NCBI GenBank assembly: GCA_014237465.1
Contig: JABZFM010000023.1
Span: 1-64,000 of the forward strand
Length of the DNA stretch: 64,000 nucleotides
Source of the DNA: Desulfobacteraceae bacterium
Lineage (GTDB): Bacteria > Desulfobacterota > Desulfobacteria > Desulfobacterales > Desulfosalsimonadaceae
Direction: 5' to 3'
A program made the position numbers and the translations under genes. Position 1 is the first letter of the stretch. Each line of letters opens with the position of its first letter. Below the pieces are notes generated by a model that worked only from the letters and a program-made list of their open reading frames with translations, did not search any database and was not told where the DNA came from. Of the stretch, positions 1 to 64,000 are shown one piece after another.

Positions 1-1350
1 GACATCAGTCCCTCCGTATACATATATATTCCCCGCAACAACATACGGAAGAGCATCTGCAGACAATGCATTCCATGTAATATCCGATGTGATATTACCG
101 GCACGGATATTAATATACTCGCCATCTATACCGGAACCGATATTGTCCCCCATGGTAGTCACACCATTGGGGTAGATATTGACAGCGTATCTCTGGCGGA
201 TTCCATCATTGTCGGTGTCTCTGAAATCATTGCCGTTTATTTGCGGCTTTGACAGGTCATTACCATATATACCATCAAGGACATTATTTTTAATGATATT
301 GTCGGTTATAACAGGCGACGCATTATTCAGGTAGATTCCATGGACACTGCTTTTATGAATTTCACAGTTCCGGATCGTCGGTGAAACAGAGTAACAGTAT
401 ACATTGGAAGTAGTTAAATACCCCCCGTATTCTATTATGCAGTGTTCCAGCAGGGTCGAATTACCATCCGTGTCATTTCTGAAGTATATCCCCTTCCAGT
501 CGCCCGGCGACGGAACCGCTTCGTTGGATGTGAAAATAATCGGCTCGCTGGCTGTGCCCTGGGCGAAAATCGCGCCCCAGTGTCTCGTGCTGCTGGCGGA
601 GCCTGCGTACAGCGTAGTCCCACTCTTAAAACGAACTACTACTCCCTTTTCGATGGTCAGGGTTGCAACATTACTGACATCAGTCCCTCCGTATACATAT
701 ATATGCCCCGCAACAACATACGGAAGAGCATCTGCAGACAATGCATTCCATGTAATATCCGATGTGATATTACCGGCACGGATATTAATATACTCGCCAT
801 CTATACCGGAACCGATATTATCTCCCATGTTGCTCACACCATTGGGATAAATATTGACGGCATATCTCTGGCGGATTCCATCATTATCGGTGTCTCTGAA
901 ATCATTGCCGTTTATTTGCGGCTTTGACAGGTCATTACCATATATACCATCAAGGACATTATTTTTAATGATATTGTCGGTTATAACAGGCGACGCATTA
1001 TTCAGGTAGATTCCATGGGCACTGCTTTTATGAATTTCACAGTTCCGGATCGTCGGTGAAACAGAGTAACAGTATATATTGGAAGTTGTTAAATACCCCC
1101 CGTATTCTATTATGCAGTGTTCCAGCAGGGTCGAATTACCATCCGTGTCATTTCTGAAGTATATCCCCCGCCAGTCTCCTGGCGACGGAACTGATTCATT
1201 GGATGTGAAAATAATCGGCTCGCTGGCTGTGCCCTGGGCGAAAATCGCACCCCAGTGTCTCGTGCTGCTGGCGGAGCCTGCGTACAGAGTGGTTCCGCTC
1301 TTAAAACGAACTACTACTCCCTTTTCGATGGTCAGGGTTGCAACATTACT
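1..1350 (-). repeat. 675-bp in-frame tandem duplication
   Basis: Bases 1-675 and 676-1350 align without gaps. I count about 26 substitutions, several of them silent. A third unit begins at 1351 but diverges after about 40 bases, marking the edge of the array inside the gene. The period is divisible by three, so copy-number change would keep the frame. Confidence 0.9.
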
Positions 1351-1620
1351 GACATCAGTCCCTCCATATACATATATATCCCCTGATACTACGTAAGGAC
1401 TTTTTGCCTTGGTCCATTCAATGTTCTGGCCTGTGATATCTCCGCTGACCTCGGTATAATCCGTATAGACATTTTCTGTATAAGCAAATAAAAATTCAGG
1501 ACAGGATAAAATCATTGCAGACAAAGACAGGATCAGCCAAGCTGATAATAGCAAAATAAAGGAAGAGCCTGTTTCAGAAATTTTTAAGTTCAAATCATTG
1601 ACCCGGATTTTCAATTGCAT
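1..1620 (-). CDS. Exported right-handed beta-helix repeat protein, 3' end outside the window
   Basis: The reading frame is open from the ATG at 1620 to the window edge, so 540 codons are visible and no stop is seen. The start is preceded by GAGAGG at suitable spacing. A hydrophobic segment at about residues 18-40 suggests export. The rest reads as parallel beta-helix sequence: short strands with Asn/Gly turns, a WRGIYF motif, HCIIEYGG, and NNxxxGIY turns. A 225-residue module begins near residue 90 and is followed by a second copy, encoded by 676-1350 and 1-675, about 96% identical in DNA by hand count. Such modules occur in secreted or surface polysaccharide-binding proteins and adhesins; the specific role here is unknown. 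It is the last visible gene of a same-strand group of four exported proteins. Sure of the gene and fold type, not of the function. Confidence 0.85.
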   Translation of the reverse strand, partial: MQLKIRVNDLNLKISETGSSFILLLSAWLILSLSAMILSCPEFLFAYTENVYTDYTEVSGDITGQNIEWTKAKSPYVVSGDIYVYGGTDVSNVATLTIEKGVVVRFKSGTTLYAGSASSTRHWGAIFAQGTASEPIIFTSNESVPSPGDWRGIYFRNDTDGNSTLLEHCIIEYGGYLTTSNIYCYSVSPTIRNCEIHKSSAHGIYLNNASPVITDNIIKNNVLDGIYGNDLSKPQINGNDFRDTDNDGIRQRYAVNIYPNGVSNMGDNIGSGIDGEYINIRAGNITSDITWNALSADALPYVVAGHIYVYGGTDVSNVATLTIEKGVVVRFKSGTTLYAGSASSTRHWGAIFAQGTASEPIIFTSNEAVPSPGDWKGIYFRNDTDGNSTLLEHCIIEYGGYLTTSNVYCYSVSPTIRNCEIHKSSVHGIYLNNASPVITDNIIKNNVLDGIYGNDLSKPQINGNDFRDTDNDGIRQRYAVNIYPNGVTTMGDNIGSGIDGEYINIRAGNITSDITWNALSADALPYVVAGNIYVYGGTDV

Positions 1621-1698
1621 GTCATCCTCTCAATTCTGTAATTTAACATCGTTTTCTCTTTTAGCATCCGACTGACCAGAGTGCAGATCTCAATTTTT

Positions 1699-2556
1699 TC
1701 ATTGTCCGCACGGAATACACTTATTGACATTTTTAATTCGATTTTCCTTTGATGTTCTTGAAAGCGCAAAATTTTTAAGGAACCGCTTGTATTCATTTAT
1801 CCCTCCGGTCAGGTAAAAGACATTCCTGATTTCGGCCTTTTTGACTGCCCTTTCCAATATGTCATACCCCTGGCCGTTTTCATTAAATATCAGGACTGTA
1901 TAAAACCTGCCGGGATCTATTTCTTTTAAAACATTATGAAAGGATTTTTCTGTCAAATCATGAATATGCCTTACATCAGGGAACAGTTGACCGGATTCCG
2001 GGATTACTTTGGAAGAAACATCTATTATAATATTCTCCCTGGATTCTTTTTCCTGAAAAAAGTCCTGTGAGGAAATCCGATTGAGTTCTTTTACGGCAAA
2101 AACATCTCCATCAAAATCCAGTCCCTTTTCTTTCCAAGCACTGAGGCCACCCCATAAAATTGAAACATCAAAGGCCTTTTCTTTCAGCTTTATACATTCA
2201 TTTTCAAGCGGGGCATAAATATATCCGTTATTTACCAGGACAAGCTGACTGGTTTTAAGAAATGGTTTCGTCTTTATTGAATATAGGGGAACGTTCATTG
2301 ATCCGGGGATATGAACTTTGCCAAATTCCTGCGGGCTGCGAACATCGAGGATAAGTATCTTTCGTTTCTGTTTCATTTTGTGCAGAACAGCCTCTACAGA
2401 AACCGCAAAGGAAAGATCGTGTTTTTTTAAAACTTGATCACATTCGATATTTGGATCACCTACGGTTGTTTCTCTATCTTCCGCATTGACCTGCACCGAT
2501 ATCAATAGAATGGCACTGACTATTAACACAATTTTTAATGATTGAAATGGTTTCAT
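1699..2556 (-). CDS. Exported double rhodanese-like protein without catalytic cysteines
   Basis: 285 residues. Residues 1-25 are a signal peptide (hydrophobic core, then VNA-E). Two rhodanese-like folds follow. The first (about 50-150) has the DVRSPQEF and HIPGSMNVP landmarks, and the second (about 160-265) has IIIDVSS and FYLTGGINEY. In both, the position of the usual active-site Cys loop lacks Cys (VLVNNGY and LIFNENGQG), so classical sulfurtransferase chemistry is unlikely. The only obvious redox motif is C-terminal, C280-I-P-C283, two residues before the end. The gene lies 71 bp downstream of the giant repeat protein and 78 bp upstream of the beta-helix gene, so co-transcription is plausible. 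No good ribosome-binding site is seen, and the start is simply the only ATG before the signal peptide. Confidence 0.75.
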   Translation of the reverse strand: MKPFQSLKIVLIVSAILLISVQVNAEDRETTVGDPNIECDQVLKKHDLSFAVSVEAVLHKMKQKRKILILDVRSPQEFGKVHIPGSMNVPLYSIKTKPFLKTSQLVLVNNGYIYAPLENECIKLKEKAFDVSILWGGLSAWKEKGLDFDGDVFAVKELNRISSQDFFQEKESRENIIIDVSSKVIPESGQLFPDVRHIHDLTEKSFHNVLKEIDPGRFYTVLIFNENGQGYDILERAVKKAEIRNVFYLTGGINEYKRFLKNFALSRTSKENRIKNVNKCIPCGQ

Positions 2557-2627
2557 AAGTTTTATTGATCTGATTTATTCTTTTTTTATAAGAGAAACAG
2601 GTTATCCAAAAAATCAATTCCGGCCGG

Positions 2628-5600
2628 CTAATCCATATTAATCTCAATGCTGTTTATCATGTCAGCCTGGATGCTTTCATCAGGAGTGTAAACCTGTTCC
2701 CCACCTTCATCTGCACGGAACCTGAAAATATTTTCCGGAAGAAGAAATTCAACGATACCGGAAATATTTGTATCCTGATACCAGCTGAGATATGTCCCAG
2801 CCTTAAACAAATACACTCTTGCACTCTGGGCATCTACTCCGGACCTGAGAACATGAACCTCAGCCATACCATGTGGAATGCTGACATGCGTATCAGCAAA
2901 CAGAATTTCATCCGACCAGAATTGATACCCCATATAATCCGCACGAACTGTATACCCTTTATTCGGCAAGTTAAAAACCACATTACCGTTGGCATTTGTT
3001 GTCTGGTTTTGACTCAAATAGATACCGGATGACTTAAACAGATAGACTTTGATACTCTCTAATGCTTCCGGTGTTCCCTGGTATAATTTTTCAACTGATA
3101 CGGTGATATCCTGATGTTGAATGGTAAAAACTTCAGAAAGCGTTCCCGGTACAGTAAAGACATCGGTCCAGAATTGATATCCCAGGTGGTCCACACGGAT
3201 CTTATATTCCGCGTCAGCAAGATTAAATGACACCTGTCCTTCACTGCTGGTTGCCTCCCACATACTCAGATATGAGCCGGTACCTGAAAACAGATAACAT
3301 GATGCACCGACCAGTGGCTCCGTCTCGTTTTTTAATACCGTTAAAGTAAATGCCCCTCCCCCTGTTGAAATTTCAACCGGAACTGCCTGATCAGCTTCCA
3401 GAGTTACCACATCACTCCAGTACTGGCTGCCCTGATAGTCTGTCCGGAATTTATAATCTCCGGCTGCAAGGTGGAACATCACGACGCCAACAGAGTCTGT
3501 TGTATCATTTATATTCAGGTATGTACCTGAAGCTGTGAAAACATCAACCTGCACTCCATCCAGCGGCTCTCCGCCCCTGGTTACCATTATTTCAGCATCT
3601 GCCATTGGAATATCAACAACGGTATCCAAACCCGTAAATTCATCCGACCAGAACTCTTGACTCATATAATCTGCGCGTACTTTGTATGCCTGGTTTGGTA
3701 AATTAAATACCACCCCTCCATTTACATCTGTTGTCTGACTTTGATTCATGTATGTCCCGAAAGAAGTGAACAGATAAACTGCGGTTCCTTCTATTGGATT
3801 AGAAACTGCCTGGAAGGCTTCGCTAACTGTTATGGTGATATCCTGGTGCAGGATGGTAAATGCCTCAGAAAGTATTTCCGGAACTGCAAAAATTTCGGTC
3901 CAAAATTGGTATCCAAGATGATCCACACGAATCTTATAGTCCCCGTCGGCCAGGTTAAACGAAACCAAACCTCCGCTGCTGGTTACTTCCCACATATTCA
4001 GGTATGCGCCGGTACTGGAAAACAGATAACATTCTGCCCCCACCAACGGATCCATTGCACCCTTTAACACCGTTAGCGTAAATGTTCCACCCCCTGTCGA
4101 TATTTCAATCGGGACTGCCTGATCTGCGATCAGTGTTCCTGCGCTGCTCCAGTACTGGCTGTCCTGATAGTCTGTCCGGAATTTATAATCTCCGGCAGCA
4201 AGACGGAACATCACGTTTCCTGAAGCATCGGTGGCATCATTTAAATTCAGGTACGTACCTGTGTCGGTGAACACATAAACAGGAACCCCTTCAATGGGTT
4301 GACCCTCTCCTGTTACTGTTATGTCAGCATCTGACATAGGAATATTAACCACTGTATCCACACCTGTAAATTCATCTGACCAGAACTCCTGGCTCATATA
4401 ATCTGCACGTACCTTGTATGCCTGATTCGGCAGATGGAATGTGACAACACCGTTTGGATCTGTTGTTTTGTTTTGATTCAGGTACGTACCTGGAGAAGTA
4501 AATAAATATACACAGATGTCCTCTATTGGATCATTTACAGCGTCAAATTGGCTATTAACCGTTATATCAATATCATGATGCACTATATCCAGATCAATGG
4601 ACGTATCAGCATCTATAAATGTTTCAGAACTCCAGAATTGATACCCCATATAATCCGCCCTGACTTTATAGCTACCTTCCGGTACATCAAAACCAACGCG
4701 ACCCGATGAATCAGTAGCCTGGTTTAATCCAAGGTAGCTGCCAGTCCCTGAAAAGAGGTATATTCTGACACCATCCATCGGTGTGGCAGGATCTTCCTGA
4801 AGCGTTACACGGAATAGCCCACCACCGGCGGCCACGGGTATATAATTAATGTCACCGCTGGCAATCGTTGTAATATCGCTCCAGTATTGACTGCCCAAAA
4901 TATCAGCTCTGAACTTGAAAGCGATTTCTGCAGGAAGGTCGAATGATACAGTACCATTTGCATCCGTATCTTTGAAAATGCCAAGATAAGCCCCGCTTTC
5001 ATTAAACAGATATACCCTGACACCTTCTGATATGCCTGAAGCAGTGGTGACTGTTATCTCTGCTGCCTCTATTTCAATCGTCACCTCAACTTCCGCTACT
5101 GTAACAGGAACTACTAACGACCAAAACTGATTAAACATATAGTCAACACGAAATTTATAATTCCCATCAACAAAATCACTCCTCGTAAACAAAGCCGCCC
5201 CGGTATCATCAGTGTTTGCATTTTTACCGGTATAAGCGCCTGATTCAGTAAATCCAAAAACGTTAACGCCGGTAATCGGTGTCCCTTCATCTGTGAACAC
5301 TTTTACAGGTATATAGTCTGAGGCTGCGATAATATATTCTTCTGTAAAAACATCACTCTGGTTGCCGGCACTATCTATACCTATATATTTTAAGGTTGTG
5401 CTTTGTGTAATATCAATCGAATCAACATAAACCTGTGAAGCTGCGGTGGGATCACTGCCATCAGTTGTAGAATAAATCTCTGCAACCTCATTTGCCGAAA
5501 GAATTACAGAAAGCGCTTCCGTATAACTGCCCCCTGAGGGTGCAGCTGTAACTACCGGCACGGACCGATCAATTGTTACAGCGCCAGGACTATATGAAGA

Positions 5601-8600
5601 CACTGAAACTTGGCCATCCGAAATTACAGCATAAATATACCATGTGCCTTCAAGACCAGGCCCGGTTACATCCCAAACATAGGAATCTGATGCGCCGTCA
5701 GTATCTTCTGCAATATTGTCAGCAATAAGAATCCCGTTTTCTTCGGAATTATCAATATCATAATAAAGGGATATGGTTGCGTTACTGTCGGGATCAACGT
5801 CTTCCCAGCTAATCACTACAATGTCCGCACCTGTAATAAGGTTTTCAGAAGGTTCAGTTATCGTAATCTGAGGCGCTTGGCTTGGCCAATTATATGATTT
5901 CACAAAAAATGTTTCCGGATCCATCCAATCGCTGACTTCACCGTGCCCATCTTCTGCACGAACTCTCCAGTAATATCTTGTATTATCAGACAAATCTGAG
6001 ACAATGTCTGCTTCCGGGTCTGAACATTCAAATTCCTCAATCAGATTAATCAGATTGGCGTCCGAATAAACCTCAAACCTGTATTGCAGTGTGTCATTAT
6101 CAAGATCCGTTGTTGAATTTACGCAAAGAGTTGGCGTCAAAGTATGTACCCAGGTATCTTTTCCGGGGTTCTTGAGGGTTGGCGTAAAAGGCGTATCATT
6201 TGTCGGGTTGACAAAAAAGCTGCTGGTAATCCATGGACCGTTCGCCATTCCGTCATTTGCACGCACCCGCCAGTAATACATCGTATTGCTCAAAAGGCCT
6301 TCAACATGATATGGTGTAGACTCTACACCTTCCTCAATATCACCCGCTACCACCTTAAACGGGCTGTCAAATGTATTTACCCGGTCCAGTTCAAATTGAT
6401 AAATCAGAAAATCTCCATCAGCATCTGTTGCATTGCTTACTGTAAGATCCAAGTCATGAGATGTAATCTCACTTCCGATTTCAGGAGCAAGAATTGCAGA
6501 CGCTGTGGGAGAAGAATTTGATGTTGAAATGGTAAAAGAGGCGGATAATGTATCTACCTGCGCGCCATGCTCATCAATTGCGATGGCTTTCCAGTAATAT
6601 GTTGTTTCATCATTGAGTAATGAATCTGCTGGAACCGTCCATCCGGTTGTTCCGTCCGGATCTTCTGCTATTTCAGATGCAGAAGCGACCAGTTGTATCA
6701 GGCTGCTGTCCGAATAAACTTCAAACATATAACTGATTGTATCATTATCTGCATCAGAGCTGTTTGTTACTTCAAGAAATGGCGTTAATGTATCTGCATA
6801 TGTTTCGTTTGCAGGGCTGCTGATATGAAATTCATCAGGTAAAACATTTGACGTATTAACAAAAAATGAGCCATAGGTCCACAGGCTGTAAGCAATTCTG
6901 TCAGAAGCTCTTACGCGCCAATAATAAAATGTATTTTCATTTAAATCTTCTGAAATTGTCCATAAAGTTGTATCCTGGGTTTCAACGATATCCTGAATCG
7001 TCGATACCAGATCAACACACTCAGGGTCAGAAAACAGCTCAAATTCGTAAGACAAAACATCACCGTCAGGGTCTTCACTATTCTCAAAAATAAATTGTGG
7101 TGAGAATACATCCACTTCACCCTGATGAGAAGGCGAAACAATTTTAGGCGCATTGGGGCCATACCCGTTTTCAGCTGTCGGATCCGTTCCAAACAGAAAT
7201 TCATCGAGATCGGAAATACCGTCTCCGTCATAGTCTCCAAATCCGTCACGGGTTAAATCTTCAAAATGCAATATTTCCCATTCATCGTTCATGCCGTCAC
7301 AGTCGGAATCATCCTGTGAACAAACCGTTATTTTGACACTCCTGCTGGTCTCAAGTATACCGTCTGAAGCTGTAAACGTTATATAATAGGTGCCGGCCTG
7401 GCCAAGAGCCGGAGTCCAGTCAAAAATACCTTCTGCAACACCAACCGAATCACCTTCACCATTATCAACAAAAGTTGCACCCGGAGGAAGATCTAAACCA
7501 GAAAGGGATGGTATCGTGTTGTTGGGGTCACTTGCCTGCACAATAAATGAAAGCTGCTGTAGCTCTGCACGTGATTTTTCATTGATAAACATCAGTACCG
7601 GCGGTTGAGGAACTGCAACTATATCATCAAATACAAACGTATAAGAACCCGTTGTATTAACATCAAAAAGGTTTATATGAAAATTCCAGCCGGAGGAAGC
7701 AGGCTCTTTCCTTGTTTTAGACAGCCACGCATTATCAAACTTGATCTGTTTCCCGTCACTGCGAATAACCTCTTTTAGAAACTTGTTGCCTTCATTTACA
7801 TCATTTACCTGTACATAAATAAAGCCCGTTGATTCAGGAGTTGAAAGCGTATACCGAACCTCCGAACCTGACTGACCATTTTGCTCAAAGATTGAAGAAA
7901 GGGATTGATTGCTCACCAAAGTATCCGTGCAGTCCGATTCATAGACTTTGAATTCACTGTCGGGGTTGTTATTCAATGTTGCCAGAAAATCACAAGTATT
8001 ATCCCTGCCCGGTAAATCCACCAGAACGTCTTTAATTAGAAAATGTGAGTACGCACCCTCAATAAGGGATGTCAGTTCCCCTCCCAGTTCATCTGAATGG
8101 GAGACGTCGGCTGAAAATTCGATAAATTTTCCGGACAATGTGCAGGTCATAATCCAGCGCCCGACACCGGCGGTATCAGGAGGGATATCTCCGAAATCAA
8201 CGAGAAGACTTTCCGTGGCCGGTAGGCCGTTTACTTCACTGCCTTCAATGGCAAAACCGATTAAAAGGCCCTGCTCGTTTTCTATAATCTCCGGCTGGGC
8301 GGAATCGATTTTAAGATTTCGGGCTGTTCCGTGCCCGTTATTTTTTACACGAACTCCTAGTGTAAAAGGGATCGGCGGTTCAATGGAAGCGCTAAAAGCA
8401 TCATCGCCGAAAACATCCTGTGTCAGAAAGTAATCTATTTGGAGTTCAGGCAAGGGCTTGACATAAATATAGTCCGGAGACACTTCAGTGATATTTTCTT
8501 CGCCACCGATGGTATAGGTGAGTGTTGCACCAACGTAATAAAGTTTTCCTTTTTCAAGATCATTGGAAGATCCGGGGGCCGGAATAATCAACCAGTACAG

Positions 8601-8987
8601 ATCAACGGCTGATGATGGGGCAACTGAATCTATGGGCCATATTGAATTGACAGGCTCTCCAATCCCGTCTGAGTCCGCACGAATAAAAAAATCTGCATCT
8701 GTATTGTCGGGATCAGAACTCGCAATAACAGTTTGTCCGTATTCATCGGCGAAATTTACCGTAACATTCACATCTTCAAGCGTAATATGGGAAAGACCGT
8801 TATTAATCCGCATATGTGCGTCAAACGCCTGCCGTTCAAGCGTCAACTCCTGCCGTATTTCAATTTTGACCACCGCACACAGGGAATCATCCGCAAAGGT
8901 GTTGTTGGGCGGAAATAAAAACAGACCTGCAGAAATAAGTAACAATCCAATTAAGAGATATTTTTTCCCACAGTTAAATTTTTTCAT
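2628..8987 (-). CDS. Giant secreted multidomain surface protein with 11 C-terminal ~81-residue repeats
   Basis: 2119 residues, start set by a strong CGGAGGAAATA before the ATG. Residues 1-32 are a signal peptide. In order: two CARDB-like beta domains (about 35-330); a jelly-roll-like stretch; a putative Ig/cadherin-type domain (about 460-560); a Ca2+-binding-like segment with repeated DxDGD motifs (about 565-610); four FN3-like modules ending in YYWRVRA or YYWKAIA (about 615-1050); a further beta domain; a chitobiase C-terminal-like domain (TDGSDP, about 1150-1230); then 11 carboxypeptidase-regulatory/Cna-B-like repeats with the pattern VYLF..GTYL....TD.NG.V.F.L....YK.RADY...FWS. No LPxTG or PEP-CTERM anchor is seen. 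A structural or adhesive role outside the cell is inferred; the ligand is unknown. Neighbouring secreted genes on the same strand suggest a joint surface assembly. Confidence 0.85.
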   Translation of the reverse strand: MKKFNCGKKYLLIGLLLISAGLFLFPPNNTFADDSLCAVVKIEIRQELTLERQAFDAHMRINNGLSHITLEDVNVTVNFADEYGQTVIASSDPDNTDADFFIRADSDGIGEPVNSIWPIDSVAPSSAVDLYWLIIPAPGSSNDLEKGKLYYVGATLTYTIGGEENITEVSPDYIYVKPLPELQIDYFLTQDVFGDDAFSASIEPPIPFTLGVRVKNNGHGTARNLKIDSAQPEIIENEQGLLIGFAIEGSEVNGLPATESLLVDFGDIPPDTAGVGRWIMTCTLSGKFIEFSADVSHSDELGGELTSLIEGAYSHFLIKDVLVDLPGRDNTCDFLATLNNNPDSEFKVYESDCTDTLVSNQSLSSIFEQNGQSGSEVRYTLSTPESTGFIYVQVNDVNEGNKFLKEVIRSDGKQIKFDNAWLSKTRKEPASSGWNFHINLFDVNTTGSYTFVFDDIVAVPQPPVLMFINEKSRAELQQLSFIVQASDPNNTIPSLSGLDLPPGATFVDNGEGDSVGVAEGIFDWTPALGQAGTYYITFTASDGILETSRSVKITVCSQDDSDCDGMNDEWEILHFEDLTRDGFGDYDGDGISDLDEFLFGTDPTAENGYGPNAPKIVSPSHQGEVDVFSPQFIFENSEDPDGDVLSYEFELFSDPECVDLVSTIQDIVETQDTTLWTISEDLNENTFYYWRVRASDRIAYSLWTYGSFFVNTSNVLPDEFHISSPANETYADTLTPFLEVTNSSDADNDTISYMFEVYSDSSLIQLVASASEIAEDPDGTTGWTVPADSLLNDETTYYWKAIAIDEHGAQVDTLSASFTISTSNSSPTASAILAPEIGSEITSHDLDLTVSNATDADGDFLIYQFELDRVNTFDSPFKVVAGDIEEGVESTPYHVEGLLSNTMYYWRVRANDGMANGPWITSSFFVNPTNDTPFTPTLKNPGKDTWVHTLTPTLCVNSTTDLDNDTLQYRFEVYSDANLINLIEEFECSDPEADIVSDLSDNTRYYWRVRAEDGHGEVSDWMDPETFFVKSYNWPSQAPQITITEPSENLITGADIVVISWEDVDPDSNATISLYYDIDNSEENGILIADNIAEDTDGASDSYVWDVTGPGLEGTWYIYAVISDGQVSVSSYSPGAVTIDRSVPVVTAAPSGGSYTEALSVILSANEVAEIYSTTDGSDPTAASQVYVDSIDITQSTTLKYIGIDSAGNQSDVFTEEYIIAASDYIPVKVFTDEGTPITGVNVFGFTESGAYTGKNANTDDTGAALFTRSDFVDGNYKFRVDYMFNQFWSLVVPVTVAEVEVTIEIEAAEITVTTASGISEGVRVYLFNESGAYLGIFKDTDANGTVSFDLPAEIAFKFRADILGSQYWSDITTIASGDINYIPVAAGGGLFRVTLQEDPATPMDGVRIYLFSGTGSYLGLNQATDSSGRVGFDVPEGSYKVRADYMGYQFWSSETFIDADTSIDLDIVHHDIDITVNSQFDAVNDPIEDICVYLFTSPGTYLNQNKTTDPNGVVTFHLPNQAYKVRADYMSQEFWSDEFTGVDTVVNIPMSDADITVTGEGQPIEGVPVYVFTDTGTYLNLNDATDASGNVMFRLAAGDYKFRTDYQDSQYWSSAGTLIADQAVPIEISTGGGTFTLTVLKGAMDPLVGAECYLFSSTGAYLNMWEVTSSGGLVSFNLADGDYKIRVDHLGYQFWTEIFAVPEILSEAFTILHQDITITVSEAFQAVSNPIEGTAVYLFTSFGTYMNQSQTTDVNGGVVFNLPNQAYKVRADYMSQEFWSDEFTGLDTVVDIPMADAEIMVTRGGEPLDGVQVDVFTASGTYLNINDTTDSVGVVMFHLAAGDYKFRTDYQGSQYWSDVVTLEADQAVPVEISTGGGAFTLTVLKNETEPLVGASCYLFSGTGSYLSMWEATSSEGQVSFNLADAEYKIRVDHLGYQFWTDVFTVPGTLSEVFTIQHQDITVSVEKLYQGTPEALESIKVYLFKSSGIYLSQNQTTNANGNVVFNLPNKGYTVRADYMGYQFWSDEILFADTHVSIPHGMAEVHVLRSGVDAQSARVYLFKAGTYLSWYQDTNISGIVEFLLPENIFRFRADEGGEQVYTPDESIQADMINSIEINMD
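2640..5300 (-). repeat. Eleven ~244-bp protein-coding repeats with a 732-bp higher-order period
   Basis: Within the C-terminal array the repeats fall into a three-part cycle: 4, 7 and 10 resemble each other, as do 5, 8 and 11, and 6 and 9. The string TTCATCYGAC recurs at 4371, 3639 and 2907, exactly 732 bp apart. Block duplication of three repeats at a time is the simplest explanation. Confidence 0.85.
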
Positions 8988-9099
8988 TATTTCCTCCGAT
9001 GATTATATCTGAAGTCAGAATCTAAAATTTATCTAAAATAGTAATATAAAAAGTAACGTTAAAAGGGGTTGAAACGAATCAACTGAAATTTTATCATTT

Positions 9100-9996
9100 T
9101 TAATTCATTTTGACGTGAATTCCCTGTCCCTGAACACGAAAACGGTTAAATTCCAGCATCGGTTCTTTGTTCTGTCTTTCAATAATTCGCATGGCAAAAT
9201 AGCTTTTCCTGTTTTCCATAAATATTTTATTTTGCGGATCAACAACCCACCAGACTTTACCGTCAAAAAACTCAGCCCAGTTATGTAACGCGGATGGTTT
9301 TAGTATGTCATTTTCATTGCAGATATAGCCGGCAATGCCCCGTGACGGAATTTTATTTGCCCGGCAGAGTGCAATAAAGAGGTACATGTATTCCGTGCAG
9401 TCGCCTTTTTTTTGTGAAAGCGCATATAAAGATCCCCGAGCATTTTTAATATAACCGGAATACCTGATATGTTTTGAGACCCAGGAAAAAATATTTTCAG
9501 CCGTTTGAATTGCATTTTCAGCCTTTAATGCAAGGGCTTGTTGGATAATATCCGGATGATCAGACTCACAGTTAATCCCGGGTTTCAAAAACTCGTCCAT
9601 TGCAACTTCAGATATGTGGCAAGGATTTTCAGACATCAGAAGGTTCGCCTTGATCGAAATAATCCGTGTGGCAAATGGCGGAAAATGCTCAAACGAAAAC
9701 TCGAGAACCTGGACACCCAGATGATTATTAATGATCTGATAGGGATGTGATGCTTCGATTTTTTCGCAAAATTGAGTTGATGTTTGTTTGACCGGTGCAT
9801 ATGTCCAAAACTTTATATCATTCAAAAGTTTGTTTGTTTTGTTCTGGAGGGAAAAGCTGTATCGAACCTGCTTAGGCATAAAATACGAAGTTTCGCTGAT
9901 ATCGTCAGTCGATTTGCCCGATATGAAAATCATAACAAGCGTTACAAATATAACGCAGCATACAATGCTTAAAATAATAATGGCTTTTTTTTTCAT
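9100..9996 (-). CDS. Membrane-anchored or exported transglutaminase-like cysteine protease-fold protein
   Basis: 298 residues. Residues 4-26 form a membrane anchor or uncleaved signal. The transglutaminase-like core (about 160-256) shows the expected triad: C200 in GDCTEY, H238 in ALHNWAEF and D253 in WVVDPQN. The domain family catalyses peptide cleavage or crosslinking; which of these applies here cannot be told. It is first of four same-strand exported-protein genes (gap of 112 bp to the giant repeat protein). A role in processing or crosslinking that protein is a context inference only. The start has only a weak upstream purine stretch. Confidence 0.8.
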   Translation of the reverse strand: MKKKAIIILSIVCCVIFVTLVMIFISGKSTDDISETSYFMPKQVRYSFSLQNKTNKLLNDIKFWTYAPVKQTSTQFCEKIEASHPYQIINNHLGVQVLEFSFEHFPPFATRIISIKANLLMSENPCHISEVAMDEFLKPGINCESDHPDIIQQALALKAENAIQTAENIFSWVSKHIRYSGYIKNARGSLYALSQKKGDCTEYMYLFIALCRANKIPSRGIAGYICNENDILKPSALHNWAEFFDGKVWWVVDPQNKIFMENRKSYFAMRIIERQNKEPMLEFNRFRVQGQGIHVKMN

Positions 9997-10638
9997 TTAT
10001 GACCGAAATCATTTGTAATTATAAAAATTCGGAGCAACCATGATTCATGGACAAAATATTGACTACGAACCAACATGGCGTGGCAAGAGAACCCTAAGCA
10101 GCTAAAGACCATGTCAGGGCAACCAAATACTTTCCCACACGTCACTTTAAACATATGCGGAATATTAATTTGGCTAAAAAAATATTTTGTTATAAATACA
10201 GCTTTTTACTGTATCTCAAGCCACACATAACAATAATACATTCAACTACTTGACAAGAAGGAGAGGTGAAACAGTAGGAGCTAAGTAGCAATCAACACTT
10301 TTTTTGTCATTGGGGTTGGATCCTTGTTCGGCACCAGAAAGAACGTCTATTGTGTAGACTCCGATCACCGTGATCCTATTTTTGGCCGCCAACGTACCGC
10401 TATGAAAAAAGAATTTTTTATTCGTATAAAAAAACAGCTTTTTACTATCAGTGTTCGTCTGGTCTTTTTGCAGGAAAAGTCTGAAAATCTTTTGTGGAAC
10501 GCAAATTTATTAAATTTCTTTCCACTTTTTTATATCTATAGCATGAATTTTAGTGTAATCTAAGCAGAAAAACTACCAAAGTCAAGAAAAAAATTTATCG
10601 TTACAAAAGGTTACAACTTGACTAAAAGGAGATTTTTT
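9997..10638. other. Intergenic region without a supported gene
   Basis: 642 bp between divergent genes. It holds a 13-bp palindrome GATCACCGTGATC at about 10362-10374, a hairpin ATACAG/CTGTAT near 10197-10215 and a similar AACAGCTTTTTACT string near 10431. A short plus-strand frame at 10324-10563 has a TTG start, no ribosome-binding site and no recognisable protein. I see nothing else I can support. Confidence 0.5.
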
Positions 10639-10875
10639 ATGAGCGTTATTCGAATGACCGGAGAAATCAGGACGGACTATGATTGTGAAGCAACCGGTTT
10701 ACCTGCCGAGCGTTGGGGAGAAGCGGTATTTAAAATCGGTGATGAAGAAATTGTTATGGAAATCAGTGTGGAAAAAGATGTCATCGTGGCGTTGATGGCC
10801 GGCGAAGATGCGGTTTGGAAAGGAACGCTTAAAGGGCTGAAACAGATTTTGAAAGGTGAAATCAAAGCAAGATAA
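10639..10875 (+). CDS. Small protein of unknown function
   Basis: 78 residues from the ATG at 10639, which has AAAAGGAGA just upstream. An in-frame TTG at 10618 lies before that site and is not the start. The product is acidic in its middle (GDEEIVMEISVEKD) with a basic C-terminus (LKQILKGEIKAR) and no Cys or membrane segment. It probably forms a small alpha/beta domain. I do not recognise the family. It stands alone, convergent with nqrF, and a hairpin repeat lies directly after it. Confidence 0.65.
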   Translation: MSVIRMTGEIRTDYDCEATGLPAERWGEAVFKIGDEEIVMEISVEKDVIVALMAGEDAVWKGTLKGLKQILKGEIKAR

Positions 10876-10894
10876 TAGTTGTAAAACTATTGCG

Positions 10895-10980
10895 CTTGGC
10901 CATACGGCGTTAAAATTGACGCTCAAAATGCTCATTTATAAATATAAACTCCGCTTTTTCGCGTAAATTTTGCCTTGGCT
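10895..10980 (-). repeat. Structured intergenic hairpin repeat, copy L5
   Basis: Read on the minus strand, the element carries CAAGGC (10977-10972), then an arm AAAATTTACGC that pairs with GCGTCAATTTT (one mismatch), a TTTATA/TATAAA apical hairpin, and then AACGCCG (10911-10905). It shares the CAAGGC...WACRYMG frame with the copies near 14.3, 47.5, 48.7 and 50.8 kb but lacks a clear outer stem. It sits between convergent genes and could also act as a transcript end. Confidence 0.6.
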
Positions 10981-11060
10981 GATTTTAATTTATCTAATTT
11001 TAATTTGTTTGGCCTGCGCTCATGACGTTTTTCAACAAGTGTTAGACCCTGCATCAAGGA

Positions 11061-12281
11061 TTATCCAAAATCATCATAAGCGATCATTTCCGGTTCCACC
11101 CCGAAACTGTCGAGCATTTCACGAACCGCTGCAAGCATTAACGGGGGGCCGCAAATATAATATTCTATTTCCGGCGGGTCCGGATGGGAGATCAAGTATT
11201 CATCCCCCAGGCATTGATGAATAAACCCTGTTATGCCGTCCCATTTGTCTTCGGGCAGCGGATCGGATAACGCGATGTTAAATGTAAAGTTCTCGTTATT
11301 TTTTTCCAGTTCACGAAATTCTTTTTCATAAAAAATTTCCTGTTTTGAACGGGCGCCATACCAGAAAGTAATTTTTCGTTTGGTTTTAACAGAATTCAAC
11401 TGATGAAAAATATGACTCCGCATGGGGGCCATTCCAGCGCCGCCGCCGATAAAACACATTTCCCGGTCCGTGTCTTTTGCGAAAAAGTCGCCGTATGGAC
11501 CGCTCAGCGCCATACGGTCACCGGGTTTTAACCCAAATACATAGGAGGAGCCGACGCCCGGTGGAATTTCCGGCATCCCCGGAGGCGGCGTGGCGATCCG
11601 AATGGTAAATTTAAAGCATGTGTTTTCAGAGGGCGGACTTGCCAGTGAATAGGCCCGAAAGACCGGATCCTCCGAATGTGATTTAAGCTGCCATAAATCG
11701 AACTTTGCCCAGGAAGCCTGAAAGCGATCCGCAACATCAAATTTTGTAAATTCAAGTTCGTATTCCGGAATATCGATCTGAATATAAGCCCCTGCCTTAA
11801 ATTCAAGGAATTCTCCCGGATCCAGCTCAAGAACCAGTTCCTTGATAAATGTTGAAACATTTTGATTGGATTTTACGGTTGCACTGAATTTCCGGATGCT
11901 GAAAATTTCTGCAGGGATCTTAATTTTCATATCCTCGCGCACCTTGACCTGACATGCCAGACGGATATGTTCCTGTTTGTCTATTCGGGAGAGATGGGGC
12001 AGTTCCGTGGGAAGGATATCTCCGCCGCCTTCGTGGATTTCGCAGCGGCATTGTCCGCAGGAACCACTGCCGCCGCAGGCAGACGGCAAAAAGATATCAC
12101 TATTTGACAAAGATGCCAGCAGTGTCGCTCCGGTGGGCACTTGAATGCTTTTTGAATCATCCGCATTAATGACGATTGTCCGGTCGCCCTTTTTGACCAC
12201 CCGGGCTTCGAGAAACAACAGCATGGCCACCAGAAATCCGATCACGGAAAAAAAAACGGTTATGCTAACTGCGAAAATCAA
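11061..12281 (-). CDS. nqrF: Na+-NQR subunit F, NADH dehydrogenase with 2Fe-2S and FAD
   Basis: 406 residues, normal length. It has an N-terminal membrane helix (about 3-24), a plant-type 2Fe-2S ferredoxin domain with CGGSGSCGQC and a later LACQV cysteine, an FAD-binding barrel with RAYSLAS, and a ferredoxin-reductase NAD-binding lobe with GGGAGMAPMRS and YYICGPP near the C-terminus. It accepts electrons from NADH and passes them via FAD and 2Fe-2S into the Na+-pumping quinone reductase. It is the last gene of the nqr operon and its start overlaps the nqrE stop by 4 bp. The FAD domain and YDDFG ending match NqrF and not an Rnf protein. Confidence 0.95.
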   Translation of the reverse strand: MIFAVSITVFFSVIGFLVAMLLFLEARVVKKGDRTIVINADDSKSIQVPTGATLLASLSNSDIFLPSACGGSGSCGQCRCEIHEGGGDILPTELPHLSRIDKQEHIRLACQVKVREDMKIKIPAEIFSIRKFSATVKSNQNVSTFIKELVLELDPGEFLEFKAGAYIQIDIPEYELEFTKFDVADRFQASWAKFDLWQLKSHSEDPVFRAYSLASPPSENTCFKFTIRIATPPPGMPEIPPGVGSSYVFGLKPGDRMALSGPYGDFFAKDTDREMCFIGGGAGMAPMRSHIFHQLNSVKTKRKITFWYGARSKQEIFYEKEFRELEKNNENFTFNIALSDPLPEDKWDGITGFIHQCLGDEYLISHPDPPEIEYYICGPPLMLAAVREMLDSFGVEPEMIAYDDFG

Positions 12282-12889
12282 AACGAAATCCCTGAAAAAA
12301 GCATAAATGCCATAGCCATCAACCCGGTGACAATCATTGTCAGTCCATAGCCTTCCATTCCATACGGCGGGTTTGCGTACCTGAGTTTGATGCGAATGGC
12401 CGCCATGGAAATAATTGCCACCATCCAGCCCACACCGGAACCGAATCCGAATATCAATGATTCCAGAAAAGTATGATTGCGTTCAACCATAAACAGCGAA
12501 GTCCCAAGAATTGCACAGTTTACGGCGATCAATGGAAGAAAAACGCCCAGACCGGCATATAAAGCCGCCGAAAACCGGTCAATGATTATTTCAATGGCCT
12601 GAACCATGGCGGCAATAACAGCGATAAACATGATAAATTTTAAAAAACTGAGATTGATATGAGGTAAGCCGATCCAGTGCAGTGCGCCAGGCGCCAGCAG
12701 AAAGTGATATATCAGCCAGTTTATCGGCGTGGTGACACTCAATACGAAAATAACTGCAAATCCAAGCCCGATGGCCGTGTCGATATTTTTAGAAACAGCA
12801 ACAAAAGAACACATTCCCAGAAAATATGCCAAGAGAATGTTTCCTGTAAAAACTGAATTTAAAAAGATACCGACCAGGTTTTCTGTCAT
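12278..12889 (-). CDS. nqrE: Na+-NQR subunit E, integral membrane protein
   Basis: 203 residues with six predicted membrane helices. NqrE and NqrD are inverted-topology homologues that together hold an iron-sulfur cluster in the membrane core. The conserved Cys-containing helices are present: GMCSFVAVSKNID at about 26 and VNCAILGTSLFM at about 108. Its start overlaps the nqrD stop by 4 bp and its stop overlaps the nqrF start, so translation is probably coupled. Confidence 0.95.
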   Translation of the reverse strand: MTENLVGIFLNSVFTGNILLAYFLGMCSFVAVSKNIDTAIGLGFAVIFVLSVTTPINWLIYHFLLAPGALHWIGLPHINLSFLKFIMFIAVIAAMVQAIEIIIDRFSAALYAGLGVFLPLIAVNCAILGTSLFMVERNHTFLESLIFGFGSGVGWMVAIISMAAIRIKLRYANPPYGMEGYGLTMIVTGLMAMAFMLFSGISF

Positions 12890-13527
12890 CTGTTTAATTC
12901 TCTGTCTTTTGTTAACACCTTCTGGAGCCAGATCATCAGACCGATAATAATAAATGCAGCAGGTGCCAGCAGCAGGAGCCCGGCATTTTCATATCCGATG
13001 GAATAAAAATAATCCGGCACAACCTGTACTCCGAATAGTTTACCGGCCCCCAGTAATTCCCGTATGAATGCAACGGCCAATAAAACAGATCCATAACCAA
13101 CCCCATTTCCGACCCCGTCGATAAAGGCAAGATGCGGGGGGTTGGAGAGTGCAAACGATTCCGCACGGCCCATGACAATGCAATTGGTGATGATCAGGCC
13201 GACAAAAACCGAAAGCTGCTTACTGATGTCATAAAAATAAGCGCTTAAAAATTCATCGGTTAAAATAACAAAAGTTGATATCACTGAAAGCTCAACAATA
13301 ATTCGGATATTTTTGGGAATCTGTTTCCGAAGCAGTGAAATCATAAAACTGGAACATGAAACAACAAACGTCATGGAAAGCGCCATCACAAAGGCGGTTT
13401 TCAGCTGTACCGTTACGGCCAGTGCGGAACAGATACCCAACATCTGGACGTTAATGGGGTTTTCGCTCCAAATCGGCTGTAAAAAGATCTTTAATGCATT
13501 ATTTTTAATCTTCATTTTTCGCACCAT
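12886..13527 (-). CDS. nqrD: Na+-NQR subunit D, integral membrane protein
   Basis: 213 residues from the ATG at 13527, which has GAGG four bases upstream. A GTG at 13524 or an ATG at 13515 are close alternatives, and the upstream ATG at 13551 lacks a binding site. Six membrane helices. The paired cysteine motifs typical of the family are seen as LGICSALAVTVQLKTA near the N-terminus and ITNCIVMGRAE in the middle. The gene start lies inside the end of nqrC, an overlap of about 16 bp. Confidence 0.93.
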   Translation of the reverse strand: MVRKMKIKNNALKIFLQPIWSENPINVQMLGICSALAVTVQLKTAFVMALSMTFVVSCSSFMISLLRKQIPKNIRIIVELSVISTFVILTDEFLSAYFYDISKQLSVFVGLIITNCIVMGRAESFALSNPPHLAFIDGVGNGVGYGSVLLAVAFIRELLGAGKLFGVQVVPDYFYSIGYENAGLLLLAPAAFIIIGLMIWLQKVLTKDRELNR

Positions 13528-14261
13528 GGTACCTCGGTCTGCATCCGGCACTGTAATAAATTCTGACGAAACCGGACAGAAGTCGGTTCATATTCAGAAA
13601 GAATTTCCTGCAGTCCTCGGGTCAAATATTGTCCGGTCAATGTGGCACCGCTAATACCGTCAACGTAGTTAGGCAGCTTTTCTTCCGGCACCTGGTCCAA
13701 TGCCCTGCCCTTTGCGACGGAAACGGACATAAAGTTACTGTTCTGGTCCACTATTTTTTTGCCCACAAAATTTTTTTGAAACCACCTGGTTTCAATTTCT
13801 CCGCCCAGGCCGGGGGTTTCAGAATGTTTGTAGACTGCGAATCCTTCGATGGTCGATCCATCGTTCTGTAATGCGAGGTATCCGTATATCTTACCCCAAA
13901 GCCCCCTGGTTTCAACGGGTATGATATATGAACGGATCATGTTTTGTTTATCCATTGCCAGATAAATCGGCAAAAATTTGTCCTGGGCCGTATCCAGGGC
14001 AGCGGTTTGATCGACAATCGTACCGGTTTGATCCACAAAATATTTAAAAATATTTTCATTATAAAGGCGATCGATCTCAGCGGCTTTATATTTTCGGGTA
14101 CTGTCTATTAATGAAATCGCCATTAAAATATTTTTTTTACGATCGGTCTGGATGTTTGTATCCTGAAAAGGCTTTAGGCGCGTGGACGCAGCCGTGAGCA
14201 GAACACTGCATACCAGGCATAAAGCAAACGCAAAACAAATGGATTTCATCCTGTCAGACAT
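13512..14261 (-). CDS. nqrC: Na+-NQR subunit C, covalent-FMN protein
   Basis: 249 residues. It has an N-terminal membrane helix (about 5-25) and a periplasmic FMN-binding domain with the attachment motif SGATLT near residue 208. The second Thr is the expected phosphoester site for FMN transferred by ApbE (not in this window). SETPGLGGEI and the glycine-rich region are typical of NqrC/RnfG. A 150-bp spacer holding a hairpin repeat separates it from nqrB, unlike all the other, overlapping junctions of this operon. Confidence 0.94.
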   Translation of the reverse strand: MSDRMKSICFAFALCLVCSVLLTAASTRLKPFQDTNIQTDRKKNILMAISLIDSTRKYKAAEIDRLYNENIFKYFVDQTGTIVDQTAALDTAQDKFLPIYLAMDKQNMIRSYIIPVETRGLWGKIYGYLALQNDGSTIEGFAVYKHSETPGLGGEIETRWFQKNFVGKKIVDQNSNFMSVSVAKGRALDQVPEEKLPNYVDGISGATLTGQYLTRGLQEILSEYEPTSVRFRQNLLQCRMQTEVPWCEK

Positions 14262-14270
14262 TGATACACT

Positions 14271-14412
14271 CGTAAAAAGTCAGATTTCGATGGCAAAGTA
14301 TAAAAGTTCAAATTCAAGGCGCGCAAATCCTGAGTGATGATTCGTACTTTTCGTACTTTGAAGATACGAAGGATGCAGCGCAACACAGAATTTGAAATTT
14401 TTACGAAGCCAT
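14271..14412 (+). repeat. Structured hairpin repeat inside the nqr operon, copy L1
   Basis: The outer arm TTCAAATTC (14307-14315) pairs perfectly with GAATTTGAA (14388-14396), and GTAAAAA (14272-14278) with TTTTTAC near 14398-14404. The asymmetric loop CAAGGC (14315-14320) faces AACACAG (14382-14388). The inner arm GCGC (14321-14324) pairs with GCGC (14378-14381), followed by TTCGTA/TACGAA. It closely resembles the copy at 50701-50843 at both ends, while the centre differs. It lies in the only long gap of the nqr transcript. Confidence 0.75.
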
Positions 14413-15611
14413 CAGACATTGGGAATCCTTTTACTGACCCGCATGCGTATTTCGATAAAATCAAACAGCGGGGCAAAAAGGTTCATAAATAAAATGGCCA
14501 TCATGACGCCCTCCGGGTATGCCGGGTTAAATACTCGGATCAATACCGTGAGCATGCCGATAAAAAATCCGTAAAACCATTTGGAGGTATTGGTTCCCGG
14601 CGCGGAAACAGGGTCTGTTGCCATATAAACAATTCCAAACGCAAATCCACCGGCAGCAAGATGGTATAACGGATTAATATCCGTCCAGGGATTTAAATGC
14701 GCTGTACTGACTATACCGAGCAGAAAACTGGTGCTCAGCAGGCCGGCCACACCGCCGATAATGATTCGATAGCTGGCAACACCTGTGATAATAAGTACCA
14801 GTGCTCCGATCAGGCAACACAAAGCAGACGTGCCGCCGACACTGCCCGGATAGTTTCCTGCAAACAGTGTTGTAAGTGTAAAACCGGCACTTTGCAGCAT
14901 TGATTCGATATTTTCAAATGATGATGCAAGTGTTGTCACGGATAAAGGAGTAGCCCCGGATACCGCGTTGATGGCGGTTGATGCGGTATTGGAAACCGCC
15001 ACCCAAACCCTGTCACCGGACATTTTGGCCGGATAGGCAAAAAAGAGAAAAGCCCGGGCCGTCAGGGCCGGGTTAAAAATATTACGCCCGGTCCCGCCGA
15101 ATACTTCCTTTCCAATGACGACCCCGAAAGAAATACCGACCGCCACCTGCCAAAGAGGAACGGTCGGCGGCAGTGTCATGGGAAACAATAATCCGGTGAC
15201 CAGAAATCCTTCACTGATCGGATGTTTCCTGATAATTGAAAATAAGATTTCCCAGAAAAAACCAGCTGCATATGAAACGATGATCAAAGGCATTACCGTT
15301 AGCAGGCCACTTATAATAATATTAAAAAAATTTAAATCATTGCCGCCAGCAAGCTGTGACTGATATCCGGTATTGTAAATCCCGAAAATCAGCGGCGGCA
15401 TCAATGCCAGCAGAACAATACTCATAAAGCGTTTTAAATCTATGCCGTCCCTGACAAACGGCGGACGCCGTGCTGGGATTGCCGGTGTAAAGAATATGGT
15501 TTCAACTGCTTCAAACAGCGGCCGAAATTTATAAAATCTGCCGCCTTCAGAAAAATGGATACTGTTTTTTTCAAAAAGCCTTCGCAGGTTGTTTTCAAAC
15601 TGATTAAACAA
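14412..15611 (-). CDS. nqrB: Na+-NQR subunit B, covalent-FMN membrane protein
   Basis: 399 residues, close to the usual ~410. A cytoplasmic N-terminus ends in FTPAIPARRPPFVRDGIDLKR, as in other NqrB proteins, followed by about ten membrane helices. The FMN attachment motif SGAT is present (SGATPLSVTTLAS, about residue 218). NqrB takes electrons from NqrC and passes them to riboflavin and quinone, and it forms part of the Na+ path. Its start overlaps the nqrA stop by 8 bp. Confidence 0.95.
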   Translation of the reverse strand: MFNQFENNLRRLFEKNSIHFSEGGRFYKFRPLFEAVETIFFTPAIPARRPPFVRDGIDLKRFMSIVLLALMPPLIFGIYNTGYQSQLAGGNDLNFFNIIISGLLTVMPLIIVSYAAGFFWEILFSIIRKHPISEGFLVTGLLFPMTLPPTVPLWQVAVGISFGVVIGKEVFGGTGRNIFNPALTARAFLFFAYPAKMSGDRVWVAVSNTASTAINAVSGATPLSVTTLASSFENIESMLQSAGFTLTTLFAGNYPGSVGGTSALCCLIGALVLIITGVASYRIIIGGVAGLLSTSFLLGIVSTAHLNPWTDINPLYHLAAGGFAFGIVYMATDPVSAPGTNTSKWFYGFFIGMLTVLIRVFNPAYPEGVMMAILFMNLFAPLFDFIEIRMRVSKRIPNV

Positions 15612-16953
15612 TCTGATTTAACTCCTTATGGTAACGGTGTTTGGCATTGATCAGGAAATCAGACAGCTCTATCTTGGAAGGACAGACAAACGAGCATAAA
15701 CCGCACTCAACACAATCGAGCAGGCCGTATGCCAGTGCTTCTTCAATTTCATCCGCGTCAATACTTTTATAGGTAAACTGGGGCATAATATCAACCGGAC
15801 AGATGTTTGCGCAATATCCGCAATTGACACAGGGCCGTTTCTCCCCATGCATATCTGAATTGATTGATAAGGGCTCTGATGATGCAGCGGACAAAACGGT
15901 TCGTGAATTGCTCAATTTTTTAGAACCGGGTCTTACAAATCCGAACAGCTCACTTTCATGAGACTCTTCTATGATCATTATTGAAGTATGGTAAAGGTCT
16001 AAAAAATTATCAAAGGTACTCATATAACCGGACAGGACGCCGCCGACGATCCATCGTTTGTATTGATTGTCTGTTTTACGAGAAACAAGATCATTCAACC
16101 GGACTCCCATACGGGTTTTAAGATGAAAGCTGTTTTCAGAAGATCCGTCTGAAAACGATACAATCCGGTCTGTCGGATAGGCACCTGTTTTAAGAAATTT
16201 TCCGATATGAATAACATCCTGTCCGTCTATATACCAGTCCTGGTTTTCCGAAGCTGTTTTTTTGGTATGATACAGCACAACCCCCGGATCCGATGCCGGA
16301 TATTTACCGAGTATCCGGTGAGTCACCATGTTTGCGGCAGAATCATTTTTATCCGACGTTTCATCATATCGGCAGATACTCACTGTATCGGCAAGCCTTC
16401 GAATCGCTTTTATTCCGGATTCAAAAAAGTCAGCCTGATCTTTAAGGTAAACCTGGGCTGAAGGCTGAAACGGATCTGCAGATCCAAGTGTAACCCAAAC
16501 AGCATTTGGCAGGAAATCCGGATCTGCAATTTGCCGAAACGGCAACTGGCGGATAAACGGCCACATGCCACCGGACATCAATCGGGAAATAAGCGTATTG
16601 CGATCTATCTCGTCAAGTACGGGTTCGCTATATACATTAAACGGTTCATGAGTTTCATTGTCATCTAACGCAATAACTACTTCCTGAATAACACGTCTCG
16701 GGCCGTAATTGATGTCAGAAATCCTTCCGCTTCCAGGAGACAAAAATTTTAAATCCGAATGTTTTTTATCTTCAAAAAGAACAGATCCGATTTTAACGTT
16801 ATCGCCCTTTTGCACATGCAGACGGGGTTTCACAAATGGAATTTTTTCTGGGAGGGATGCCACATAAGTGTTTGCCGGACGTTCTTCTATTCGTTGTGAA
16901 GGTTTTCCGGTTATTTTAAACTGCCAGCCTTTTTTAATTTTAACAGTTTTCAT
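15604..16953 (-). CDS. nqrA: Na+-NQR subunit A with two intact 4Fe-4S motifs
   Basis: 449 residues. The N-terminus (IKKGWQFKITGKPSQRI, PFVKPRLHVQKGD, LFEDKKH) and the GQDVIHIGKFL segment identify NqrA and not RnfC. The C-terminus is unusual: C375-x2-C378-x2-C381-x3-C385-P and C414-x2-C417-x2-C420-x3-C424-P, two complete ferredoxin-type cluster motifs like those of RnfC. As I recall it, the well-studied Vibrio NqrA has only a degenerate version of this region. It is the first nqr gene and lies 2 bp after the stop of the large activase gene. Confidence 0.93.
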   Translation of the reverse strand: MKTVKIKKGWQFKITGKPSQRIEERPANTYVASLPEKIPFVKPRLHVQKGDNVKIGSVLFEDKKHSDLKFLSPGSGRISDINYGPRRVIQEVVIALDDNETHEPFNVYSEPVLDEIDRNTLISRLMSGGMWPFIRQLPFRQIADPDFLPNAVWVTLGSADPFQPSAQVYLKDQADFFESGIKAIRRLADTVSICRYDETSDKNDSAANMVTHRILGKYPASDPGVVLYHTKKTASENQDWYIDGQDVIHIGKFLKTGAYPTDRIVSFSDGSSENSFHLKTRMGVRLNDLVSRKTDNQYKRWIVGGVLSGYMSTFDNFLDLYHTSIMIIEESHESELFGFVRPGSKKLSNSRTVLSAASSEPLSINSDMHGEKRPCVNCGYCANICPVDIMPQFTYKSIDADEIEEALAYGLLDCVECGLCSFVCPSKIELSDFLINAKHRYHKELNQIV

Positions 16954-16955
16954 TA

Positions 16956-19900
16956 TTATTTAAATTGTATCATCCGATGATGCAGGCGCTGGGCGCGCTG
17001 ACAAAAGGACTCCAGTTTGGCATTAATAAGCTGCGGAAACGGTGATCCGTCGGTTTCAATTGCAAGAAACGGCAAGTCATCCATATTTTCCAATACTTTT
17101 TCAAGTTTTTTCCCGGAAGCGGTATTGGTAATTTTAACTTCACGGGTCATTGTTTCGTTTAATATAGCCTCGGACAATCGGTTCGGCATACATCCGAATG
17201 GCCCTAAAGCGATTACACCGCACACTTCAGATGCCACCTCATCAAGTGAACTGCCCACTGTTAAAATAGCTTCTCCCGTTAGCTGTTCAGACATATGAGG
17301 CAATGCTGAATCAATTATTTTCTGAAGGTTAACCGGTTTTGCATGTAAGATTCCGGAACTTGAAAAAATCGATGTCAGACGTTTTTCATATCGATTCATA
17401 AAAATCTGTCGTAAAAAAAATTCCATTTTTTTACGCATGGACATCGAAGCCCAATGTCCGTCTATACCCAGCAGGTAATCAGAGTATCGAAACCATTCAG
17501 ATACCGGTGAACAGACAACGGCAAACCCGATTTCAGCCAGTTGTTCACTTAAATTTTGACGGGAAAAAGCATCCCGACGAGCAAAAATTTCACCGGTTAA
17601 TAAAATTTTGGGAACTTCTTCATATGGTTTTTTAACAGGAATCTCTGAAAACTTCTTCATTTGATGCGTCAGTTCCAGAATTAAATCATTGTAATTGCCC
17701 TTTTTCAGGACATTTAAAATTGATTCCAGCGCGTCATTAAATATTGATATCGCAGAACCCGGATCTTTGGCATTCGCAAGCAGCATGGCATGAAAATCTT
17801 CCATAATGTCTGATATAATAATCCCGCACCATGCTTTTTTATTGTTAAATCTCTTCCCCATTGTTGAATATGTATTATCCGAAGTTAGCGAATAAATAGC
17901 AACATCAGGCAGCTTCAGTCGCTTTATTAAATCTTCCATATAAACAGAATACTGGCCGAATCGACAGGGACCGGAAGCCGAAGGCATGAAGTAAACCAGG
18001 ATTTCATCGGATTGTTTTTTATTATACACATAGTTTAACAGGGTGCCGGTGGTCAGAATCAGCGGCAGACACTCTTTGCCGGATGTGTTGGCCCGTCCCA
18101 GTTTTAAGATTGACTCATCAGCAGGCACAATCGGAGCAAGATGATATCCGGCTTCAGAAAATACAGCCGAGATGGCCAGGGTTGAAATCCGGCCCATGGA
18201 TGGGATGAGCAACGTCACTTTCGGATCTGTCATTAACAATGTATTACCGGCAGATGTTTTAATTGTCGGTGATCCGTTTTTCATAAAGGTTTGTGCAGGA
18301 GTAAATGTTTCCGGTTCTTTAACAGCTTTTTCCTGTAAAATAATCTGGCGGTATTGCTTGATAATGTCTAAAAACGCTTCTATCCGGGTTTCAAGCCCGG
18401 CATCTGCCGTATGGCTGTCAAGTTCCAGCGTCAGAGATGGTTTACGGCCCATGATGGATCGGAAATATGTAATTAAAAAAGAATCCGGACCGCATGAAAA
18501 GTTTGTAATGTAAGTTGCGAATAATTGAGGATGTTTTTGGACAAACCGCGCGGCCTTGAGAATCATCTGCCCCATACCCCAATACATATGACGTTTTGAC
18601 TTTTCATTCTCAAACGGCAAAAAATCAAATGGAATGATCTGAACCCCACGAGATGCGAATTTATGGGGAATTCCCATGTGCGCTTCTTCAACCATCGCAT
18701 TATAGGGCCTGCCGAAAATAACGATCGCAATTTTTTCCGGATCAGATTCCAGGTCGCTTAATGCACGCTGCCCCATGGACATCATTTTTTTATTGCATTC
18801 ACGTTGAACATTTAATGCCTTATTAAATGATTCCTCTGCTTTTTTACGGTGAACCCCCATTTCTTTAGCTATTTGAATCATTGGATTTTTTGCACTCAGT
18901 AATCCTTTCGGCATATTTATAAAAGGCGTCAGGAGTGTTGTCCCCTTTTGCTTCAGTTCTTGAAGCGACTGATGAAAGGCACTTTTAAGATAAAACGGCT
19001 CTCCCTGAACAAACGGACAGGCCTGTGTGTTTGAAGTCCCGTTTTCGATGGGAATCGAACGAATATGGGGAAGGAATATAAAATCCGGCGGTATTTTATT
19101 CTGTATCATGGTATGAAAAAAACCATGTGCAAGTTCGGCAGGATAACAGAATGCCGCATTTCGCTGATCTATCCCTTCTTTTGAAGGGCTTTCGGGGATA
19201 AGCGTACGAAATCCGATTTGATTAAAAAAGGTTTGATAAAAAGGATATAAACTGTTGACCAGAAAACTTTTATTTACGCCAACGGTTTTTAGGAATGGTT
19301 TTTTATTTTCCGTTATCGACCAAGGGGCATGCTGATTAAAAATTAATTTTTCCCTGGCCCTGACCAGGTCCAGGTTTTTTAGATCATATTTAAGTTTATA
19401 TCGAATATTGTAATATCTGTTACAGGCACCGCCAAAAGGATACTTTTTCCCTTCCAGTTCAATCATATTGATTTCACAGCGTCGGTCACATTTTTCCCGG
19501 CCCCCTTCACAGATAAACGATCTTCCGTAATGCACGGACCGTTCTGAAAGTTGATGAAGGTCAAATTCCTTTTGTTTCAGTAAGCCGATATCAATTCTTT
19601 TCTTAATTTCCAGCGCTGCGCCATATGCGCCCATTAGTCCGGGCTCAGGCGGCACGATAATCTTTTTTCCTGTTAATGAGGCCATTGCCAGGGGAACAGC
19701 TTGATTATAGCAAACCCCGCCCTGCATGAATATCTTTTTACCCATCGGCCGGTTGCCCTTCACGCGATTAATATAATTCATACATATTGAATATACCAGA
19801 CCTGCGATAATATCATTATGGCCAATACCTTCATGAATAGCGGTTTTAATATCTGAAGAGATAAACGCAGCACACTGGTCATTAAAATTCGGCGGATGAT

Positions 19901-21350
19901 TCCCCTGTAGTGCAGCCGCAGCTATATCCTCAACATTGATATCCAGTGTTTCATAAGCGGCTTCTTCAAGAAATGACCCTGTTCCTGCTGAACATGCTTC
20001 ATTCATGGCATAATCTGAAGGGACACCGGATGTAATATATGTATATTTAGCATCCTGGCCTCCAATTTCAAAGAGCGTGTCAACCTCAGGGTCAAAATAG
20101 ACCGCTGCCGTCGCGTGGGCAATGATTTCATTGATGACACCATCGGTTAACGCATGAAGACCGGCTATCTGCCTTCCGGATCCACACACACCGAGTCCGG
20201 TTACCGATAATTTCGAAGGGTCCATGGTTTGCTGAATCTGTTTTAAAATACCCTGGTAGCATTTTTTTGAAGCACCGACCGGATCTCCGTCAGTTAATAA
20301 ATAAATAGACGCTAAAATTGAATTGTCGGACCTACGCATAAGAACCGCTTTGGTTGTCGTGGACCCGACATCAAGCCCGAGAATACATACATCTCCGGGC
20401 CTGGGAATCTCTTTTGACATAGAATTGAATATTACCTGGTTCTGAAAGTGCTTCAGCCGGGGCAATGGTTCAAATGAGTTAACGTGCGTGTTAAAAAGGT
20501 TTGTAATATCGGAATTTTTTGAATCTTCATTATTCAGGGCCCATAAAGCGGCACCAAGGGCTTCAAAATAAGGGGCTTCTTCAGGAACCAGCAGACTGGG
20601 GATTTCCTGCTTTAAATAGTCAATCATCATTTGATTTCTGGTTGTCCCCCCGACAATCATGATGTTTTTTTTCTCGACTTTTTTTAACAGTTCCAAAACT
20701 TTAGAGGCCATCATGCGGCATAAACCCGCGGTGACTCTTGATTTGGGTATTCCTTTATTGATTGCATGGGTGCAATCTGATTTACAAAAAACAGAACAGC
20801 GTCCTGAAACTTCATAAGGATTTTCAACAGATGACCAGCGTAAAGCTTCATCCATGGATACATTCATTCTTCGCAATTGCTGATTAAAAAATTCACCGGT
20901 GCCTGAAGCACACTTATTTCCGGTTAACACATTAGAAATCAGTCCGTTTCGGTTCAGGACATAGACCATGAATGTTTCACCGCCGGCAGATACCACAGCC
21001 GGAGATTCAACCTTCGGCGTTTTTACAAACTGATAGGCATATTCGACCGCTTCAGGTTCGGATATCGATGAAAAATTCACAAAATGTCTGAACCGGCGGC
21101 CGGTTGCTGCAATTCTGTCATATGCCGTTAAATCAAGCGATGACAAAAGCGACGCCAACACATGTTTCGGGTTGCCGGCGTGAGAATGAGTTGCGTAATC
21201 AATTACATTAACAGCATCCCTTGGCTGACTTGAACTTTTAAAATTTTCCGGTGAATTCTTCTCTATCCGGACCAGAGAAATAGTTGATGCCCCCAGACAG
21301 ATCCCAAGCGCTTTTGTTGTTTTTCCCGACAAGTTTTTTGATTCTGGCAT
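16956..21350 (-). CDS. Giant acyl-CoA dehydratase activase (two ASKHA domains plus DUF2229 and HgdB-like parts)
   Basis: 1464 residues. Two BadF/BcrA/HgdC-type ATPase domains: the first begins GICLGASTISLVRI and contains CASGTGEFF; the second begins LGLDVGSTTTKAVLM and contains EIGGQDAKYTYI, CSAGTGSFLE and QGGVCYN. A Cys-rich stretch follows (CEGGREKCDRRC, about 640), then DUF2229 and 2-hydroxyglutaryl-CoA dehydratase-like segments. Such activators use ATP to fire a low-potential electron from a 4Fe-4S cluster into a dehydratase or reductase. The partner enzyme is not in this window and the substrate is unknown. The gene directly precedes nqrA (2 bp), so it is very likely in the same transcript. 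Confidence 0.88.
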   Translation of the reverse strand: MPESKNLSGKTTKALGICLGASTISLVRIEKNSPENFKSSSQPRDAVNVIDYATHSHAGNPKHVLASLLSSLDLTAYDRIAATGRRFRHFVNFSSISEPEAVEYAYQFVKTPKVESPAVVSAGGETFMVYVLNRNGLISNVLTGNKCASGTGEFFNQQLRRMNVSMDEALRWSSVENPYEVSGRCSVFCKSDCTHAINKGIPKSRVTAGLCRMMASKVLELLKKVEKKNIMIVGGTTRNQMMIDYLKQEIPSLLVPEEAPYFEALGAALWALNNEDSKNSDITNLFNTHVNSFEPLPRLKHFQNQVIFNSMSKEIPRPGDVCILGLDVGSTTTKAVLMRRSDNSILASIYLLTDGDPVGASKKCYQGILKQIQQTMDPSKLSVTGLGVCGSGRQIAGLHALTDGVINEIIAHATAAVYFDPEVDTLFEIGGQDAKYTYITSGVPSDYAMNEACSAGTGSFLEEAAYETLDINVEDIAAAALQGNHPPNFNDQCAAFISSDIKTAIHEGIGHNDIIAGLVYSICMNYINRVKGNRPMGKKIFMQGGVCYNQAVPLAMASLTGKKIIVPPEPGLMGAYGAALEIKKRIDIGLLKQKEFDLHQLSERSVHYGRSFICEGGREKCDRRCEINMIELEGKKYPFGGACNRYYNIRYKLKYDLKNLDLVRAREKLIFNQHAPWSITENKKPFLKTVGVNKSFLVNSLYPFYQTFFNQIGFRTLIPESPSKEGIDQRNAAFCYPAELAHGFFHTMIQNKIPPDFIFLPHIRSIPIENGTSNTQACPFVQGEPFYLKSAFHQSLQELKQKGTTLLTPFINMPKGLLSAKNPMIQIAKEMGVHRKKAEESFNKALNVQRECNKKMMSMGQRALSDLESDPEKIAIVIFGRPYNAMVEEAHMGIPHKFASRGVQIIPFDFLPFENEKSKRHMYWGMGQMILKAARFVQKHPQLFATYITNFSCGPDSFLITYFRSIMGRKPSLTLELDSHTADAGLETRIEAFLDIIKQYRQIILQEKAVKEPETFTPAQTFMKNGSPTIKTSAGNTLLMTDPKVTLLIPSMGRISTLAISAVFSEAGYHLAPIVPADESILKLGRANTSGKECLPLILTTGTLLNYVYNKKQSDEILVYFMPSASGPCRFGQYSVYMEDLIKRLKLPDVAIYSLTSDNTYSTMGKRFNNKKAWCGIIISDIMEDFHAMLLANAKDPGSAISIFNDALESILNVLKKGNYNDLILELTHQMKKFSEIPVKKPYEEVPKILLTGEIFARRDAFSRQNLSEQLAEIGFAVVCSPVSEWFRYSDYLLGIDGHWASMSMRKKMEFFLRQIFMNRYEKRLTSIFSSSGILHAKPVNLQKIIDSALPHMSEQLTGEAILTVGSSLDEVASEVCGVIALGPFGCMPNRLSEAILNETMTREVKITNTASGKKLEKVLENMDDLPFLAIETDGSPFPQLINAKLESFCQRAQRLHHRMIQFK

Positions 21351-21407
21351 TATAAAAAGCCCTGATTAATTCTTTGGTAAAGACAGCTGTGATTCCCGGT
21401 TTCTTTG

Positions 21408-22067
21408 TTACTGATGTAAGTAAATTCTCCGATAAGACATTTGATCCCTGTCAAAAACTCCACATTCTCCATTATCCGAAGAGCCGACAATAATGATGTA
21501 TCGTTCGGATGAATTAAAAAGAATCGTTTCATTTGGCTTTATCTGTTCACGCGTGACATTCCCTGAGGACCATCGAAAAAGAACACTGGAATGAGAATGC
21601 CCGCAAAAAATAACTTTATATAAAGTTTCATTAAATAGTTGTAGCGCGCGATCAGTTGTGCCGGTATCAACGGGTTCGTAAAAAGACCTGACAGAATTAA
21701 ACGGAAGCGAATGCGTAAAACAAATATTCTCATCCACCAGCCGCATCGGCATATGTTTTAAAAATGATATAATCTTCTTTTTTTTAATCAGCGGTAGATC
21801 AAAAAAATGCCCGTTGTTCAGCATTGTTTCGATTTGAAAGTCATTATTTCCTTTTACGGTCATAAAACCATTACGATCAATTGTCTCAAAAATTTCATAC
21901 AGATTGTCATTACGCAATGAATCGAATATATCCCCTAAATGTATTAAAATATTGCTCTGGGCATTATTTAAGCAAACAACACCTTTTAAAATAGATTCAA
22001 GATTTCCATGAGAGTCTGCAAGCAGTCCGATTCGTTTTGAACATTCCAATAACTTTTCCTGTGCCAT
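21408..22067 (-). CDS. Calcineurin-like metallophosphoesterase (MJ0936/YfcE type)
   Basis: 219 residues. The metal-binding motifs are in order: LLADSHGN (about 15-22), HLGDIFD, VKGNNDFQ and CGHSHSS. These fit a two-metal phosphodiesterase of the YfcE/MJ0936 group; the natural substrate is unknown. A 57-bp gap separates it from the activase downstream, so it may open the activase-nqr transcript. Upstream on the minus strand is a hairpin ATTCTAT/ATAGAAT near 22117-22138. Confidence 0.85.
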   Translation of the reverse strand: MAQEKLLECSKRIGLLADSHGNLESILKGVVCLNNAQSNILIHLGDIFDSLRNDNLYEIFETIDRNGFMTVKGNNDFQIETMLNNGHFFDLPLIKKKKIISFLKHMPMRLVDENICFTHSLPFNSVRSFYEPVDTGTTDRALQLFNETLYKVIFCGHSHSSVLFRWSSGNVTREQIKPNETILFNSSERYIIIVGSSDNGECGVFDRDQMSYRRIYLHQ

Positions 22068-22215
22068 AAGCTTAGCAGTTTTTCAAAAACAATATTTTAA
22101 AAAAAAAAGCGCGCAGATTCTATATGGGGCATAGAATAATTTTTTATAATTCTTTTGGATTTATTTTAACTTAAAAAACTATGATTATAAAAATTGAGTA
22201 TTGGTTATAATCAAT

Positions 22216-22280
22216 AAAGTAAACCATGCCCTCCGGGGCTTAACCCAAGTCCGAGCCTTCCGGACTCTGATCTTTACTTT
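22216..22280. ncRNA. Possible structured RNA with a three-way junction
   Basis: AAAGTAAA (22216-22223) pairs perfectly with TTTACTTT (22273-22280). Inside are GCCC-TCCG-GGGC (22228-22239) and GTCCG/CGGAC (22249-22253 with 22261-22265), joined by TTAACCCAA. This makes a compact closed junction in an otherwise AT-rich 390-bp gap. Strand is undecided: it precedes a plus-strand gene at 22457 and a minus-strand gene at 22067. I could not match it to a riboswitch class I know. Confidence 0.35.
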
Positions 22281-22456
22281 TGTAAATTAGCCTATTGCAG
22301 GCGATCTGTCAATCTATGCACAATCAATGTTTGTAATTTATTATTTGAAAAAACAGTGGTCATCATTTATATTTTTTGATAAATCGTTAGAGAGTCAAAC
22401 ACTGCAGAATGCTTTCAAAAAATATTATCTATAAAAATTTAAAAGGTTTTGGGACA

Positions 22457-22774
22457 ATGAGGAATAAACTTGATGATGCGACATGGATTTTTGTGGTTGT
22501 TCAGGATCCGAGTGGAAAAGAACAGTTTTTAGGACTGCATGATGAAAAAACAGATATTTCCTATATACCAGCGTTCCACAATAGGGATGATGCCATAAGT
22601 TGTTTAATACATTTACCAGCTCAAAAAGGAATAAAATATGAAGTTCAGGCAATTATGTACGGAGATCTGTCCCGGGATGCATTAGAAAATAATTTTTCCA
22701 TCTTTTTGCTGGATGGAGACGGAAAAATTATTGATAAAATTTTTCCGGATCAAGCATCTAAAAAGACGCATTAA
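22457..22774 (+). CDS. Small protein of unknown function
   Basis: 105 residues from the ATG at 22457. An ATG at 22409 would add 16 residues but has no ribosome-binding site; the chosen start has only AAAAGG about 12 bases upstream. The sequence has a regular alpha/beta look (WIFVVVQDPSGKEQFLGL, then DISYIPAFHNRDDA) with no Cys clusters or membrane segments. I do not recognise a family. It precedes elbB by 64 bp on the same strand and may be co-transcribed. Confidence 0.6.
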   Translation: MRNKLDDATWIFVVVQDPSGKEQFLGLHDEKTDISYIPAFHNRDDAISCLIHLPAQKGIKYEVQAIMYGDLSRDALENNFSIFLLDGDGKIIDKIFPDQASKKTH

Positions 22775-22838
22775 AAATTTTAATATCTCTGTTCATTATT
22801 AATAATTAACTTTTTTCTTCCGGTATAAGGAGAAATCT

Positions 22839-23492
22839 ATGAAAAAAATCGGAGTTTTGCTGTCAGGTTGCGGTGTATATGACGGTGTGGAAATTCATGA
22901 AGCGGTTATTACCCTGCTTGCCCTGGATCGAAACGGCGCCGAAGCTGTGTGTATGGCTCCGGACATTGAGCAGCATCATGTTGTGAACCATTTAAACGGT
23001 GAACCCAGTGATGAAAAACGTAATGTCCTTGTTGAGTCTGCACGGATAGCAAGGGGAAATATAACAGATGTCAAAGCGGTTAATGCCGCTGACATTGATG
23101 GGTTGATCATCCCCGGTGGATTTGGAGCAGCAAAGAATTTAAGTAATTTTGCGCTTAAAGGAAAAGATGCGGATATCAACCCGGATGTTGCTAAAATTGT
23201 CAGAGATATGGTGGATGCCCAAAAACCTGTGGGCGCAATATGTATTTCTCCCGCAGTATTGTCTAAAATTCTGGAGGATAAAAGCCCGGAAGTGACCATC
23301 GGCAATGATTTCGGAACTATTGAAACGATCGAGAGCATTGGAGGGATTCATGTCGCCTGTACAGTGGATCAGATCCATATCGACCGTGACAATAAACTGA
23401 TAACAACACCTGCGTATATGCTTGGCCCCGGCATCAAGGATGTGGCCAGCGGAATAGAACAACTTGTTGAAGAGGTTTTAAGGCAAGCGTAA
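22839..23492 (+). CDS. elbB: ElbB-type DJ-1/PfpI-superfamily glyoxalase
   Basis: 217 residues, the family's usual size, with a strong TAAGGAG before the ATG. KIGVLLSGCGVYDG at the start, IIPGGFGAAKNLSNFA in the middle and the nucleophile-elbow Cys in GAICISPAVL (about residue 136) are hallmarks of ElbB (isoprenoid biosynthesis glyoxalase) in the DJ-1/PfpI superfamily. The E. coli homologue has weak glyoxalase activity and was linked to isoprenoid synthesis, but the physiological role is unsettled. The gene converges with the DHH-CBS gene. Confidence 0.9.
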   Translation: MKKIGVLLSGCGVYDGVEIHEAVITLLALDRNGAEAVCMAPDIEQHHVVNHLNGEPSDEKRNVLVESARIARGNITDVKAVNAADIDGLIIPGGFGAAKNLSNFALKGKDADINPDVAKIVRDMVDAQKPVGAICISPAVLSKILEDKSPEVTIGNDFGTIETIESIGGIHVACTVDQIHIDRDNKLITTPAYMLGPGIKDVASGIEQLVEEVLRQA

Positions 23493-23573
23493 ATTTATTG
23501 AGTATTCCTGAATGCTTTCTGAAGTTTTCACAATATGAAACAAAAATCGTCAGTTTATATTTATCCCGTTATA

Positions 23574-24872
23574 TTAATCTGGGAGCAAATCATAGAAATA
23601 AAGCATTGCATCTGATCTAGACATAATTCCAATAATTCTATCATCCTTGACTACCGGTAGCCGTCCGATATCATGCTTAACCATTATCCGAGCTGCCTCT
23701 ATTGGGCTTTTGTCCGGTTCGATTGTTATATTCCTTGTGTTCATAAATGCCTTGACAGGGGATTTTAATTGAGAAGCCTTTCTGATTTTCTTAAAATCGC
23801 GTCGTGAAATAACGCCGACAAGCTTTTCATCATCAACAACCGGTAGTCCTGTACATCCCTTTTCTTTTAATAAATTTGCGACTTCACTCATGGGAGCGTC
23901 CGAGGTTACGCTGAAAACCGGGTAAGACATTAAATCGCTTATCAGTACAGACCCCTGCTGGTTGCCTTTGAGTAATTCGAGCAACCACTCATTTAATGCG
24001 GAAGGGTTAACAGACTTTATCATTGCAGAACCGGCACCCGGATGACCGCCCCCACCCATACTCCGCATAATTAATCCCACATTAATATCCTCAACACTGC
24101 TGCGCCCAATCACAATACATTTTTCATGATCTTTATGAACGAAAATTCCAAATGCTGCATCAACATTTAAGATATCCCTGTACATATTTACCACCAGAGA
24201 AAGATTGTTGACATGCCCTTCAATATGCATCGTATTGATACTTACAGTGTAATTATCAATTTTTGTCCGGGGGGCTGCTTTTAACATTGCAAATAAAATA
24301 TTTTTTTGTTTTTCTCCATAAGCCGGCTGTAAAAACGTTGAAAGAATATTCAGATCAGCTTTATTTTCCAGCAGGTATCCTGCGGTATACGCGTCTTCTG
24401 CTGTTGAAGACGGAAATGTCAGACTGCCGGTATCTTCATATAACCCTGTTAAAAAAAGCGTGGCCTGTATCGGCGTTAAAAGAATATTCTGCTTTTTGAT
24501 TTCACGAATCATCAAAGTTATATTGGCGCCTATTTTCTCCTGACATTTCCAGTTCGGATTTAAATCACTCTGGTTTTCATGATGATCCCATAAAAAAATT
24601 TCAAGATTTTTATTTTTTTTAAGACCGCTCATTTTTTCAAGCCTTGCCCATTGACCTGTGTCAACGACAATCAAACGTTTCACTTCAGTTTGATCAATTT
24701 CATCGATTGTGCTGATTTCAAAAAGGTCTTTGTGAATGGACAAAAAGGCTTTTACATTCGGGTTTAACGCTTTCGGAAGAACGGGAATCGCACCGGGATA
24801 TAAAATCGTCCCGGCAATAACAGATGCAAACCCGTCAAAATCCGTGCTTCGATGAGTTGTTATGATCTGCAT
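23574..24872 (-). CDS. DHH-family phosphoesterase with two CBS domains
   Basis: 432 residues. The DHH part has THRSTDFDGFAS (7-17), VVDTGQW, LWDHHEN and YEDTGSLTFPS, and the DHHA1 part ends MGGGGHPGAGSAM. Two CBS motifs follow (SVTSDAPMSEVANLL and PDKSPIEAARIM). The family cleaves phosphodiesters such as small linear oligonucleotides or cyclic dinucleotides, and the CBS pair usually senses adenine nucleotides. In many Desulfobacterota proteins with this arrangement a tRNA nucleotidyltransferase domain follows the CBS pair; here the protein stops right after it. The substrate is not known. Confidence 0.82.
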   Translation of the reverse strand: MQIITTHRSTDFDGFASVIAGTILYPGAIPVLPKALNPNVKAFLSIHKDLFEISTIDEIDQTEVKRLIVVDTGQWARLEKMSGLKKNKNLEIFLWDHHENQSDLNPNWKCQEKIGANITLMIREIKKQNILLTPIQATLFLTGLYEDTGSLTFPSSTAEDAYTAGYLLENKADLNILSTFLQPAYGEKQKNILFAMLKAAPRTKIDNYTVSINTMHIEGHVNNLSLVVNMYRDILNVDAAFGIFVHKDHEKCIVIGRSSVEDINVGLIMRSMGGGGHPGAGSAMIKSVNPSALNEWLLELLKGNQQGSVLISDLMSYPVFSVTSDAPMSEVANLLKEKGCTGLPVVDDEKLVGVISRRDFKKIRKASQLKSPVKAFMNTRNITIEPDKSPIEAARIMVKHDIGRLPVVKDDRIIGIMSRSDAMLYFYDLLPD

Positions 24873-25075
24873 AACAGAATCCTGTATTATTGGATAGGGA
24901 AGTTATTCCTGGTTGAAAAATTCATAAAAATCGAGGGTTCAACAGAGTGTAAATATCGCAAGCGGGTAATGTTTAGCATATTTTTATTTTAGAATGTTGC
25001 CCCAAAAAGTCAAGCAGTTTACTTTATAAAAAATATATCAAATTAATTAATCTTTATACGAACGGTAAACAATTA

Positions 25076-25786
25076 TTATGAAAAATAATTCCCTGCAATC
25101 ACCAGCGAACGATCATCACCGGAAATGGGGAGCCTGTATTTTTCAACCTGTAATTTAATTTTTTGATCGTTGATTTGATAACCATTTGCCCCGATTTTTG
25201 CCACGTTCAGCTCATCAAGTTCTTTTTGTACATCTTTACCTTTCATGACAATTATAAATCCATCCGGCTTTATCAATGGAACCGCCAAAAAAAGAAACCT
25301 TTTCAGCGACGTAAACGCCCGACTGATCACCATATCAAACTGTCCGGCAAAATCAGGATGCTTTGAAAGTTCTTCAACCCGGTACTGTTGTGCGGAAATA
25401 TTTTTAAGATTCAGAATTCTAATCACATACTTTAAAAAATTTATTTTTTTTCTTGAACTGTCAACAAGACTGACTGACAGCGAAGGTATAAAAATCTTTA
25501 AGGGAATCCCAGGAAAACCGCCCCCGGTGCCGATATCAAGTAGAGTAATTTCCGGCACAGATGACACGGATTGAATATATTTTCCGGGAATGAGCGAATC
25601 GATAATGTGCTTTTCAGCCACTTCTGCCGGGTCCGTGATGGCGGTCAGGTTTATTTTTTCATTCCCGGCCAACAACTCGGTTGCATATAGCGCCATCTGA
25701 TCTGATTGCCGTCGATCGATATCAATATGAAAGTCCCGGCACAATGATGCCAAAGATTCTTTCCATTCATCAGAATTTATGTTCAT
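25076..25786 (-). CDS. rsmG: 16S rRNA (guanine527-N7)-methyltransferase
   Basis: 236 residues, typical length. The SAM-binding motif LLDIGTGGGFPGIPL (about 80-94), VDSSRKKINFL and VISRAFTSL are characteristic of RsmG (GidB). It methylates G527 in the 530 loop of 16S rRNA. The gene stands alone between the DHH-CBS gene and a UDP-sugar pair, with about 85 bp on its 5' side and 200 bp of AT-rich, featureless DNA on its 3' side. Here it is not next to gidA. Confidence 0.95.
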   Translation of the reverse strand: MNINSDEWKESLASLCRDFHIDIDRRQSDQMALYATELLAGNEKINLTAITDPAEVAEKHIIDSLIPGKYIQSVSSVPEITLLDIGTGGGFPGIPLKIFIPSLSVSLVDSSRKKINFLKYVIRILNLKNISAQQYRVEELSKHPDFAGQFDMVISRAFTSLKRFLFLAVPLIKPDGFIIVMKGKDVQKELDELNVAKIGANGYQINDQKIKLQVEKYRLPISGDDRSLVIAGNYFS

Positions 25787-25871
25787 AGAAGAACTTCAAT
25801 TAGATCAGAAATGAATTATCTCATATAATCTTAGGGTAAGAGGCCTCTGAGCCGCTTTTGCGACATTGTCT

Positions 25872-26807
25872 CTATTTCACAAAGGGATGATAATCACCTT
25901 TTAAACCAATCGGAGGGGTATTTCGAATATTAAAAACCGTTTCAATACTGGGCCGGGCATGGGAAGACTTAAAACCACCTCCATTTAATATGTCTTGATA
26001 GCTGGCATTATGTAGATCAGTAAAACCTCCGCTGAATTCGAGTTCTTCGTTATTTACTGTAATCGACCGAAATGTGCGCTGCCCTTCTTCAATCTGTTCA
26101 TGAGGGAGATTAGATTCATCAACGCTTAAAAACCAGCGAACTCTGGCATTTTTTAATTCAAGAAAACCCGAGGCTTTATCAGCTTCCATCAAATGAACCA
26201 CATTATTCTGAACCGGCCCGAATATCCAGATCAGCATATCAAAAAAATGAATGCCGATATTTGTGGCAATCCCACCTGATTTATGCACATCCCCTTTCCA
26301 GGAAATGAAATACCACCTGCCTCTTGAGGTGATATAGGTCAAATCTACGTCAGCCTTTTGGTCCTTTGCCCCTTTATCAACCTTGTTTTTTAATTCAATG
26401 ATCGACGGATGAAGGCGGAGTTGTAGAATATTATAAACATTCTTGCCGGTTTCCTTTTCCAGTTCCTCAATGCCATCAATATTCCATGGATTTAAAACCA
26501 ACGGTTTTTCACAAATAGCATGCGCTTGGTTTCTTAAGGCAAACCGAATATGCGCATCGTGAAGGTAGTTGGGTGAGCAGATCGATACATAATCAATCAT
26601 TTTGCCCCTGCGCCGCAATTTATCCACATGTCGGTCAAACCTTTCGAACTCAATGAAAAAATCAGATTCCGGAAAGTAACTATCTATAACCCCCACACTA
26701 TCTTTGGGGTCTAGGGCCGCAATCAGTTGACTTCCTGACTCCTTAATTGCCTTCATATGCCTCGGTGCGACAAAACCAGCTGCTCCCAGTAAAACAAATC
26801 GATACAT
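25872..26807 (-). CDS. WbpB/WlbA-like UDP-N-acetylglucosaminuronate 3-dehydrogenase
   Basis: 311 residues, Gfo/Idh/MocA family. The Rossmann start is LLGAAGFVAPRHMKAI, the EKPLVL motif (about 100) carries the family lysine, and GGIATNIGIHFFDMLIW provides the conserved His/Asp region. Together with the acetyltransferase gene 30 bp upstream this matches the wbpB-wbpD pair, which oxidises UDP-GlcNAcA at C3 before amination and acetylation for 2,3-diacetamido-hexuronic acid sugars of surface polysaccharide. The aminotransferase step (WbpE) is not in the window. The specific substrate is inferred from family and context. Confidence 0.8.
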   Translation of the reverse strand: MYRFVLLGAAGFVAPRHMKAIKESGSQLIAALDPKDSVGVIDSYFPESDFFIEFERFDRHVDKLRRRGKMIDYVSICSPNYLHDAHIRFALRNQAHAICEKPLVLNPWNIDGIEELEKETGKNVYNILQLRLHPSIIELKNKVDKGAKDQKADVDLTYITSRGRWYFISWKGDVHKSGGIATNIGIHFFDMLIWIFGPVQNNVVHLMEADKASGFLELKNARVRWFLSVDESNLPHEQIEEGQRTFRSITVNNEELEFSGGFTDLHNASYQDILNGGGFKSSHARPSIETVFNIRNTPPIGLKGDYHPFVK

Positions 26808-26837
26808 GCCTGTTTTCCCTTCAAAGGTTAAATTAAT

Positions 26838-27404
26838 TCAAAATTCCAAAAACAACCGACCTGTCCGATCGTCACTTTTATACTGCATGGCACAATGTGA
26901 GCAATATAAATTGGATGGAATCTTTTCTCCGCATTGACATACCCAACCTATTTGACGTGATGGATTTCCTGCAACCAACGCATAATCCGGCACATCTTGT
27001 GTGATAACAGCGCCCGCCCCCACAAACGCATAGGAACCTATGGTATGGCCGCAAACAACAGTGCAGTTTGCGCCCAGAGTCGCGCCGCTTTTCACAACTG
27101 TGGGTCTAACCTCATGCATGCGCCGAATATGAGCGCGGGGATTAAATACATTGGTAAAAACCATGGAAGGTCCGCAAAAAACATTATCTTCCAGCGTCAC
27201 GCCTTTATATATGGACACATTATTCTGAATTTTACAGCGATTGCCTATGATCACATCAGGACCTATCACAATATTCTGGCCGATTTTACATTCTTCACCT
27301 ATCCGGCTGCCTGAAATAATATGGCAAAAATGCCATATTCGTGTTCCGGAACCGATGGACACGCCATCATCAACATAACTTGATTCATGAATAAAATAAT
27401 CCAT
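26838..27404 (-). CDS. WbpD/WlbB-like UDP-3-amino-sugar N-acetyltransferase
   Basis: 188 residues from the ATG at 27404, giving [14 protein letters not shown], the usual start of this family. A GTG at 27452 would add 16 residues; neither start has a clear binding site. Left-handed beta-helix hexapeptide repeats run through the protein ([28 protein letters not shown]), with a C-terminal four-Cys segment (CQCGEK...CSHC) that may bind zinc. It acetylates the 3-amino group of a UDP-hexuronic acid. It is first of a two-gene unit with the dehydrogenase. Confidence 0.8.
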
Positions 27405-27758
27405 AAAATTTATTGCTTTTGAAGCTAAAGGTTTATTTTTAAAATGACTCACATTTCATAATTAATAAAAAAAATTATCGTAAGCTTCATTCTGATTCAT
27501 TGCCGCAATGTGTCATAGTCCAATTTTTTTTATACGACCACTGTAATTACTCTAAACAAAGATATTTTGCAATACCCATCAAATACCGAATTCAGGAGTT
27601 GATAAATATATATTTTTCAATGTACAGTTCCGATTCAAATTGACTAAAATAATTAACCCGTTAGAAATCAATAAATTTAAATGCTTATTGCATTTGATCC
27701 AAGTAGATGCTATAAATCCAAAAATATTTTTAAAAAATCTATAAAAGTTGAATAAAAA
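27405..27758. other. AT-rich divergent promoter region
   Basis: About 350 bp between divergent sugar genes. It is very AT-rich, with runs of A and T and no coding frame or hairpin I can support. Promoters for both sides must lie here, but no confident -35/-10 pair can be named. Confidence 0.4.
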
Positions 27759-28340
27759 ATGAATTTTAACTCACACCACCTTCAAGTTCAACGAATTATT
27801 AATAAAATTAATTATTTTTCTATTTTTTTCAAATGGTTAAATCTATTCTATCCTAAAGGCAAAGGGATACAATTTTATTTTTTGTTATATTATTTTTTCC
27901 CGCAAAAAATTTTGCGCCTCAATGGCCGTGTTCCATGGCCGGTTCATTTCACATCACGTGTGCTCTACCATAAAAATATATTGATCGGAAATCGAAGTGC
28001 TCCTGGTATGAGCTCGAATTGTTATATACAAGGACGCAACGGAATTATTCTTGGCCACAATGTCCGGATCGGTCCTGGTGTCGGATTAATCAGCGCAAAC
28101 CATGACCCCGATGATTATGACAAATGGCCCCATTCGTCACCGATAAAAATTGGAAATAATGTCTGGATTGGCATGAATACAGTAATTTTACCCGGTGTCC
28201 AAATTGGCGATAATGTTATTATCGGAGCGAATTCAGTTGTCTCAAAAAATTTGCCGTCAAATGCACTTGCTACAGGGAATCCGTGCCGGTTTATCCGAGA
28301 AAAATCACCGTATTTAGGGAAGGATTATAGTAAAATTTGA
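27759..28340 (+). CDS. Hexapeptide-repeat acyltransferase (CatB/maltose acetyltransferase type)
   Basis: 193 residues. A hydrophobic aromatic N-terminus (about 20-50) precedes a left-handed beta-helix domain: LGHNVRIGPGVGLISANHDPDD holds the catalytic His of this family, followed by KIGNNVWIGMNTVILPGV and ATGNPCRFIRE. It probably O-acetylates a cell-surface sugar, acceptor unknown. It overlaps the next gene by 3 bp, so the two form a unit. Its base composition is visibly AT-richer than that of the neighbours. Confidence 0.8.
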   Translation: MNFNSHHLQVQRIINKINYFSIFFKWLNLFYPKGKGIQFYFLLYYFFPQKILRLNGRVPWPVHFTSRVLYHKNILIGNRSAPGMSSNCYIQGRNGIILGHNVRIGPGVGLISANHDPDDYDKWPHSSPIKIGNNVWIGMNTVILPGVQIGDNVIIGANSVVSKNLPSNALATGNPCRFIREKSPYLGKDYSKI

Positions 28341-29218
28341 AGAAATTATATCATATTGTTATATATCTCTCCTTCATATTTCTTTGTGTGGCGCTATACA
28401 AGGCTGATTATCTAAATATTCCGGAAATTCACTCCTTTTTTTTATTATTTTGCTCACTCTTTTTTCTTTTTGCCGGATTTATCGGAAATGCCCTTTCTCT
28501 AAAAAAGACCTTGGATATTGTCGGTTTTCGGATCGGAATACATGAGAGTATAGCGGGTGTCGGTTTGACAATTTTCGGTAAATATATTCCCGGTAAGATC
28601 TGGATGGTTTTTGGTCTTTCTTCATACATTGCTGCAAAAGGCAATCATGATCTGCGACAGTTGACAATTCTTTCATTGGACGTTCAAATAATATCCCTTT
28701 GGACCGGGTTGTTTCTGGGCTTTATCGGTTTGTTGATTTTTGATGGCTTTCATCTCTGGGGATGTTTAGTCATCGGTCTTTGGCTATGTCTGAGTCTTGT
28801 TATTTTCAGTAGATTTCTTCATCTATTGATAATAAAAATATATAACTTTTTATTCCGGAAAGATATAGTTACTTTTCAACTGTTAGCGCAACAAGTGTTC
28901 CGGCTGGTGCCTTGGTATTGCGGATATTGGATGCTTTGGGCGATTGGGTTTTATTTGCAGATTATCAGCTTAACCAATGTCGAGATTTCCTTCTTCTCAG
29001 GATTGGGATTCCCATTAGCAGGTACTCTCGGTATTTTGGCGATCATTGCGCCAGGTGGACTTGGTGTCCGTGAAGGCGTTTTAACCGGTTATCTTGCGTT
29101 AGTCGGCTTACCCATAAACGAAGCGACTACCATCGCGATTTCGACCCGCTTATGGTTTTTGGGCGGTGAGGTACTCATCTTTTTTACCGGATGGATACTT
29201 CATCAATTTAGCAAATAA
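28337..29218 (+). CDS. Polytopic membrane protein of the AglD/LPG-synthase flippase-like family
   Basis: 293 residues from a TTG that overlaps the previous stop. About eight membrane helices. The family signatures are GKYIPGKIWMVFGL (about 85) and APGGLGVREGVLTGYLAL (about 237). This UPF0104 family includes the membrane part of lysylphosphatidylglycerol synthase and AglD-associated proteins; a lipid or glycolipid transport role is assumed, not shown. It converges with a glycosyltransferase gene. Confidence 0.8.
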   Translation: MKKLYHIVIYLSFIFLCVALYKADYLNIPEIHSFFLLFCSLFFLFAGFIGNALSLKKTLDIVGFRIGIHESIAGVGLTIFGKYIPGKIWMVFGLSSYIAAKGNHDLRQLTILSLDVQIISLWTGLFLGFIGLLIFDGFHLWGCLVIGLWLCLSLVIFSRFLHLLIIKIYNFLFRKDIVTFQLLAQQVFRLVPWYCGYWMLWAIGFYLQIISLTNVEISFFSGLGFPLAGTLGILAIIAPGGLGVREGVLTGYLALVGLPINEATTIAISTRLWFLGGEVLIFFTGWILHQFSK

Positions 29219-29226
29219 AAAAAATT

Positions 29227-30180
29227 TTATTTCAACTCTTTATTTGACTCCATGTCAAACCACATCGCAAAAAGTGTAAAAAGACTCCCGCTCATAAAGG
29301 AAAAAAAAGCAGCCAATGCATTGATGGCAGGGATATAATCATGGAATATCCAGTAATAAAAGACCCTCGCAAATAATAAAATCATGAAAAAATAAAAAAA
29401 TCCTCCCAGAGTGTAAAAAAACACAAGCGGATGGAAATCACGAATAATATACTTTTCCTTCATTCGCCAAAAAAACAACTTTATGAGCAACCAGCTGATT
29501 GTGAAAATCACTTTCCTGATTTTTATTCCCGACTTTTCACCAATATTATATACAGGTTCTACCGGAATATCCGTCACTTTAAAATTATGGACATTAAGTT
29601 TAACGAGAATGTCATTGGGTTGCCCATACCATTGATACATTTTGTCCCAATCAATGGTTTGCAAGGCCTTCAGGTTAATCGCAGTATATCCGGATTGTGA
29701 ATCAGCAATATGCCAGTAGCCGGATGCGATCTTGGTCAGCAATGACAAGAACGCATTACCGAAATATCTGACTTTTGGAATTTTCTGATAGGCTTCGCCA
29801 GTAAATAATCTATTCCCTTTGCTATAATCAGTTCTGCCCTCTACAACAGGATCAAGAATAGCGGTTAAATCTTGTGGATCCATTTGACCGTCACCCGCCA
29901 TTACCACAGCAACATCATATTTCTGATCGCGTGCGAATTTGTATCCCGTGGCAATCGCACCGCCTACACCTTGGTTCGTTTCATGTTGGAATAATTTGAT
30001 TCGGTCATTTTTTTTTTGATATTCTTTAACAACTTTAATTGTTTTATCAGTGCTTTTATCATCTATGATAATCATCTGGTCCACAAAATTCGGCATGGTT
30101 TCAATTACCCGGCTGATCTGAGTCTCCTCGTTATGGGCCGGTATGACAACGACGATGGTTTTTCCCTTATACATATCCAC
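29227..30180 (-). CDS. Family 2 glycosyltransferase, polyprenol-phosphate-sugar synthase type
   Basis: 317 residues. GT2 fold: VVIPAHNEETQISRVIETM at the start, IIDDKSTDKT and the DGQMD metal/substrate motif (about 97). Two C-terminal membrane helices (about 235-300) follow. Enzymes of this type move a sugar from a nucleotide donor to undecaprenyl phosphate, making a donor for GT-C enzymes. The next gene upstream is a GT-C-like protein, which fits such a pairing. Likely last gene of the pilus-linked unit, 32 bp after its neighbour. Confidence 0.85.
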   Translation of the reverse strand: MDMYKGKTIVVVIPAHNEETQISRVIETMPNFVDQMIIIDDKSTDKTIKVVKEYQKKNDRIKLFQHETNQGVGGAIATGYKFARDQKYDVAVVMAGDGQMDPQDLTAILDPVVEGRTDYSKGNRLFTGEAYQKIPKVRYFGNAFLSLLTKIASGYWHIADSQSGYTAINLKALQTIDWDKMYQWYGQPNDILVKLNVHNFKVTDIPVEPVYNIGEKSGIKIRKVIFTISWLLIKLFFWRMKEKYIIRDFHPLVFFYTLGGFFYFFMILLFARVFYYWIFHDYIPAINALAAFFSFMSGSLFTLFAMWFDMESNKELK

Positions 30181-30212
30181 CTTCTTTCTGAAAAAATGAA
30201 TTGAATGGTTGA

Positions 30213-31889
30213 CTAAATCACCCGCAACAGTCCATACCCATCTTTTGAAAATTCTGTGACAGTATAGCTTTTAAAAAACTCTTTTAGCATCAGTTTTTCA
30301 TGAAAGCTATAATCTTTTTTAACCGATTGATTGAACAATTCAAAATTTATCAGCAGATGACTAAAATTTTTTCCCCATAGCTTTTCGGATATCTGTTTCG
30401 GCGAATTTGATGCAGCGGCAAATTTTTGCAGCATATTCAGAGTAAATTCTATATTAATATCCGAGTAATACCCGCGATTTCCGATAAATATTCCCAATAT
30501 TTTGGATTCTTTTTCCAGATGTCGGTTGGCATATTGGATAGCCGCGTATTCGGGACGAAACTTCTGGATATACTCATCCCGGCTGACATCACCCATTATA
30601 TAACCAATGGGCTGTACATAATTAAACCGTGAAACCATATAGGTTGCATTTAGGCCGAGCATAACAAAAATAATACAAAAAACGATAACTTTTTTTGAAA
30701 ATATTGATATCCGTCGATTTGTGCCCAACAATTTTGTTTGAATATTATAAAGCCCAAACATTGAGAGAATAACCAAGGGTGGCAGGATGGGCGCAAAATA
30801 TCGAATTCGAATCACGGTTTGCATATATGCAATCAGAAGAAACAGGGTCGAGAAAAAAAACATGACCATCTTTTCCGTCTTCTCACAACGACGTTCATTC
30901 TTCATTCCGAAAAATGCAAATATCGGCAACAGCAGCAAAAACGGATTAGCCTTTCCATCAAAATACTTGGGGTCATTATCTTTGCCCTGGAAGAACACCC
31001 GGATCGGAATCAAAGCGATTTCCCATCCGGACTCGCCATAAAGGTCTCTACGGATTTTAACATGAGACATTCGAGAATGGCTCATCAGCACATTATCGCT
31101 TGTTGAGTCTGCTGAGACTATTTCCGGATTGAAAATGCTGTTATAAAGCGGATAAACAGGATTACCGGTCCAGGAAAAGTTCCGGATCATCCAGGGAGAA
31201 AAAATAATTAATGCGATAATAATATATAAAGCGAAATTCATAACGGCTCTAATGGCATACGATGGACTTCCAGAACGGGCATAAATAAACGGAACAAAAA
31301 GGCCCAGCAAACAAAGCCCGATCAGGCCATTGTATTTTGTCCCTACAGCCAGTCCGCAGAAAACAGCGCTGATAACAAGATATTGTGTTTTAAATCCGAA
31401 TTCAATCCAATCAAGCAGATACATCAGCGCTGCAAACAAAAAACAGACCAGTCCCAGATCAACATAAACAGTGGTGGACTGACAGACAATCACTGGAATA
31501 GAAAGAAAGAACAGGCTTCCCAGCAGAGCATATTCGGTATTTATCCGGCGTCTTAAATATCGGAAAATCATCAAAGCCGTAATCAAGGCAAAGGCAAAAT
31601 GGATGAATTTTGGAAGGATATCATTTTTAAAGTACAACGGAATCAAATACAGCAGATCCAGGTTCATGGGATAATAGGAAAACGCCAAATTCGGAATTTC
31701 AAACATGCTGCCATGTCGCAGATACAATTTGGGTATGGCCAGATGATGAATCAGCGCGTCCCGACTCACCGGCGGAACACCGGCCATGAGAGCAGTCAGC
31801 GCAACAACCCCAATTACCATAAAACAATAAATTATGGCCGTGCAGGATGTTTTTTGATCGGATGAGGTTGTCATAGTATTGATTAGCAT
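30213..31889 (-). CDS. GT-C (ArnT/GT39-like) membrane glycosyltransferase
   Basis: 558 residues, about 11-12 membrane helices, then a C-terminal soluble domain (from about 410). After the first helix, VSRDALIHHLAIPKLYL carries the Asp expected in the first periplasmic loop of GT-C enzymes that use polyprenol-phosphate sugars. The acceptor is unknown. It lies 5 bp after the VKOR-DsbA gene and just before the GT2 gene, so donor synthesis and transfer appear to be encoded together with pilin genes. Confidence 0.78.
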   Translation of the reverse strand: MLINTMTTSSDQKTSCTAIIYCFMVIGVVALTALMAGVPPVSRDALIHHLAIPKLYLRHGSMFEIPNLAFSYYPMNLDLLYLIPLYFKNDILPKFIHFAFALITALMIFRYLRRRINTEYALLGSLFFLSIPVIVCQSTTVYVDLGLVCFLFAALMYLLDWIEFGFKTQYLVISAVFCGLAVGTKYNGLIGLCLLGLFVPFIYARSGSPSYAIRAVMNFALYIIIALIIFSPWMIRNFSWTGNPVYPLYNSIFNPEIVSADSTSDNVLMSHSRMSHVKIRRDLYGESGWEIALIPIRVFFQGKDNDPKYFDGKANPFLLLLPIFAFFGMKNERRCEKTEKMVMFFFSTLFLLIAYMQTVIRIRYFAPILPPLVILSMFGLYNIQTKLLGTNRRISIFSKKVIVFCIIFVMLGLNATYMVSRFNYVQPIGYIMGDVSRDEYIQKFRPEYAAIQYANRHLEKESKILGIFIGNRGYYSDINIEFTLNMLQKFAAASNSPKQISEKLWGKNFSHLLINFELFNQSVKKDYSFHEKLMLKEFFKSYTVTEFSKDGYGLLRVI

Positions 31890-31894
31890 CTTTG

Positions 31895-33067
31895 TTATTT
31901 AAGATATGGTTTCAGAACATCTGCCGGAATCTGCCCCAGATGGGTCTGACCGTTGATGATAAACCCCGGCGTGCCGCTCAACTGATGGATTCTAATACCT
32001 TCTTTAATATCCTTCCACAAAACATTCCACAATCGCCTGTCCTGAAAAATATAGCGCATTTCTTCAACATCAAGGTTCGTATGTTCAGCAATGTTACGCG
32101 TATTCAACGCTTCAATATCTCTGGATATATTAAACAGATAATCGTTCATTTCCCAGAATTTGCTTTTTTCAGTTGCAAATATCGCCAGCATGGACAGCTT
32201 GGCCGCGCCTGTATGAAACGGCTCCTTCACCAGGGGATTGATGGTGTGATCCATTGGGAAATGCCGGTGAATCAGACGGATTTTATCCGGATGCTTCTCA
32301 ATAAGCCGGCGGAGAAAATAATGCATTTTCGTGCATTGAAAACAGCGATAATCGGAAAACTCAACAATCTCAAGTTCCGGATTTTCCGCACCGATCCAGG
32401 GATGAGCGTCTTCGGTGATACCGGTTGGAGTATTTTTCGATAAAACCGGAGGGGCCATAAGCCAGTAGGTAGGAAAAGCCAACATCATCATCAGGGCACT
32501 GACGGCAAAAGCAGAAAAGGCAGGAATACTGATTTTTGGAAAACGCAATAAATAAAAAACATCCAGTTTTATAGCAATAAAAAGCGATTCACAGGCAAAT
32601 CGTTTCCGGATAATCCATGAATAAAACAAAAGCCCCAGGTTCACAGCATGACTAAGAATACACATGATGCAGTAACTGTGGATCAGATATGATGACATGA
32701 AGGCTAAAATGACGCTGTATATGCTAAATCCCAGACTGATAAGCAGCATCAGGGTCCACACCCTTTTTTTGCCGGCCAAAGGGTGCCAAGAAAATATGAG
32801 CAGAAAAAGAAAAAACCCATATCCCAGAAGACCCCAGATCGGCACCGGAACGCCCAGGAATATGGAATACGGGCTCTGAGAAACCGTATCACAGTTAAGT
32901 GATCGGGATATAGCGCAGAAACTCTGATATCCCATATCCACATAATTGCGGTAATGGGATATCGCCAGATAAAACGAATCAAAAAGACCGATCAGGGCGA
33001 TGCAGACCACCGGAATATAATAAAAGGGATAGGCTAAAGGAAGCACCTGTTTGTTGAGTTTTCCCAT
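31895..33067 (-). CDS. VKOR-DsbA fusion, periplasmic disulfide-forming enzyme
   Basis: 390 residues. The membrane part (about 15-150, several helices) is a vitamin K epoxide reductase homologue with the loop cysteines C51 and C59 and the quinone-side C133-I-M-C136. A linker helix (about 180-205) leads to a thioredoxin/DsbA-like domain with C242-F-Q-C245 and the cis-Pro loop SGTPGFIING. It oxidises protein thiols in the periplasm and passes electrons to quinone. It lies between a prepilin gene and a glycosyltransferase gene; the pilins here carry paired cysteines, so they are candidate clients. Confidence 0.9.
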   Translation of the reverse strand: MGKLNKQVLPLAYPFYYIPVVCIALIGLFDSFYLAISHYRNYVDMGYQSFCAISRSLNCDTVSQSPYSIFLGVPVPIWGLLGYGFFLFLLIFSWHPLAGKKRVWTLMLLISLGFSIYSVILAFMSSYLIHSYCIMCILSHAVNLGLLFYSWIIRKRFACESLFIAIKLDVFYLLRFPKISIPAFSAFAVSALMMMLAFPTYWLMAPPVLSKNTPTGITEDAHPWIGAENPELEIVEFSDYRCFQCTKMHYFLRRLIEKHPDKIRLIHRHFPMDHTINPLVKEPFHTGAAKLSMLAIFATEKSKFWEMNDYLFNISRDIEALNTRNIAEHTNLDVEEMRYIFQDRRLWNVLWKDIKEGIRIHQLSGTPGFIINGQTHLGQIPADVLKPYLK

Positions 33068-33139
33068 TTTTAAATTTTTTCCAACGTATGTCCATTAAAA
33101 GCATAAAGGTCATTGGGAAAGATATATATTATTAACAAT

Positions 33140-33526
33140 TTAGTCAATTGTTCTTGAATATACAAAATTTGAATCCCACCCGGAATGCGCGTTTTGATAA
33201 TTAACAGGGCATCTGCTCATGCGATCTGTGACCTGAATGGTCATGGAAACGTTGGGATCGGTTCCTAAAATATCGGCATGATTAAGTAACGTAATTTTTA
33301 GGTCAGCCATGGTCGGAACCTCTGTCCGGCCAGGGGTCCCGAAATAATCGGCAATGGCGGCGGCAATATGATCGGCGTCTGTTTCCGCTTCACTGCAATA
33401 CCCTTTATTTCGCATCTGCATATAATTAGGGATCGCGATAGCCGCCAGGATGGCAATAATTGCAATGACGACCATAACCTCTACCAAGGTAGAACCATCT
33501 GTTTTTTTGTTTAGATGTTGATTCAC
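33140..33526 (-). CDS. Type IV prepilin-like protein (minor pilin or pseudopilin)
   Basis: 128 residues. A short basic leader (MNQHLNKKTDG) is cut after Gly by prepilin peptidase, leaving STLVEVMVVIAII with Glu at mature position 5. The hydrophobic helix ends in AAIAIPNYMQMRNKGYC. The globular part is short with a second Cys (SRCPVNY), so one disulfide is likely. It resembles the main pilin at 35747-36151 throughout. Its start overlaps the stop of the membrane/TPR gene by 4 bp. Confidence 0.9.
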   Translation of the reverse strand: MNQHLNKKTDGSTLVEVMVVIAIIAILAAIAIPNYMQMRNKGYCSEAETDADHIAAAIADYFGTPGRTEVPTMADLKITLLNHADILGTDPNVSMTIQVTDRMSRCPVNYQNAHSGWDSNFVYSRTID

Positions 33527-35622
33527 AAAATTTCTTCGTACATACTTAAAATAACAGGGGCGATGATTTTTTTTGACATGGGTGCGTATTTTGGATTATC
33601 TGTATAAAACTCAAGCCCTTGTTTAATTATTTGATCATCCAGCTGCTTAAACATTATTTTTGTATATTCCATTGCCTTATTTATTTCGCCTGCCCGTATG
33701 CTGTTTTCAATAATAGCAAAATAAAAACATATATCATTCGGATAATATTTAATTGCTTCCAGCAATAATATTTCTGCTTTTTCATGCCGGCCAGCTAAAT
33801 TTAAAGCAACTGAAGTGTTTAAGATTATGCTGGATTTAACCGATACCAGCTCATAAGCTATTTTAAAACAGGGTAAAGCATCTTCATATTTCTTCTGCCA
33901 TAATAAAATAAGGCCCTTAATATTATGGTATATTCCATTGTCTCTATTTTCTGAAAGCAGGATATCCACATTTTCAAGTGCGGTATCAAAATTTTTTTCA
34001 ATTATCAAAGCCTGGACTAAATCACGTCTTATTTTGAGGTTTGCGGGGTGAATTTTCAATGCTTGATCAAAAAATTCAAACGCCTTCCGGGGGTTATTTT
34101 TATTGTGAAAATAAATCAGTGCCATATTACCGAAAATATCGGCTTTCACATCGCGGGACGGGATATCTTTTTCCAGTGAGTCTTCAAATAGTTTTAGCGC
34201 CATATCATATCGGTTTGGATGTTTGCTGTTATCGCCCCATGCCAGGTTGATGGCTAAAATATTTGAGGCTCTGGCATTATCAGGCGCCTTTGATACCGCA
34301 TCCATCCACAACGAGATATCATCTTTCCAGACCTGATTTCGAATATATGTGCTGACTGAAAAAAACGCTCCAAAAGATATAATAAAAAAAGTGGTTAAAA
34401 CATAAACTGCTTTATTCTTTTTTTTATAGACGAATAAAAGATGGTTCAGCAGGTAGGCAATCGGCAGAAATAGAAAAAAGGAAGGCAGATAATTTCTGTG
34501 TTCAAAGATAATTTCAAGAGCAATAACGCTTGATTCGATAATATGGTTTAAGAAAAAGAACAAAATCGAAAAAAAAAGAATCGGTCTTTTTCTAATCTGT
34601 GAAACGGAGAAACCGATCATAAGAAAAATAATTAAAATGCTGGGTATTGTTGTCCAGGGGGTTAACAGAGAAGACGACAAGACAACATCATGGGCAATCG
34701 AAAATCGATCCGGTATGGGATAAAAAATCTGGGAAAGATAAAATAAAATCACCCTTGGTTGTGCAAGTAATCTCTCTGAAAAGGTAAACGTCCTTGAACT
34801 ATAAAGATTTAAAAAAGATAATGGATCACCTTGCAGAAAGGCAACAGATCCCAGCAATAATATCATCCCAGTAATTATTAAAACAGCAAGAAAAACTCTT
34901 TTTTGTGTCTTTTTATTGGAAAAATTCTGAAAAAATGTGATTTCAAGAAGTAGAATAGCCATGGGCATCAGAGCCGCGTTTTGCTTTGAATAAACCCCAA
35001 GAAGAAGAAAAATAAGACAAGATGTAAACCAGATAAAACGTCTCTTAAATAAACTACTCAACCGTGCCTTTATATAAGCATACATGCCAAGTATATAAAA
35101 CAGGGCGGCAAGTTGGGCCATACGTTGTACAATGTAGGTGACTGCCTGGGTTTGTATCGGGTTAGCCGCCCATAAAAAACTTGCCAGCAATGCGATAAAA
35201 ACAGGGTTGCCCGAATAATTTTTAAGATTGGGGGTATTGAACAAATTAAGAATGAAAAGAAATAGAAAAAATGCAGTCAAGATATGTATGATTGTATTAA
35301 CAATATGGTAGCCAAATACATGGTCCTGTCCAAAATACCAGTTCAAAGCAAATGTGAGGCATGAAACCGGACGGTATGGCTTATCGCTTAATTTTTCTGG
35401 ATTACGAGGGTCAGTGAAAAACGTCTTAACCAGCTTATTCGGATGAAGGGAATCGAGATGGAGATAATAATTGTTAACAATATTAGGCTGGTCATCAAGA
35501 TGCCACGAAGCATTAAATGTGTTTGAATATATAACAATGATAAAAAACGTTAGTAAAAAAAAAGAAATCGCTCTATCAGAAAAAACGATTTTCAATCGAC
35601 TTTTATTAATCTGTTTCATCAT
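33523..35622 (-). CDS. TMTC-like GT-C membrane protein with C-terminal TPR repeats
   Basis: 699 residues. About ten membrane helices (15-420), then tetratricopeptide repeats (about 430-690). In the first extracytoplasmic loop, WHLDDQPNI carries the Asp-Asp pair seen in TMTC-type protein O-glycosyltransferases; HRNYLPSFFL is another shared landmark. A glycosyltransferase for a surface protein is the best guess; the neighbouring pilin genes make pilins the obvious candidate acceptors. A homologue with the same layout lies at 39673-41721. It follows the pilin terminator and overlaps the next prepilin gene. Confidence 0.75.
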   Translation of the reverse strand: MMKQINKSRLKIVFSDRAISFFLLTFFIIVIYSNTFNASWHLDDQPNIVNNYYLHLDSLHPNKLVKTFFTDPRNPEKLSDKPYRPVSCLTFALNWYFGQDHVFGYHIVNTIIHILTAFFLFLFILNLFNTPNLKNYSGNPVFIALLASFLWAANPIQTQAVTYIVQRMAQLAALFYILGMYAYIKARLSSLFKRRFIWFTSCLIFLLLGVYSKQNAALMPMAILLLEITFFQNFSNKKTQKRVFLAVLIITGMILLLGSVAFLQGDPLSFLNLYSSRTFTFSERLLAQPRVILFYLSQIFYPIPDRFSIAHDVVLSSSLLTPWTTIPSILIIFLMIGFSVSQIRKRPILFFSILFFFLNHIIESSVIALEIIFEHRNYLPSFFLFLPIAYLLNHLLFVYKKKNKAVYVLTTFFIISFGAFFSVSTYIRNQVWKDDISLWMDAVSKAPDNARASNILAINLAWGDNSKHPNRYDMALKLFEDSLEKDIPSRDVKADIFGNMALIYFHNKNNPRKAFEFFDQALKIHPANLKIRRDLVQALIIEKNFDTALENVDILLSENRDNGIYHNIKGLILLWQKKYEDALPCFKIAYELVSVKSSIILNTSVALNLAGRHEKAEILLLEAIKYYPNDICFYFAIIENSIRAGEINKAMEYTKIMFKQLDDQIIKQGLEFYTDNPKYAPMSKKIIAPVILSMYEEIL

Positions 35623-35683
35623 TCTGTTTCATCTGGGACATTCGGAATTTAAAATATTCAATATTAAATTGCCAAAGGCTTAG

Positions 35684-35722
35684 AAAAAAAAGCGGAGGGG
35701 AATAATTCCCCTCCGCTTTTTT
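35684..35722 (-). terminator. Strong intrinsic terminator after the main pilin gene
   Basis: AGCGGAGGGGAA pairs perfectly with TTCCCCTCCGCT around a three-base loop, flanked by A and T runs, so it can work on either strand. It lies 25 bp past the pilin stop and would separate abundant pilin mRNA from the downstream genes. Confidence 0.92.
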
Positions 35723-35746
35723 GTCAAAAAAATAATTTATTTGGGT

Positions 35747-36151
35747 TTATTGAGCCAGACATTTCTGATATATGCCGGCATTCCATCCATCACCCTGGGC
35801 GTTTACCGGATTGGCGGTCATGTAATCTGCCGGGCAACGGGCGGATACATCAGTTACGGTAATAGTTATGGCAACATTAGCATCAGTTGCCCCCACAGTG
35901 AACGTGTTTGAGTCCGGAATGAAATTTACATCAGCTGTTGCTATAGCAGTGTGTGTCGGAACAGCAAAGTAATCGGCAATATCTGAGGCGATGTTATTGG
36001 CATCGGATTCCGCCTTGCTGCAGAAGGATTTATTACGATAGGCGATAAAGTTTGGGATTGCGATGGCGGCCAAAATACCGATAATGGCGATAACGATCAT
36101 CAATTCGATTAATGTAAAACCTTTTGTGTTTCCTCTAAGTTTTTGCAACAT
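35747..36151 (-). CDS. Type IV major pilin-like protein
   Basis: 134 residues from the ATG at 36151, which follows AAGGAGAC; an ATG at 36220 lies beyond two copies of a short repeat and is not the start. Leader MLQKLRGNTKG, then FTLIELMIVIAIIGILAAIA with Glu at mature position 5, the classic type IVa class. The mature protein is about 123 residues, short, with cysteines in KSFC, ARCP and QKCL. A sigma-54 promoter lies upstream and a strong terminator downstream, as expected for a highly expressed pilA. I leave the symbol empty because several pilin paralogues are likely. Confidence 0.9.
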   Translation of the reverse strand: MLQKLRGNTKGFTLIELMIVIAIIGILAAIAIPNFIAYRNKSFCSKAESDANNIASDIADYFAVPTHTAIATADVNFIPDSNTFTVGATDANVAITITVTDVSARCPADYMTANPVNAQGDGWNAGIYQKCLAQ

Positions 36152-36311
36152 AATAATTGTCTCCTTTTTTAATAAAGCGTTTTGTTTAATAAAGCGTTTA
36201 GTGGTTGGTCTTTCATTCACACATTGAGAACTGGTGCTTCTTGCTTAAATTTTATCCCCCCTCCCTTGTTAAAAATAAATTTTAAAATGAATTTAATTTA
36301 ATATTACGTAA

Positions 36312-36327
36312 TGCAACTGGTGTGCCA
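36312..36327 (-). promoter_or_regulatory. Sigma-54 (RpoN) promoter of the pilin gene
   Basis: On the minus strand the bases read TGGCACACCAGTTGCA, a full match to the -24/-12 consensus TGGCAC-N5-TTGCA. The start of transcription would be near 36300, giving a leader of about 150 bases. PilR-dependent sigma-54 promoters are the rule for pilA in many Proteobacteria and Desulfobacterota. Confidence 0.85.
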
Positions 36328-36455
36328 AAAAAGACTAAAACCGACAATTTATATTTTAATAGGTTGTATATATAGACAATATATATTGAATGCCACAGTT
36401 AAAAATTTGGTTTTCAATGGTCAATAGATAAAATATTTGACAAAATTTGGTTTCC

Positions 36456-36474
36456 GATGACATTTTTTGTCATC
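36456..36474. promoter_or_regulatory. Palindrome GATGACA-N5-TGTCATC, possible activator site
   Basis: A perfect 7-bp inverted repeat about 130 bp upstream of the pilin -24 element, the usual place for an enhancer-binding protein such as PilR. TGTC half sites fit reported PilR preferences. It also lies about 280 bp upstream of ppdK, so it could serve that gene instead. Confidence 0.5.
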
Positions 36475-36750
36475 ATACAAATAATCCATGGATGGAAATT
36501 GATTTTGATTATACATAAACAATAAAAACTTTCAATCCAAAAGTAAAAAATTTTGCTTAAAATCATTTACTTACTCAGGATTCAAATATCAGCATATTTT
36601 TCTTGACCACACCCGACCGGAAAAGATATATTGACAAATTTTAAATTCTAAAAATTACTTCAACTAATAGAATTTCATCTGATTTGCTTTGCGCAAATTT
36701 CATTACAATTTAATTCATTAAGGGCTATTAAAAAAAGGGATGGATTGAAA

Positions 36751-39468
36751 ATGGCAGGGTATGTTTACACATTTGGTAATGGAAAAGCTGATGGAGATAA
36801 ATCTCAAAAGAATCTGCTAGGGGGAAAAGGTGCGGGTCTGGCGGAAATGGCAAGACTGGGTCTGCCGGTTCCTGCCGGGTTTACAATTACCACCGGATGC
36901 TGTAAATATTATTTTGAAACCGATGCCAATTACCCGCCCCATTTAAATGATGAAGTTGAAAATGCCTTAAAGCATATTGAGTCCATCATGGAAATGAAGT
37001 TGGGCGATCCGGAATCTCCTCTTCTGGTTTCCTGCAGATCAGGTGCCCGGGCATCAATGCCCGGTATGATGGAAACCGTATTAAATGTCGGCTTAACAAC
37101 AAAAACCATTCCCGGAATGATCAAAAAGACAAATAACGAACGTTTTGTGTATGATGCGTATCGACGCCTGATCATGATGTATTCGGATGTTGTAATGGAA
37201 AAAGCGGAAGGGATTGAGCCTGGTGAAGGAAAAGCCATAAGGGTCCAGCTTGAACATATCATGAATCAGATGAAGATCAGTAAGGATTATAAAGGAGATA
37301 CTGACTTTACTGCTGAGGATCTTAAAGTCCTTTCTGAGAAATTTAAGGTAAAAGTCAAAGAAGTATTAGGAGTCGAATTCCCGGACGAATCACGTAAACA
37401 GTTATGGGGAGCCATCGGCGCTGTTTTTAAAAGCTGGAACGGTAAACGTGCCATTTCATATCGCCGTATCGAAGGAATTCCGGATGAGTGGGGAACCGCA
37501 GTCACGGTTCAAAGTATGGTATTTGGGAATATGGGGGATACTTCTGCCACCGGTGTTGGATTTACCCGTAACCCGGCAACCGGTGAAAATTTTCTTTACG
37601 GCGAATGGCTGCCCAATGCCCAGGGAGAAGATGTGGTGGCCGGAATCCGAACCCCGAACCCATTAAATGAAGAAACAAAAAACGAACAGAACAAACATCT
37701 GCCTTCACTTGAAAAGGCCATGCCGGAATCTTACCGACAGTTACATGATATCCGCGACAAATTGGAAACCCATTTTCACAATATGCAGGACCTGGAATTC
37801 ACCATTCAGGAAAACAAGCTTTACATGCTGCAGACCCGTGTGGGCAAGCGAACCGGTCTTGCGGGGCTTAACATGGCAATGGATATGTTAAGCGAGGGTT
37901 TAATCGATGAAAAAACTGCCGTAACAAGATTGACGCCTGCACAACTGGGTGAAATGCTGCATCCGCTGGTTGATCCGGATGCTGAAAGCAAATGCAGTGT
38001 AATCGCCAAAGGTCTCCCGGCCGGTCCGGGTGGCGCTTGCGGACAGATTGTGTTTACTTCCGAGGATGCGGTCCAGGGGAAAAAAGAAGGAAAAAATGTT
38101 ATCCTTGTCCGTGAAGAGACAAATCCCGAGGATGTGGAAGGTATGCGTGCCGCAGTTGCCATTTTGACAGCGCGGGGCGGCATGACCAGCCATGCGGCGC
38201 TTGTTGCCCGCGGATGGGGGAAATGCTGTATTGTCGGTGCCGGCGCCCTTCAGATTGATGTATCAAATAAAAAAATCATTATTGATGATATTGAGTATTG
38301 TGAAGGCGATACGTACACGTTAAATGGCTCCAAGGGATTTGTTTATGCGGGAGAGCTGCCGATGATCGATGCCACGGAAAACCCCAGGCTGGCAGAATTT
38401 ATGTCAATTGTTGATAAATACCGGACAATGAAGGTGCGAACAAATGCAGAAACACCTGAAGACGTCCGGATCGCCAGACAATTCGGCGCCGAAGGGATCG
38501 GTCTGTTCCGCACCGAACATATGTTTTATGGAGAAGGCTCGGAAAAACCCCTTTTCCTGTTACGAAAAATGATTTTAAGTAGCACGGAAGATGAACGTCG
38601 CGCAGCCCTGGATGAACTGTTTCCCCATGTTAAAAATGAAATGAAAAAAACAATGGAAATCATGAATGGCCTTCCGATAACGTTTCGCCTGCTCGATCCT
38701 CCGCTGCATGAATTTGTTCCGCACACCAAGCAAAATCAGCAGGAACTGGCAAAGGCATTAAATATAGATGAAAAAACCATTGCCAAACGGAGTGAATTGC
38801 TCAATGAAAACAACCCCATGATGGGACATCGCGGAGTTCGACTGGGGATTACATATCCTGAGATTTCTGAAATGCAGTTCAGGGCCATACTGGAAGCTGC
38901 TGCTGAATTAATTAAGGAGGGCAAAAAATCCCATCCTGAAATCATGGTTCCGGTCACCTGTGATGTTAAAGAACTTGATAACATGAAAGTTATTACCGAT
39001 AAAATTTATAATGATGTGATTTCAAAATTTGAAATCGATAAAATTGATTATCAGTACGGCACAATGATTGAAATCCCCCGGGCGGCCCTGCTGGCCGACA
39101 AAATGGCAGGGACTGCCGAATTCTTCTCGTTCGGCACCAATGATTTAACGCAAATGACGTTTGGATTCAGCCGGGACGATATTGGCGGATTCATGGGGGA
39201 ATATATTGATAAAAAGATCGTAAAAAACGATCCGTTTCAAACATTGGATATTGAGGGCGTCGGCTCGTTAATACAGGTGGCAGTTAAAAAAGGACGTTCA
39301 ACCCGGCCCAACCTGAAAATCGGTATCTGCGGAGAGCACGGCGGCGATGCCGCATCCGTTGAATTCTGTTATAAATCCGGGTTTGATTATGTCAGCTGCT
39401 CGCCATTTCGTCTCCCCATCGCACGCCTGGCCGCAGCCCAGGCAGCGATTGTGGCTGAAGGGAAGTAG
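36751..39468 (+). CDS. ppdK: Pyruvate, phosphate dikinase
   Basis: 905 residues from the ATG at 36751, with AAAAAAGGGATGG upstream. In order: ATP-grasp nucleotide-binding domain (LLGGKGAGLAEM at about 26); the phosphohistidine domain with GGMTSHAALVARGWGKCC (catalytic His in TSHA, about residue 474); and the PEP/pyruvate-binding barrel with FGTNDLTQMTFGFSRDD and GICGEHGGD. It interconverts pyruvate, ATP and phosphate with PEP, AMP and pyrophosphate and in anaerobes often serves gluconeogenesis. Full length. TTGACA at 36631-36636 is a possible -35, but the -10 is weak. Confidence 0.97.
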   Translation: MAGYVYTFGNGKADGDKSQKNLLGGKGAGLAEMARLGLPVPAGFTITTGCCKYYFETDANYPPHLNDEVENALKHIESIMEMKLGDPESPLLVSCRSGARASMPGMMETVLNVGLTTKTIPGMIKKTNNERFVYDAYRRLIMMYSDVVMEKAEGIEPGEGKAIRVQLEHIMNQMKISKDYKGDTDFTAEDLKVLSEKFKVKVKEVLGVEFPDESRKQLWGAIGAVFKSWNGKRAISYRRIEGIPDEWGTAVTVQSMVFGNMGDTSATGVGFTRNPATGENFLYGEWLPNAQGEDVVAGIRTPNPLNEETKNEQNKHLPSLEKAMPESYRQLHDIRDKLETHFHNMQDLEFTIQENKLYMLQTRVGKRTGLAGLNMAMDMLSEGLIDEKTAVTRLTPAQLGEMLHPLVDPDAESKCSVIAKGLPAGPGGACGQIVFTSEDAVQGKKEGKNVILVREETNPEDVEGMRAAVAILTARGGMTSHAALVARGWGKCCIVGAGALQIDVSNKKIIIDDIEYCEGDTYTLNGSKGFVYAGELPMIDATENPRLAEFMSIVDKYRTMKVRTNAETPEDVRIARQFGAEGIGLFRTEHMFYGEGSEKPLFLLRKMILSSTEDERRAALDELFPHVKNEMKKTMEIMNGLPITFRLLDPPLHEFVPHTKQNQQELAKALNIDEKTIAKRSELLNENNPMMGHRGVRLGITYPEISEMQFRAILEAAAELIKEGKKSHPEIMVPVTCDVKELDNMKVITDKIYNDVISKFEIDKIDYQYGTMIEIPRAALLADKMAGTAEFFSFGTNDLTQMTFGFSRDDIGGFMGEYIDKKIVKNDPFQTLDIEGVGSLIQVAVKKGRSTRPNLKIGICGEHGGDAASVEFCYKSGFDYVSCSPFRLPIARLAAAQAAIVAEGK

Positions 39469-39478
39469 AAATGCTCAA

Positions 39479-39517
39479 GGCCGGATTACACTCTAAGAGC
39501 GAATCCGGTCTGCAAAT
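39479..39517 (+). terminator. Probable intrinsic terminator after ppdK
   Basis: GGCCGGATT pairs with AATCCGGTC (one G-T pair) around a 15-base loop, followed after GCAAA by a short T run. It starts 10 bp past the ppdK stop. Confidence 0.65.
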
Positions 39518-39672
39518 TTTTCCCCTTCAGATTTATCCCCTATGGCACTCTGGCTCAGAAAATATCTCACAATCACCCGAATAACCTTTGCTGAGCAGAA
39601 CCCTTAAATCCTTCTCAACGAATTTGTCCTAAGTCACTTAGTTATAAAAACGCCGTAAAAACAGGAACGCAA

Positions 39673-41721
39673 ATGTCTCAAAAAAAAGTGTTCAATTATA
39701 CGCTTTCCGGATTCATGCTTGTCGCTCTCGTCTTTATTATTTACTCAAATACGTTTAAATCCCCTTGGCTCTTAGATGACTATCATAACATATTGGATAA
39801 CCCCAAAATACAGATTAGCAGCTTATCCTTGAAAAGCATAAAAGGAAGTTTTTTTTCCTCTCTGGCGACACCTGAAAAGCTCTACCGCCCTTTGTCATGC
39901 GCAACATTCGCCCTGAACGCCCTTTCCGGCGGAAAAGATGTCTTTGGATATCATTGTGTAAATATTTCACTTCATGCGGCAACATCACTAATTCTTATGT
40001 GGCTCCTGATTCTTGTTTTCAGAACCCCGACATTTGAAAAAATTCCCGACAAGGAAAAACATTTTATTGTCTTGCTTTCAACAGTTCTCTGGGCAGTAAA
40101 TCCTATTCAGATTCAGGCCATCACATACATTGTTCAGAGAATGGCCGCATTATGCGCTTTTTTTTCACTTATGTCGCTCGGATTTTTCCTCAAAGCGCGT
40201 TTATCTAATTCCAATAAAGAAAAAATCTTCTATGCGATTTTTTCCGCGGCAGGATTCACATGCGCTTTTTTTTCAAAGGAAAACGGTTTCACCACCCTTT
40301 TCCTGATTTTAGCCTTAGAGTATTTTCTTTTCAGAAATGGAGATTATAAGATACTGGCAAGAAAAGAATTTATCCTTGTATTTTTGATTTTTATTCTTCT
40401 ATCCGCTTGCATTTTATTTTATTCAACCAACTTTTCGTATTTGCAGGAACTTTACGAAAAAAGGCTGTTTACTTTATATGACCGCCTTCTCACCCAGCCT
40501 AAAGTTTTGCTGTATTATTTGTCTCTTATTTTTTATCCATTGCCTCAACGACTTTCCCTTGAACATGAAATTATTATCTCCACCGGTATTTTTTCACCAC
40601 CCCAGACTTTTTTTTATCTGATTATTGTTATTTCGTCTTTTTGTGTCTGCATTTTTTTTAAACGAATTCCCCTTTTGATAAGACTTGGTATTGTATTTTA
40701 TTTCATGGCACACAGCGTGGAATCAAGCATACTGCCACTTGAAATAGCGTTTGAACACAGAAATTATCTGCCGTCCGCATTTCTTTTTCCGCCTGTAGCG
40801 GCAGGCCTTTACCACTTATTAGATCATTTTAAACATAGAAAAAAGCATATGCGGACTATGATAATTTTTTTCATCATCGCCATAATTTTTCTAACCAGTC
40901 TTTCAACATACAGCCGAAATTTTGACTGGCATTCTGGTGAAGCAATCTGGTTTGATGCCATGAATAAAGCGCCTGGACACGCCCGGCCAAAGCAGTCCAT
41001 GGGGTTTGTCATTGGAATGAGAAATCCTGAAAGAGCCCTGAATTATTATTCAAAGGCGTTAACCGGCTATATGCATGATCCAAAAGAAGAAAAGGCCTCA
41101 ACTCTTGCGAATATAGGACTGATCCATTATCACCTGAAAAATTATAAAAATGCCCGACATTTTTTTAAACTGGCTGTTGAAACCGATGAAACCCACCAGA
41201 TTGCTTATAATTTTCATATAAAAACGTATATGAAGGAAGGCGCATGGGTTAAAGCAATTGAGATGATCAACAAAAACCGGAATCCGGCCGCATTCGCAAG
41301 ACTGAAAGCCGCCTGCCTTCTGCACACCGGAGATTATAACCAATCACTTGATATTTCCAGAAAGATTTACCGGAATAATCCAAAAGACCAAAACGCTTTG
41401 TTGAACATAGCAGAATCGCTCAGTATGACTGGGCATCACCAAAGGGCAGATTTTTTTTATGACATTTATATTTCAAACCATTCTGAAGAACCTCATGTGT
41501 ATCTGAGAAAATCAAAAAATAATTATGTGTACGGCGATTTAGAAAAAGCTTCTGAGCTATTAAGTGTTTTTTTTCAAATAACCGGTGCTGAAAAAGCCGG
41601 AAATTATTTCCAAAAAATTAATACAGATATTATGTTTCCAATAATTGGGATTGAAAAAATGACGGCTTTTTTTGAAAGCGAATTTGAAATTTTTAAAAAA
41701 AATATCAAATTATTGAGTTAA
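39673..41721 (+). CDS. Second TMTC-like GT-C membrane protein with TPR repeats
   Basis: 682 residues with the same plan as the protein at 33523-35622: about ten membrane helices, the loop motif WLLDDYHNI with its Asp-Asp pair, RPLSCATFALNAL, QIQAITYIVQRMAALCA, EHRNYLPSAFLF, then TPR repeats from about 430. The two are clearly paralogues but not a recent duplication. A protein O-glycosyltransferase role is inferred from the TMTC-like layout. It stands alone on the plus strand, 204 bp after ppdK, and converges with aroC. Confidence 0.72.
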   Translation: MSQKKVFNYTLSGFMLVALVFIIYSNTFKSPWLLDDYHNILDNPKIQISSLSLKSIKGSFFSSLATPEKLYRPLSCATFALNALSGGKDVFGYHCVNISLHAATSLILMWLLILVFRTPTFEKIPDKEKHFIVLLSTVLWAVNPIQIQAITYIVQRMAALCAFFSLMSLGFFLKARLSNSNKEKIFYAIFSAAGFTCAFFSKENGFTTLFLILALEYFLFRNGDYKILARKEFILVFLIFILLSACILFYSTNFSYLQELYEKRLFTLYDRLLTQPKVLLYYLSLIFYPLPQRLSLEHEIIISTGIFSPPQTFFYLIIVISSFCVCIFFKRIPLLIRLGIVFYFMAHSVESSILPLEIAFEHRNYLPSAFLFPPVAAGLYHLLDHFKHRKKHMRTMIIFFIIAIIFLTSLSTYSRNFDWHSGEAIWFDAMNKAPGHARPKQSMGFVIGMRNPERALNYYSKALTGYMHDPKEEKASTLANIGLIHYHLKNYKNARHFFKLAVETDETHQIAYNFHIKTYMKEGAWVKAIEMINKNRNPAAFARLKAACLLHTGDYNQSLDISRKIYRNNPKDQNALLNIAESLSMTGHHQRADFFYDIYISNHSEEPHVYLRKSKNNYVYGDLEKASELLSVFFQITGAEKAGNYFQKINTDIMFPIIGIEKMTAFFESEFEIFKKNIKLLS

Positions 41722-41837
41722 TGAAAGAACAAATCCATCTTTCGCTGAATCGTCATTGAAAAAATGAATTTCCATCTGTTTTTTCCTTTTGATTTACAAA
41801 AGAATTTTAATTAACTGGAAATTAATCAATATTCTGC

Positions 41838-42893
41838 CTAACTACGAATCGCCCGCTGCCGCATCAAATGATCAACTATCACCAGGCTCACCATGGCTTC
41901 GCAGACCACATTGATCCGGGGTATTGCGGAGATATCGTGACGGCCCTTGATTGAAATTCGGGTGGGTTTGTTTTTGGTATCAACGGTTTTCTGCTCGATG
42001 CTGATGGACGGGATCGGTTTTACCGCAACCCGGACAATAACTTCATCACCATTGGATATCCCCGCTAAGATACCACCGGCGTTATTGCTTAAAAAACCAT
42101 CCGGGGAAATCGGATCATTGTTTTGTGATCCGCGCTGGCCGGCTGCACGAAACCCGGAACCGATTTCAACGCCTTTGACCGCACCGATACTCATCAAAGC
42201 TTTTGCAAGATCCGCATCCAGCTTGTCAAATACCGGCTCCCCCAGGCCAGGCGGAATATTTTTTGCCCTGATTTCCACAATGCCGCCCAACGAATCCCCT
42301 TCCTGCTTGACTCTGTCAACCTCTTCTTCCATCATTTTTGCCGCCTGCAGATCTGCGCATAAAAACATATTTTTATTGATCGTTTGTTGATCAAACGTCT
42401 CCGCCCTGATGGTTCCAAGAGCAATTGTGTGGGCCAAAACCTGCATATTTTCCTTTTTTAAAACCGCATTGGCCACGGCCCCGGCCGCAACACGACCCAC
42501 GGTTTCACGGGCAGATGACCGGCCACCGCCGCGCCAGTCACGGATTCCGTATTTTGCCTGATAAGTAAAATCCCCGTGTCCCGGCCGATAAATATCGGCA
42601 ATTGACTGGTAAGCGCTTGATTTGGCATCGCGGTTTTCCACCATAATCATAATCGGCGTACCGGTCGTCTGATTTTCAAAAACACCGGAAAGAATTTTCG
42701 CTGTATCTGATTCCTTGCGGGATGTGCTCGTTATTGATCCGCCGGGACGGCGTCGGTCCAGCATTTCCTGAATGACCGATTCATTCATTTCAATTCCGGG
42801 CGGGCACCCGTCAACCACCACACCAACGCCCTTGCCGTGTGATTCTCCCCATGTTGTGAGTTGAAACAATTTCCCAAATGAACTACCTGACAT
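41838..42893 (-). CDS. aroC: Chorismate synthase
   Basis: 351 residues, normal length. GESHGKGVGVVVDGCPPG (about 14-31), GDFTYQAKYGIRDWRGGGRSSARET (about 110-135) and the later NNAGGILAGISNGD are family signatures for binding reduced FMN and EPSP. It removes phosphate from EPSP to give chorismate. Last gene of the aromatic operon, 160 bp after aroA; that gap holds a 14-bp tandem repeat. Confidence 0.97.
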   Translation of the reverse strand: MSGSSFGKLFQLTTWGESHGKGVGVVVDGCPPGIEMNESVIQEMLDRRRPGGSITSTSRKESDTAKILSGVFENQTTGTPIMIMVENRDAKSSAYQSIADIYRPGHGDFTYQAKYGIRDWRGGGRSSARETVGRVAAGAVANAVLKKENMQVLAHTIALGTIRAETFDQQTINKNMFLCADLQAAKMMEEEVDRVKQEGDSLGGIVEIRAKNIPPGLGEPVFDKLDADLAKALMSIGAVKGVEIGSGFRAAGQRGSQNNDPISPDGFLSNNAGGILAGISNGDEVIVRVAVKPIPSISIEQKTVDTKNKPTRISIKGRHDISAIPRINVVCEAMVSLVIVDHLMRQRAIRS

Positions 42894-43025
42894 AATCTAT
42901 CCTTAATTAAAATTTAATGAGAAAGGCAAGGACCCGTTAGAGGGCGACATGTTCTGCATTCCCACGCAGAAGCGTGAGAGTAAGAAATGAAAGCCTTATC
43001 TGTACTGAACCGGTCACTTCACTCG

Positions 43026-43063
43026 TTACCTTCTACCTCTTACCTTCTACCTCTTACCTTTCA
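43026..43063. repeat. Short tandem repeat TTACCTTCTACCTC
   Basis: Two exact 14-bp copies (43026-43039 and 43040-43053) and a partial third (TTACCTTTCA) that contains the aroA stop codon. Slippage here could alter the aroA-aroC spacing or the very end of AroA. Confidence 0.8.
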
Positions 43064-44334
43064 TATAACCCGTCAAACACTTTCCAGTATGTGGGGAATG
43101 ACTTTTCAACACAATGCTCATTTTTTATTTCTATTCCAGGCACCCTGAGTCCGGCAACAGAAAAGCACATGGCAATGCGATGATCATCATACGTCTCAAT
43201 AACCGCACCATGAGGCTTACCGCCGGTGATGATCAGGTTGTCTGATTCAGATTTTGCCGATATTCCCATCTTGGTCAACTCGTTTATTACAGCGTTTAAA
43301 CGGTCACTTTCCTTTACTTTCAGATGGGATACGTTTTTAATGACCATGATGCCTTTAGCAAATGCGGCAATAACAGCAAGGGTCGGTACCATATCCGGCA
43401 TATCGGCCATATCCACTTCTATGCCGGAAAGTTTGCCGCCGCTAACCGTGATGCCGTCCGATTCATGGATCACCCGGCATCCCATGGCAGACAAAACATC
43501 CACAAAACGAACATCTCCCTGGCTGGATTGTTTGGATATACCGTTTACCTTTATTGCATGGCCTGTTATCGCAGCTGCCGCCCAGAAATAACTTGCCTGG
43601 GAACAATCAGGTTCAACAACGTACCGTCCGCACTGGTATGTAAGACCTCCTGGAATTTTAAAATAATCATACCCGTTTCTGAAAACATCAACACCAAACT
43701 GTGACATGATATCGAGTGTCATATCAATGTACGGCTTTGAGACCGGTCCGTGGGTCACATGAATTTCCATACCATTTCTTGTGTAAGGTGCAATTAACAG
43801 CAACCCGGAAAGAAACTGGCTGCTGATACTGCAGTTTAAATTAACCGTTCCACCGGCGACTTTCGTGCCGATCACTTCAACCGGCGGGCATCCATTATTA
43901 TTTAATGATACCGCTTGCACATCCAGCTGGTTTAAACCGTCCAGTAGATAATGTATTGGTCGTTCATGCATCCGGTCAGAACCGGTTAATATATAGCGGC
44001 CATTGCCGATCGCAGCATACGCTGTCAGAAGCCGCATGGAGGTCCCCGAATTCCCCAAAAAAATAGGTTTCTCATTGGAATCCATATCTCCGTTGCGGCC
44101 GGTCAGAATTACCCCCTCCGGCTTTTTATCACCAGCTGGATTTTTTTCAATAGACGCTCCGAATTGGTTTAATGCAGACAATGTATAATTTGTATCATCG
44201 CTGTCCAGCCAGTTTTCTATGCAGCACGGACCGTTTGATAACGCTGCGGCAATAAATATGCGGTGGGTATAACTTTTTGATCCTGGAACAGTAACCGCCG
44301 TGTCATGAATTTTTTCAGTTTTTATTTTCAGCAT
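43054..44334 (-). CDS. aroA: 3-phosphoshikimate 1-carboxyvinyltransferase (EPSP synthase)
   Basis: 426 residues. PGSKSYTHRIFIAAAL (about 17-32) holds the first substrate loop, GNSGTSMRLLTAYAA (about 94-108) the phosphate loop, and LKVKESDRL and YDDHRIAMCFSVAGL complete the active site. Transfers enolpyruvyl from PEP to shikimate-3-phosphate. The TSMR loop is close to the GTA(M/L)R pattern of the usual enzyme but has Ser in place of Ala. Fourth gene of the operon. Confidence 0.97.
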   Translation of the reverse strand: MLKIKTEKIHDTAVTVPGSKSYTHRIFIAAALSNGPCCIENWLDSDDTNYTLSALNQFGASIEKNPAGDKKPEGVILTGRNGDMDSNEKPIFLGNSGTSMRLLTAYAAIGNGRYILTGSDRMHERPIHYLLDGLNQLDVQAVSLNNNGCPPVEVIGTKVAGGTVNLNCSISSQFLSGLLLIAPYTRNGMEIHVTHGPVSKPYIDMTLDIMSQFGVDVFRNGYDYFKIPGGLTYQCGRYVVEPDCSQASYFWAAAAITGHAIKVNGISKQSSQGDVRFVDVLSAMGCRVIHESDGITVSGGKLSGIEVDMADMPDMVPTLAVIAAFAKGIMVIKNVSHLKVKESDRLNAVINELTKMGISAKSESDNLIITGGKPHGAVIETYDDHRIAMCFSVAGLRVPGIEIKNEHCVEKSFPTYWKVFDGLYER

Positions 44335-44411
44335 GGATTTTCCATCTCATTCTCATTTTGCGTTAATTTCTATACGCTTCCTCACGGTCGCGGCTCAGAT
44401 ATATATTTCCC

Positions 44412-45509
44412 TCATGCCTGCGCCCGGGGGTATGACCCCAGCAATTTAATATATTTGCAGTAGGGGTTCATCCGTTCAATAGTATGTTTGATTTTTTCAT
44501 CTGCAATATGTCCGTCAAAGTCGACAAAAAAGAAATAGCTCCAGTTTTCGTGTTTTGTCGGGCGCGATTCCATTTTCGACATGTTGATGCCTGACTCGGC
44601 AATTGGCTCAAGGATTTTAAATAATGCGCCGGGAACATGAGAAATGACAAACATGATGGACGTTTTGTCACATCCTGTCGGGTTCGACTCATCGTTGCCG
44701 ATTAACAGAAATCGCGTAATATTGTTGGAGTGATCTTCTATGTTGGTTTCAAGAATCTGCAGCCCGTAAATATGGGCGGCTTCACTGTTGGCAATCGCCG
44801 CGGTCTTTTCTTCCTTCGACGCTTTCTGTGCCGCATGCGCCGTGCTGTTGCACTCGGACAAGACCGCATTGGGAAGGTTTTTTCGTATCCAGCCCCGGCA
44901 CTGGGCAAGTGCCTGGGGGTGAGAATAAATCACTTCAATATCATCGATCCGGCTGGATCTGGACAAAACCGCGTGTGAAATATTCAAATATTTTTCCGCA
45001 CAGATTTTCAGGTCAGATTCAAAAAAAAGATCCAGGGTATGATTAATCGCGCCTTCAATGGAATTTTCAACTGGAACAACCCCATAATCGCACTTGCCTT
45101 TACTCACGTCGATAAAAACATCACGAATCCCGATTTGTGGAATATATGTCGACGAATGACCGAAGAGTTCCATGGCGGCAATATGCGTAAATGTGGCCTC
45201 CGGACCGAGGTAAGATATCTTTGTCGGTGTCTGAATTTCTCTGCATGCGGAAATAATATCCGTAAAAATCTGATGAAGCGCCTGCCGTTTAAAAGGCCCT
45301 TTATTTAAAGCGTTCAGTCGTTGCATAACTTGATTTTCACGGGATTTGTCATAAACAAAATTGCCTTTTTCCTTTTTAATATCCCCGATCTCTTTTGCGA
45401 TTATCAGACGTTTATTAATTAAGTTCAGAATTGATTCATCAATTTCGTTGATGGAAAGTCTCAATTGACTGATTTTACTGTCCGCCTGATTACTCTCAAT
45501 ATCGTTCAT
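44412..45509 (-). CDS. pheA: Bifunctional chorismate mutase / prephenate dehydratase
   Basis: 365 residues. An AroQ chorismate mutase helical domain (about 15-90, LRLSINEIDESILNLINKR), prephenate dehydratase (about 97-270, ISYLGPEATFTHIAA, and the catalytic TRF in NNITRFLLI), and an ACT regulatory domain (about 280-360, GALFKIL and KMESRPTKHENW) which binds Phe for feedback control. It makes phenylpyruvate from chorismate. Third gene of the operon, about 77 bp upstream of aroA. The operon encodes the Phe branch; no tyrA is visible in this window. Confidence 0.96.
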   Translation of the reverse strand: MNDIESNQADSKISQLRLSINEIDESILNLINKRLIIAKEIGDIKKEKGNFVYDKSRENQVMQRLNALNKGPFKRQALHQIFTDIISACREIQTPTKISYLGPEATFTHIAAMELFGHSSTYIPQIGIRDVFIDVSKGKCDYGVVPVENSIEGAINHTLDLFFESDLKICAEKYLNISHAVLSRSSRIDDIEVIYSHPQALAQCRGWIRKNLPNAVLSECNSTAHAAQKASKEEKTAAIANSEAAHIYGLQILETNIEDHSNNITRFLLIGNDESNPTGCDKTSIMFVISHVPGALFKILEPIAESGINMSKMESRPTKHENWSYFFFVDFDGHIADEKIKHTIERMNPYCKYIKLLGSYPRAQA

Positions 45510-45528
45510 GCTGTTTAAAATTCCTGAA

Positions 45529-46524
45529 TTATTTTTCAGTTATGGTTTCATTGATCTTCATGCCAAAATGCCTGCCGCTCTCTTCAATGGCAACCAGCAC
45601 TTTATCCCCCGGGCGTAAGTTGACAACCGAAACCGGCTTCCCGTCCGGATCAGTCAATCGAATGGTTTCAGCATTCTGAAGAATGGTGTTGATTTCTTTT
45701 CCTGCCACTTTGGCTTTAATCAGCATCAAAGGACGTTTTTCAATTTTGAGCCGACCCACCGTACCAACAGTGGCATTACCGGTAAAATCAGTAATCAACA
45801 CCTGGTCACCAGCTGAAAGTTCAGAAAGATAACGCGTTGTGCCGCCGGGCACCCTTGTATACGCGTGCACTGCTCCGGCATTCACCCGGAACGGACGGGG
45901 AGCAACATAGGGATTATCAATACTTTCCGAATGAACCAAAAAAAGTGCGCTGCTGGCATTACCGACCAGCATACCCTCCCCTAATTTCATTTCCGTACAG
46001 GTATCCACGCACACCCGGTCACCCATGCCGACCGGTTTAATTTCCGTAATTTCAGCAACGTCAAGGGGAATCTGATCAGTTTTTGCGCTAAGGACTCGGA
46101 GTGCCTCTTTTAGCTCCAATAAATTATTGGTACAGAAAAGGATATGGTCAACACCTTTTTCAAGGATTCCAAAAGCGGTTTGTGCTTCTTCCAGGCTATG
46201 AACCTGAGCAATCACGCCACTGGCGCCCTTGGCGATCAAATTTTCCAGTGGAATAATGGACCAGTCCGTACATTCCAGAATTACTTTTTTGTCATGGCAC
46301 AGCTTCACAATTTCGTTTTCATCTTCACCGCTTTGAATTTTAAACACCACGACGTCCTCACCCGGCTTAAGATCACCGTCATCCGATATAGTCTGTATAC
46401 GCCCGAGCGCTTTAACTTTTTCAGCATAACCGGACGGCACCATCACGCCATCAACGCCGCCTTCGATGGCAGTGGTAACCAGTTTTTTATCCCAGGGGTC
46501 TATTTTTACCCAGATCTTTTGCAT
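45529..46524 (-). CDS. 3-dehydroquinate synthase II (archaeal-type AroB')
   Basis: 331 residues from the ATG at 46524, preceded by GGAGAGGA; an ATG at 46542 would place that binding site inside the gene. WVKIDPWDKKLVTTAIEGGVDG at the start, VGNASSALFLVHSE and RPFRVNAGAVHAYTRVPGG are signatures of the family that converts 2-amino-3,7-dideoxy-hept-6-ulosonate to dehydroquinate with NAD. This replaces the DAHP synthase/AroB route. It lies directly after its partner aldolase gene. Confidence 0.93.
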   Translation of the reverse strand: MQKIWVKIDPWDKKLVTTAIEGGVDGVMVPSGYAEKVKALGRIQTISDDGDLKPGEDVVVFKIQSGEDENEIVKLCHDKKVILECTDWSIIPLENLIAKGASGVIAQVHSLEEAQTAFGILEKGVDHILFCTNNLLELKEALRVLSAKTDQIPLDVAEITEIKPVGMGDRVCVDTCTEMKLGEGMLVGNASSALFLVHSESIDNPYVAPRPFRVNAGAVHAYTRVPGGTTRYLSELSAGDQVLITDFTGNATVGTVGRLKIEKRPLMLIKAKVAGKEINTILQNAETIRLTDPDGKPVSVVNLRPGDKVLVAIEESGRHFGMKINETITEK

Positions 46525-46626
46525 GAGCTGTATCCTCTCCATTTTTTTGACAAGATTATATCTTTCATATGAATTAAAGAAAACCGAAGCATGAAATTAA
46601 ATTTTATTATGTTTCCATATAATTTG

Positions 46627-47424
46627 CTATTCAAGAATTTTTAATGCATCGTCAACCGACCCGTTATCAAATAGAATTGAAGCCATAGCTTTAACCATCT
46701 GTGTAGGATTTTTATGCTGAAATACATTTCGGCCGATTGAAACCCCGGACCCGCCGGCGTCAATGGAGCCTTTCACCATTTCCAGAATATTTCTATCAGA
46801 GTCCATCTTTGCCCCGCCTGCGATGACCACAGGGACGGTACAGCCTTCAACAACTTTTGAAAAAGTTTCCGGAGAACCGGTATATGATACCTTTACAATG
46901 TCTGCCCCCATTTCGCAACCCACACGGGCGGCATGCTTTACAACCCCGACATCATATTCATCTTTTATTTTTTCTCCACGCGGATACATCATGGCCAGCA
47001 AAGGAATACCCCAGTTACGACACTCATAACTGACTTTCCCAAAATCATTGAGCATTTCTTTTTCCTGCCCGTTTCCAATATTGACATGAATTGAAACAGC
47101 ATCCGCGCCCAGTTTAATAGCCTCTTCCACCGTACAAACGAGTGTTTTGGCGTCAGGATACATCGACAGGGATGTGGATGCGGACAAATGAATAATCAGA
47201 CCGATATCAGATCCCCCCCGCCGGTGACCGGCACCGATCAGCCCCTTATGCTCGACGATGGCATTGGCACGGCCATCGGCAACCCTGGCAACCGTTGTTT
47301 TGATATCACTAATTCCCTCAATGGGTCCCACGGAAACCCCATGATCAAGCGGTACAATAATTGTTCGCCCCGTGTTTCGATCCATAATCCGTTCCATTCT
47401 AATGTGTTTGCCGATAATTGTCAT
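46627..47424 (-). CDS. 2-amino-3,7-dideoxy-D-threo-hept-6-ulosonate synthase (ADH synthase)
   Basis: 265 residues from the ATG at 47424, set by a strong AAAGGAGA. An in-frame ATG at 47502 would translate part of the adjoining hairpin repeat and is not real. Class I aldolase barrel: [17 protein letters not shown] (Asp and His), DIVKVSYTG with the Schiff-base Lys, and [11 protein letters not shown]. The family joins a 6-deoxy-5-ketofructose phosphate unit to aspartate semialdehyde in the archaeal-type aromatic pathway. First structural gene after the attenuator. Confidence 0.92.
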
Positions 47425-47453
47425 TGTAATTCTCCTTTCGCAGTAGGTTGGTA

Positions 47454-47594
47454 GTGCCCGAACGAAAACCGCCAATTTTTCCAATTTCTGCGTAGGGCTC
47501 AAATTTTAATCCTCAAAATACTCTATGTATTCATCCGGTTAAAATCCTCACCCGCCTTGAACTTGAAAAAATTTTCAGATTTTCATTCAGACAC
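47454..47594 (-). repeat. Structured hairpin repeat between attenuator and operon, copy L4
   Basis: The outer arm at 47454-47468 pairs over 15 positions with 47580-47594 if two G-T pairs are allowed. Inside, on the minus strand, CAAGGC (47559-47554) faces TACGCAG (47494-47488). The adjoining arm GGG/CCC and a longer ATTTTAA arm close the inside, with AATAC/GTATT at the tip. Same plan as the other four copies. Confidence 0.7.
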
Positions 47595-47599
47595 TTGTT

Positions 47600-47638
47600 A
47601 AAAAAAAAGCCGTGAAGATTTTTTTCTCCACGACTTTT
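47600..47638 (-). terminator. Second T-run hairpin of the aromatic leader
   Basis: CGTG-GAGA and TCTTCACG arms (one mismatch) around an A-rich loop, flanked by AAAAA and a run of T on the minus strand. It may be a second, weaker termination or pause site after the main attenuator hairpin. Confidence 0.6.
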
Positions 47639-47640
47639 TC

Positions 47641-47677
47641 AAATAAAAAAGCCGCGGGCATTTGGGCTGCCCGCGGC
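47641..47677 (-). terminator. Attenuator terminator of the aromatic operon
   Basis: On the minus strand GCCGCGGGC pairs perfectly with GCCCGCGGC (47677-47669 and 47659-47651) around a nine-base loop, followed at once by TTTTTTATTT. It lies 24 bp past the leader-peptide stop and 227 bp before the first structural gene. The loop side GGCAGCCC can instead pair with GGGTTTGCC in the leader, forming a possible antiterminator. Confidence 0.88.
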
Positions 47678-47701
47678 TTTGTGTTTTAGTTGTCTTACTT
47701 A

Positions 47702-47791
47702 CTATCGCACAGGCAAACCCTTAGCGTAAAAATAAAAATAGCTAAAATACCAAAAATAAAATTCAAAATTTCTGCCTGTGTTGTGATTCAT
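47702..47791 (-). CDS. Aromatic-amino-acid leader peptide (attenuator)
   Basis: 29 residues, ATG at 47791 and TAG at 47702-47704. Residues 9-22 read FEFYFWYFSYFYFY: six Phe, five Tyr and one Trp in 14 positions. CACAGGCA near the start of the gene is complementary to TGCCTGTG near its end, so the aromatic codons sit in the loop of a pause hairpin; an intrinsic terminator follows. Ribosome stalling at these codons when charged aromatic tRNAs are scarce would free the antiterminator and let transcription run into the ADH synthase, dehydroquinate synthase II, pheA, aroA and aroC genes. The start has an A-rich leader but no clear Shine-Dalgarno. This is the classical phe/trp attenuation plan; the link to this archaeal-type operon is my inference from position. 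Confidence 0.85.
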   Translation of the reverse strand: MNHNTGRNFEFYFWYFSYFYFYAKGLPVR

Positions 47792-47869
47792 TTTTATTTG
47801 ATTGTTTTTTTTATTTGGTTATCTTTATTAGATAATAGGATTAAATTTTAAAAAAATAATGTGAAAGAC

Positions 47870-47900
47870 AATTTCTACGATTCTAAATTAAATGTCAAGT
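47870..47900 (-). promoter_or_regulatory. Possible promoter of the aromatic attenuator transcript
   Basis: TTGACA on the minus strand at 47898-47893, about 100 bp before the leader ATG. A matching -10 is weak (TAGAAA at 15 bp spacing), so only the -35 is convincing. Confidence 0.4.
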
Positions 47901-47950
47901 TTTTTTATACATTGTCGATTAAACAAGTTTACTCAACACCAGAAACTCGT

Positions 47951-48595
47951 TTAATCAATTTTAATCAATGCCGCTGCATTGGCCTGCATTTCTGAAAAAA
48001 ACCCTTCATTTAAACCGGCACCACAAATGACCTGTTTTGCCAATTCATCGTCAATCAGATCCCCCGGGGCGTGGGTGTCTGTATTAATCACCATTTTTGT
48101 GCTGATTCTTTCAGCAAGGCGGGCCACATGCCCGTTTGCCAGGGAGTGGCCTTTTCGGGCGGTAATTTCCAGCAGCACATTTTGATCTTTAGCCGCCCTG
48201 ACATCATCGTCTGAAATCAATCCCGGATGCGCAAGTATATCGGCACCGGCATCTATGGCTGCACGATTGGTTCCCGTTGCCACCGGCTCGACAATGGTCT
48301 CTCCGTGAACGATAACGATTTTTGCACCCAGGTCTCTTGATTTTTTAATCGTATCAGCAATTAAAGACGGCGGCACATGCGTTATTTCGATACCCGGTAT
48401 TATTTTAATTTTTAATACGGGATTCAGTTCATCTGCGATCGCAACGAGTCTTGGAATAATAAAATCAATATTTGAAAAGTCGCCATGGTCTGTGATGCCG
48501 ATTGCAGAAAGCCCCTTATGTTCCGCCCGTCTGGCAAGTTCCGCCGGGATTAAATCCCCGTCACTGAATATCGAATGCGTATGCAGGTCAATCAT
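47951..48595 (-). CDS. PHP-domain phosphoesterase (histidinol-phosphatase type)
   Basis: 214 residues. Metal-binding PHP motifs are present: MIDLHTHSIFSDGDL at the start, ITDHGDF (about 35), EITHVP, VHGET, ADILAHPG and INTDTHAPGDL. Small stand-alone PHP proteins hydrolyse phosphate esters; histidinol phosphate is one possible substrate but not proven. It ends 160 bp upstream of the aromatic leader, so it is probably a separate transcript. Confidence 0.82.
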   Translation of the reverse strand: MIDLHTHSIFSDGDLIPAELARRAEHKGLSAIGITDHGDFSNIDFIIPRLVAIADELNPVLKIKIIPGIEITHVPPSLIADTIKKSRDLGAKIVIVHGETIVEPVATGTNRAAIDAGADILAHPGLISDDDVRAAKDQNVLLEITARKGHSLANGHVARLAERISTKMVINTDTHAPGDLIDDELAKQVICGAGLNEGFFSEMQANAAALIKID

Positions 48596-48665
48596 AATTA
48601 AATTGTATCCATTTGACGATGAGTTAAACTCGATGTTCTCATGTTCATGTATGCAGAATGGCTAA

Positions 48666-48775
48666 ATTAAAAATTCCATATACAAGGCGTAGTTATTTTT
48701 CAGGCAAGAAAATCATACATGTAGTATCTTGAGTGCCTGAAAAATAGCTACAACGTAGTAGATGGGATTTTTAAT
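48666..48775 (+). repeat. Structured hairpin repeat, copy L3
   Basis: The outer arm ATTAAAAATTCCAT (48666-48679) pairs with ATGGGATTTTTAAT (48762-48775) at 13 of 14 positions. CAAGGC (48683-48688) faces AACGTAG (48752-48758), next to the arm GTAG/CTAC. TATTTTTCAGGC (48694-48705) pairs perfectly with GCCTGAAAAATA (48735-48746), and ATAC/GTAT forms the tip. This is the best paired copy. Confidence 0.8.
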
Positions 48776-48782
48776 GACGCCA

Positions 48783-49280
48783 TTATACTTTATATTTGCC
48801 AAAATCTTCCGGGGAAAGATCTTTAAGGTATTTTTCCCATTTTTTCCCTTGATCACTGTCATCTACGATCTCATATTCCCCGTCTTTAACCTTCAGGTTC
48901 TCTACCACTGAATCATCCACAAAAATTTCAGCCTTAAGACGCAATGCCAATGCAATGGCATCACTCGGGCGCGCATCTAAAATAAATTCACCATCCGTTG
49001 AGACACAGTAAATTTTTGCATAAAACGTATTATCCTTGAGGTCACAGACTTCGATGCGTGTCACGTTTGCCTTCACTGTTTTAATAAAATTTTTAAACAG
49101 ATCATGGGTCATCGGCCGGTCAAAGGAAATATTCTGCAATACGGATGCAATTGAGGCGGCTTCCAGCAATCCGATCCAGATTGGAATTGAAAAATCTTCG
49201 TCAACGGAATTTAATATAAGGATCGGGGCATTTGAAGATGGATCCATTGCCAGACCGCCGATGATCATTTTATGCAACAT
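48783..49280 (-). CDS. DUF151 (BFN) bifunctional nuclease family protein
   Basis: 165 residues, usual size. ILILNSVDEDFSIPIWIGLLEAASIA (about 20-45), RPMTHDLF and DARPSDAIALALR (about 103-115) are the family's conserved blocks. Bacterial and plant relatives have DNase and RNase activity in reports; the cellular role is poorly known. It overlaps the miaB stop by 11 bp, so the two are co-transcribed. Confidence 0.9.
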   Translation of the reverse strand: MLHKMIIGGLAMDPSSNAPILILNSVDEDFSIPIWIGLLEAASIASVLQNISFDRPMTHDLFKNFIKTVKANVTRIEVCDLKDNTFYAKIYCVSTDGEFILDARPSDAIALALRLKAEIFVDDSVVENLKVKDGEYEIVDDSDQGKKWEKYLKDLSPEDFGKYKV

Positions 49281-50688
49281 GAGAATGACCTCCTTCTGAT
49301 TTGAGGTATTCTATTAGATGTTCAGATAAAACTCCCCACAGGGAATTTGAAAATGCTTTAACGATTTCCACATTCACAGTTTGTCCTTTTAATGAATCAA
49401 TGTCAATCCCCCAGTCAGGAGAGCCATCAAAATTTACAATTCTGTTTTCGGAAGTCCGGCCGGAAAGTTCAACCATTGCTGATGTAGATATTTTTTTCAG
49501 CTGGTTTTTGCTTGCCCCCTCAATCAGAACAGAAAAAGCCTGGCCGATGAGCGAGTGGTGCATTTTTCTTGTGATTTCTTTCTGCAATTTAAAAAGACAC
49601 TGGAGCCTGTGATGTTTAACCTCTAAATTTATTTTGTCTGAAAAACGGGTGGCCGGTGCTTCCGGACGATCAGAATATTCAAACGCGAAAACACTGTCGA
49701 ATTGCACTGTTTCCATTAACCCGATGGTGGCATTAAAATCTTGTTCCGTCTCCCCGGGAAATCCGACAATAAAATCCGTTGTAATCGCAATTTCTGAAGA
49801 GACTGCTCGGAGTTTTTCAATCTTTTCCAAATACGCTTCCCGGGTATATTTCCGGTTCATTTTTTTCAGGATATGGTTTGACCCTGACTGTACCGGTAAA
49901 TGAATGTGATTACATACCTTATTCAATCCACCAAACGATTCAATCAGCTGATCGGAAAGATCCTTGGGATGGGATGTAACAAAGCGGATTCTTTCCAGTC
50001 CATCAATATCATTGACCATAGCCAGCAGCTCAGGAAATGTTGTCAACCCTTCCTTGACACCGTAGCTGTTCACATTCTGCCCCAGAAGCGTAATTTCATT
50101 TACCCCGGATTGAACCAACATCTGAATCTCATTAATAATGGACTCCGGCTTGCGGCTGATTTCCCGGCCCCGGACATATGGGACCACGCAATAAGTACAA
50201 TAGTTATCACAACCCCGCATGATGGTGACAAAACCGGTCACTTCTCTTTTTTGAGTCATCGCAATACCGGAAGGCACGGTTTCATGAATTATTTCCGAGA
50301 ACTCATTCTCAACAATGGATTGCGGAAATTCTTCTATCTTTTGCAGTAAATCAGGCAATTGATTGATGGCATGGGTTCCTAAAACAATATCGACCTGGGG
50401 AAACCGCTTAATTAGCTTTGCACCCTGCTGCTGGGCAACGCATCCGGCGACAACTACTTTCAATCCGGTATTCTTTTTTTTCAAAGCACTCAGACGGCCG
50501 AGAAAACTGTAGACTTTTTGAACCGCTTTTTCCCTGATCGCGCATGTGTTCACGATAATAAGATCGGCATTTGAAAATGAATCGACCGATTTATAATTTT
50601 TATGTTTTAAAACTTTGGCCATCTGGCCGGAATCATAAACATTCATCTGGCAACCAATGGTGTTGATATAAACATTTTTTGTTTTCAT
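49270..50688 (-). CDS. miaB: tRNA-2-methylthio-N6-dimethylallyladenosine synthase
   Basis: 472 residues. The N-terminal MTTase domain has three auxiliary-cluster Cys (GCQMNVYDSGQM, NTCAIREKA, AGCVAQQ). The radical-SAM motif CDNYCTYC is at about 159, and a C-terminal TRAM domain follows. It methylthiolates A37 of tRNAs reading UNN codons, which include Phe, Tyr and Trp. Those codons fill the leader peptide 2 kb away, and loss of this modification is known to affect attenuation in enteric bacteria; a link here is speculation. Its stop overlaps the DUF151 gene. Confidence 0.96.
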   Translation of the reverse strand: MKTKNVYINTIGCQMNVYDSGQMAKVLKHKNYKSVDSFSNADLIIVNTCAIREKAVQKVYSFLGRLSALKKKNTGLKVVVAGCVAQQQGAKLIKRFPQVDIVLGTHAINQLPDLLQKIEEFPQSIVENEFSEIIHETVPSGIAMTQKREVTGFVTIMRGCDNYCTYCVVPYVRGREISRKPESIINEIQMLVQSGVNEITLLGQNVNSYGVKEGLTTFPELLAMVNDIDGLERIRFVTSHPKDLSDQLIESFGGLNKVCNHIHLPVQSGSNHILKKMNRKYTREAYLEKIEKLRAVSSEIAITTDFIVGFPGETEQDFNATIGLMETVQFDSVFAFEYSDRPEAPATRFSDKINLEVKHHRLQCLFKLQKEITRKMHHSLIGQAFSVLIEGASKNQLKKISTSAMVELSGRTSENRIVNFDGSPDWGIDIDSLKGQTVNVEIVKAFSNSLWGVLSEHLIEYLKSEGGHSHVA

Positions 50689-50700
50689 ATATGATAATCC

Positions 50701-50843
50701 ACTAAAAAGTCAGATTCGGATGGCAAAGAAAAAAGCTCCAAATTCAAGGCGCACAAAATCTGAGGAATGAGGCGTAGATGGCCTACTCCGCAGTGACGAA
50801 GAATGCAGTGCAACACAGAATTTGGACTTTTTGCGAAGCCATC
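50701..50843 (+). repeat. Structured hairpin repeat, copy L2
   Basis: AAAAAGTC (50704-50711) pairs perfectly with GACTTTTT (50825-50832), and CCAAATTC (50738-50745) with GAATTTGG (50818-50825). CAAGGC (50745-50750) faces AACACAG (50812-50818). The inner arm GCAC/GTGC (50751-50754 with 50808-50811) replaces the GCGC/GCGC of the copy at 14.3 kb, a compensatory change. Confidence 0.8.
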
Positions 50844-50871
50844 ATATTTTATTCTTGGTATTTGCCACTGC

Positions 50872-51096
50872 TCAATCAATTATATCGCTGACAGGTTCAA
50901 TTAATATTTCTTTTTTTAATTCATTCAGCACAGCATCCACATCCGTTTCACAACCGGGCGCCACATGCAATTTGATTATAGAGGCATGCCGGTCAATGGT
51001 TTCAACCACGGCAATGCCGTCATAAGCTTCAAAAATGAATTTTACAAAACCGACTGATTTTTTATCAATAGAGTATAATTTGCCTATTGTCTTCAA
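50872..51096 (-). CDS. DUF4911 family protein
   Basis: 74 residues starting at a TTG at 51096, chosen because GGAG lies five bases upstream; a GTG at 51135 has no binding site. FVKFIFEAYDGIAVVETID and LHVAPGCETDVDAVLNEL match the small DUF4911 family as I remember it, with one conserved Cys in APGCE. Function unknown. It is upstream of miaB on the same strand, with a hairpin repeat between them. Confidence 0.75.
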   Translation of the reverse strand: MKTIGKLYSIDKKSVGFVKFIFEAYDGIAVVETIDRHASIIKLHVAPGCETDVDAVLNELKKEILIEPVSDIID

Positions 51097-51305
51097 AAAA
51101 TCTCCATATATAAAGTATTTATGAAAACATAACACCCCGGTTTTTACTTTGACAATAAAAACTTACAGAGAAATCAACTTCAAACATAATTAGCACATGG
51201 ATTATAAGAATAAAATTGATGGCTTCGTAAAAAACCAGGGTCTGTTCATTTAATTTTTGCAAAATATCATTGTTTCACAAAGCGGTATACGTTATATGCC
51301 CATTT

Positions 51306-53036
51306 ATGGAAAAACAAATGGAAATTCTGATTCCGGATAAAACAACAGTCCAGAACATACAAAAACAAACAGGCTGCCACCTGGTAATTGCTAAAATTCT
51401 GGTGAACCGGGGGATCTCGTCACAAAAATCAATTTCTGAGTTTTTCAACCCGTCGTTGCGACATATCCAGTCATTTGAAACTCTGATTGATATGGATAAA
51501 GCCGTCAAGCGAATCACCCATGCCATTCTTAAAAATGAAAAAATCCTGGTGTTTGGCGATTACGACGTGGACGGCATTACGTCCACCACCATTTTATATG
51601 AATTCCTGACAACAACCGGGGCTGATGTGACCTACTACATCCCCCATCGCATCAAAGAAGGTTATGGTCTGAATGTTCATCAAATTGAACACGTAGTCAT
51701 TCCCGGCGGTTTTAATCTTGTTATTACCATTGACTGCGGATCTGCCAGCCATGATGCCGTTGACCAGGCCAATCAAGCCGGAATCGACATAATTGTTACA
51801 GATCATCATACAATTGCGGATTCACTTCCGAGGGCATTGGCTGTTGTCAACCCGAGAAGACATGACTGCCCTTCTGAGTCTTCATATTTAGCCGGGGTGG
51901 GGGTTGCTTTCTGCCTGCTGATACGCCTGCGTAAGCATCTCAGAGATATTAATTTCTGGAAAAACAAACCGGGGCCCAATTTACCGGAACCGAATTTAAA
52001 GGCTCTGTGTGATTTGGTTGCCCTGGGGACGGTTGCAGATGTCGTACCGCTGATACATGAAAACCGGATTATGACAAAGGCAGGACTGGAAGTCATCAAT
52101 ACCTGCCCGCGACCGGGACTCGAAGCATTAATCAAGCTCAGCGGCATCAATAAATCAACGGTTAATGCGGAAGACATTGCATTTAGATTAAGCCCCCGGT
52201 TAAATGCTGCCGGTCGCATGGATCATGCGCGGCTGGCGGTCCAGCTTTTAAACACAAAAGACATTGATAAGGCATTTACGTTAGCCAAGACCTTGAATAC
52301 GATGAACACACAACGTCAGGAAGTTGAACAAAAAATTTTTCATCATATTCTGATGTATTTTAACGAAGAACCGGAACTTATCAATCAGAATGCTGTCATT
52401 CTCGGGAAACAGGAGTGGCATGAAGGGGTTTTGGGTATCGTCGCTTCAAAACTTGTGGAAAAGTTCTACCGGCCGGTGATTTTAATTTCGTTTAAGGAAA
52501 ATATCGGTAAGGGTTCTGCTCGCAGTATCCCGGGGATCAATTTATATGACGCCCTCTGCCGGTGCTCGGAATACCTGGAGGGTTTTGGCGGACACCCCAT
52601 GGCAGCCGGTTTGAGCATAAAAAGAGAAAATCTGAAGCCGTTTCAAAAGCAATTTGAAAAAACCATTGAAACCATGACAGCCGGTTACGAGTTAATCCCC
52701 AACATACGAATCGATTGCCGACTGGATTTTGATATGATATCTGACCGGCTAATTGATGAAATTTCCTTACTGCAACCGTTTGGCCAGGACAATCCGGAAC
52801 CTTTGTTTTGCTCTGAAAAGGTGGATATAACATTTTCAAAAATCATCGGAAAAAATCATCGCCGACTTACTTTAAGACAACGCAATTCCAAGTTAAACAA
52901 AACAGTTAATGCCATCTGGTTCAATGTTGAAGGCGAAAATATGTATAAAAAATATTTTGATACAATCGCCTTTAAACTGCGCTGGAATCACTGGAACGGT
53001 AAAAAGAGCATCCAGGCCATAGTGGAAGACGCGTAA
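51306..53036 (+). CDS. recJ: Single-stranded-DNA-specific exonuclease RecJ
   Basis: 576 residues from the ATG at 51306; ATGs at 51270 and 51318 are alternatives and none has a clear binding site. DHH motifs are in order: FGDYDVDGITSTT (about 95), TIDCGSASHDA, VTDHHTI and LVALGTVADVVPL. The DHHA1 part has GKGSARSIPGINLYDAL and GGHPMAAGLS, followed by an OB-like C-terminus. A 5'-3' ssDNA exonuclease used in recombination and mismatch repair. Full length. Confidence 0.95.
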   Translation: MEKQMEILIPDKTTVQNIQKQTGCHLVIAKILVNRGISSQKSISEFFNPSLRHIQSFETLIDMDKAVKRITHAILKNEKILVFGDYDVDGITSTTILYEFLTTTGADVTYYIPHRIKEGYGLNVHQIEHVVIPGGFNLVITIDCGSASHDAVDQANQAGIDIIVTDHHTIADSLPRALAVVNPRRHDCPSESSYLAGVGVAFCLLIRLRKHLRDINFWKNKPGPNLPEPNLKALCDLVALGTVADVVPLIHENRIMTKAGLEVINTCPRPGLEALIKLSGINKSTVNAEDIAFRLSPRLNAAGRMDHARLAVQLLNTKDIDKAFTLAKTLNTMNTQRQEVEQKIFHHILMYFNEEPELINQNAVILGKQEWHEGVLGIVASKLVEKFYRPVILISFKENIGKGSARSIPGINLYDALCRCSEYLEGFGGHPMAAGLSIKRENLKPFQKQFEKTIETMTAGYELIPNIRIDCRLDFDMISDRLIDEISLLQPFGQDNPEPLFCSEKVDITFSKIIGKNHRRLTLRQRNSKLNKTVNAIWFNVEGENMYKKYFDTIAFKLRWNHWNGKKSIQAIVEDA

Positions 53037-53045
53037 ATATCAATT

Positions 53046-53089
53046 CCATGACTTTTTACTTGAAATCCCATGACTTTTTACTTGAAATC
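53046..53089. repeat. 22-bp exact tandem duplication
   Basis: CCATGACTTTTTACTTGAAATC occurs at 53046-53067 and again at 53068-53089, followed by a short partial third copy. It lies just after recJ, in front of the next gene. Confidence 0.9.
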
Positions 53090-53163
53090 ATGGATTGTTG
53101 AGATTATTATTTTTTAAATTATAAAACATATCGCTATTATCGCACTTAAAAGGGAAAAACCCC

Positions 53164-53589
53164 ATGTCAAAAAGATTTCGTCCCAGCAATCTTGGTGAAT
53201 CCAAAATTATCTCTAAGATCGTGTCATCAAAAGAATATGAACGTAGAAAATCAATTAATGCTGTTGCTGAAAAACCGGAGGAATTAAGCAATTATATTGC
53301 AATGAAACTGGTTGAAAGTGATCTGGTGGAGACCACCAATAAAAATTCTATGGAAGAACAAATCACCCTTTGCCTTGAAAAACTGATTCACGCGGATGAC
53401 TTTGATATTGATTATCAAATCGCACCCATTCGGAATATTGTTTCAAACCCGAATATAATCAGTATTTATGTCACTTCATTTGTAATTGAAAAGCTGATTA
53501 ACCACAAAGACACGGTTGATATTTACGGATCTGATGAGGAAATCTACGCCTGCATCCATAAGCAGGTGGAAAAATTTCTATCTAAATAA
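53164..53589 (+). CDS. Hypothetical protein upstream of the RNase Z-like gene
   Basis: 141 residues, AAAGGGAAAAACCCC upstream of the ATG. Charged N-terminus (KRFRPSNLGESKIISKIV), mostly helical afterwards, no Cys clusters other than two isolated cysteines, and no membrane segment. I do not recognise the family. The stop and the next start share a base (TAATG), so translation is coupled to the metallo-hydrolase. It may be an accessory of that enzyme, but nothing in the sequence proves this. Confidence 0.7.
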   Translation: MSKRFRPSNLGESKIISKIVSSKEYERRKSINAVAEKPEELSNYIAMKLVESDLVETTNKNSMEEQITLCLEKLIHADDFDIDYQIAPIRNIVSNPNIISIYVTSFVIEKLINHKDTVDIYGSDEEIYACIHKQVEKFLSK

Positions 53590-54611
53590 TGCCGCCTTCA
53601 TTTAAGCCCTGTTTGATCAATAATTCTTCAGGTGATCCTGGACTATTTGTATCATTTTCATTTCATAATCGGGCAATCGCTTTTGACCTGGGTGATATTT
53701 ATAACCTGTCCTCCCGGGAAATTCTCAAGATCAGTCATATTTTCATTTCCCATACCCATATGGATCATTTCGCCGGCTTTGACCGCTTACTGCGGATTAT
53801 ACTCGGCCGGGAAAAAACACTCTATCTTTATGGTCCTGAGGGATTTTTAGGCAACATCGAAGGTAAACTGTCGGGATATTCCTGGAATCTTGTAAAAAAA
53901 TTTTCCAACCAATTAATTTTTCATGCCACTGAAATCTCTGAAGACAACCTGATTTCCCAGAAATATATATGTCAAAACGGGTTTAAAGCCACCAGCGAAC
54001 CATTAAAACAGCCGTTTTGCCATCATATGATACACGACGAATCATCGCTTAAAATAAACGTTTCGATTTTAGACCATGGAATTCCAAGCCTTGGTTTTTC
54101 ACTCCAGGAAAAATTTCGAATTAATATCCGAAAAGATGTTTTAGAAGCGCTTGGGTTAATTCCCGGGGCATGGCTTTATCGGTTTAAGCAGGCAGTTTTT
54201 GAAAAAAGCGACCCGGAATCAATAGTTGAAGTACCATATAATAAAAACTCGGTAACTGGCTTTAAAAAATATAAATTTAGAGATCTTATTGACCGGCTTA
54301 CAATTTTAACGGAAGGCCAGAAAATCGCCTATGTGGCGGATGTGGCCTATACCCCATCTAACGTTAAAAAGATTATTGAATTGGCCGAGGGCGTTGACCA
54401 TCTGTTTATTGAGTCTGCTTTTCTGGAAAAAGATATTGAGCATGCGATGGCAAAACGTCATTTAACCGCACGTCAGGCGGGAGAGATTGCCGGTTTGGCT
54501 GGCGCCAAACATTTTACTTTGTTTCACTTCTCTCCCCGTTATAATGACGCAGAACACCTGTTTTACAATGAAGCCATGGAAGCTTATCAGAAAAATAAAC
54601 GCTTGGATTGA
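53589..54611 (+). CDS. Metallo-beta-lactamase-fold hydrolase, RNase Z (ElaC)-like
   Basis: 340 residues. The metal motif HTHMDHFAGFDRLL (about 56), a later His in ILDHGIPSLGF, Asp in VADVAYTP, IESAF and HFSPRYND (about 315) follow the RNase Z order. The family matures tRNA 3' ends or hydrolyses other phosphodiesters. An insertion in the middle (about 110-210) makes it somewhat longer than the usual ~305. Likely cytoplasmic. Confidence 0.82.
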   Translation: MPPSFKPCLINNSSGDPGLFVSFSFHNRAIAFDLGDIYNLSSREILKISHIFISHTHMDHFAGFDRLLRIILGREKTLYLYGPEGFLGNIEGKLSGYSWNLVKKFSNQLIFHATEISEDNLISQKYICQNGFKATSEPLKQPFCHHMIHDESSLKINVSILDHGIPSLGFSLQEKFRINIRKDVLEALGLIPGAWLYRFKQAVFEKSDPESIVEVPYNKNSVTGFKKYKFRDLIDRLTILTEGQKIAYVADVAYTPSNVKKIIELAEGVDHLFIESAFLEKDIEHAMAKRHLTARQAGEIAGLAGAKHFTLFHFSPRYNDAEHLFYNEAMEAYQKNKRLD

Positions 54612-54646
54612 TAGACGAATTTTTTTTGTTGTCTCAGATTAGAAGA

Positions 54647-55261
54647 TTACGAGCGTTCAAGCGCCTCTAAAGCGCCCTGGCGCATGATAATGAGGGCGAG
54701 CTTCTGGATCGCTTTTCTTTTTTCTTCAGCTGTTCGGCCGGGATAGTTGCGGAATGTCAATACAACACCGGCCAGGGACGCAAAAAATGCCTGGGTATTT
54801 AAACGCAGATTGCCGGCATCATCGGTATGTTTAACAACATTATCAAACATGTTGAGGAAATACCGCTGCACTCCGTTAAATTTTTTTAAAGCCTGCGGAT
54901 TCAATTCGCCCCGAATCATAAAATGACACATCATCTGAAAAGTCGCTTCATTATCAACCATATAGTCAACGACAGCCAGGGTGATGGTTTCCATGTTGTC
55001 TCCATTTTTTACCCGCTGCTGTAATAATTTTTCTATGGTATTGATGTCTTGGAACAGCGCTTCAACAAAAAGGTCATCCCTGCTGGGAAAATATCTGTAG
55101 ATGGATGCTGCGGAGACACCGGCTTTTACGGCAATATCACGCATGCCGATTTCATGAAATGATTTTTCCTCAAAAAGTTCCATGGCCGCTTTGATGATCA
55201 ACTGTTTTCGGACTTCACGTTCATCTTCTCTTAATTGTTTGAATGTGGATTTCTCCTGCAA
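54647..55261 (-). CDS. TetR/AcrR-family transcriptional regulator
   Basis: 204 residues. The N-terminal helix-turn-helix spans about 20-65: IIKAAMELFEEKSFHEIGMRDIAVKAGVSAASIYRYFPSRDDLF. The C-terminal ligand-binding domain is not diagnostic. No partner transporter or enzyme is adjacent. Its likely autoregulatory operator would be in the 94 bp before the start, where TTTAATTAAATTA-type AT-rich palindromic sequence is seen. Confidence 0.9.
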   Translation of the reverse strand: MQEKSTFKQLREDEREVRKQLIIKAAMELFEEKSFHEIGMRDIAVKAGVSAASIYRYFPSRDDLFVEALFQDINTIEKLLQQRVKNGDNMETITLAVVDYMVDNEATFQMMCHFMIRGELNPQALKKFNGVQRYFLNMFDNVVKHTDDAGNLRLNTQAFFASLAGVVLTFRNYPGRTAEEKRKAIQKLALIIMRQGALEALERS

Positions 55262-55355
55262 TCTCCTATCCTCCGGATATTTAATATAAAAAAATTTAAT
55301 CTATACGTTTAATTAAATTACGCTATCATGGTTTAGTAGAATAAACAATGTTTTT

Positions 55356-56924
55356 TTATTCAGGATACCGGTTATTAATTTCAACAAATTCATCAATATT
55401 TTCAAGAAATATGTCCACCAGATTTGGGTCAAAGCGAGAACCTCTCTGGCCTTTAATTAATTTAAGAACCCGGGTAATCCCCCATTTTTCTTTATAAATC
55501 CGCCAATGGGTCAGCGAGTCAAATACATCCGCCAGTCCGGTAATTCTGCCGAAAATATGAATTTCCTCCCCCTTGAGGCCCTGAGGATACCCGCCCCCAT
55601 CCCAGTGTTCATGATGCTGCTGGGCAACAATGGCGGCTGCCTGCATGATTCGCCGTTTTGAATTTTTAAAAATATCATATCCGATGGAGGTGTGAGGTTT
55701 GATTTTTTCAAACTCTTCAGGGGTGAGCTTGGCGGGTTTAAATAAAATTGAATCCGGGATCGCAACTTTTCCAACATCATGTATGGGCGACACCAGTCTT
55801 AAGAGATCGGCTTCCTCGTGGGATAAGCCGGCCTTAAGAGCGAGAAGATGACAGAATAATGATATGCGGTGCGCGTGTTTGCCGACATCAGTGGATCTGT
55901 TTTCAATGACTTCCCCAAGAGTCATCAACATTTCTTTGTGCGTATCTACAATCTCCTTGTTCAAAAAAATATTTTCAAATGCCACGGCAACATTGTTTGA
56001 GAAGATCCGGATCAGATCACGATCAATCTTGCTTAAGTGACTGCAGCTTTTTAAAAACAAAGCATTCTTCATACCGCTTTTTGTGGCCAGGTATCCCACA
56101 TAGAGATCGTCGATAAACAGACTCTTTTCGTTATCCACCGCCTGCCGCAAATATCTTATGACATCATCTGTAAATATAGTGGACACATATTGATCCACCG
56201 CATTTTCATACTTGCCGGTCGCAGCCAGTACAATAAAATCGTCTTTTTCTTTAAACGCGCTGAAGCCTGACAGCTGGAGATAAGCTGAACTTTCATCTAA
56301 TTTCAATATGGATACCAGCTGCGTCAGTACCCCTTTTGCAAATTCTTTTAAAGACTGATGTTCAAAGAGATGGGCAGATGCCTTAATGATCTGTTCAAGC
56401 CCGTACCGGTTTTTCTCGATAATACGTAAATCTCTGTATGAACGCAGGGCTGAAGTTATTGTGGTAAATAGTTTCTGGACAGTGAGTTCGGTCTTTTCCT
56501 TATATTCATTAATATCATAATCAATGATCACATCCCGTTCAGGCGATTTACCGGGTTGTCCGGTCCGAAGTATAATTCGAACAAAAGAGTTCTGTAAATC
56601 CTGGCGAATATATCTGGCCAGCTTGAGACCGGCATCATCCGTCTCCATCACAACATCAAGGAGGATAATGGCTGTATCGGAATTGGCCTGGATTAATTTT
56701 TTTGTTTCCTCTCCGGAATAAGCGCTTAAAAATTTAAGTGACCGTCCTTCAAAAACATAGTCACTTAATACCATCTTCGTGACGTTGTGAACTTCCACTT
56801 CATCATCGGCAATAATTATTTTCCAGGATTTTTTCTGTTTTAAATCAAGAGTTTTATCTGCCGCACCTTTCCTGAAAAGACTTTTTGTGCCTGAATCTCC
56901 ATTTGAATCCTGCACGTTGGCCAT
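55356..56924 (-). CDS. Response regulator with DUF3369 and HD-GYP phosphodiesterase domain
   Basis: 522 residues. Receiver domain (about 33-155) with IIADDEVE and the phospho-Asp in IILLDVVME; DUF3369 (about 165-310); HD-GYP domain (about 325-510) with HDVGKVAIPD, HHEHWDGGGYPQGLKG (so the GYP signature is intact) and ADVFDSLTH. HD-GYP proteins degrade cyclic-di-GMP. The cognate kinase is not in this window. Single gene with about 180 bp of AT-rich DNA upstream. Confidence 0.92.
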   Translation of the reverse strand: MANVQDSNGDSGTKSLFRKGAADKTLDLKQKKSWKIIIADDEVEVHNVTKMVLSDYVFEGRSLKFLSAYSGEETKKLIQANSDTAIILLDVVMETDDAGLKLARYIRQDLQNSFVRIILRTGQPGKSPERDVIIDYDINEYKEKTELTVQKLFTTITSALRSYRDLRIIEKNRYGLEQIIKASAHLFEHQSLKEFAKGVLTQLVSILKLDESSAYLQLSGFSAFKEKDDFIVLAATGKYENAVDQYVSTIFTDDVIRYLRQAVDNEKSLFIDDLYVGYLATKSGMKNALFLKSCSHLSKIDRDLIRIFSNNVAVAFENIFLNKEIVDTHKEMLMTLGEVIENRSTDVGKHAHRISLFCHLLALKAGLSHEEADLLRLVSPIHDVGKVAIPDSILFKPAKLTPEEFEKIKPHTSIGYDIFKNSKRRIMQAAAIVAQQHHEHWDGGGYPQGLKGEEIHIFGRITGLADVFDSLTHWRIYKEKWGITRVLKLIKGQRGSRFDPNLVDIFLENIDEFVEINNRYPE

Positions 56925-57105
56925 ATACCCATCTCCAAAATCTTAATTATTTACAATTTTAATAAATATAACATCCCCGGAAATATTTTGGCAAGGAATC
57001 TCTCCGCAAATATGTTAAGTTACTATAACAGGGAATCATGTTGACTGTAATATGACTTCAACAACTGTTTTCTTATTAACCAAACCGCGGGCATGTTTGT
57101 CAACT

Positions 57106-59976
57106 TCACCAATTGACCGGGATTCTGACCGACTGGCCTGCTTTGTTGTTAAATAAAAGATAACCGTTTTCCCGGCCCAGCAAAAAAATATCCCTGGTTA
57201 TTTCCACATCTTTTTTGCAGTATTCCACAATTTCCCTGATCCGTCCCTGTTTCCACCAGCGTAATGCCTGTAAACCATCTGCCGATTTTGTTGTGCCGAT
57301 ATTTACATTTGCCAGGTTATTTAACGAAATTCGATACCCCAGATGAAGATGAATCGTTTCCAGCAGATCCAGGGTCGGCAAGGATAAAAAATTAAAGTCG
57401 GAATATCCGCTCAACACATGATAGTCAAACCGCTTGATATTAAATCCGATCACAAGGTCAAGCTTTTTCAGGTGATTAATAAGCTGGGAAACATCGTCTT
57501 CGAAATATTCAAAGAATCTCTCTTCTTTGGAATCATACACCACGGCACAGCTTATTTTCATTTGATCCGCATGATGCCATCCCCCGACTTCCTGGGCGGA
57601 TTTCTGGGTCTCAATATCGAAAACGCCATAGTTATCTGTTTTTGGTATGCGCGCAGGGGGCTCTTTTTTTATTGTTTGTTTACGTATCAGCATTTTTTTA
57701 TTTGCGCTGACCACAGCATTCGGATCGATGATTTTTTCAAGAATATATAACGCGGATGATTTATCAATCGGGCGGTTGCCGGAACCGCATTTCGGGGAAT
57801 GTACACAGGATGGGCACCCGGTCTCACACGGACAGGATTTTATCACCTTTATTGTCTGAAGCAGCATTTTTTCCGCATGAACATACGCCTCTCTGCTGAG
57901 CCCGATGCCTCCGGGAAATGCATCATAGACAAAAACCACCGCGTTTTGAACCTGCGGATGAAACGGTATGGCAATACCGCCAAAATCATTTCTGTCCGTT
58001 AGCACCAGCAATGGACAGATTCCAATAACTGCATGTTCAATGGCATGAATACCCCCCATAAAATGCAGCATTTCCTTTTCCACGGATGTTTGAATCGGTT
58101 GCGGAATTTCGATCCATATGCCATCGGTTTCAAAAATCTGCGGCACAAGGTCTAAGGGAATAATATTGATTCGTTTTTTCCCATGAATGTGTATTTTTTC
58201 ATATCCAGTGACCTGATCGGTTACTTTTAACCGACCAAACTTAATCCAGGTGGAAAATACTCTTTTTTCGTCATAAATGTCTAAAATTTCAGTTTGCTTG
58301 TCACCCCTGACCCGCGTGTAATAAACCGGGCTTGCCTGTTTAACCGTCACCATTTGAGCGCCCGGATCAAATTTTTCAACGCAAAAGGTTTTTCCTTTAT
58401 GCAGATAGATGGCGCCCGGATGGGTTTCCCGAAAAGCCCGGAATCCATCCACCTCCCCCATATTTTCCCCGGTGTCATGATTGATAATATTAAAACGGCT
58501 GCCGCTGCCCCGCAAATCAATATCCCGATGCGGTAATTTTCTTGCAGCATACAACATGGAACCGTCACCGCTTCGAAGCAATTCACCGGAAGATTCCAGT
58601 ATCTTCAAACAGTCTTTTACCGAAGGTTCTTCAACAAATGATTCGTCAAGCTCCAGCGGCAGTTCGGCGGCTGCGCATTTCAGGTGTTTTTTTAAGATAT
58701 CCGGGTTATCAGGATTGATCACCGCAGCCTCAGGACCTTTACTGAAAAATTCCTCCGGATATCTCATAAAATATTGATCCAGCGCATCTTCGCCGGCGAT
58801 CAGGATAATCGCTGAATCATGTCCGCTGCGCCCGACTCTTCCGCCTCTCTGCCAGGTTGACATGACTGTGCCCGGATATCCGACCAGCAGACATAAATCC
58901 AGATCCCCGATATCAATACCCAGTTCCAGCGCACTGGTGGAAATCACAGCCAGCAGTTCACCGGACAGCAATTTATTTTCTATTTCACGGCGTTCTGCCG
59001 GAAGAAAACCGGAACGGTACGCACTGATTTTACCCGCATATTTTCCGCTCTGGCTGACTGCCCAGATGGATATCAGTTCGGTAAGTTTTCGTGACTGAGT
59101 GTATACGATGGTCCTCAGCCAGCGATGCAGTGCCGCTTTAAGCAATAAAATGGCGGTATGAGAAGGGCTGTCTGCCGAATTGATAAAGACAAAATGACGT
59201 TTGCCGGAAGGGGCGCCGCTTTTTGTTTCCGCTTTTACCGGACAGCCGATCAGGGCTTCGGACAGCTGCGCCGGGTTGGCAATCGTTGCGGAGCTTAAAA
59301 CAAATTTTGGGCGACTGCCGTACGTTTCACAGATTCTGTGAAACCGCCTGAATATCTGTGCCATATGGGAACCCAGCACACCGCGATAGGTGTGGACCTC
59401 GTCAACAACAACCATCTCAAGATTTTCAAACAGATTTCGCCATTTTTCATGATACGGCAGAAAAGACAGGTGAAGCATTTCCGGGTTTGTTAAAATGGCA
59501 TTGGGAAGTGTTTCTCTGATTTTTTTTCGATGCCAGGCCGTGGTGTCACCGTCATAAACTGCGGCAGTCGCATTCACGGATGATAAATGTTCTGCCATAT
59601 TCTGAAATGACTTCAGCTGGTCCTGGGCAAGGGCTTTGAGCGGAAACAGATAAATGGCCCTGGCATCCGGACGTTTGATAATTTTTTCAAAAAAAGGGAT
59701 ATTGTAAATTATTGTTTTGCCGCTTGCCGTAGGCGTTGCGACAACAATATGATTTCCCTCACGAATCGCCTTTATCGCCTTGTATTGATGCGAATAAAGA
59801 TTGTTAATGCCGGAACTTGACAAAATTTTTTTAACGGGATCAGAGACAAAATTATCCAGCGCGCGTATCGATTGCGGCCTTGATTTAATCTCTTTTCGGA
59901 ATACAACCTGTGAACCCAGGCGCGGCGATGCGGCCAGAGAGTTTATATATTCATCAATATCTTTTTTACAATTCAT
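57106..59976 (-). CDS. MrfA (YprA)-type helicase fused to an MrfB (YprB)-type exonuclease domain
   Basis: 956 residues. SF2 helicase: ATPTASGKT (Walker A, about 80), VVVDEVHTYRG, LSSATIANP, QRGGRVGRSGHDSA (motif VI). Then the DUF1998-like domain with four Cys in CETGCPSCVHSPKCG (about 725), as in MrfA, the B. subtilis mitomycin repair factor. After a basic linker, a DnaQ-like RNase H fold (about 790-945) carries YGVFDIETQ, VIGFNIKRFDYHVL and YCKKDVEITRD, which fit the catalytic acidic residues of MrfB. In B. subtilis these are two proteins; here one. A role in repair of DNA lesions is inferred by homology. Confidence 0.85.
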   Translation of the reverse strand: MNCKKDIDEYINSLAASPRLGSQVVFRKEIKSRPQSIRALDNFVSDPVKKILSSSGINNLYSHQYKAIKAIREGNHIVVATPTASGKTIIYNIPFFEKIIKRPDARAIYLFPLKALAQDQLKSFQNMAEHLSSVNATAAVYDGDTTAWHRKKIRETLPNAILTNPEMLHLSFLPYHEKWRNLFENLEMVVVDEVHTYRGVLGSHMAQIFRRFHRICETYGSRPKFVLSSATIANPAQLSEALIGCPVKAETKSGAPSGKRHFVFINSADSPSHTAILLLKAALHRWLRTIVYTQSRKLTELISIWAVSQSGKYAGKISAYRSGFLPAERREIENKLLSGELLAVISTSALELGIDIGDLDLCLLVGYPGTVMSTWQRGGRVGRSGHDSAIILIAGEDALDQYFMRYPEEFFSKGPEAAVINPDNPDILKKHLKCAAAELPLELDESFVEEPSVKDCLKILESSGELLRSGDGSMLYAARKLPHRDIDLRGSGSRFNIINHDTGENMGEVDGFRAFRETHPGAIYLHKGKTFCVEKFDPGAQMVTVKQASPVYYTRVRGDKQTEILDIYDEKRVFSTWIKFGRLKVTDQVTGYEKIHIHGKKRINIIPLDLVPQIFETDGIWIEIPQPIQTSVEKEMLHFMGGIHAIEHAVIGICPLLVLTDRNDFGGIAIPFHPQVQNAVVFVYDAFPGGIGLSREAYVHAEKMLLQTIKVIKSCPCETGCPSCVHSPKCGSGNRPIDKSSALYILEKIIDPNAVVSANKKMLIRKQTIKKEPPARIPKTDNYGVFDIETQKSAQEVGGWHHADQMKISCAVVYDSKEERFFEYFEDDVSQLINHLKKLDLVIGFNIKRFDYHVLSGYSDFNFLSLPTLDLLETIHLHLGYRISLNNLANVNIGTTKSADGLQALRWWKQGRIREIVEYCKKDVEITRDIFLLGRENGYLLFNNKAGQSVRIPVNW

Positions 59977-60059
59977 ACAACCAGGCTTGGAGGCTGTGCA
60001 GTGTTGACACAGCGGTTAAGCATACAAAAGAAGTCACTTGAAAGTTCTTGTTATTCCTT

Positions 60060-60165
60060 TTTTTTACCATAGCGGGCACAGAGACCACAGAAAAAAGACT
60101 GTATTTTTAAATTTTTTCCCTCTGTGTTCTTGTGGTTAATTTTACCTTTTTACGAAGCCATTAAT
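60060..60165. repeat. Palindromic intergenic element with a shared repeat end
   Basis: CACAGAGACCACAGA near 60078 and CTCTGTGTTCTTGTGGTT near 60121 form an imperfect inverted repeat. The tail TTTTTACGAAGCCATT at about 60148-60163 matches the right end of the hairpin repeats at 14.4 and 50.8 kb. Confidence 0.55.
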
Positions 60166-60184
60166 AATTAATGCCGATGATCAA

Positions 60185-61672
60185 TTAATGCCTAAGATCA
60201 ACAGCGCCGCAAATTTTAAAAACAACTTCCTCAAGTACCGCTGACGGAGATTGACCGCTTGTTTTCAATTTTACATCAGCATGGTTTAAAATTTCAAATG
60301 CAGCACAAAGTTCATCTTTTGTATAGTTTTTAGATCGAACAAACTGTTGAAATACCGGATAAGGATTATTTGGATTTTTGGCAATAATCAGGTCAGTGGA
60401 CAATTTTTTTTTCTTTTTTAATTCCTGTGCTTCAAATTTGCCTTTTACGGCATTCTGATGATAGTCAGCCTTTTCGATTAATTCCGCATCGTATTTGGAT
60501 ATTAATGGAATAATCATTTTTTTGAACTGATCATAACCGATTCCAGGGTGCCAGTTGCTGCCGTAACCGCTTTCCAGGAACCCTTTTATCACCAGCAATT
60601 TTCGAATCTGATTGGTCATTGCCGCCATAATCTGCAAATAGTGAAATCCGGAAGAAAGCAGCGAAGACATATAATGGAGTGTTTTTAATGTGTCTCTTTC
60701 AGATAGCGCGCCGGTTAATTCATAAACCGGATCCTGCCGTGTCCGGATTAGAACCGCTTGCACGTCGTCAGTCGTAATATGGTCCCGGTCTTTTGCATGA
60801 TCAACCAACTTCTCAAGATTTGAGGTAAAGGCCCGCAGATCAAAACCGGTCATTTTAAAAATCAATTCAAAAGCCTGTAAATCAATCTGCTTGTTCTGTT
60901 TTTTCAATACCTGACGCGAATGCTGCTGAAGAAATCGTCGTTGTGCATCGATATCCGCTTTTCGGTTTCCCTTAGGAATAGAGCAGTCAATTACAGTTCC
61001 GAATTTTTTGATTGTTTTATACAGGGCCTTGCGTTTATCAATCGTATCGGTGGTGACAAACAAAAAGTTATTCTTGGGAAATCCGTGTTCAATGGCATTT
61101 TTCAGACGTTCGGCATCATCGCCGGATTCAGGGACCGACAGATTGCGTTCCAGGCAATATAAGGAAAGCTTTTTAATCCAGTCAATGTCGTTTGCCTGAT
61201 CTTCGCGGATATTAAATTTATCGGCAATTGTTTCATCTGAAATAACTGCCGTTTCACATGAAATATCTGCCAGGTCAATTTGAAGGCGACTCAGCAGATT
61301 CAAAAATCTTTTGGAAGCTTTTTCAAAGTCATTGTTTTCATATAACTGTTTTACCTTCTGTAAAATGATGCCCTGGTTGTGACTGGCAACAAACACCGTG
61401 GCGTCCCGCAGTTCCATAATCTTTTTTTCGGAAAAAAAAGAATAGGTATTCATTCGTTCGATGACATCAATAAGTTGCCCTTCTTCCCGATGATTGACCA
61501 CTTCATAATTATGCTTCTGCTTGACCGGATTCGGGATAATGGCATTTAAAAGATCCTGGGTGACCTGATGATATAAAAACTCTTCCCCGAATATCAGGTA
61601 AACAGGATCAAATGATGTACTTAAACATTCGCTGATATACTTTTTGATTGACTGATAATTTATCTCTGACAT
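60185..61672 (-). CDS. holA: DNA polymerase III subunit delta
   Basis: 495 residues from the ATG at 61672; the ATG at 61714 lies in repeat-derived sequence. FDPVYLIFGEEFLYHQV at the start, the late block RQDPVYELTGALSERDTLKTLHYMSSLL (about 345-372) and the C-terminal LKTSGQ ending fit HolA. About 150 residues longer than most, because of an insertion between about 105 and 215. It opens the clamp for loading. Downstream, 208 bp of repeats separate it from the helicase gene. Confidence 0.88.
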   Translation of the reverse strand: MSEINYQSIKKYISECLSTSFDPVYLIFGEEFLYHQVTQDLLNAIIPNPVKQKHNYEVVNHREEGQLIDVIERMNTYSFFSEKKIMELRDATVFVASHNQGIILQKVKQLYENNDFEKASKRFLNLLSRLQIDLADISCETAVISDETIADKFNIREDQANDIDWIKKLSLYCLERNLSVPESGDDAERLKNAIEHGFPKNNFLFVTTDTIDKRKALYKTIKKFGTVIDCSIPKGNRKADIDAQRRFLQQHSRQVLKKQNKQIDLQAFELIFKMTGFDLRAFTSNLEKLVDHAKDRDHITTDDVQAVLIRTRQDPVYELTGALSERDTLKTLHYMSSLLSSGFHYLQIMAAMTNQIRKLLVIKGFLESGYGSNWHPGIGYDQFKKMIIPLISKYDAELIEKADYHQNAVKGKFEAQELKKKKKLSTDLIIAKNPNNPYPVFQQFVRSKNYTKDELCAAFEILNHADVKLKTSGQSPSAVLEEVVFKICGAVDLRH

Positions 61673-61683
61673 GTTTTTATGAC

Positions 61684-61712
61684 ACTGAATTTGGACTTTT
61701 TGCAAAGCCGTC
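61684..61712 (+). repeat. Truncated end of the hairpin repeat family
   Basis: GAATTTGGACTTTTTGCAAA followed by GCCGTC closely matches the right arm and right end of the copy at 50818-50843, but the left half is missing. It overlaps the last codon and stop of lgt and precedes holA. Confidence 0.65.
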
Positions 61713-62472
61713 AATTTTTTCGGCCAAGGATAATCAGCATAATGACGGCAATTAGCGCTGAGCTTAAGCCGATGACCTGTGATATCGAAAACGTATTAAA
61801 TACTGTTGTCCCCCTGAAATCGCCGCGAAAGACTTCGATGATGGATCGATTAATCCCGTAAAACGCAAAATATATCCAGAACAATTGACCATCATATTTT
61901 TTAAATCGGCGAAAAAAGAAAATCAGTAAAAATATAAAAAAGTTGGATCCCGAAGAATAAAGCTGCGTCGGATGCAGCGGAACAAATACGGGAGCCAGAG
62001 AATCCGGATGCCGGAATGTGATCGCCCATGGCTGATGACATATCTTTCCGTAACAGCAACCGGCAAAGAAACATCCGATTCGCCCGAGTGAGTGACCTAA
62101 GGGAAGCGCAAGCGCAGCAATATCCGCCATTTTTCCCAACGGCAGACGATAAATTTTCAAGTATGCAATAAGAACCGCGGCTGAAGCGATAAATCCACCA
62201 TAAAAAACCAATCCGCCATTCCATATTTTAAATACCTCCAAAGGTGCTGACATAAAAAATTCAATGTTTGTGAAAACATAAAGCAAACGTGACCCGACAA
62301 TTGCCGCGACCACAACGTAAAAGCAGGCGTCAACCACTTTATCAGGATCAATCCCGAGTCTTTTGGCTTCATACCTGGCGATAAACATACCGGCCAGTAC
62401 GGCCAGGGCAATAAAAAAACCATAGGTATGAATGGTTATTAATTCACCGAATTTCAACAAAACAGGATACAT
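61711..62472 (-). CDS. lgt: Prolipoprotein diacylglyceryl transferase
   Basis: 253 residues, about seven membrane helices. The signature GHSLGRIGCFFAGCCYG (about 135-151), HPTQLYSSGSNF and FYGINRSIIEVFRGD are present. Moves diacylglycerol from phosphatidylglycerol to the lipobox Cys of lipoproteins, the step before signal peptidase II. It starts only 15 bp past the stop of the shortened lspA gene. Confidence 0.95.
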   Translation of the reverse strand: MYPVLLKFGELITIHTYGFFIALAVLAGMFIARYEAKRLGIDPDKVVDACFYVVVAAIVGSRLLYVFTNIEFFMSAPLEVFKIWNGGLVFYGGFIASAAVLIAYLKIYRLPLGKMADIAALALPLGHSLGRIGCFFAGCCYGKICHQPWAITFRHPDSLAPVFVPLHPTQLYSSGSNFFIFLLIFFFRRFKKYDGQLFWIYFAFYGINRSIIEVFRGDFRGTTVFNTFSISQVIGLSSALIAVIMLIILGRKN

Positions 62473-62487
62473 ATGCTGCCTCAGTTT

Positions 62488-62919
62488 TTAAAAAGTCCGC
62501 GTTTTAAATGCCGGCCAATGCAGATGGGCAATATACAGATCAACAAAATCGATGACCTCGCCAAGACGGATTCGGTCAATCATGTTTCCCAATGCGCCCC
62601 CGAAAATTAACGCAAACCCAACGGAAAGAACCGGGTATTCAGAAGGCGTGTTTTTGTATAAATACAATATCAACCCCATGGCCGCAACAGCGATTATAAT
62701 AAACAGCATGCTTTGCAGGTTGCTCTGGTTTTTGGCAAGGATGCCGAATGCGCCGCCCGGGTTATGGATGTAGATCAAATTAAAAAAACCCGGTATCACT
62801 TTTACTACTTCATAATATGATAATGAACTGGTAATCAGCCATTTGGTTAGTTGATCCAATACAACCACGAGACCGGAGATGGTTACCAGCATCATATATT
62901 TATTTTTCAAGGCATTCAT
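62488..62919 (-). pseudogene. lspA: Signal peptidase II gene, 3'-truncated
   Basis: 143 residues where about 155-170 are usual. The N-terminal part is normal: VVVLDQLTKWLI (about 18-29), IYIHNPGGAFGIL and GALGNMIDRIRLGEVIDFVDLY with the first catalytic Asp (D115). The protein then ends HWPAFKTRTF. The following conserved segment, N-x-A-D with the second catalytic Asp and the last membrane helix, is absent, and lgt begins 15 bp after the stop, so no room remains for it. This looks like a deletion, not a frameshift. The product is probably inactive unless another copy supplies the function. Confidence 0.75.
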
Positions 62920-62925
62920 TTCAAA

Positions 62926-64000
62926 TTATCCCATACTGTCCAGCTCGGCTTGACAGCGGCTGCAGATCGTTTCATTTTCAGGGTGCTCACCGACACTTGG
63001 ATCATAAATCCAGCACCGCTGACATTTTTCTCCGGAAGCGGCCGAGACTTTTATGGACAGTCCGCTGATTTCTGTTGAGATAAACGCGTCATCATCTGTA
63101 TTCGCATTATCCGCTGTATTCGGGCAAATAAGCTTTAATTCGGATATAATGAAAATGGATCTTAAATCATTTTCATAATGGACCAAAAGGTCATACAGTT
63201 CTTTGGACGTGCAAAGTGTTACCGATGCATCCAGGGAATGACCAATCACCTTGTCGACCCTTGCATTTTCAAGAACTTTTGTCACTTCACCACGCACATC
63301 AAGAATCAGCTCCCATTGTTTTGCCAGTACTGAGTTTTTAAATTTTTCATCTGATATTGGGAATTCTTCCAGGTGAATACTGGCGGACCTGTTGTCGGCA
63401 TCCGGCATGAAGTTCCAGATTTCTTCTGAAGTAAACGGTAAAATGGGGGCCATTAATTTTGAAATGGCATCAACAATGTGGTACATGACTGTCTGGGCAC
63501 TTCGTCTTTTCAGTGATTCCGGATTCGATGTATATAGTCTGTCCTTTAAAATATCAAGGTAGAAGGAAGACAGACCGACCGTACAGTAATTATAAAGAGA
63601 ATGGTAAATCACATGAAAGTCAAAACTGTCATATGCCTTGATGTCCCGTTCAATTAATTCCTGGAGTGAGTGTAGAGCGTATTTATCAATGTCCGTCATC
63701 TCATCATACGCGACCGCATGTTTTCCCGGATCAAAATCAAACAAATTTCCCAGGATAAAACGGCAGGTATTGCGGATTCGGCGATACGCGTCACTCAACT
63801 GCTTTAAGATCATTTCCGAAATCCGGATATCATCCTTGTAATCCGACGCAGCCACCCAGAGTCTCAGGATTTCAGCACCGTACCGGTCAATAACTTTTTT
63901 GGGGGCAATTACATTGCCGATGGATTTGGACATCTTTTTACCTTTTCCATCCACCACAAATCCATGGGTCAAAACAGTTTTATAGGGCGCGCTCCCTTTA
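62926..64000 (-). CDS. ileS: Isoleucyl-tRNA synthetase, C-terminal part (5' end outside the window)
   Basis: The frame is open to the right edge (reading GSAPYKTVLTHGFVVDG into the window), giving about 357 codons of the C-terminal third. KMSKSIGN is the class I signature loop; an anticodon-binding helical domain follows, and the terminal zinc motif has CQRCW and CSRC. It is directly upstream of lspA (6 bp), the ileS-lspA order common in bacteria. Confidence 0.95.
   Translation of the reverse strand, partial: KGSAPYKTVLTHGFVVDGKGKKMSKSIGNVIAPKKVIDRYGAEILRLWVAASDYKDDIRISEMILKQLSDAYRRIRNTCRFILGNLFDFDPGKHAVAYDEMTDIDKYALHSLQELIERDIKAYDSFDFHVIYHSLYNYCTVGLSSFYLDILKDRLYTSNPESLKRRSAQTVMYHIVDAISKLMAPILPFTSEEIWNFMPDADNRSASIHLEEFPISDEKFKNSVLAKQWELILDVRGEVTKVLENARVDKVIGHSLDASVTLCTSKELYDLLVHYENDLRSIFIISELKLICPNTADNANTDDDAFISTEISGLSIKVSAASGEKCQRCWIYDPSVGEHPENETICSRCQAELDSMG

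Follow-up and report, generated by a model that had tools for sequence, protein, structure and literature searches.

Ribosome-mediated attenuation is a classical regulatory mechanism. In the enteric phe and trp leaders, a short ORF carrying codons for the end product precedes mutually exclusive antiterminator and terminator structures and a U-tract, and in enteric trp the control codons lie inside region 1. The read-through state of trp attenuation is accepted to be kinetically determined. Longer and compound arrangements have been described in other leaders. Stems A:B, B:C, D:E and E:F are distinguished in the excerpted account of the Salmonella his leader, with B:C and D:E giving read-through and E:F stopping transcription (PMC4046918), and an extra hairpin in the his attenuator is discussed in an extract of an earlier paper (PMC1183508). 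The Acholeplasma uORFC-13-1 motif, represented by 24 sequences in the available part of its description, combines a putative Phe uORF with a terminator before aroF, the gene for the first shikimate-pathway enzyme (PMC8632094). Salmonella mgtCBR is presented, in the available sections, as a case of tandem attenuators with two attenuation steps in one leader (PMC3641672). A 2013 survey, in the portion available, considered amino-acid attenuators to be possibly of gamma-proteobacterial origin with very few transfers (PMC3766115).

The element described here lies in a 64,000-nt stretch of a Desulfobacteraceae bacterium genome (GenBank assembly GCA_014237465.1, contig JABZFM010000023.1, positions 1 to 64,000; hereafter the window). 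On sequence evidence, we put at about 0.85 the probability that it controls the common aromatic pathway by ribosome-mediated transcription attenuation with coupled tandem terminators. Taken separately, the aromatic leader attenuator as such is very probable on these data, and the coupling of its two terminators through the pairing 4:5 is probable.

The window element resembles the enteric phe (RF01859) and trp leaders in its product-codon-rich short ORF, exclusive antiterminator and terminator, and U-tract. It differs from them in its mixed Phe, Tyr and Trp codons, in control codons placed between regions 1 and 2, in a second, apparently coupled terminator, and in the bacterial group and genes concerned. 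With Salmonella his it shares the logic of a chain of pairings, although E:F is the only terminator in the excerpted his description and the sensor codons differ (PMC4046918). Unlike in his, the middle hairpin has its own U-tract in the window and most relatives, 11 of 78 labelled rows being without one. A his-type six-segment chain implies pairing of segments 4 and 5, which the covariation of 4:5 suggests here, with the reservations given below on the control pair 3:6 and on G-U cells; instead of a single terminator in the last hairpin, the window has a U-tract after both hairpins. The closest published match is the Acholeplasma aroF motif, which belongs to another phylum and to a canonical aroF, and whose description, in the part available, makes no mention of tandem terminators (PMC8632094). 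The mgtCBR leader is described in the accessible extract with two ORFs, two independent signals and no intrinsic terminators (PMC3641672), whereas the window has one ORF and two physically linked terminators.

A search of positions 46000-49000 against Rfam at E<=10 returned sub-threshold matches only; Phe_leader RF01859 scored 32.4 bits, under its gathering score of 55, and a gathering-level scan of the loci of 40 relatives gave no match. The element is not described among the matches listed in searches of the attenuation literature, mostly outside subscription journals, for Desulfo-, delta-proteobacterial, ADH synthase and DHQ synthase II work. In term searches of the available text, Rodionov 2004 on delta-proteobacteria contained none of the terms tryptophan, aromatic and leader peptide, and Naville 2010 none of Desulfo, aromatic and phenylalanine.

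Feature coordinates are collected in Table 1. A sequence-only reading had placed at this locus a phe/trp-type attenuator, made of a 29-codon minus-strand frame with 12 aromatic residues in positions 9-22, an 8-bp complementary pair around the aromatic run, a hairpin and T run 24 nt after the leader, a second hairpin and five downstream aromatic biosynthesis genes. All of these parts were recovered. Translation of the ORF gave 6 F, 5 Y and 1 W within codons 9-22. Region 1, CACAGGCA (47780-47773), is complementary to TGCCTGTG (47715-47708), and the hairpin GCCGCGGGCAGCCCAAATGCCCGCGGC, which begins 24 nt past the leader stop codon, is the sole minus-strand terminator on the scanner list. The second hairpin is absent from that list and was found by our own script and by RNA folding. 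The proposed antiterminator likewise stood, as GGGTTTGCC can pair with GGCAGCCC over 8 base pairs, of which one is G-U, leaving a single U bulged. Pfam and NCBIfam profiles identified the five genes, in the order ADH synthase, DHQ synthase II, P-protein, AroA and AroC after the leader. Beyond what had been proposed, the loop that separates region 1 from region 2 holds the control codons, and the second hairpin appears to be coupled to the first.

Table 1. Features of the leader region and downstream operon (window coordinates)
Feature	Position	Strand	Basis
Putative promoter: TTGACA (47898-47893), 17-nt spacer, weak -10 GAAATT	47870..47898	minus	TTGAC kept in relatives
Leader peptide ORF MNHNTGRNFEFYFWYFSYFYFYAKGLPVR	47702..47791	minus	29 codons; kept in relatives
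Region 1 CACAGGCA, codons T-G-R zone	47773..47780	minus	1:2 pairing z -11.1
Control codons 9-22, 12/14 aromatic	47726..47767	minus	ORF translation
Region 2 GGGTTTGCCTGTG, codons G-L-P-V	47708..47720	minus	Partner is region 1 or region 3
Terminator 1 (3:4 hairpin) GCCGCGGGCAGCCCAAATGCCCGCGGC, then U-tract	47648..47680	minus	Terminator scanner, RNA folding, covariation
Region 3 GGCAGCCC, 5' arm and loop of terminator 1	47664..47671	minus	2:3 covariation, nascent fold
Alternative 4:5 hairpin, 13 pairs, 4-nt loop	47628..47657	minus	Nascent fold with 2:3 held; covariation
Terminator 2 (5:6 hairpin), then U-tract	47603..47640	minus	Own script and RNA folding, covariation
ADH synthase (2-amino-3,7-dideoxy-D-threo-hept-6-ulosonate synthase)	46627..47424	minus	TIGR01949 358.6 bits, cut-off 299.45
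3-dehydroquinate synthase II	45529..46542	minus	PF01959; NF002627 501.2 bits, cut-off 392
P-protein, chorismate mutase / prephenate dehydratase / ACT	44412..45509	minus	PF00800, PF01817, PF01842
AroA, EPSP synthase	43054..44334	minus	TIGR01356 443.5 bits, cut-off 287.25
AroC, chorismate synthase	41838..42893	minus	TIGR00033 428.3 bits, cut-off 212.2

The ADH synthase was searched for in 146 related genomes, with matches in 103. For the order, 78 orthologs, complete or partial and including that of the window, were taken at 66-100% identity; 75 of them have at least 200 nt of upstream sequence. When a locus had to show 6 or more aromatics in 14 codons followed by a terminator no further than 150 nt away (the fixed criterion), leader and terminator were found at 72 of 75 loci of the order, at 67 of 76 named loci (80 loci, 76 with enough upstream DNA) and at 36 of 56 loci drawn across the wider phylum, leaving 3, 9 and 20 loci without; the three sets share some genomes, so the counts are not independent. 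The background rate was 1 in 282 random 500-nt windows of the named loci. The comparison upstream of ADH synthase genes that had been proposed as a check thus came out positive: conservation of both the aromatic run and the terminator extends far outside the circle of close relatives, contrary to the lack of conservation that had been named as a refutation. By script and by eye, an aromatic-rich short ORF is present at 74 of 75 loci of the order, L076 being the exception; these 74 leaders are the 78 orthologs less three with <200 nt upstream and less L076, and the GTG-start leader of L073 was chosen by hand. F and Y occur in all 74 and W in 49, with residue shares of 14.9% (F), 19.0% (Y) and 2.8% (W). 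The element suggests a way for a single peptide to sense Phe, Tyr and Trp alike. The conservation argues that attenuators have a deep, separate history in the former deltaproteobacteria (Desulfobacterota, going by record titles).

Among the named carriers are Desulfatibacillum alkenivorans DSM 16219 (L145) and MAGs named Desulfosudis and Desulfobacca. An aromatic leader with hairpins also precedes ADH synthase in single MAGs labelled Aquificota, Deferribacteres and Spirochaetes (L177, L183, L184), which may reflect transfer or mislabelled (contaminated) MAGs. The second ADH synthase paralog of the window's genome (L079, 55% identical) follows a 51-codon ORF with 9 aromatics in 14 codons; it was not counted as a leader, since it lacks a GLP-type end and inspection by eye showed no GC-rich U-tracted hairpins downstream.

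The short ORF might be a chance reading of a T-rich spacer, with the hairpins serving as constitutive terminators of the upstream neighbour, a PHP-domain gene by Pfam. We give this reading practically no weight. The spacer is indeed T-rich, and no consensus Shine-Dalgarno 4-mer lies ahead of the window leader ATG, which places it among the 36 of 74 leaders without one (one of the 36 masked), as against 38 with one. Yet when the 500-nt stretch ahead of ADH synthase was dinucleotide-shuffled 1000 times, no short ORF exceeded 9 aromatics per 14 codons, compared with 12 in the real sequence, and the random-window background was 1 in 282. The ORF is also kept across families; the leaders hold 26 TTC and 84 TAC codons, with C in the third position, as well as 53 TGG, and it pairs with the hairpin, as the covariation of 2:3 indicates.

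A putative promoter lies ahead of the leader. In 67 of 74 relatives a TTGAC box stands 20-120 nt ahead of the leader, compared with 7.55 expected from shuffles, and relatives aligned on this motif have a T/A-rich -10 zone about 17 nt further on. A consensus promoter scanner returned no sigma-70 site, and a looser full promoter score was only modestly above shuffles.

The window element can form a six-segment chain 1:2, 2:3, 3:4, 4:5 and 5:6, in which 4:5 would join the 3' arm of terminator 1 to the 5' arm of terminator 2; its anatomy and conservation and the covariation of these five pairings were computed. The duplex energy of each segment pair within its own locus was compared with that across loci in 66 of the 74 loci (5000 permutations), the set being the 74 less L017, L049, L069, L089, L099, L100, L031 and L043, in which the second hairpin was absent or mis-assigned. 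Own-versus-cross z values were -11.1 (1:2), -9.8 (2:3), -12.6 (3:4), -6.7 (4:5) and -15.8 (5:6), with 0 of 5000 permutations as low in each case. Wrong partners gave 1.7 (1:3), -0.9 (1:5), -1.6 (2:4), -0.5 (2:5), 0.0 (3:6), 1.0 (3s:6), 1.4 (1:6), -2.8 (2:6; 22/5000) and -1.2 (1:4). These permutations keep shared ancestry in, with the wrong-partner controls as the guard.

Pair counts were taken from a MAFFT alignment of 64 loci (alignment A2, with L041 and L054 left out; A3 holds 56, with eight divergent or U-tract-less rows out). For 3:4 and 5:6 together, 93.6% of cells were paired, with 115 double changes versus 31.4 in shuffles. For 2:3 the figures were 89.0% paired and 23 double-changed cells versus 5.7; the number of double-changed pairs was matched by 32 of 500 shuffles, and slid versions of 2:3 reached up to 20 double-changed cells at far lower pairing. 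Covariation of 1:2, 2:3 and 3:4 thus backs the mutually exclusive protector, antiterminator and terminator pairings, and together with the conserved leader and terminator it supports the phe/trp-type layout that had been proposed. For 4:5, 84.9% of cells were paired and 38 were double-changed versus 16.7 in shuffles, while further pair types were matched by 131 of 500 shuffles. The control 3:6 was paired in 76.0% of cells, with 16 double-changed versus 9.9 (7/500 as high); in two measures few shuffles were as high as this control (6 and 7 of 500), and its covariation score was 0.174 versus 0.163 (40/500).

It is very improbable, although a little less so than a chance ORF, that the nascent peptide itself is the sensor, binding free aromatics while still in the exit tunnel and arresting through a GLP(V/G)VR motif. 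Such a peptide would account for the G-L-P end of the leader, which is strongly conserved within the order. The G-L-P codons, however, are also the nucleotides of region 2, which in some loci co-change with region 3 (for example in L048, L057 and L062), and other lineages keep the terminator behind unrelated ends such as CASTFKR and LRLADR. The CASTFKR-type end was seen in Desulfobacca- or Syntrophobacterales-like MAGs (L143, L144, L149, L151, L161, L195, L196, and likewise L203, L208, L209, L212, L217, L220), where terminator 1 resembles GCCGTGGCGCAGG..CGACCACGGC and the region 2/3 sequence differs in a layout unchanged as far as terminator 1. Further divergent leaders such as YWYYWFSCACGRG occur elsewhere in the phylum (L242, L245, L248-L251), with a terminator of the form GGGCCGC.GGC..GCCGGCGGCCC; the leaders of L242 and L249 fall short of the fixed criterion.

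RNA of the region 47596-47830 folds with a z-score of -7.5, and none of 200 shuffles was equally stable. When the nascent RNA was folded as far as region 3 and a ribosome stalled on the W codon was represented by masking, the 2:3 helix formed (-19.1 kcal/mol); at the same length with the ribosome at the stop codon, it did not (-7.2). With 2:3 held and the RNA grown to arm 5, the 13-pair 4:5 hairpin appeared before arm 6 was out, and once arm 6 had emerged 5:6 was again more stable than 4:5. The 4:5 hairpin overlaps each terminator and is mutually exclusive with both. At equilibrium, full-length window RNA formed both terminators for each ribosome position tried, stalled positions included, and antitermination must therefore be kinetic. 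The 3' edge of a ribosome lies at +16 from the P site. By this footprint rule region 2 would be left free at 10 of the 12 aromatic codons in the window's leader; across the leaders in which region 2 can be recognised (69 of 74), the same holds for 508 of 643 aromatic codons.

We infer the start site, stalling, termination, read-through, dependence on aromatic supply and kinetic order of folding to be as follows. Transcription would begin upstream of the leader, and a ribosome would read its 29 codons. If Phe-, Tyr- or Trp-tRNA were scarce, the ribosome would stall on one of the aromatic codons that lie between regions 1 and 2, leaving region 2 to pair with region 3 and prevent terminator 1 (3:4); the freed arm 4 would then pair with arm 5, blocking terminator 2 (5:6), and the operon would be read. 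With ample aromatics, a ribosome at the stop codon would cover region 2, 3:4 and 5:6 would form, and transcription would end at one of the two terminators. In an untranslated leader, 1:2 would form and both terminators with it. The predicted stop state is {1:2, 3:4, 5:6} and the go state {2:3, 4:5}. Two linked terminators would be a natural design to cut basal read-through.

A plain four-segment attenuator of the trp/phe type, in which terminator 1 is the switch, hairpin 2 a back-up and 4:5 without a role, the likeness of the hairpin-2 arms to the first stemming from an old duplication, is unlikely but deserves weighing. It fits the fact that 3:4 and 5:6 are the most stable folds, and a second hairpin with U-tract was not found in six loci (L017, L049, L069, L089, L099, L100). 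It is at odds with the aro set, where 4:5 reaches the z of -6.7 given above and 3:6 stays at 0.0; in a second, mixed set of 28 other operons, the rival gains ground, as the values are -4.0 for 4:5 and -3.4 for the 3:6 control. Single columns speak to both sides. At columns 104/145, arm 5 is A in 6 of 7 loci with arm-4 U versus 5 of 57 with C (Fisher p 4e-5, relatedness uncorrected), as coupling predicts. Of 34 informative cells with G-U in 3:4, 15 show arm 5 following arm 4, another 15 show it copying arm 3, as duplication would have it, and 4 show neither; copying arm 3 at such cells still leaves a wobble with arm 4. The covariation support for 4:5 is thus partly ambiguous, on account of the mixed-operon control and the G-U cells. 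Coupled terminators are also favoured by the 11 labelled loci in which the 3:4 hairpin is retained without a U-tract and terminator 2 is retained (6 by script, 5 by reading). A 3:4 hairpin of this kind cannot be a usual intrinsic terminator, and it makes sense as a guard of terminator 2. U-tract states were set by reading for L156, L165, L218, L219 and L221 (none) and for seven chosen rows (present). On the ADH synthase tree, the distribution of 3:4 hairpins lacking a U-tract takes 3 changes, only 1 of them forced by branches with good support.

From 56 aro loci, both hairpins together were built into a covariance model, R1. Searched against the window's genome, it recovered the aro element at 47602-47682 with 89.9 bits, this sequence being part of the training set, and next the leader of the trp operon, MNKKIKQNTYAGNYFWWWQADITSLADG, with 53.2 bits, which is outside the training set. 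The trp leader (L186, 607-812) carries WWW and the two-hairpin arrangement of the aro operon, and precedes trpE (TIGR00564 514.1 bits, just below the cut-off of 517.7) and trpG. R1 matches at E<=0.01 were present in each of 40 genomes (own included), among the matches listed, where weak ones can be ordinary terminators. From the matches listed, 29 loci away from ADH synthase were hand-picked; 2 were too short to place and 27 were read.

In the other operons, leader codon content matches the downstream gene. A Trp-run leader precedes trpE at 11 of 27 loci (L274, L276, L279, L282, L305, L307, L310, L312, L313, L316, L317), with TrpE scoring 495-577 bits against TIGR00564 and above the cut-off in 2. 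Trp-run leaders also stand before partial TrpE-like ORFs in 2 loci (L321, L322; by eye, unmatched at the strict profile limit), before a B. subtilis-type DAHPS in 2 (L306, L319), and in 1 (L309) without a visible downstream ORF. Phe-rich leaders precede a DAHPS-prephenate dehydratase fusion (L315; L320 has a similar ORF start by eye) and, in 4 loci (L308, L311, L314 with a weak leader, and L318), a phenylacetate-CoA ligase (TIGR02155, 630-640 bits versus a cut-off of 646.3). The leaders before the ligase suggest that these organisms couple their use of arylacetates to the supply of phenylalanine.

Mixed Phe/Tyr leaders precede a canonical DAHPS in 5 loci (L278, L281, L283, L303, L304), and in L278, L281 and L283 the aromatic run includes Trp as well; Pfam places AroB next to DAHPS in L278 and L281, the two scanned. 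An ADH synthase ortholog was absent from the five corresponding genomes (G045, G049, G037, G042 and G043; G042 is 79% complete), where the search gave no match or distant ones at E 1e-17 to 1e-27. A mixed leader before canonical DAHPS in genomes lacking an ADH synthase ortholog indicates that the aromatic leader stays with the pathway entry despite a differing enzyme, an apparent case of a cis-regulator retained while the enzyme behind it was replaced. The sequence-only reading had linked the element to the archaeal-type pathway; its position before the ADH synthase operon stands, but since canonical DAHPS, trpE and Phe-linked genes are preceded by the element too, it is not tied to that version.

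We lean towards regarding the element as a phylum-wide module of one leader peptide and two coupled terminators, in which codon changes re-aim the switch and which survived an entry-enzyme swap. Within such a module, mixed Phe/Tyr/Trp codons would serve the common pathway, Trp codons trp, and Phe codons the DAHPS fusion and phenylacetate-CoA ligase, and the swap between ADH synthase and canonical DAHPS may have run in either direction. The element could also be a marker for locating the aromatic regulon in mostly uncultured bacteria.

Apart from the aro (on both strands) and trp elements, R1 matches in the window's genome scored at most 36.1 bits, and those read resemble ordinary terminators. 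One of them, at 35685-35751 in the window and with 36.1 bits, lies as a hairpin ahead of a membrane protein and looks like an ordinary terminator. At its start, the protein that follows resembles by eye the TPR membrane protein of 39673-41721, and the two are likely a paralog pair.
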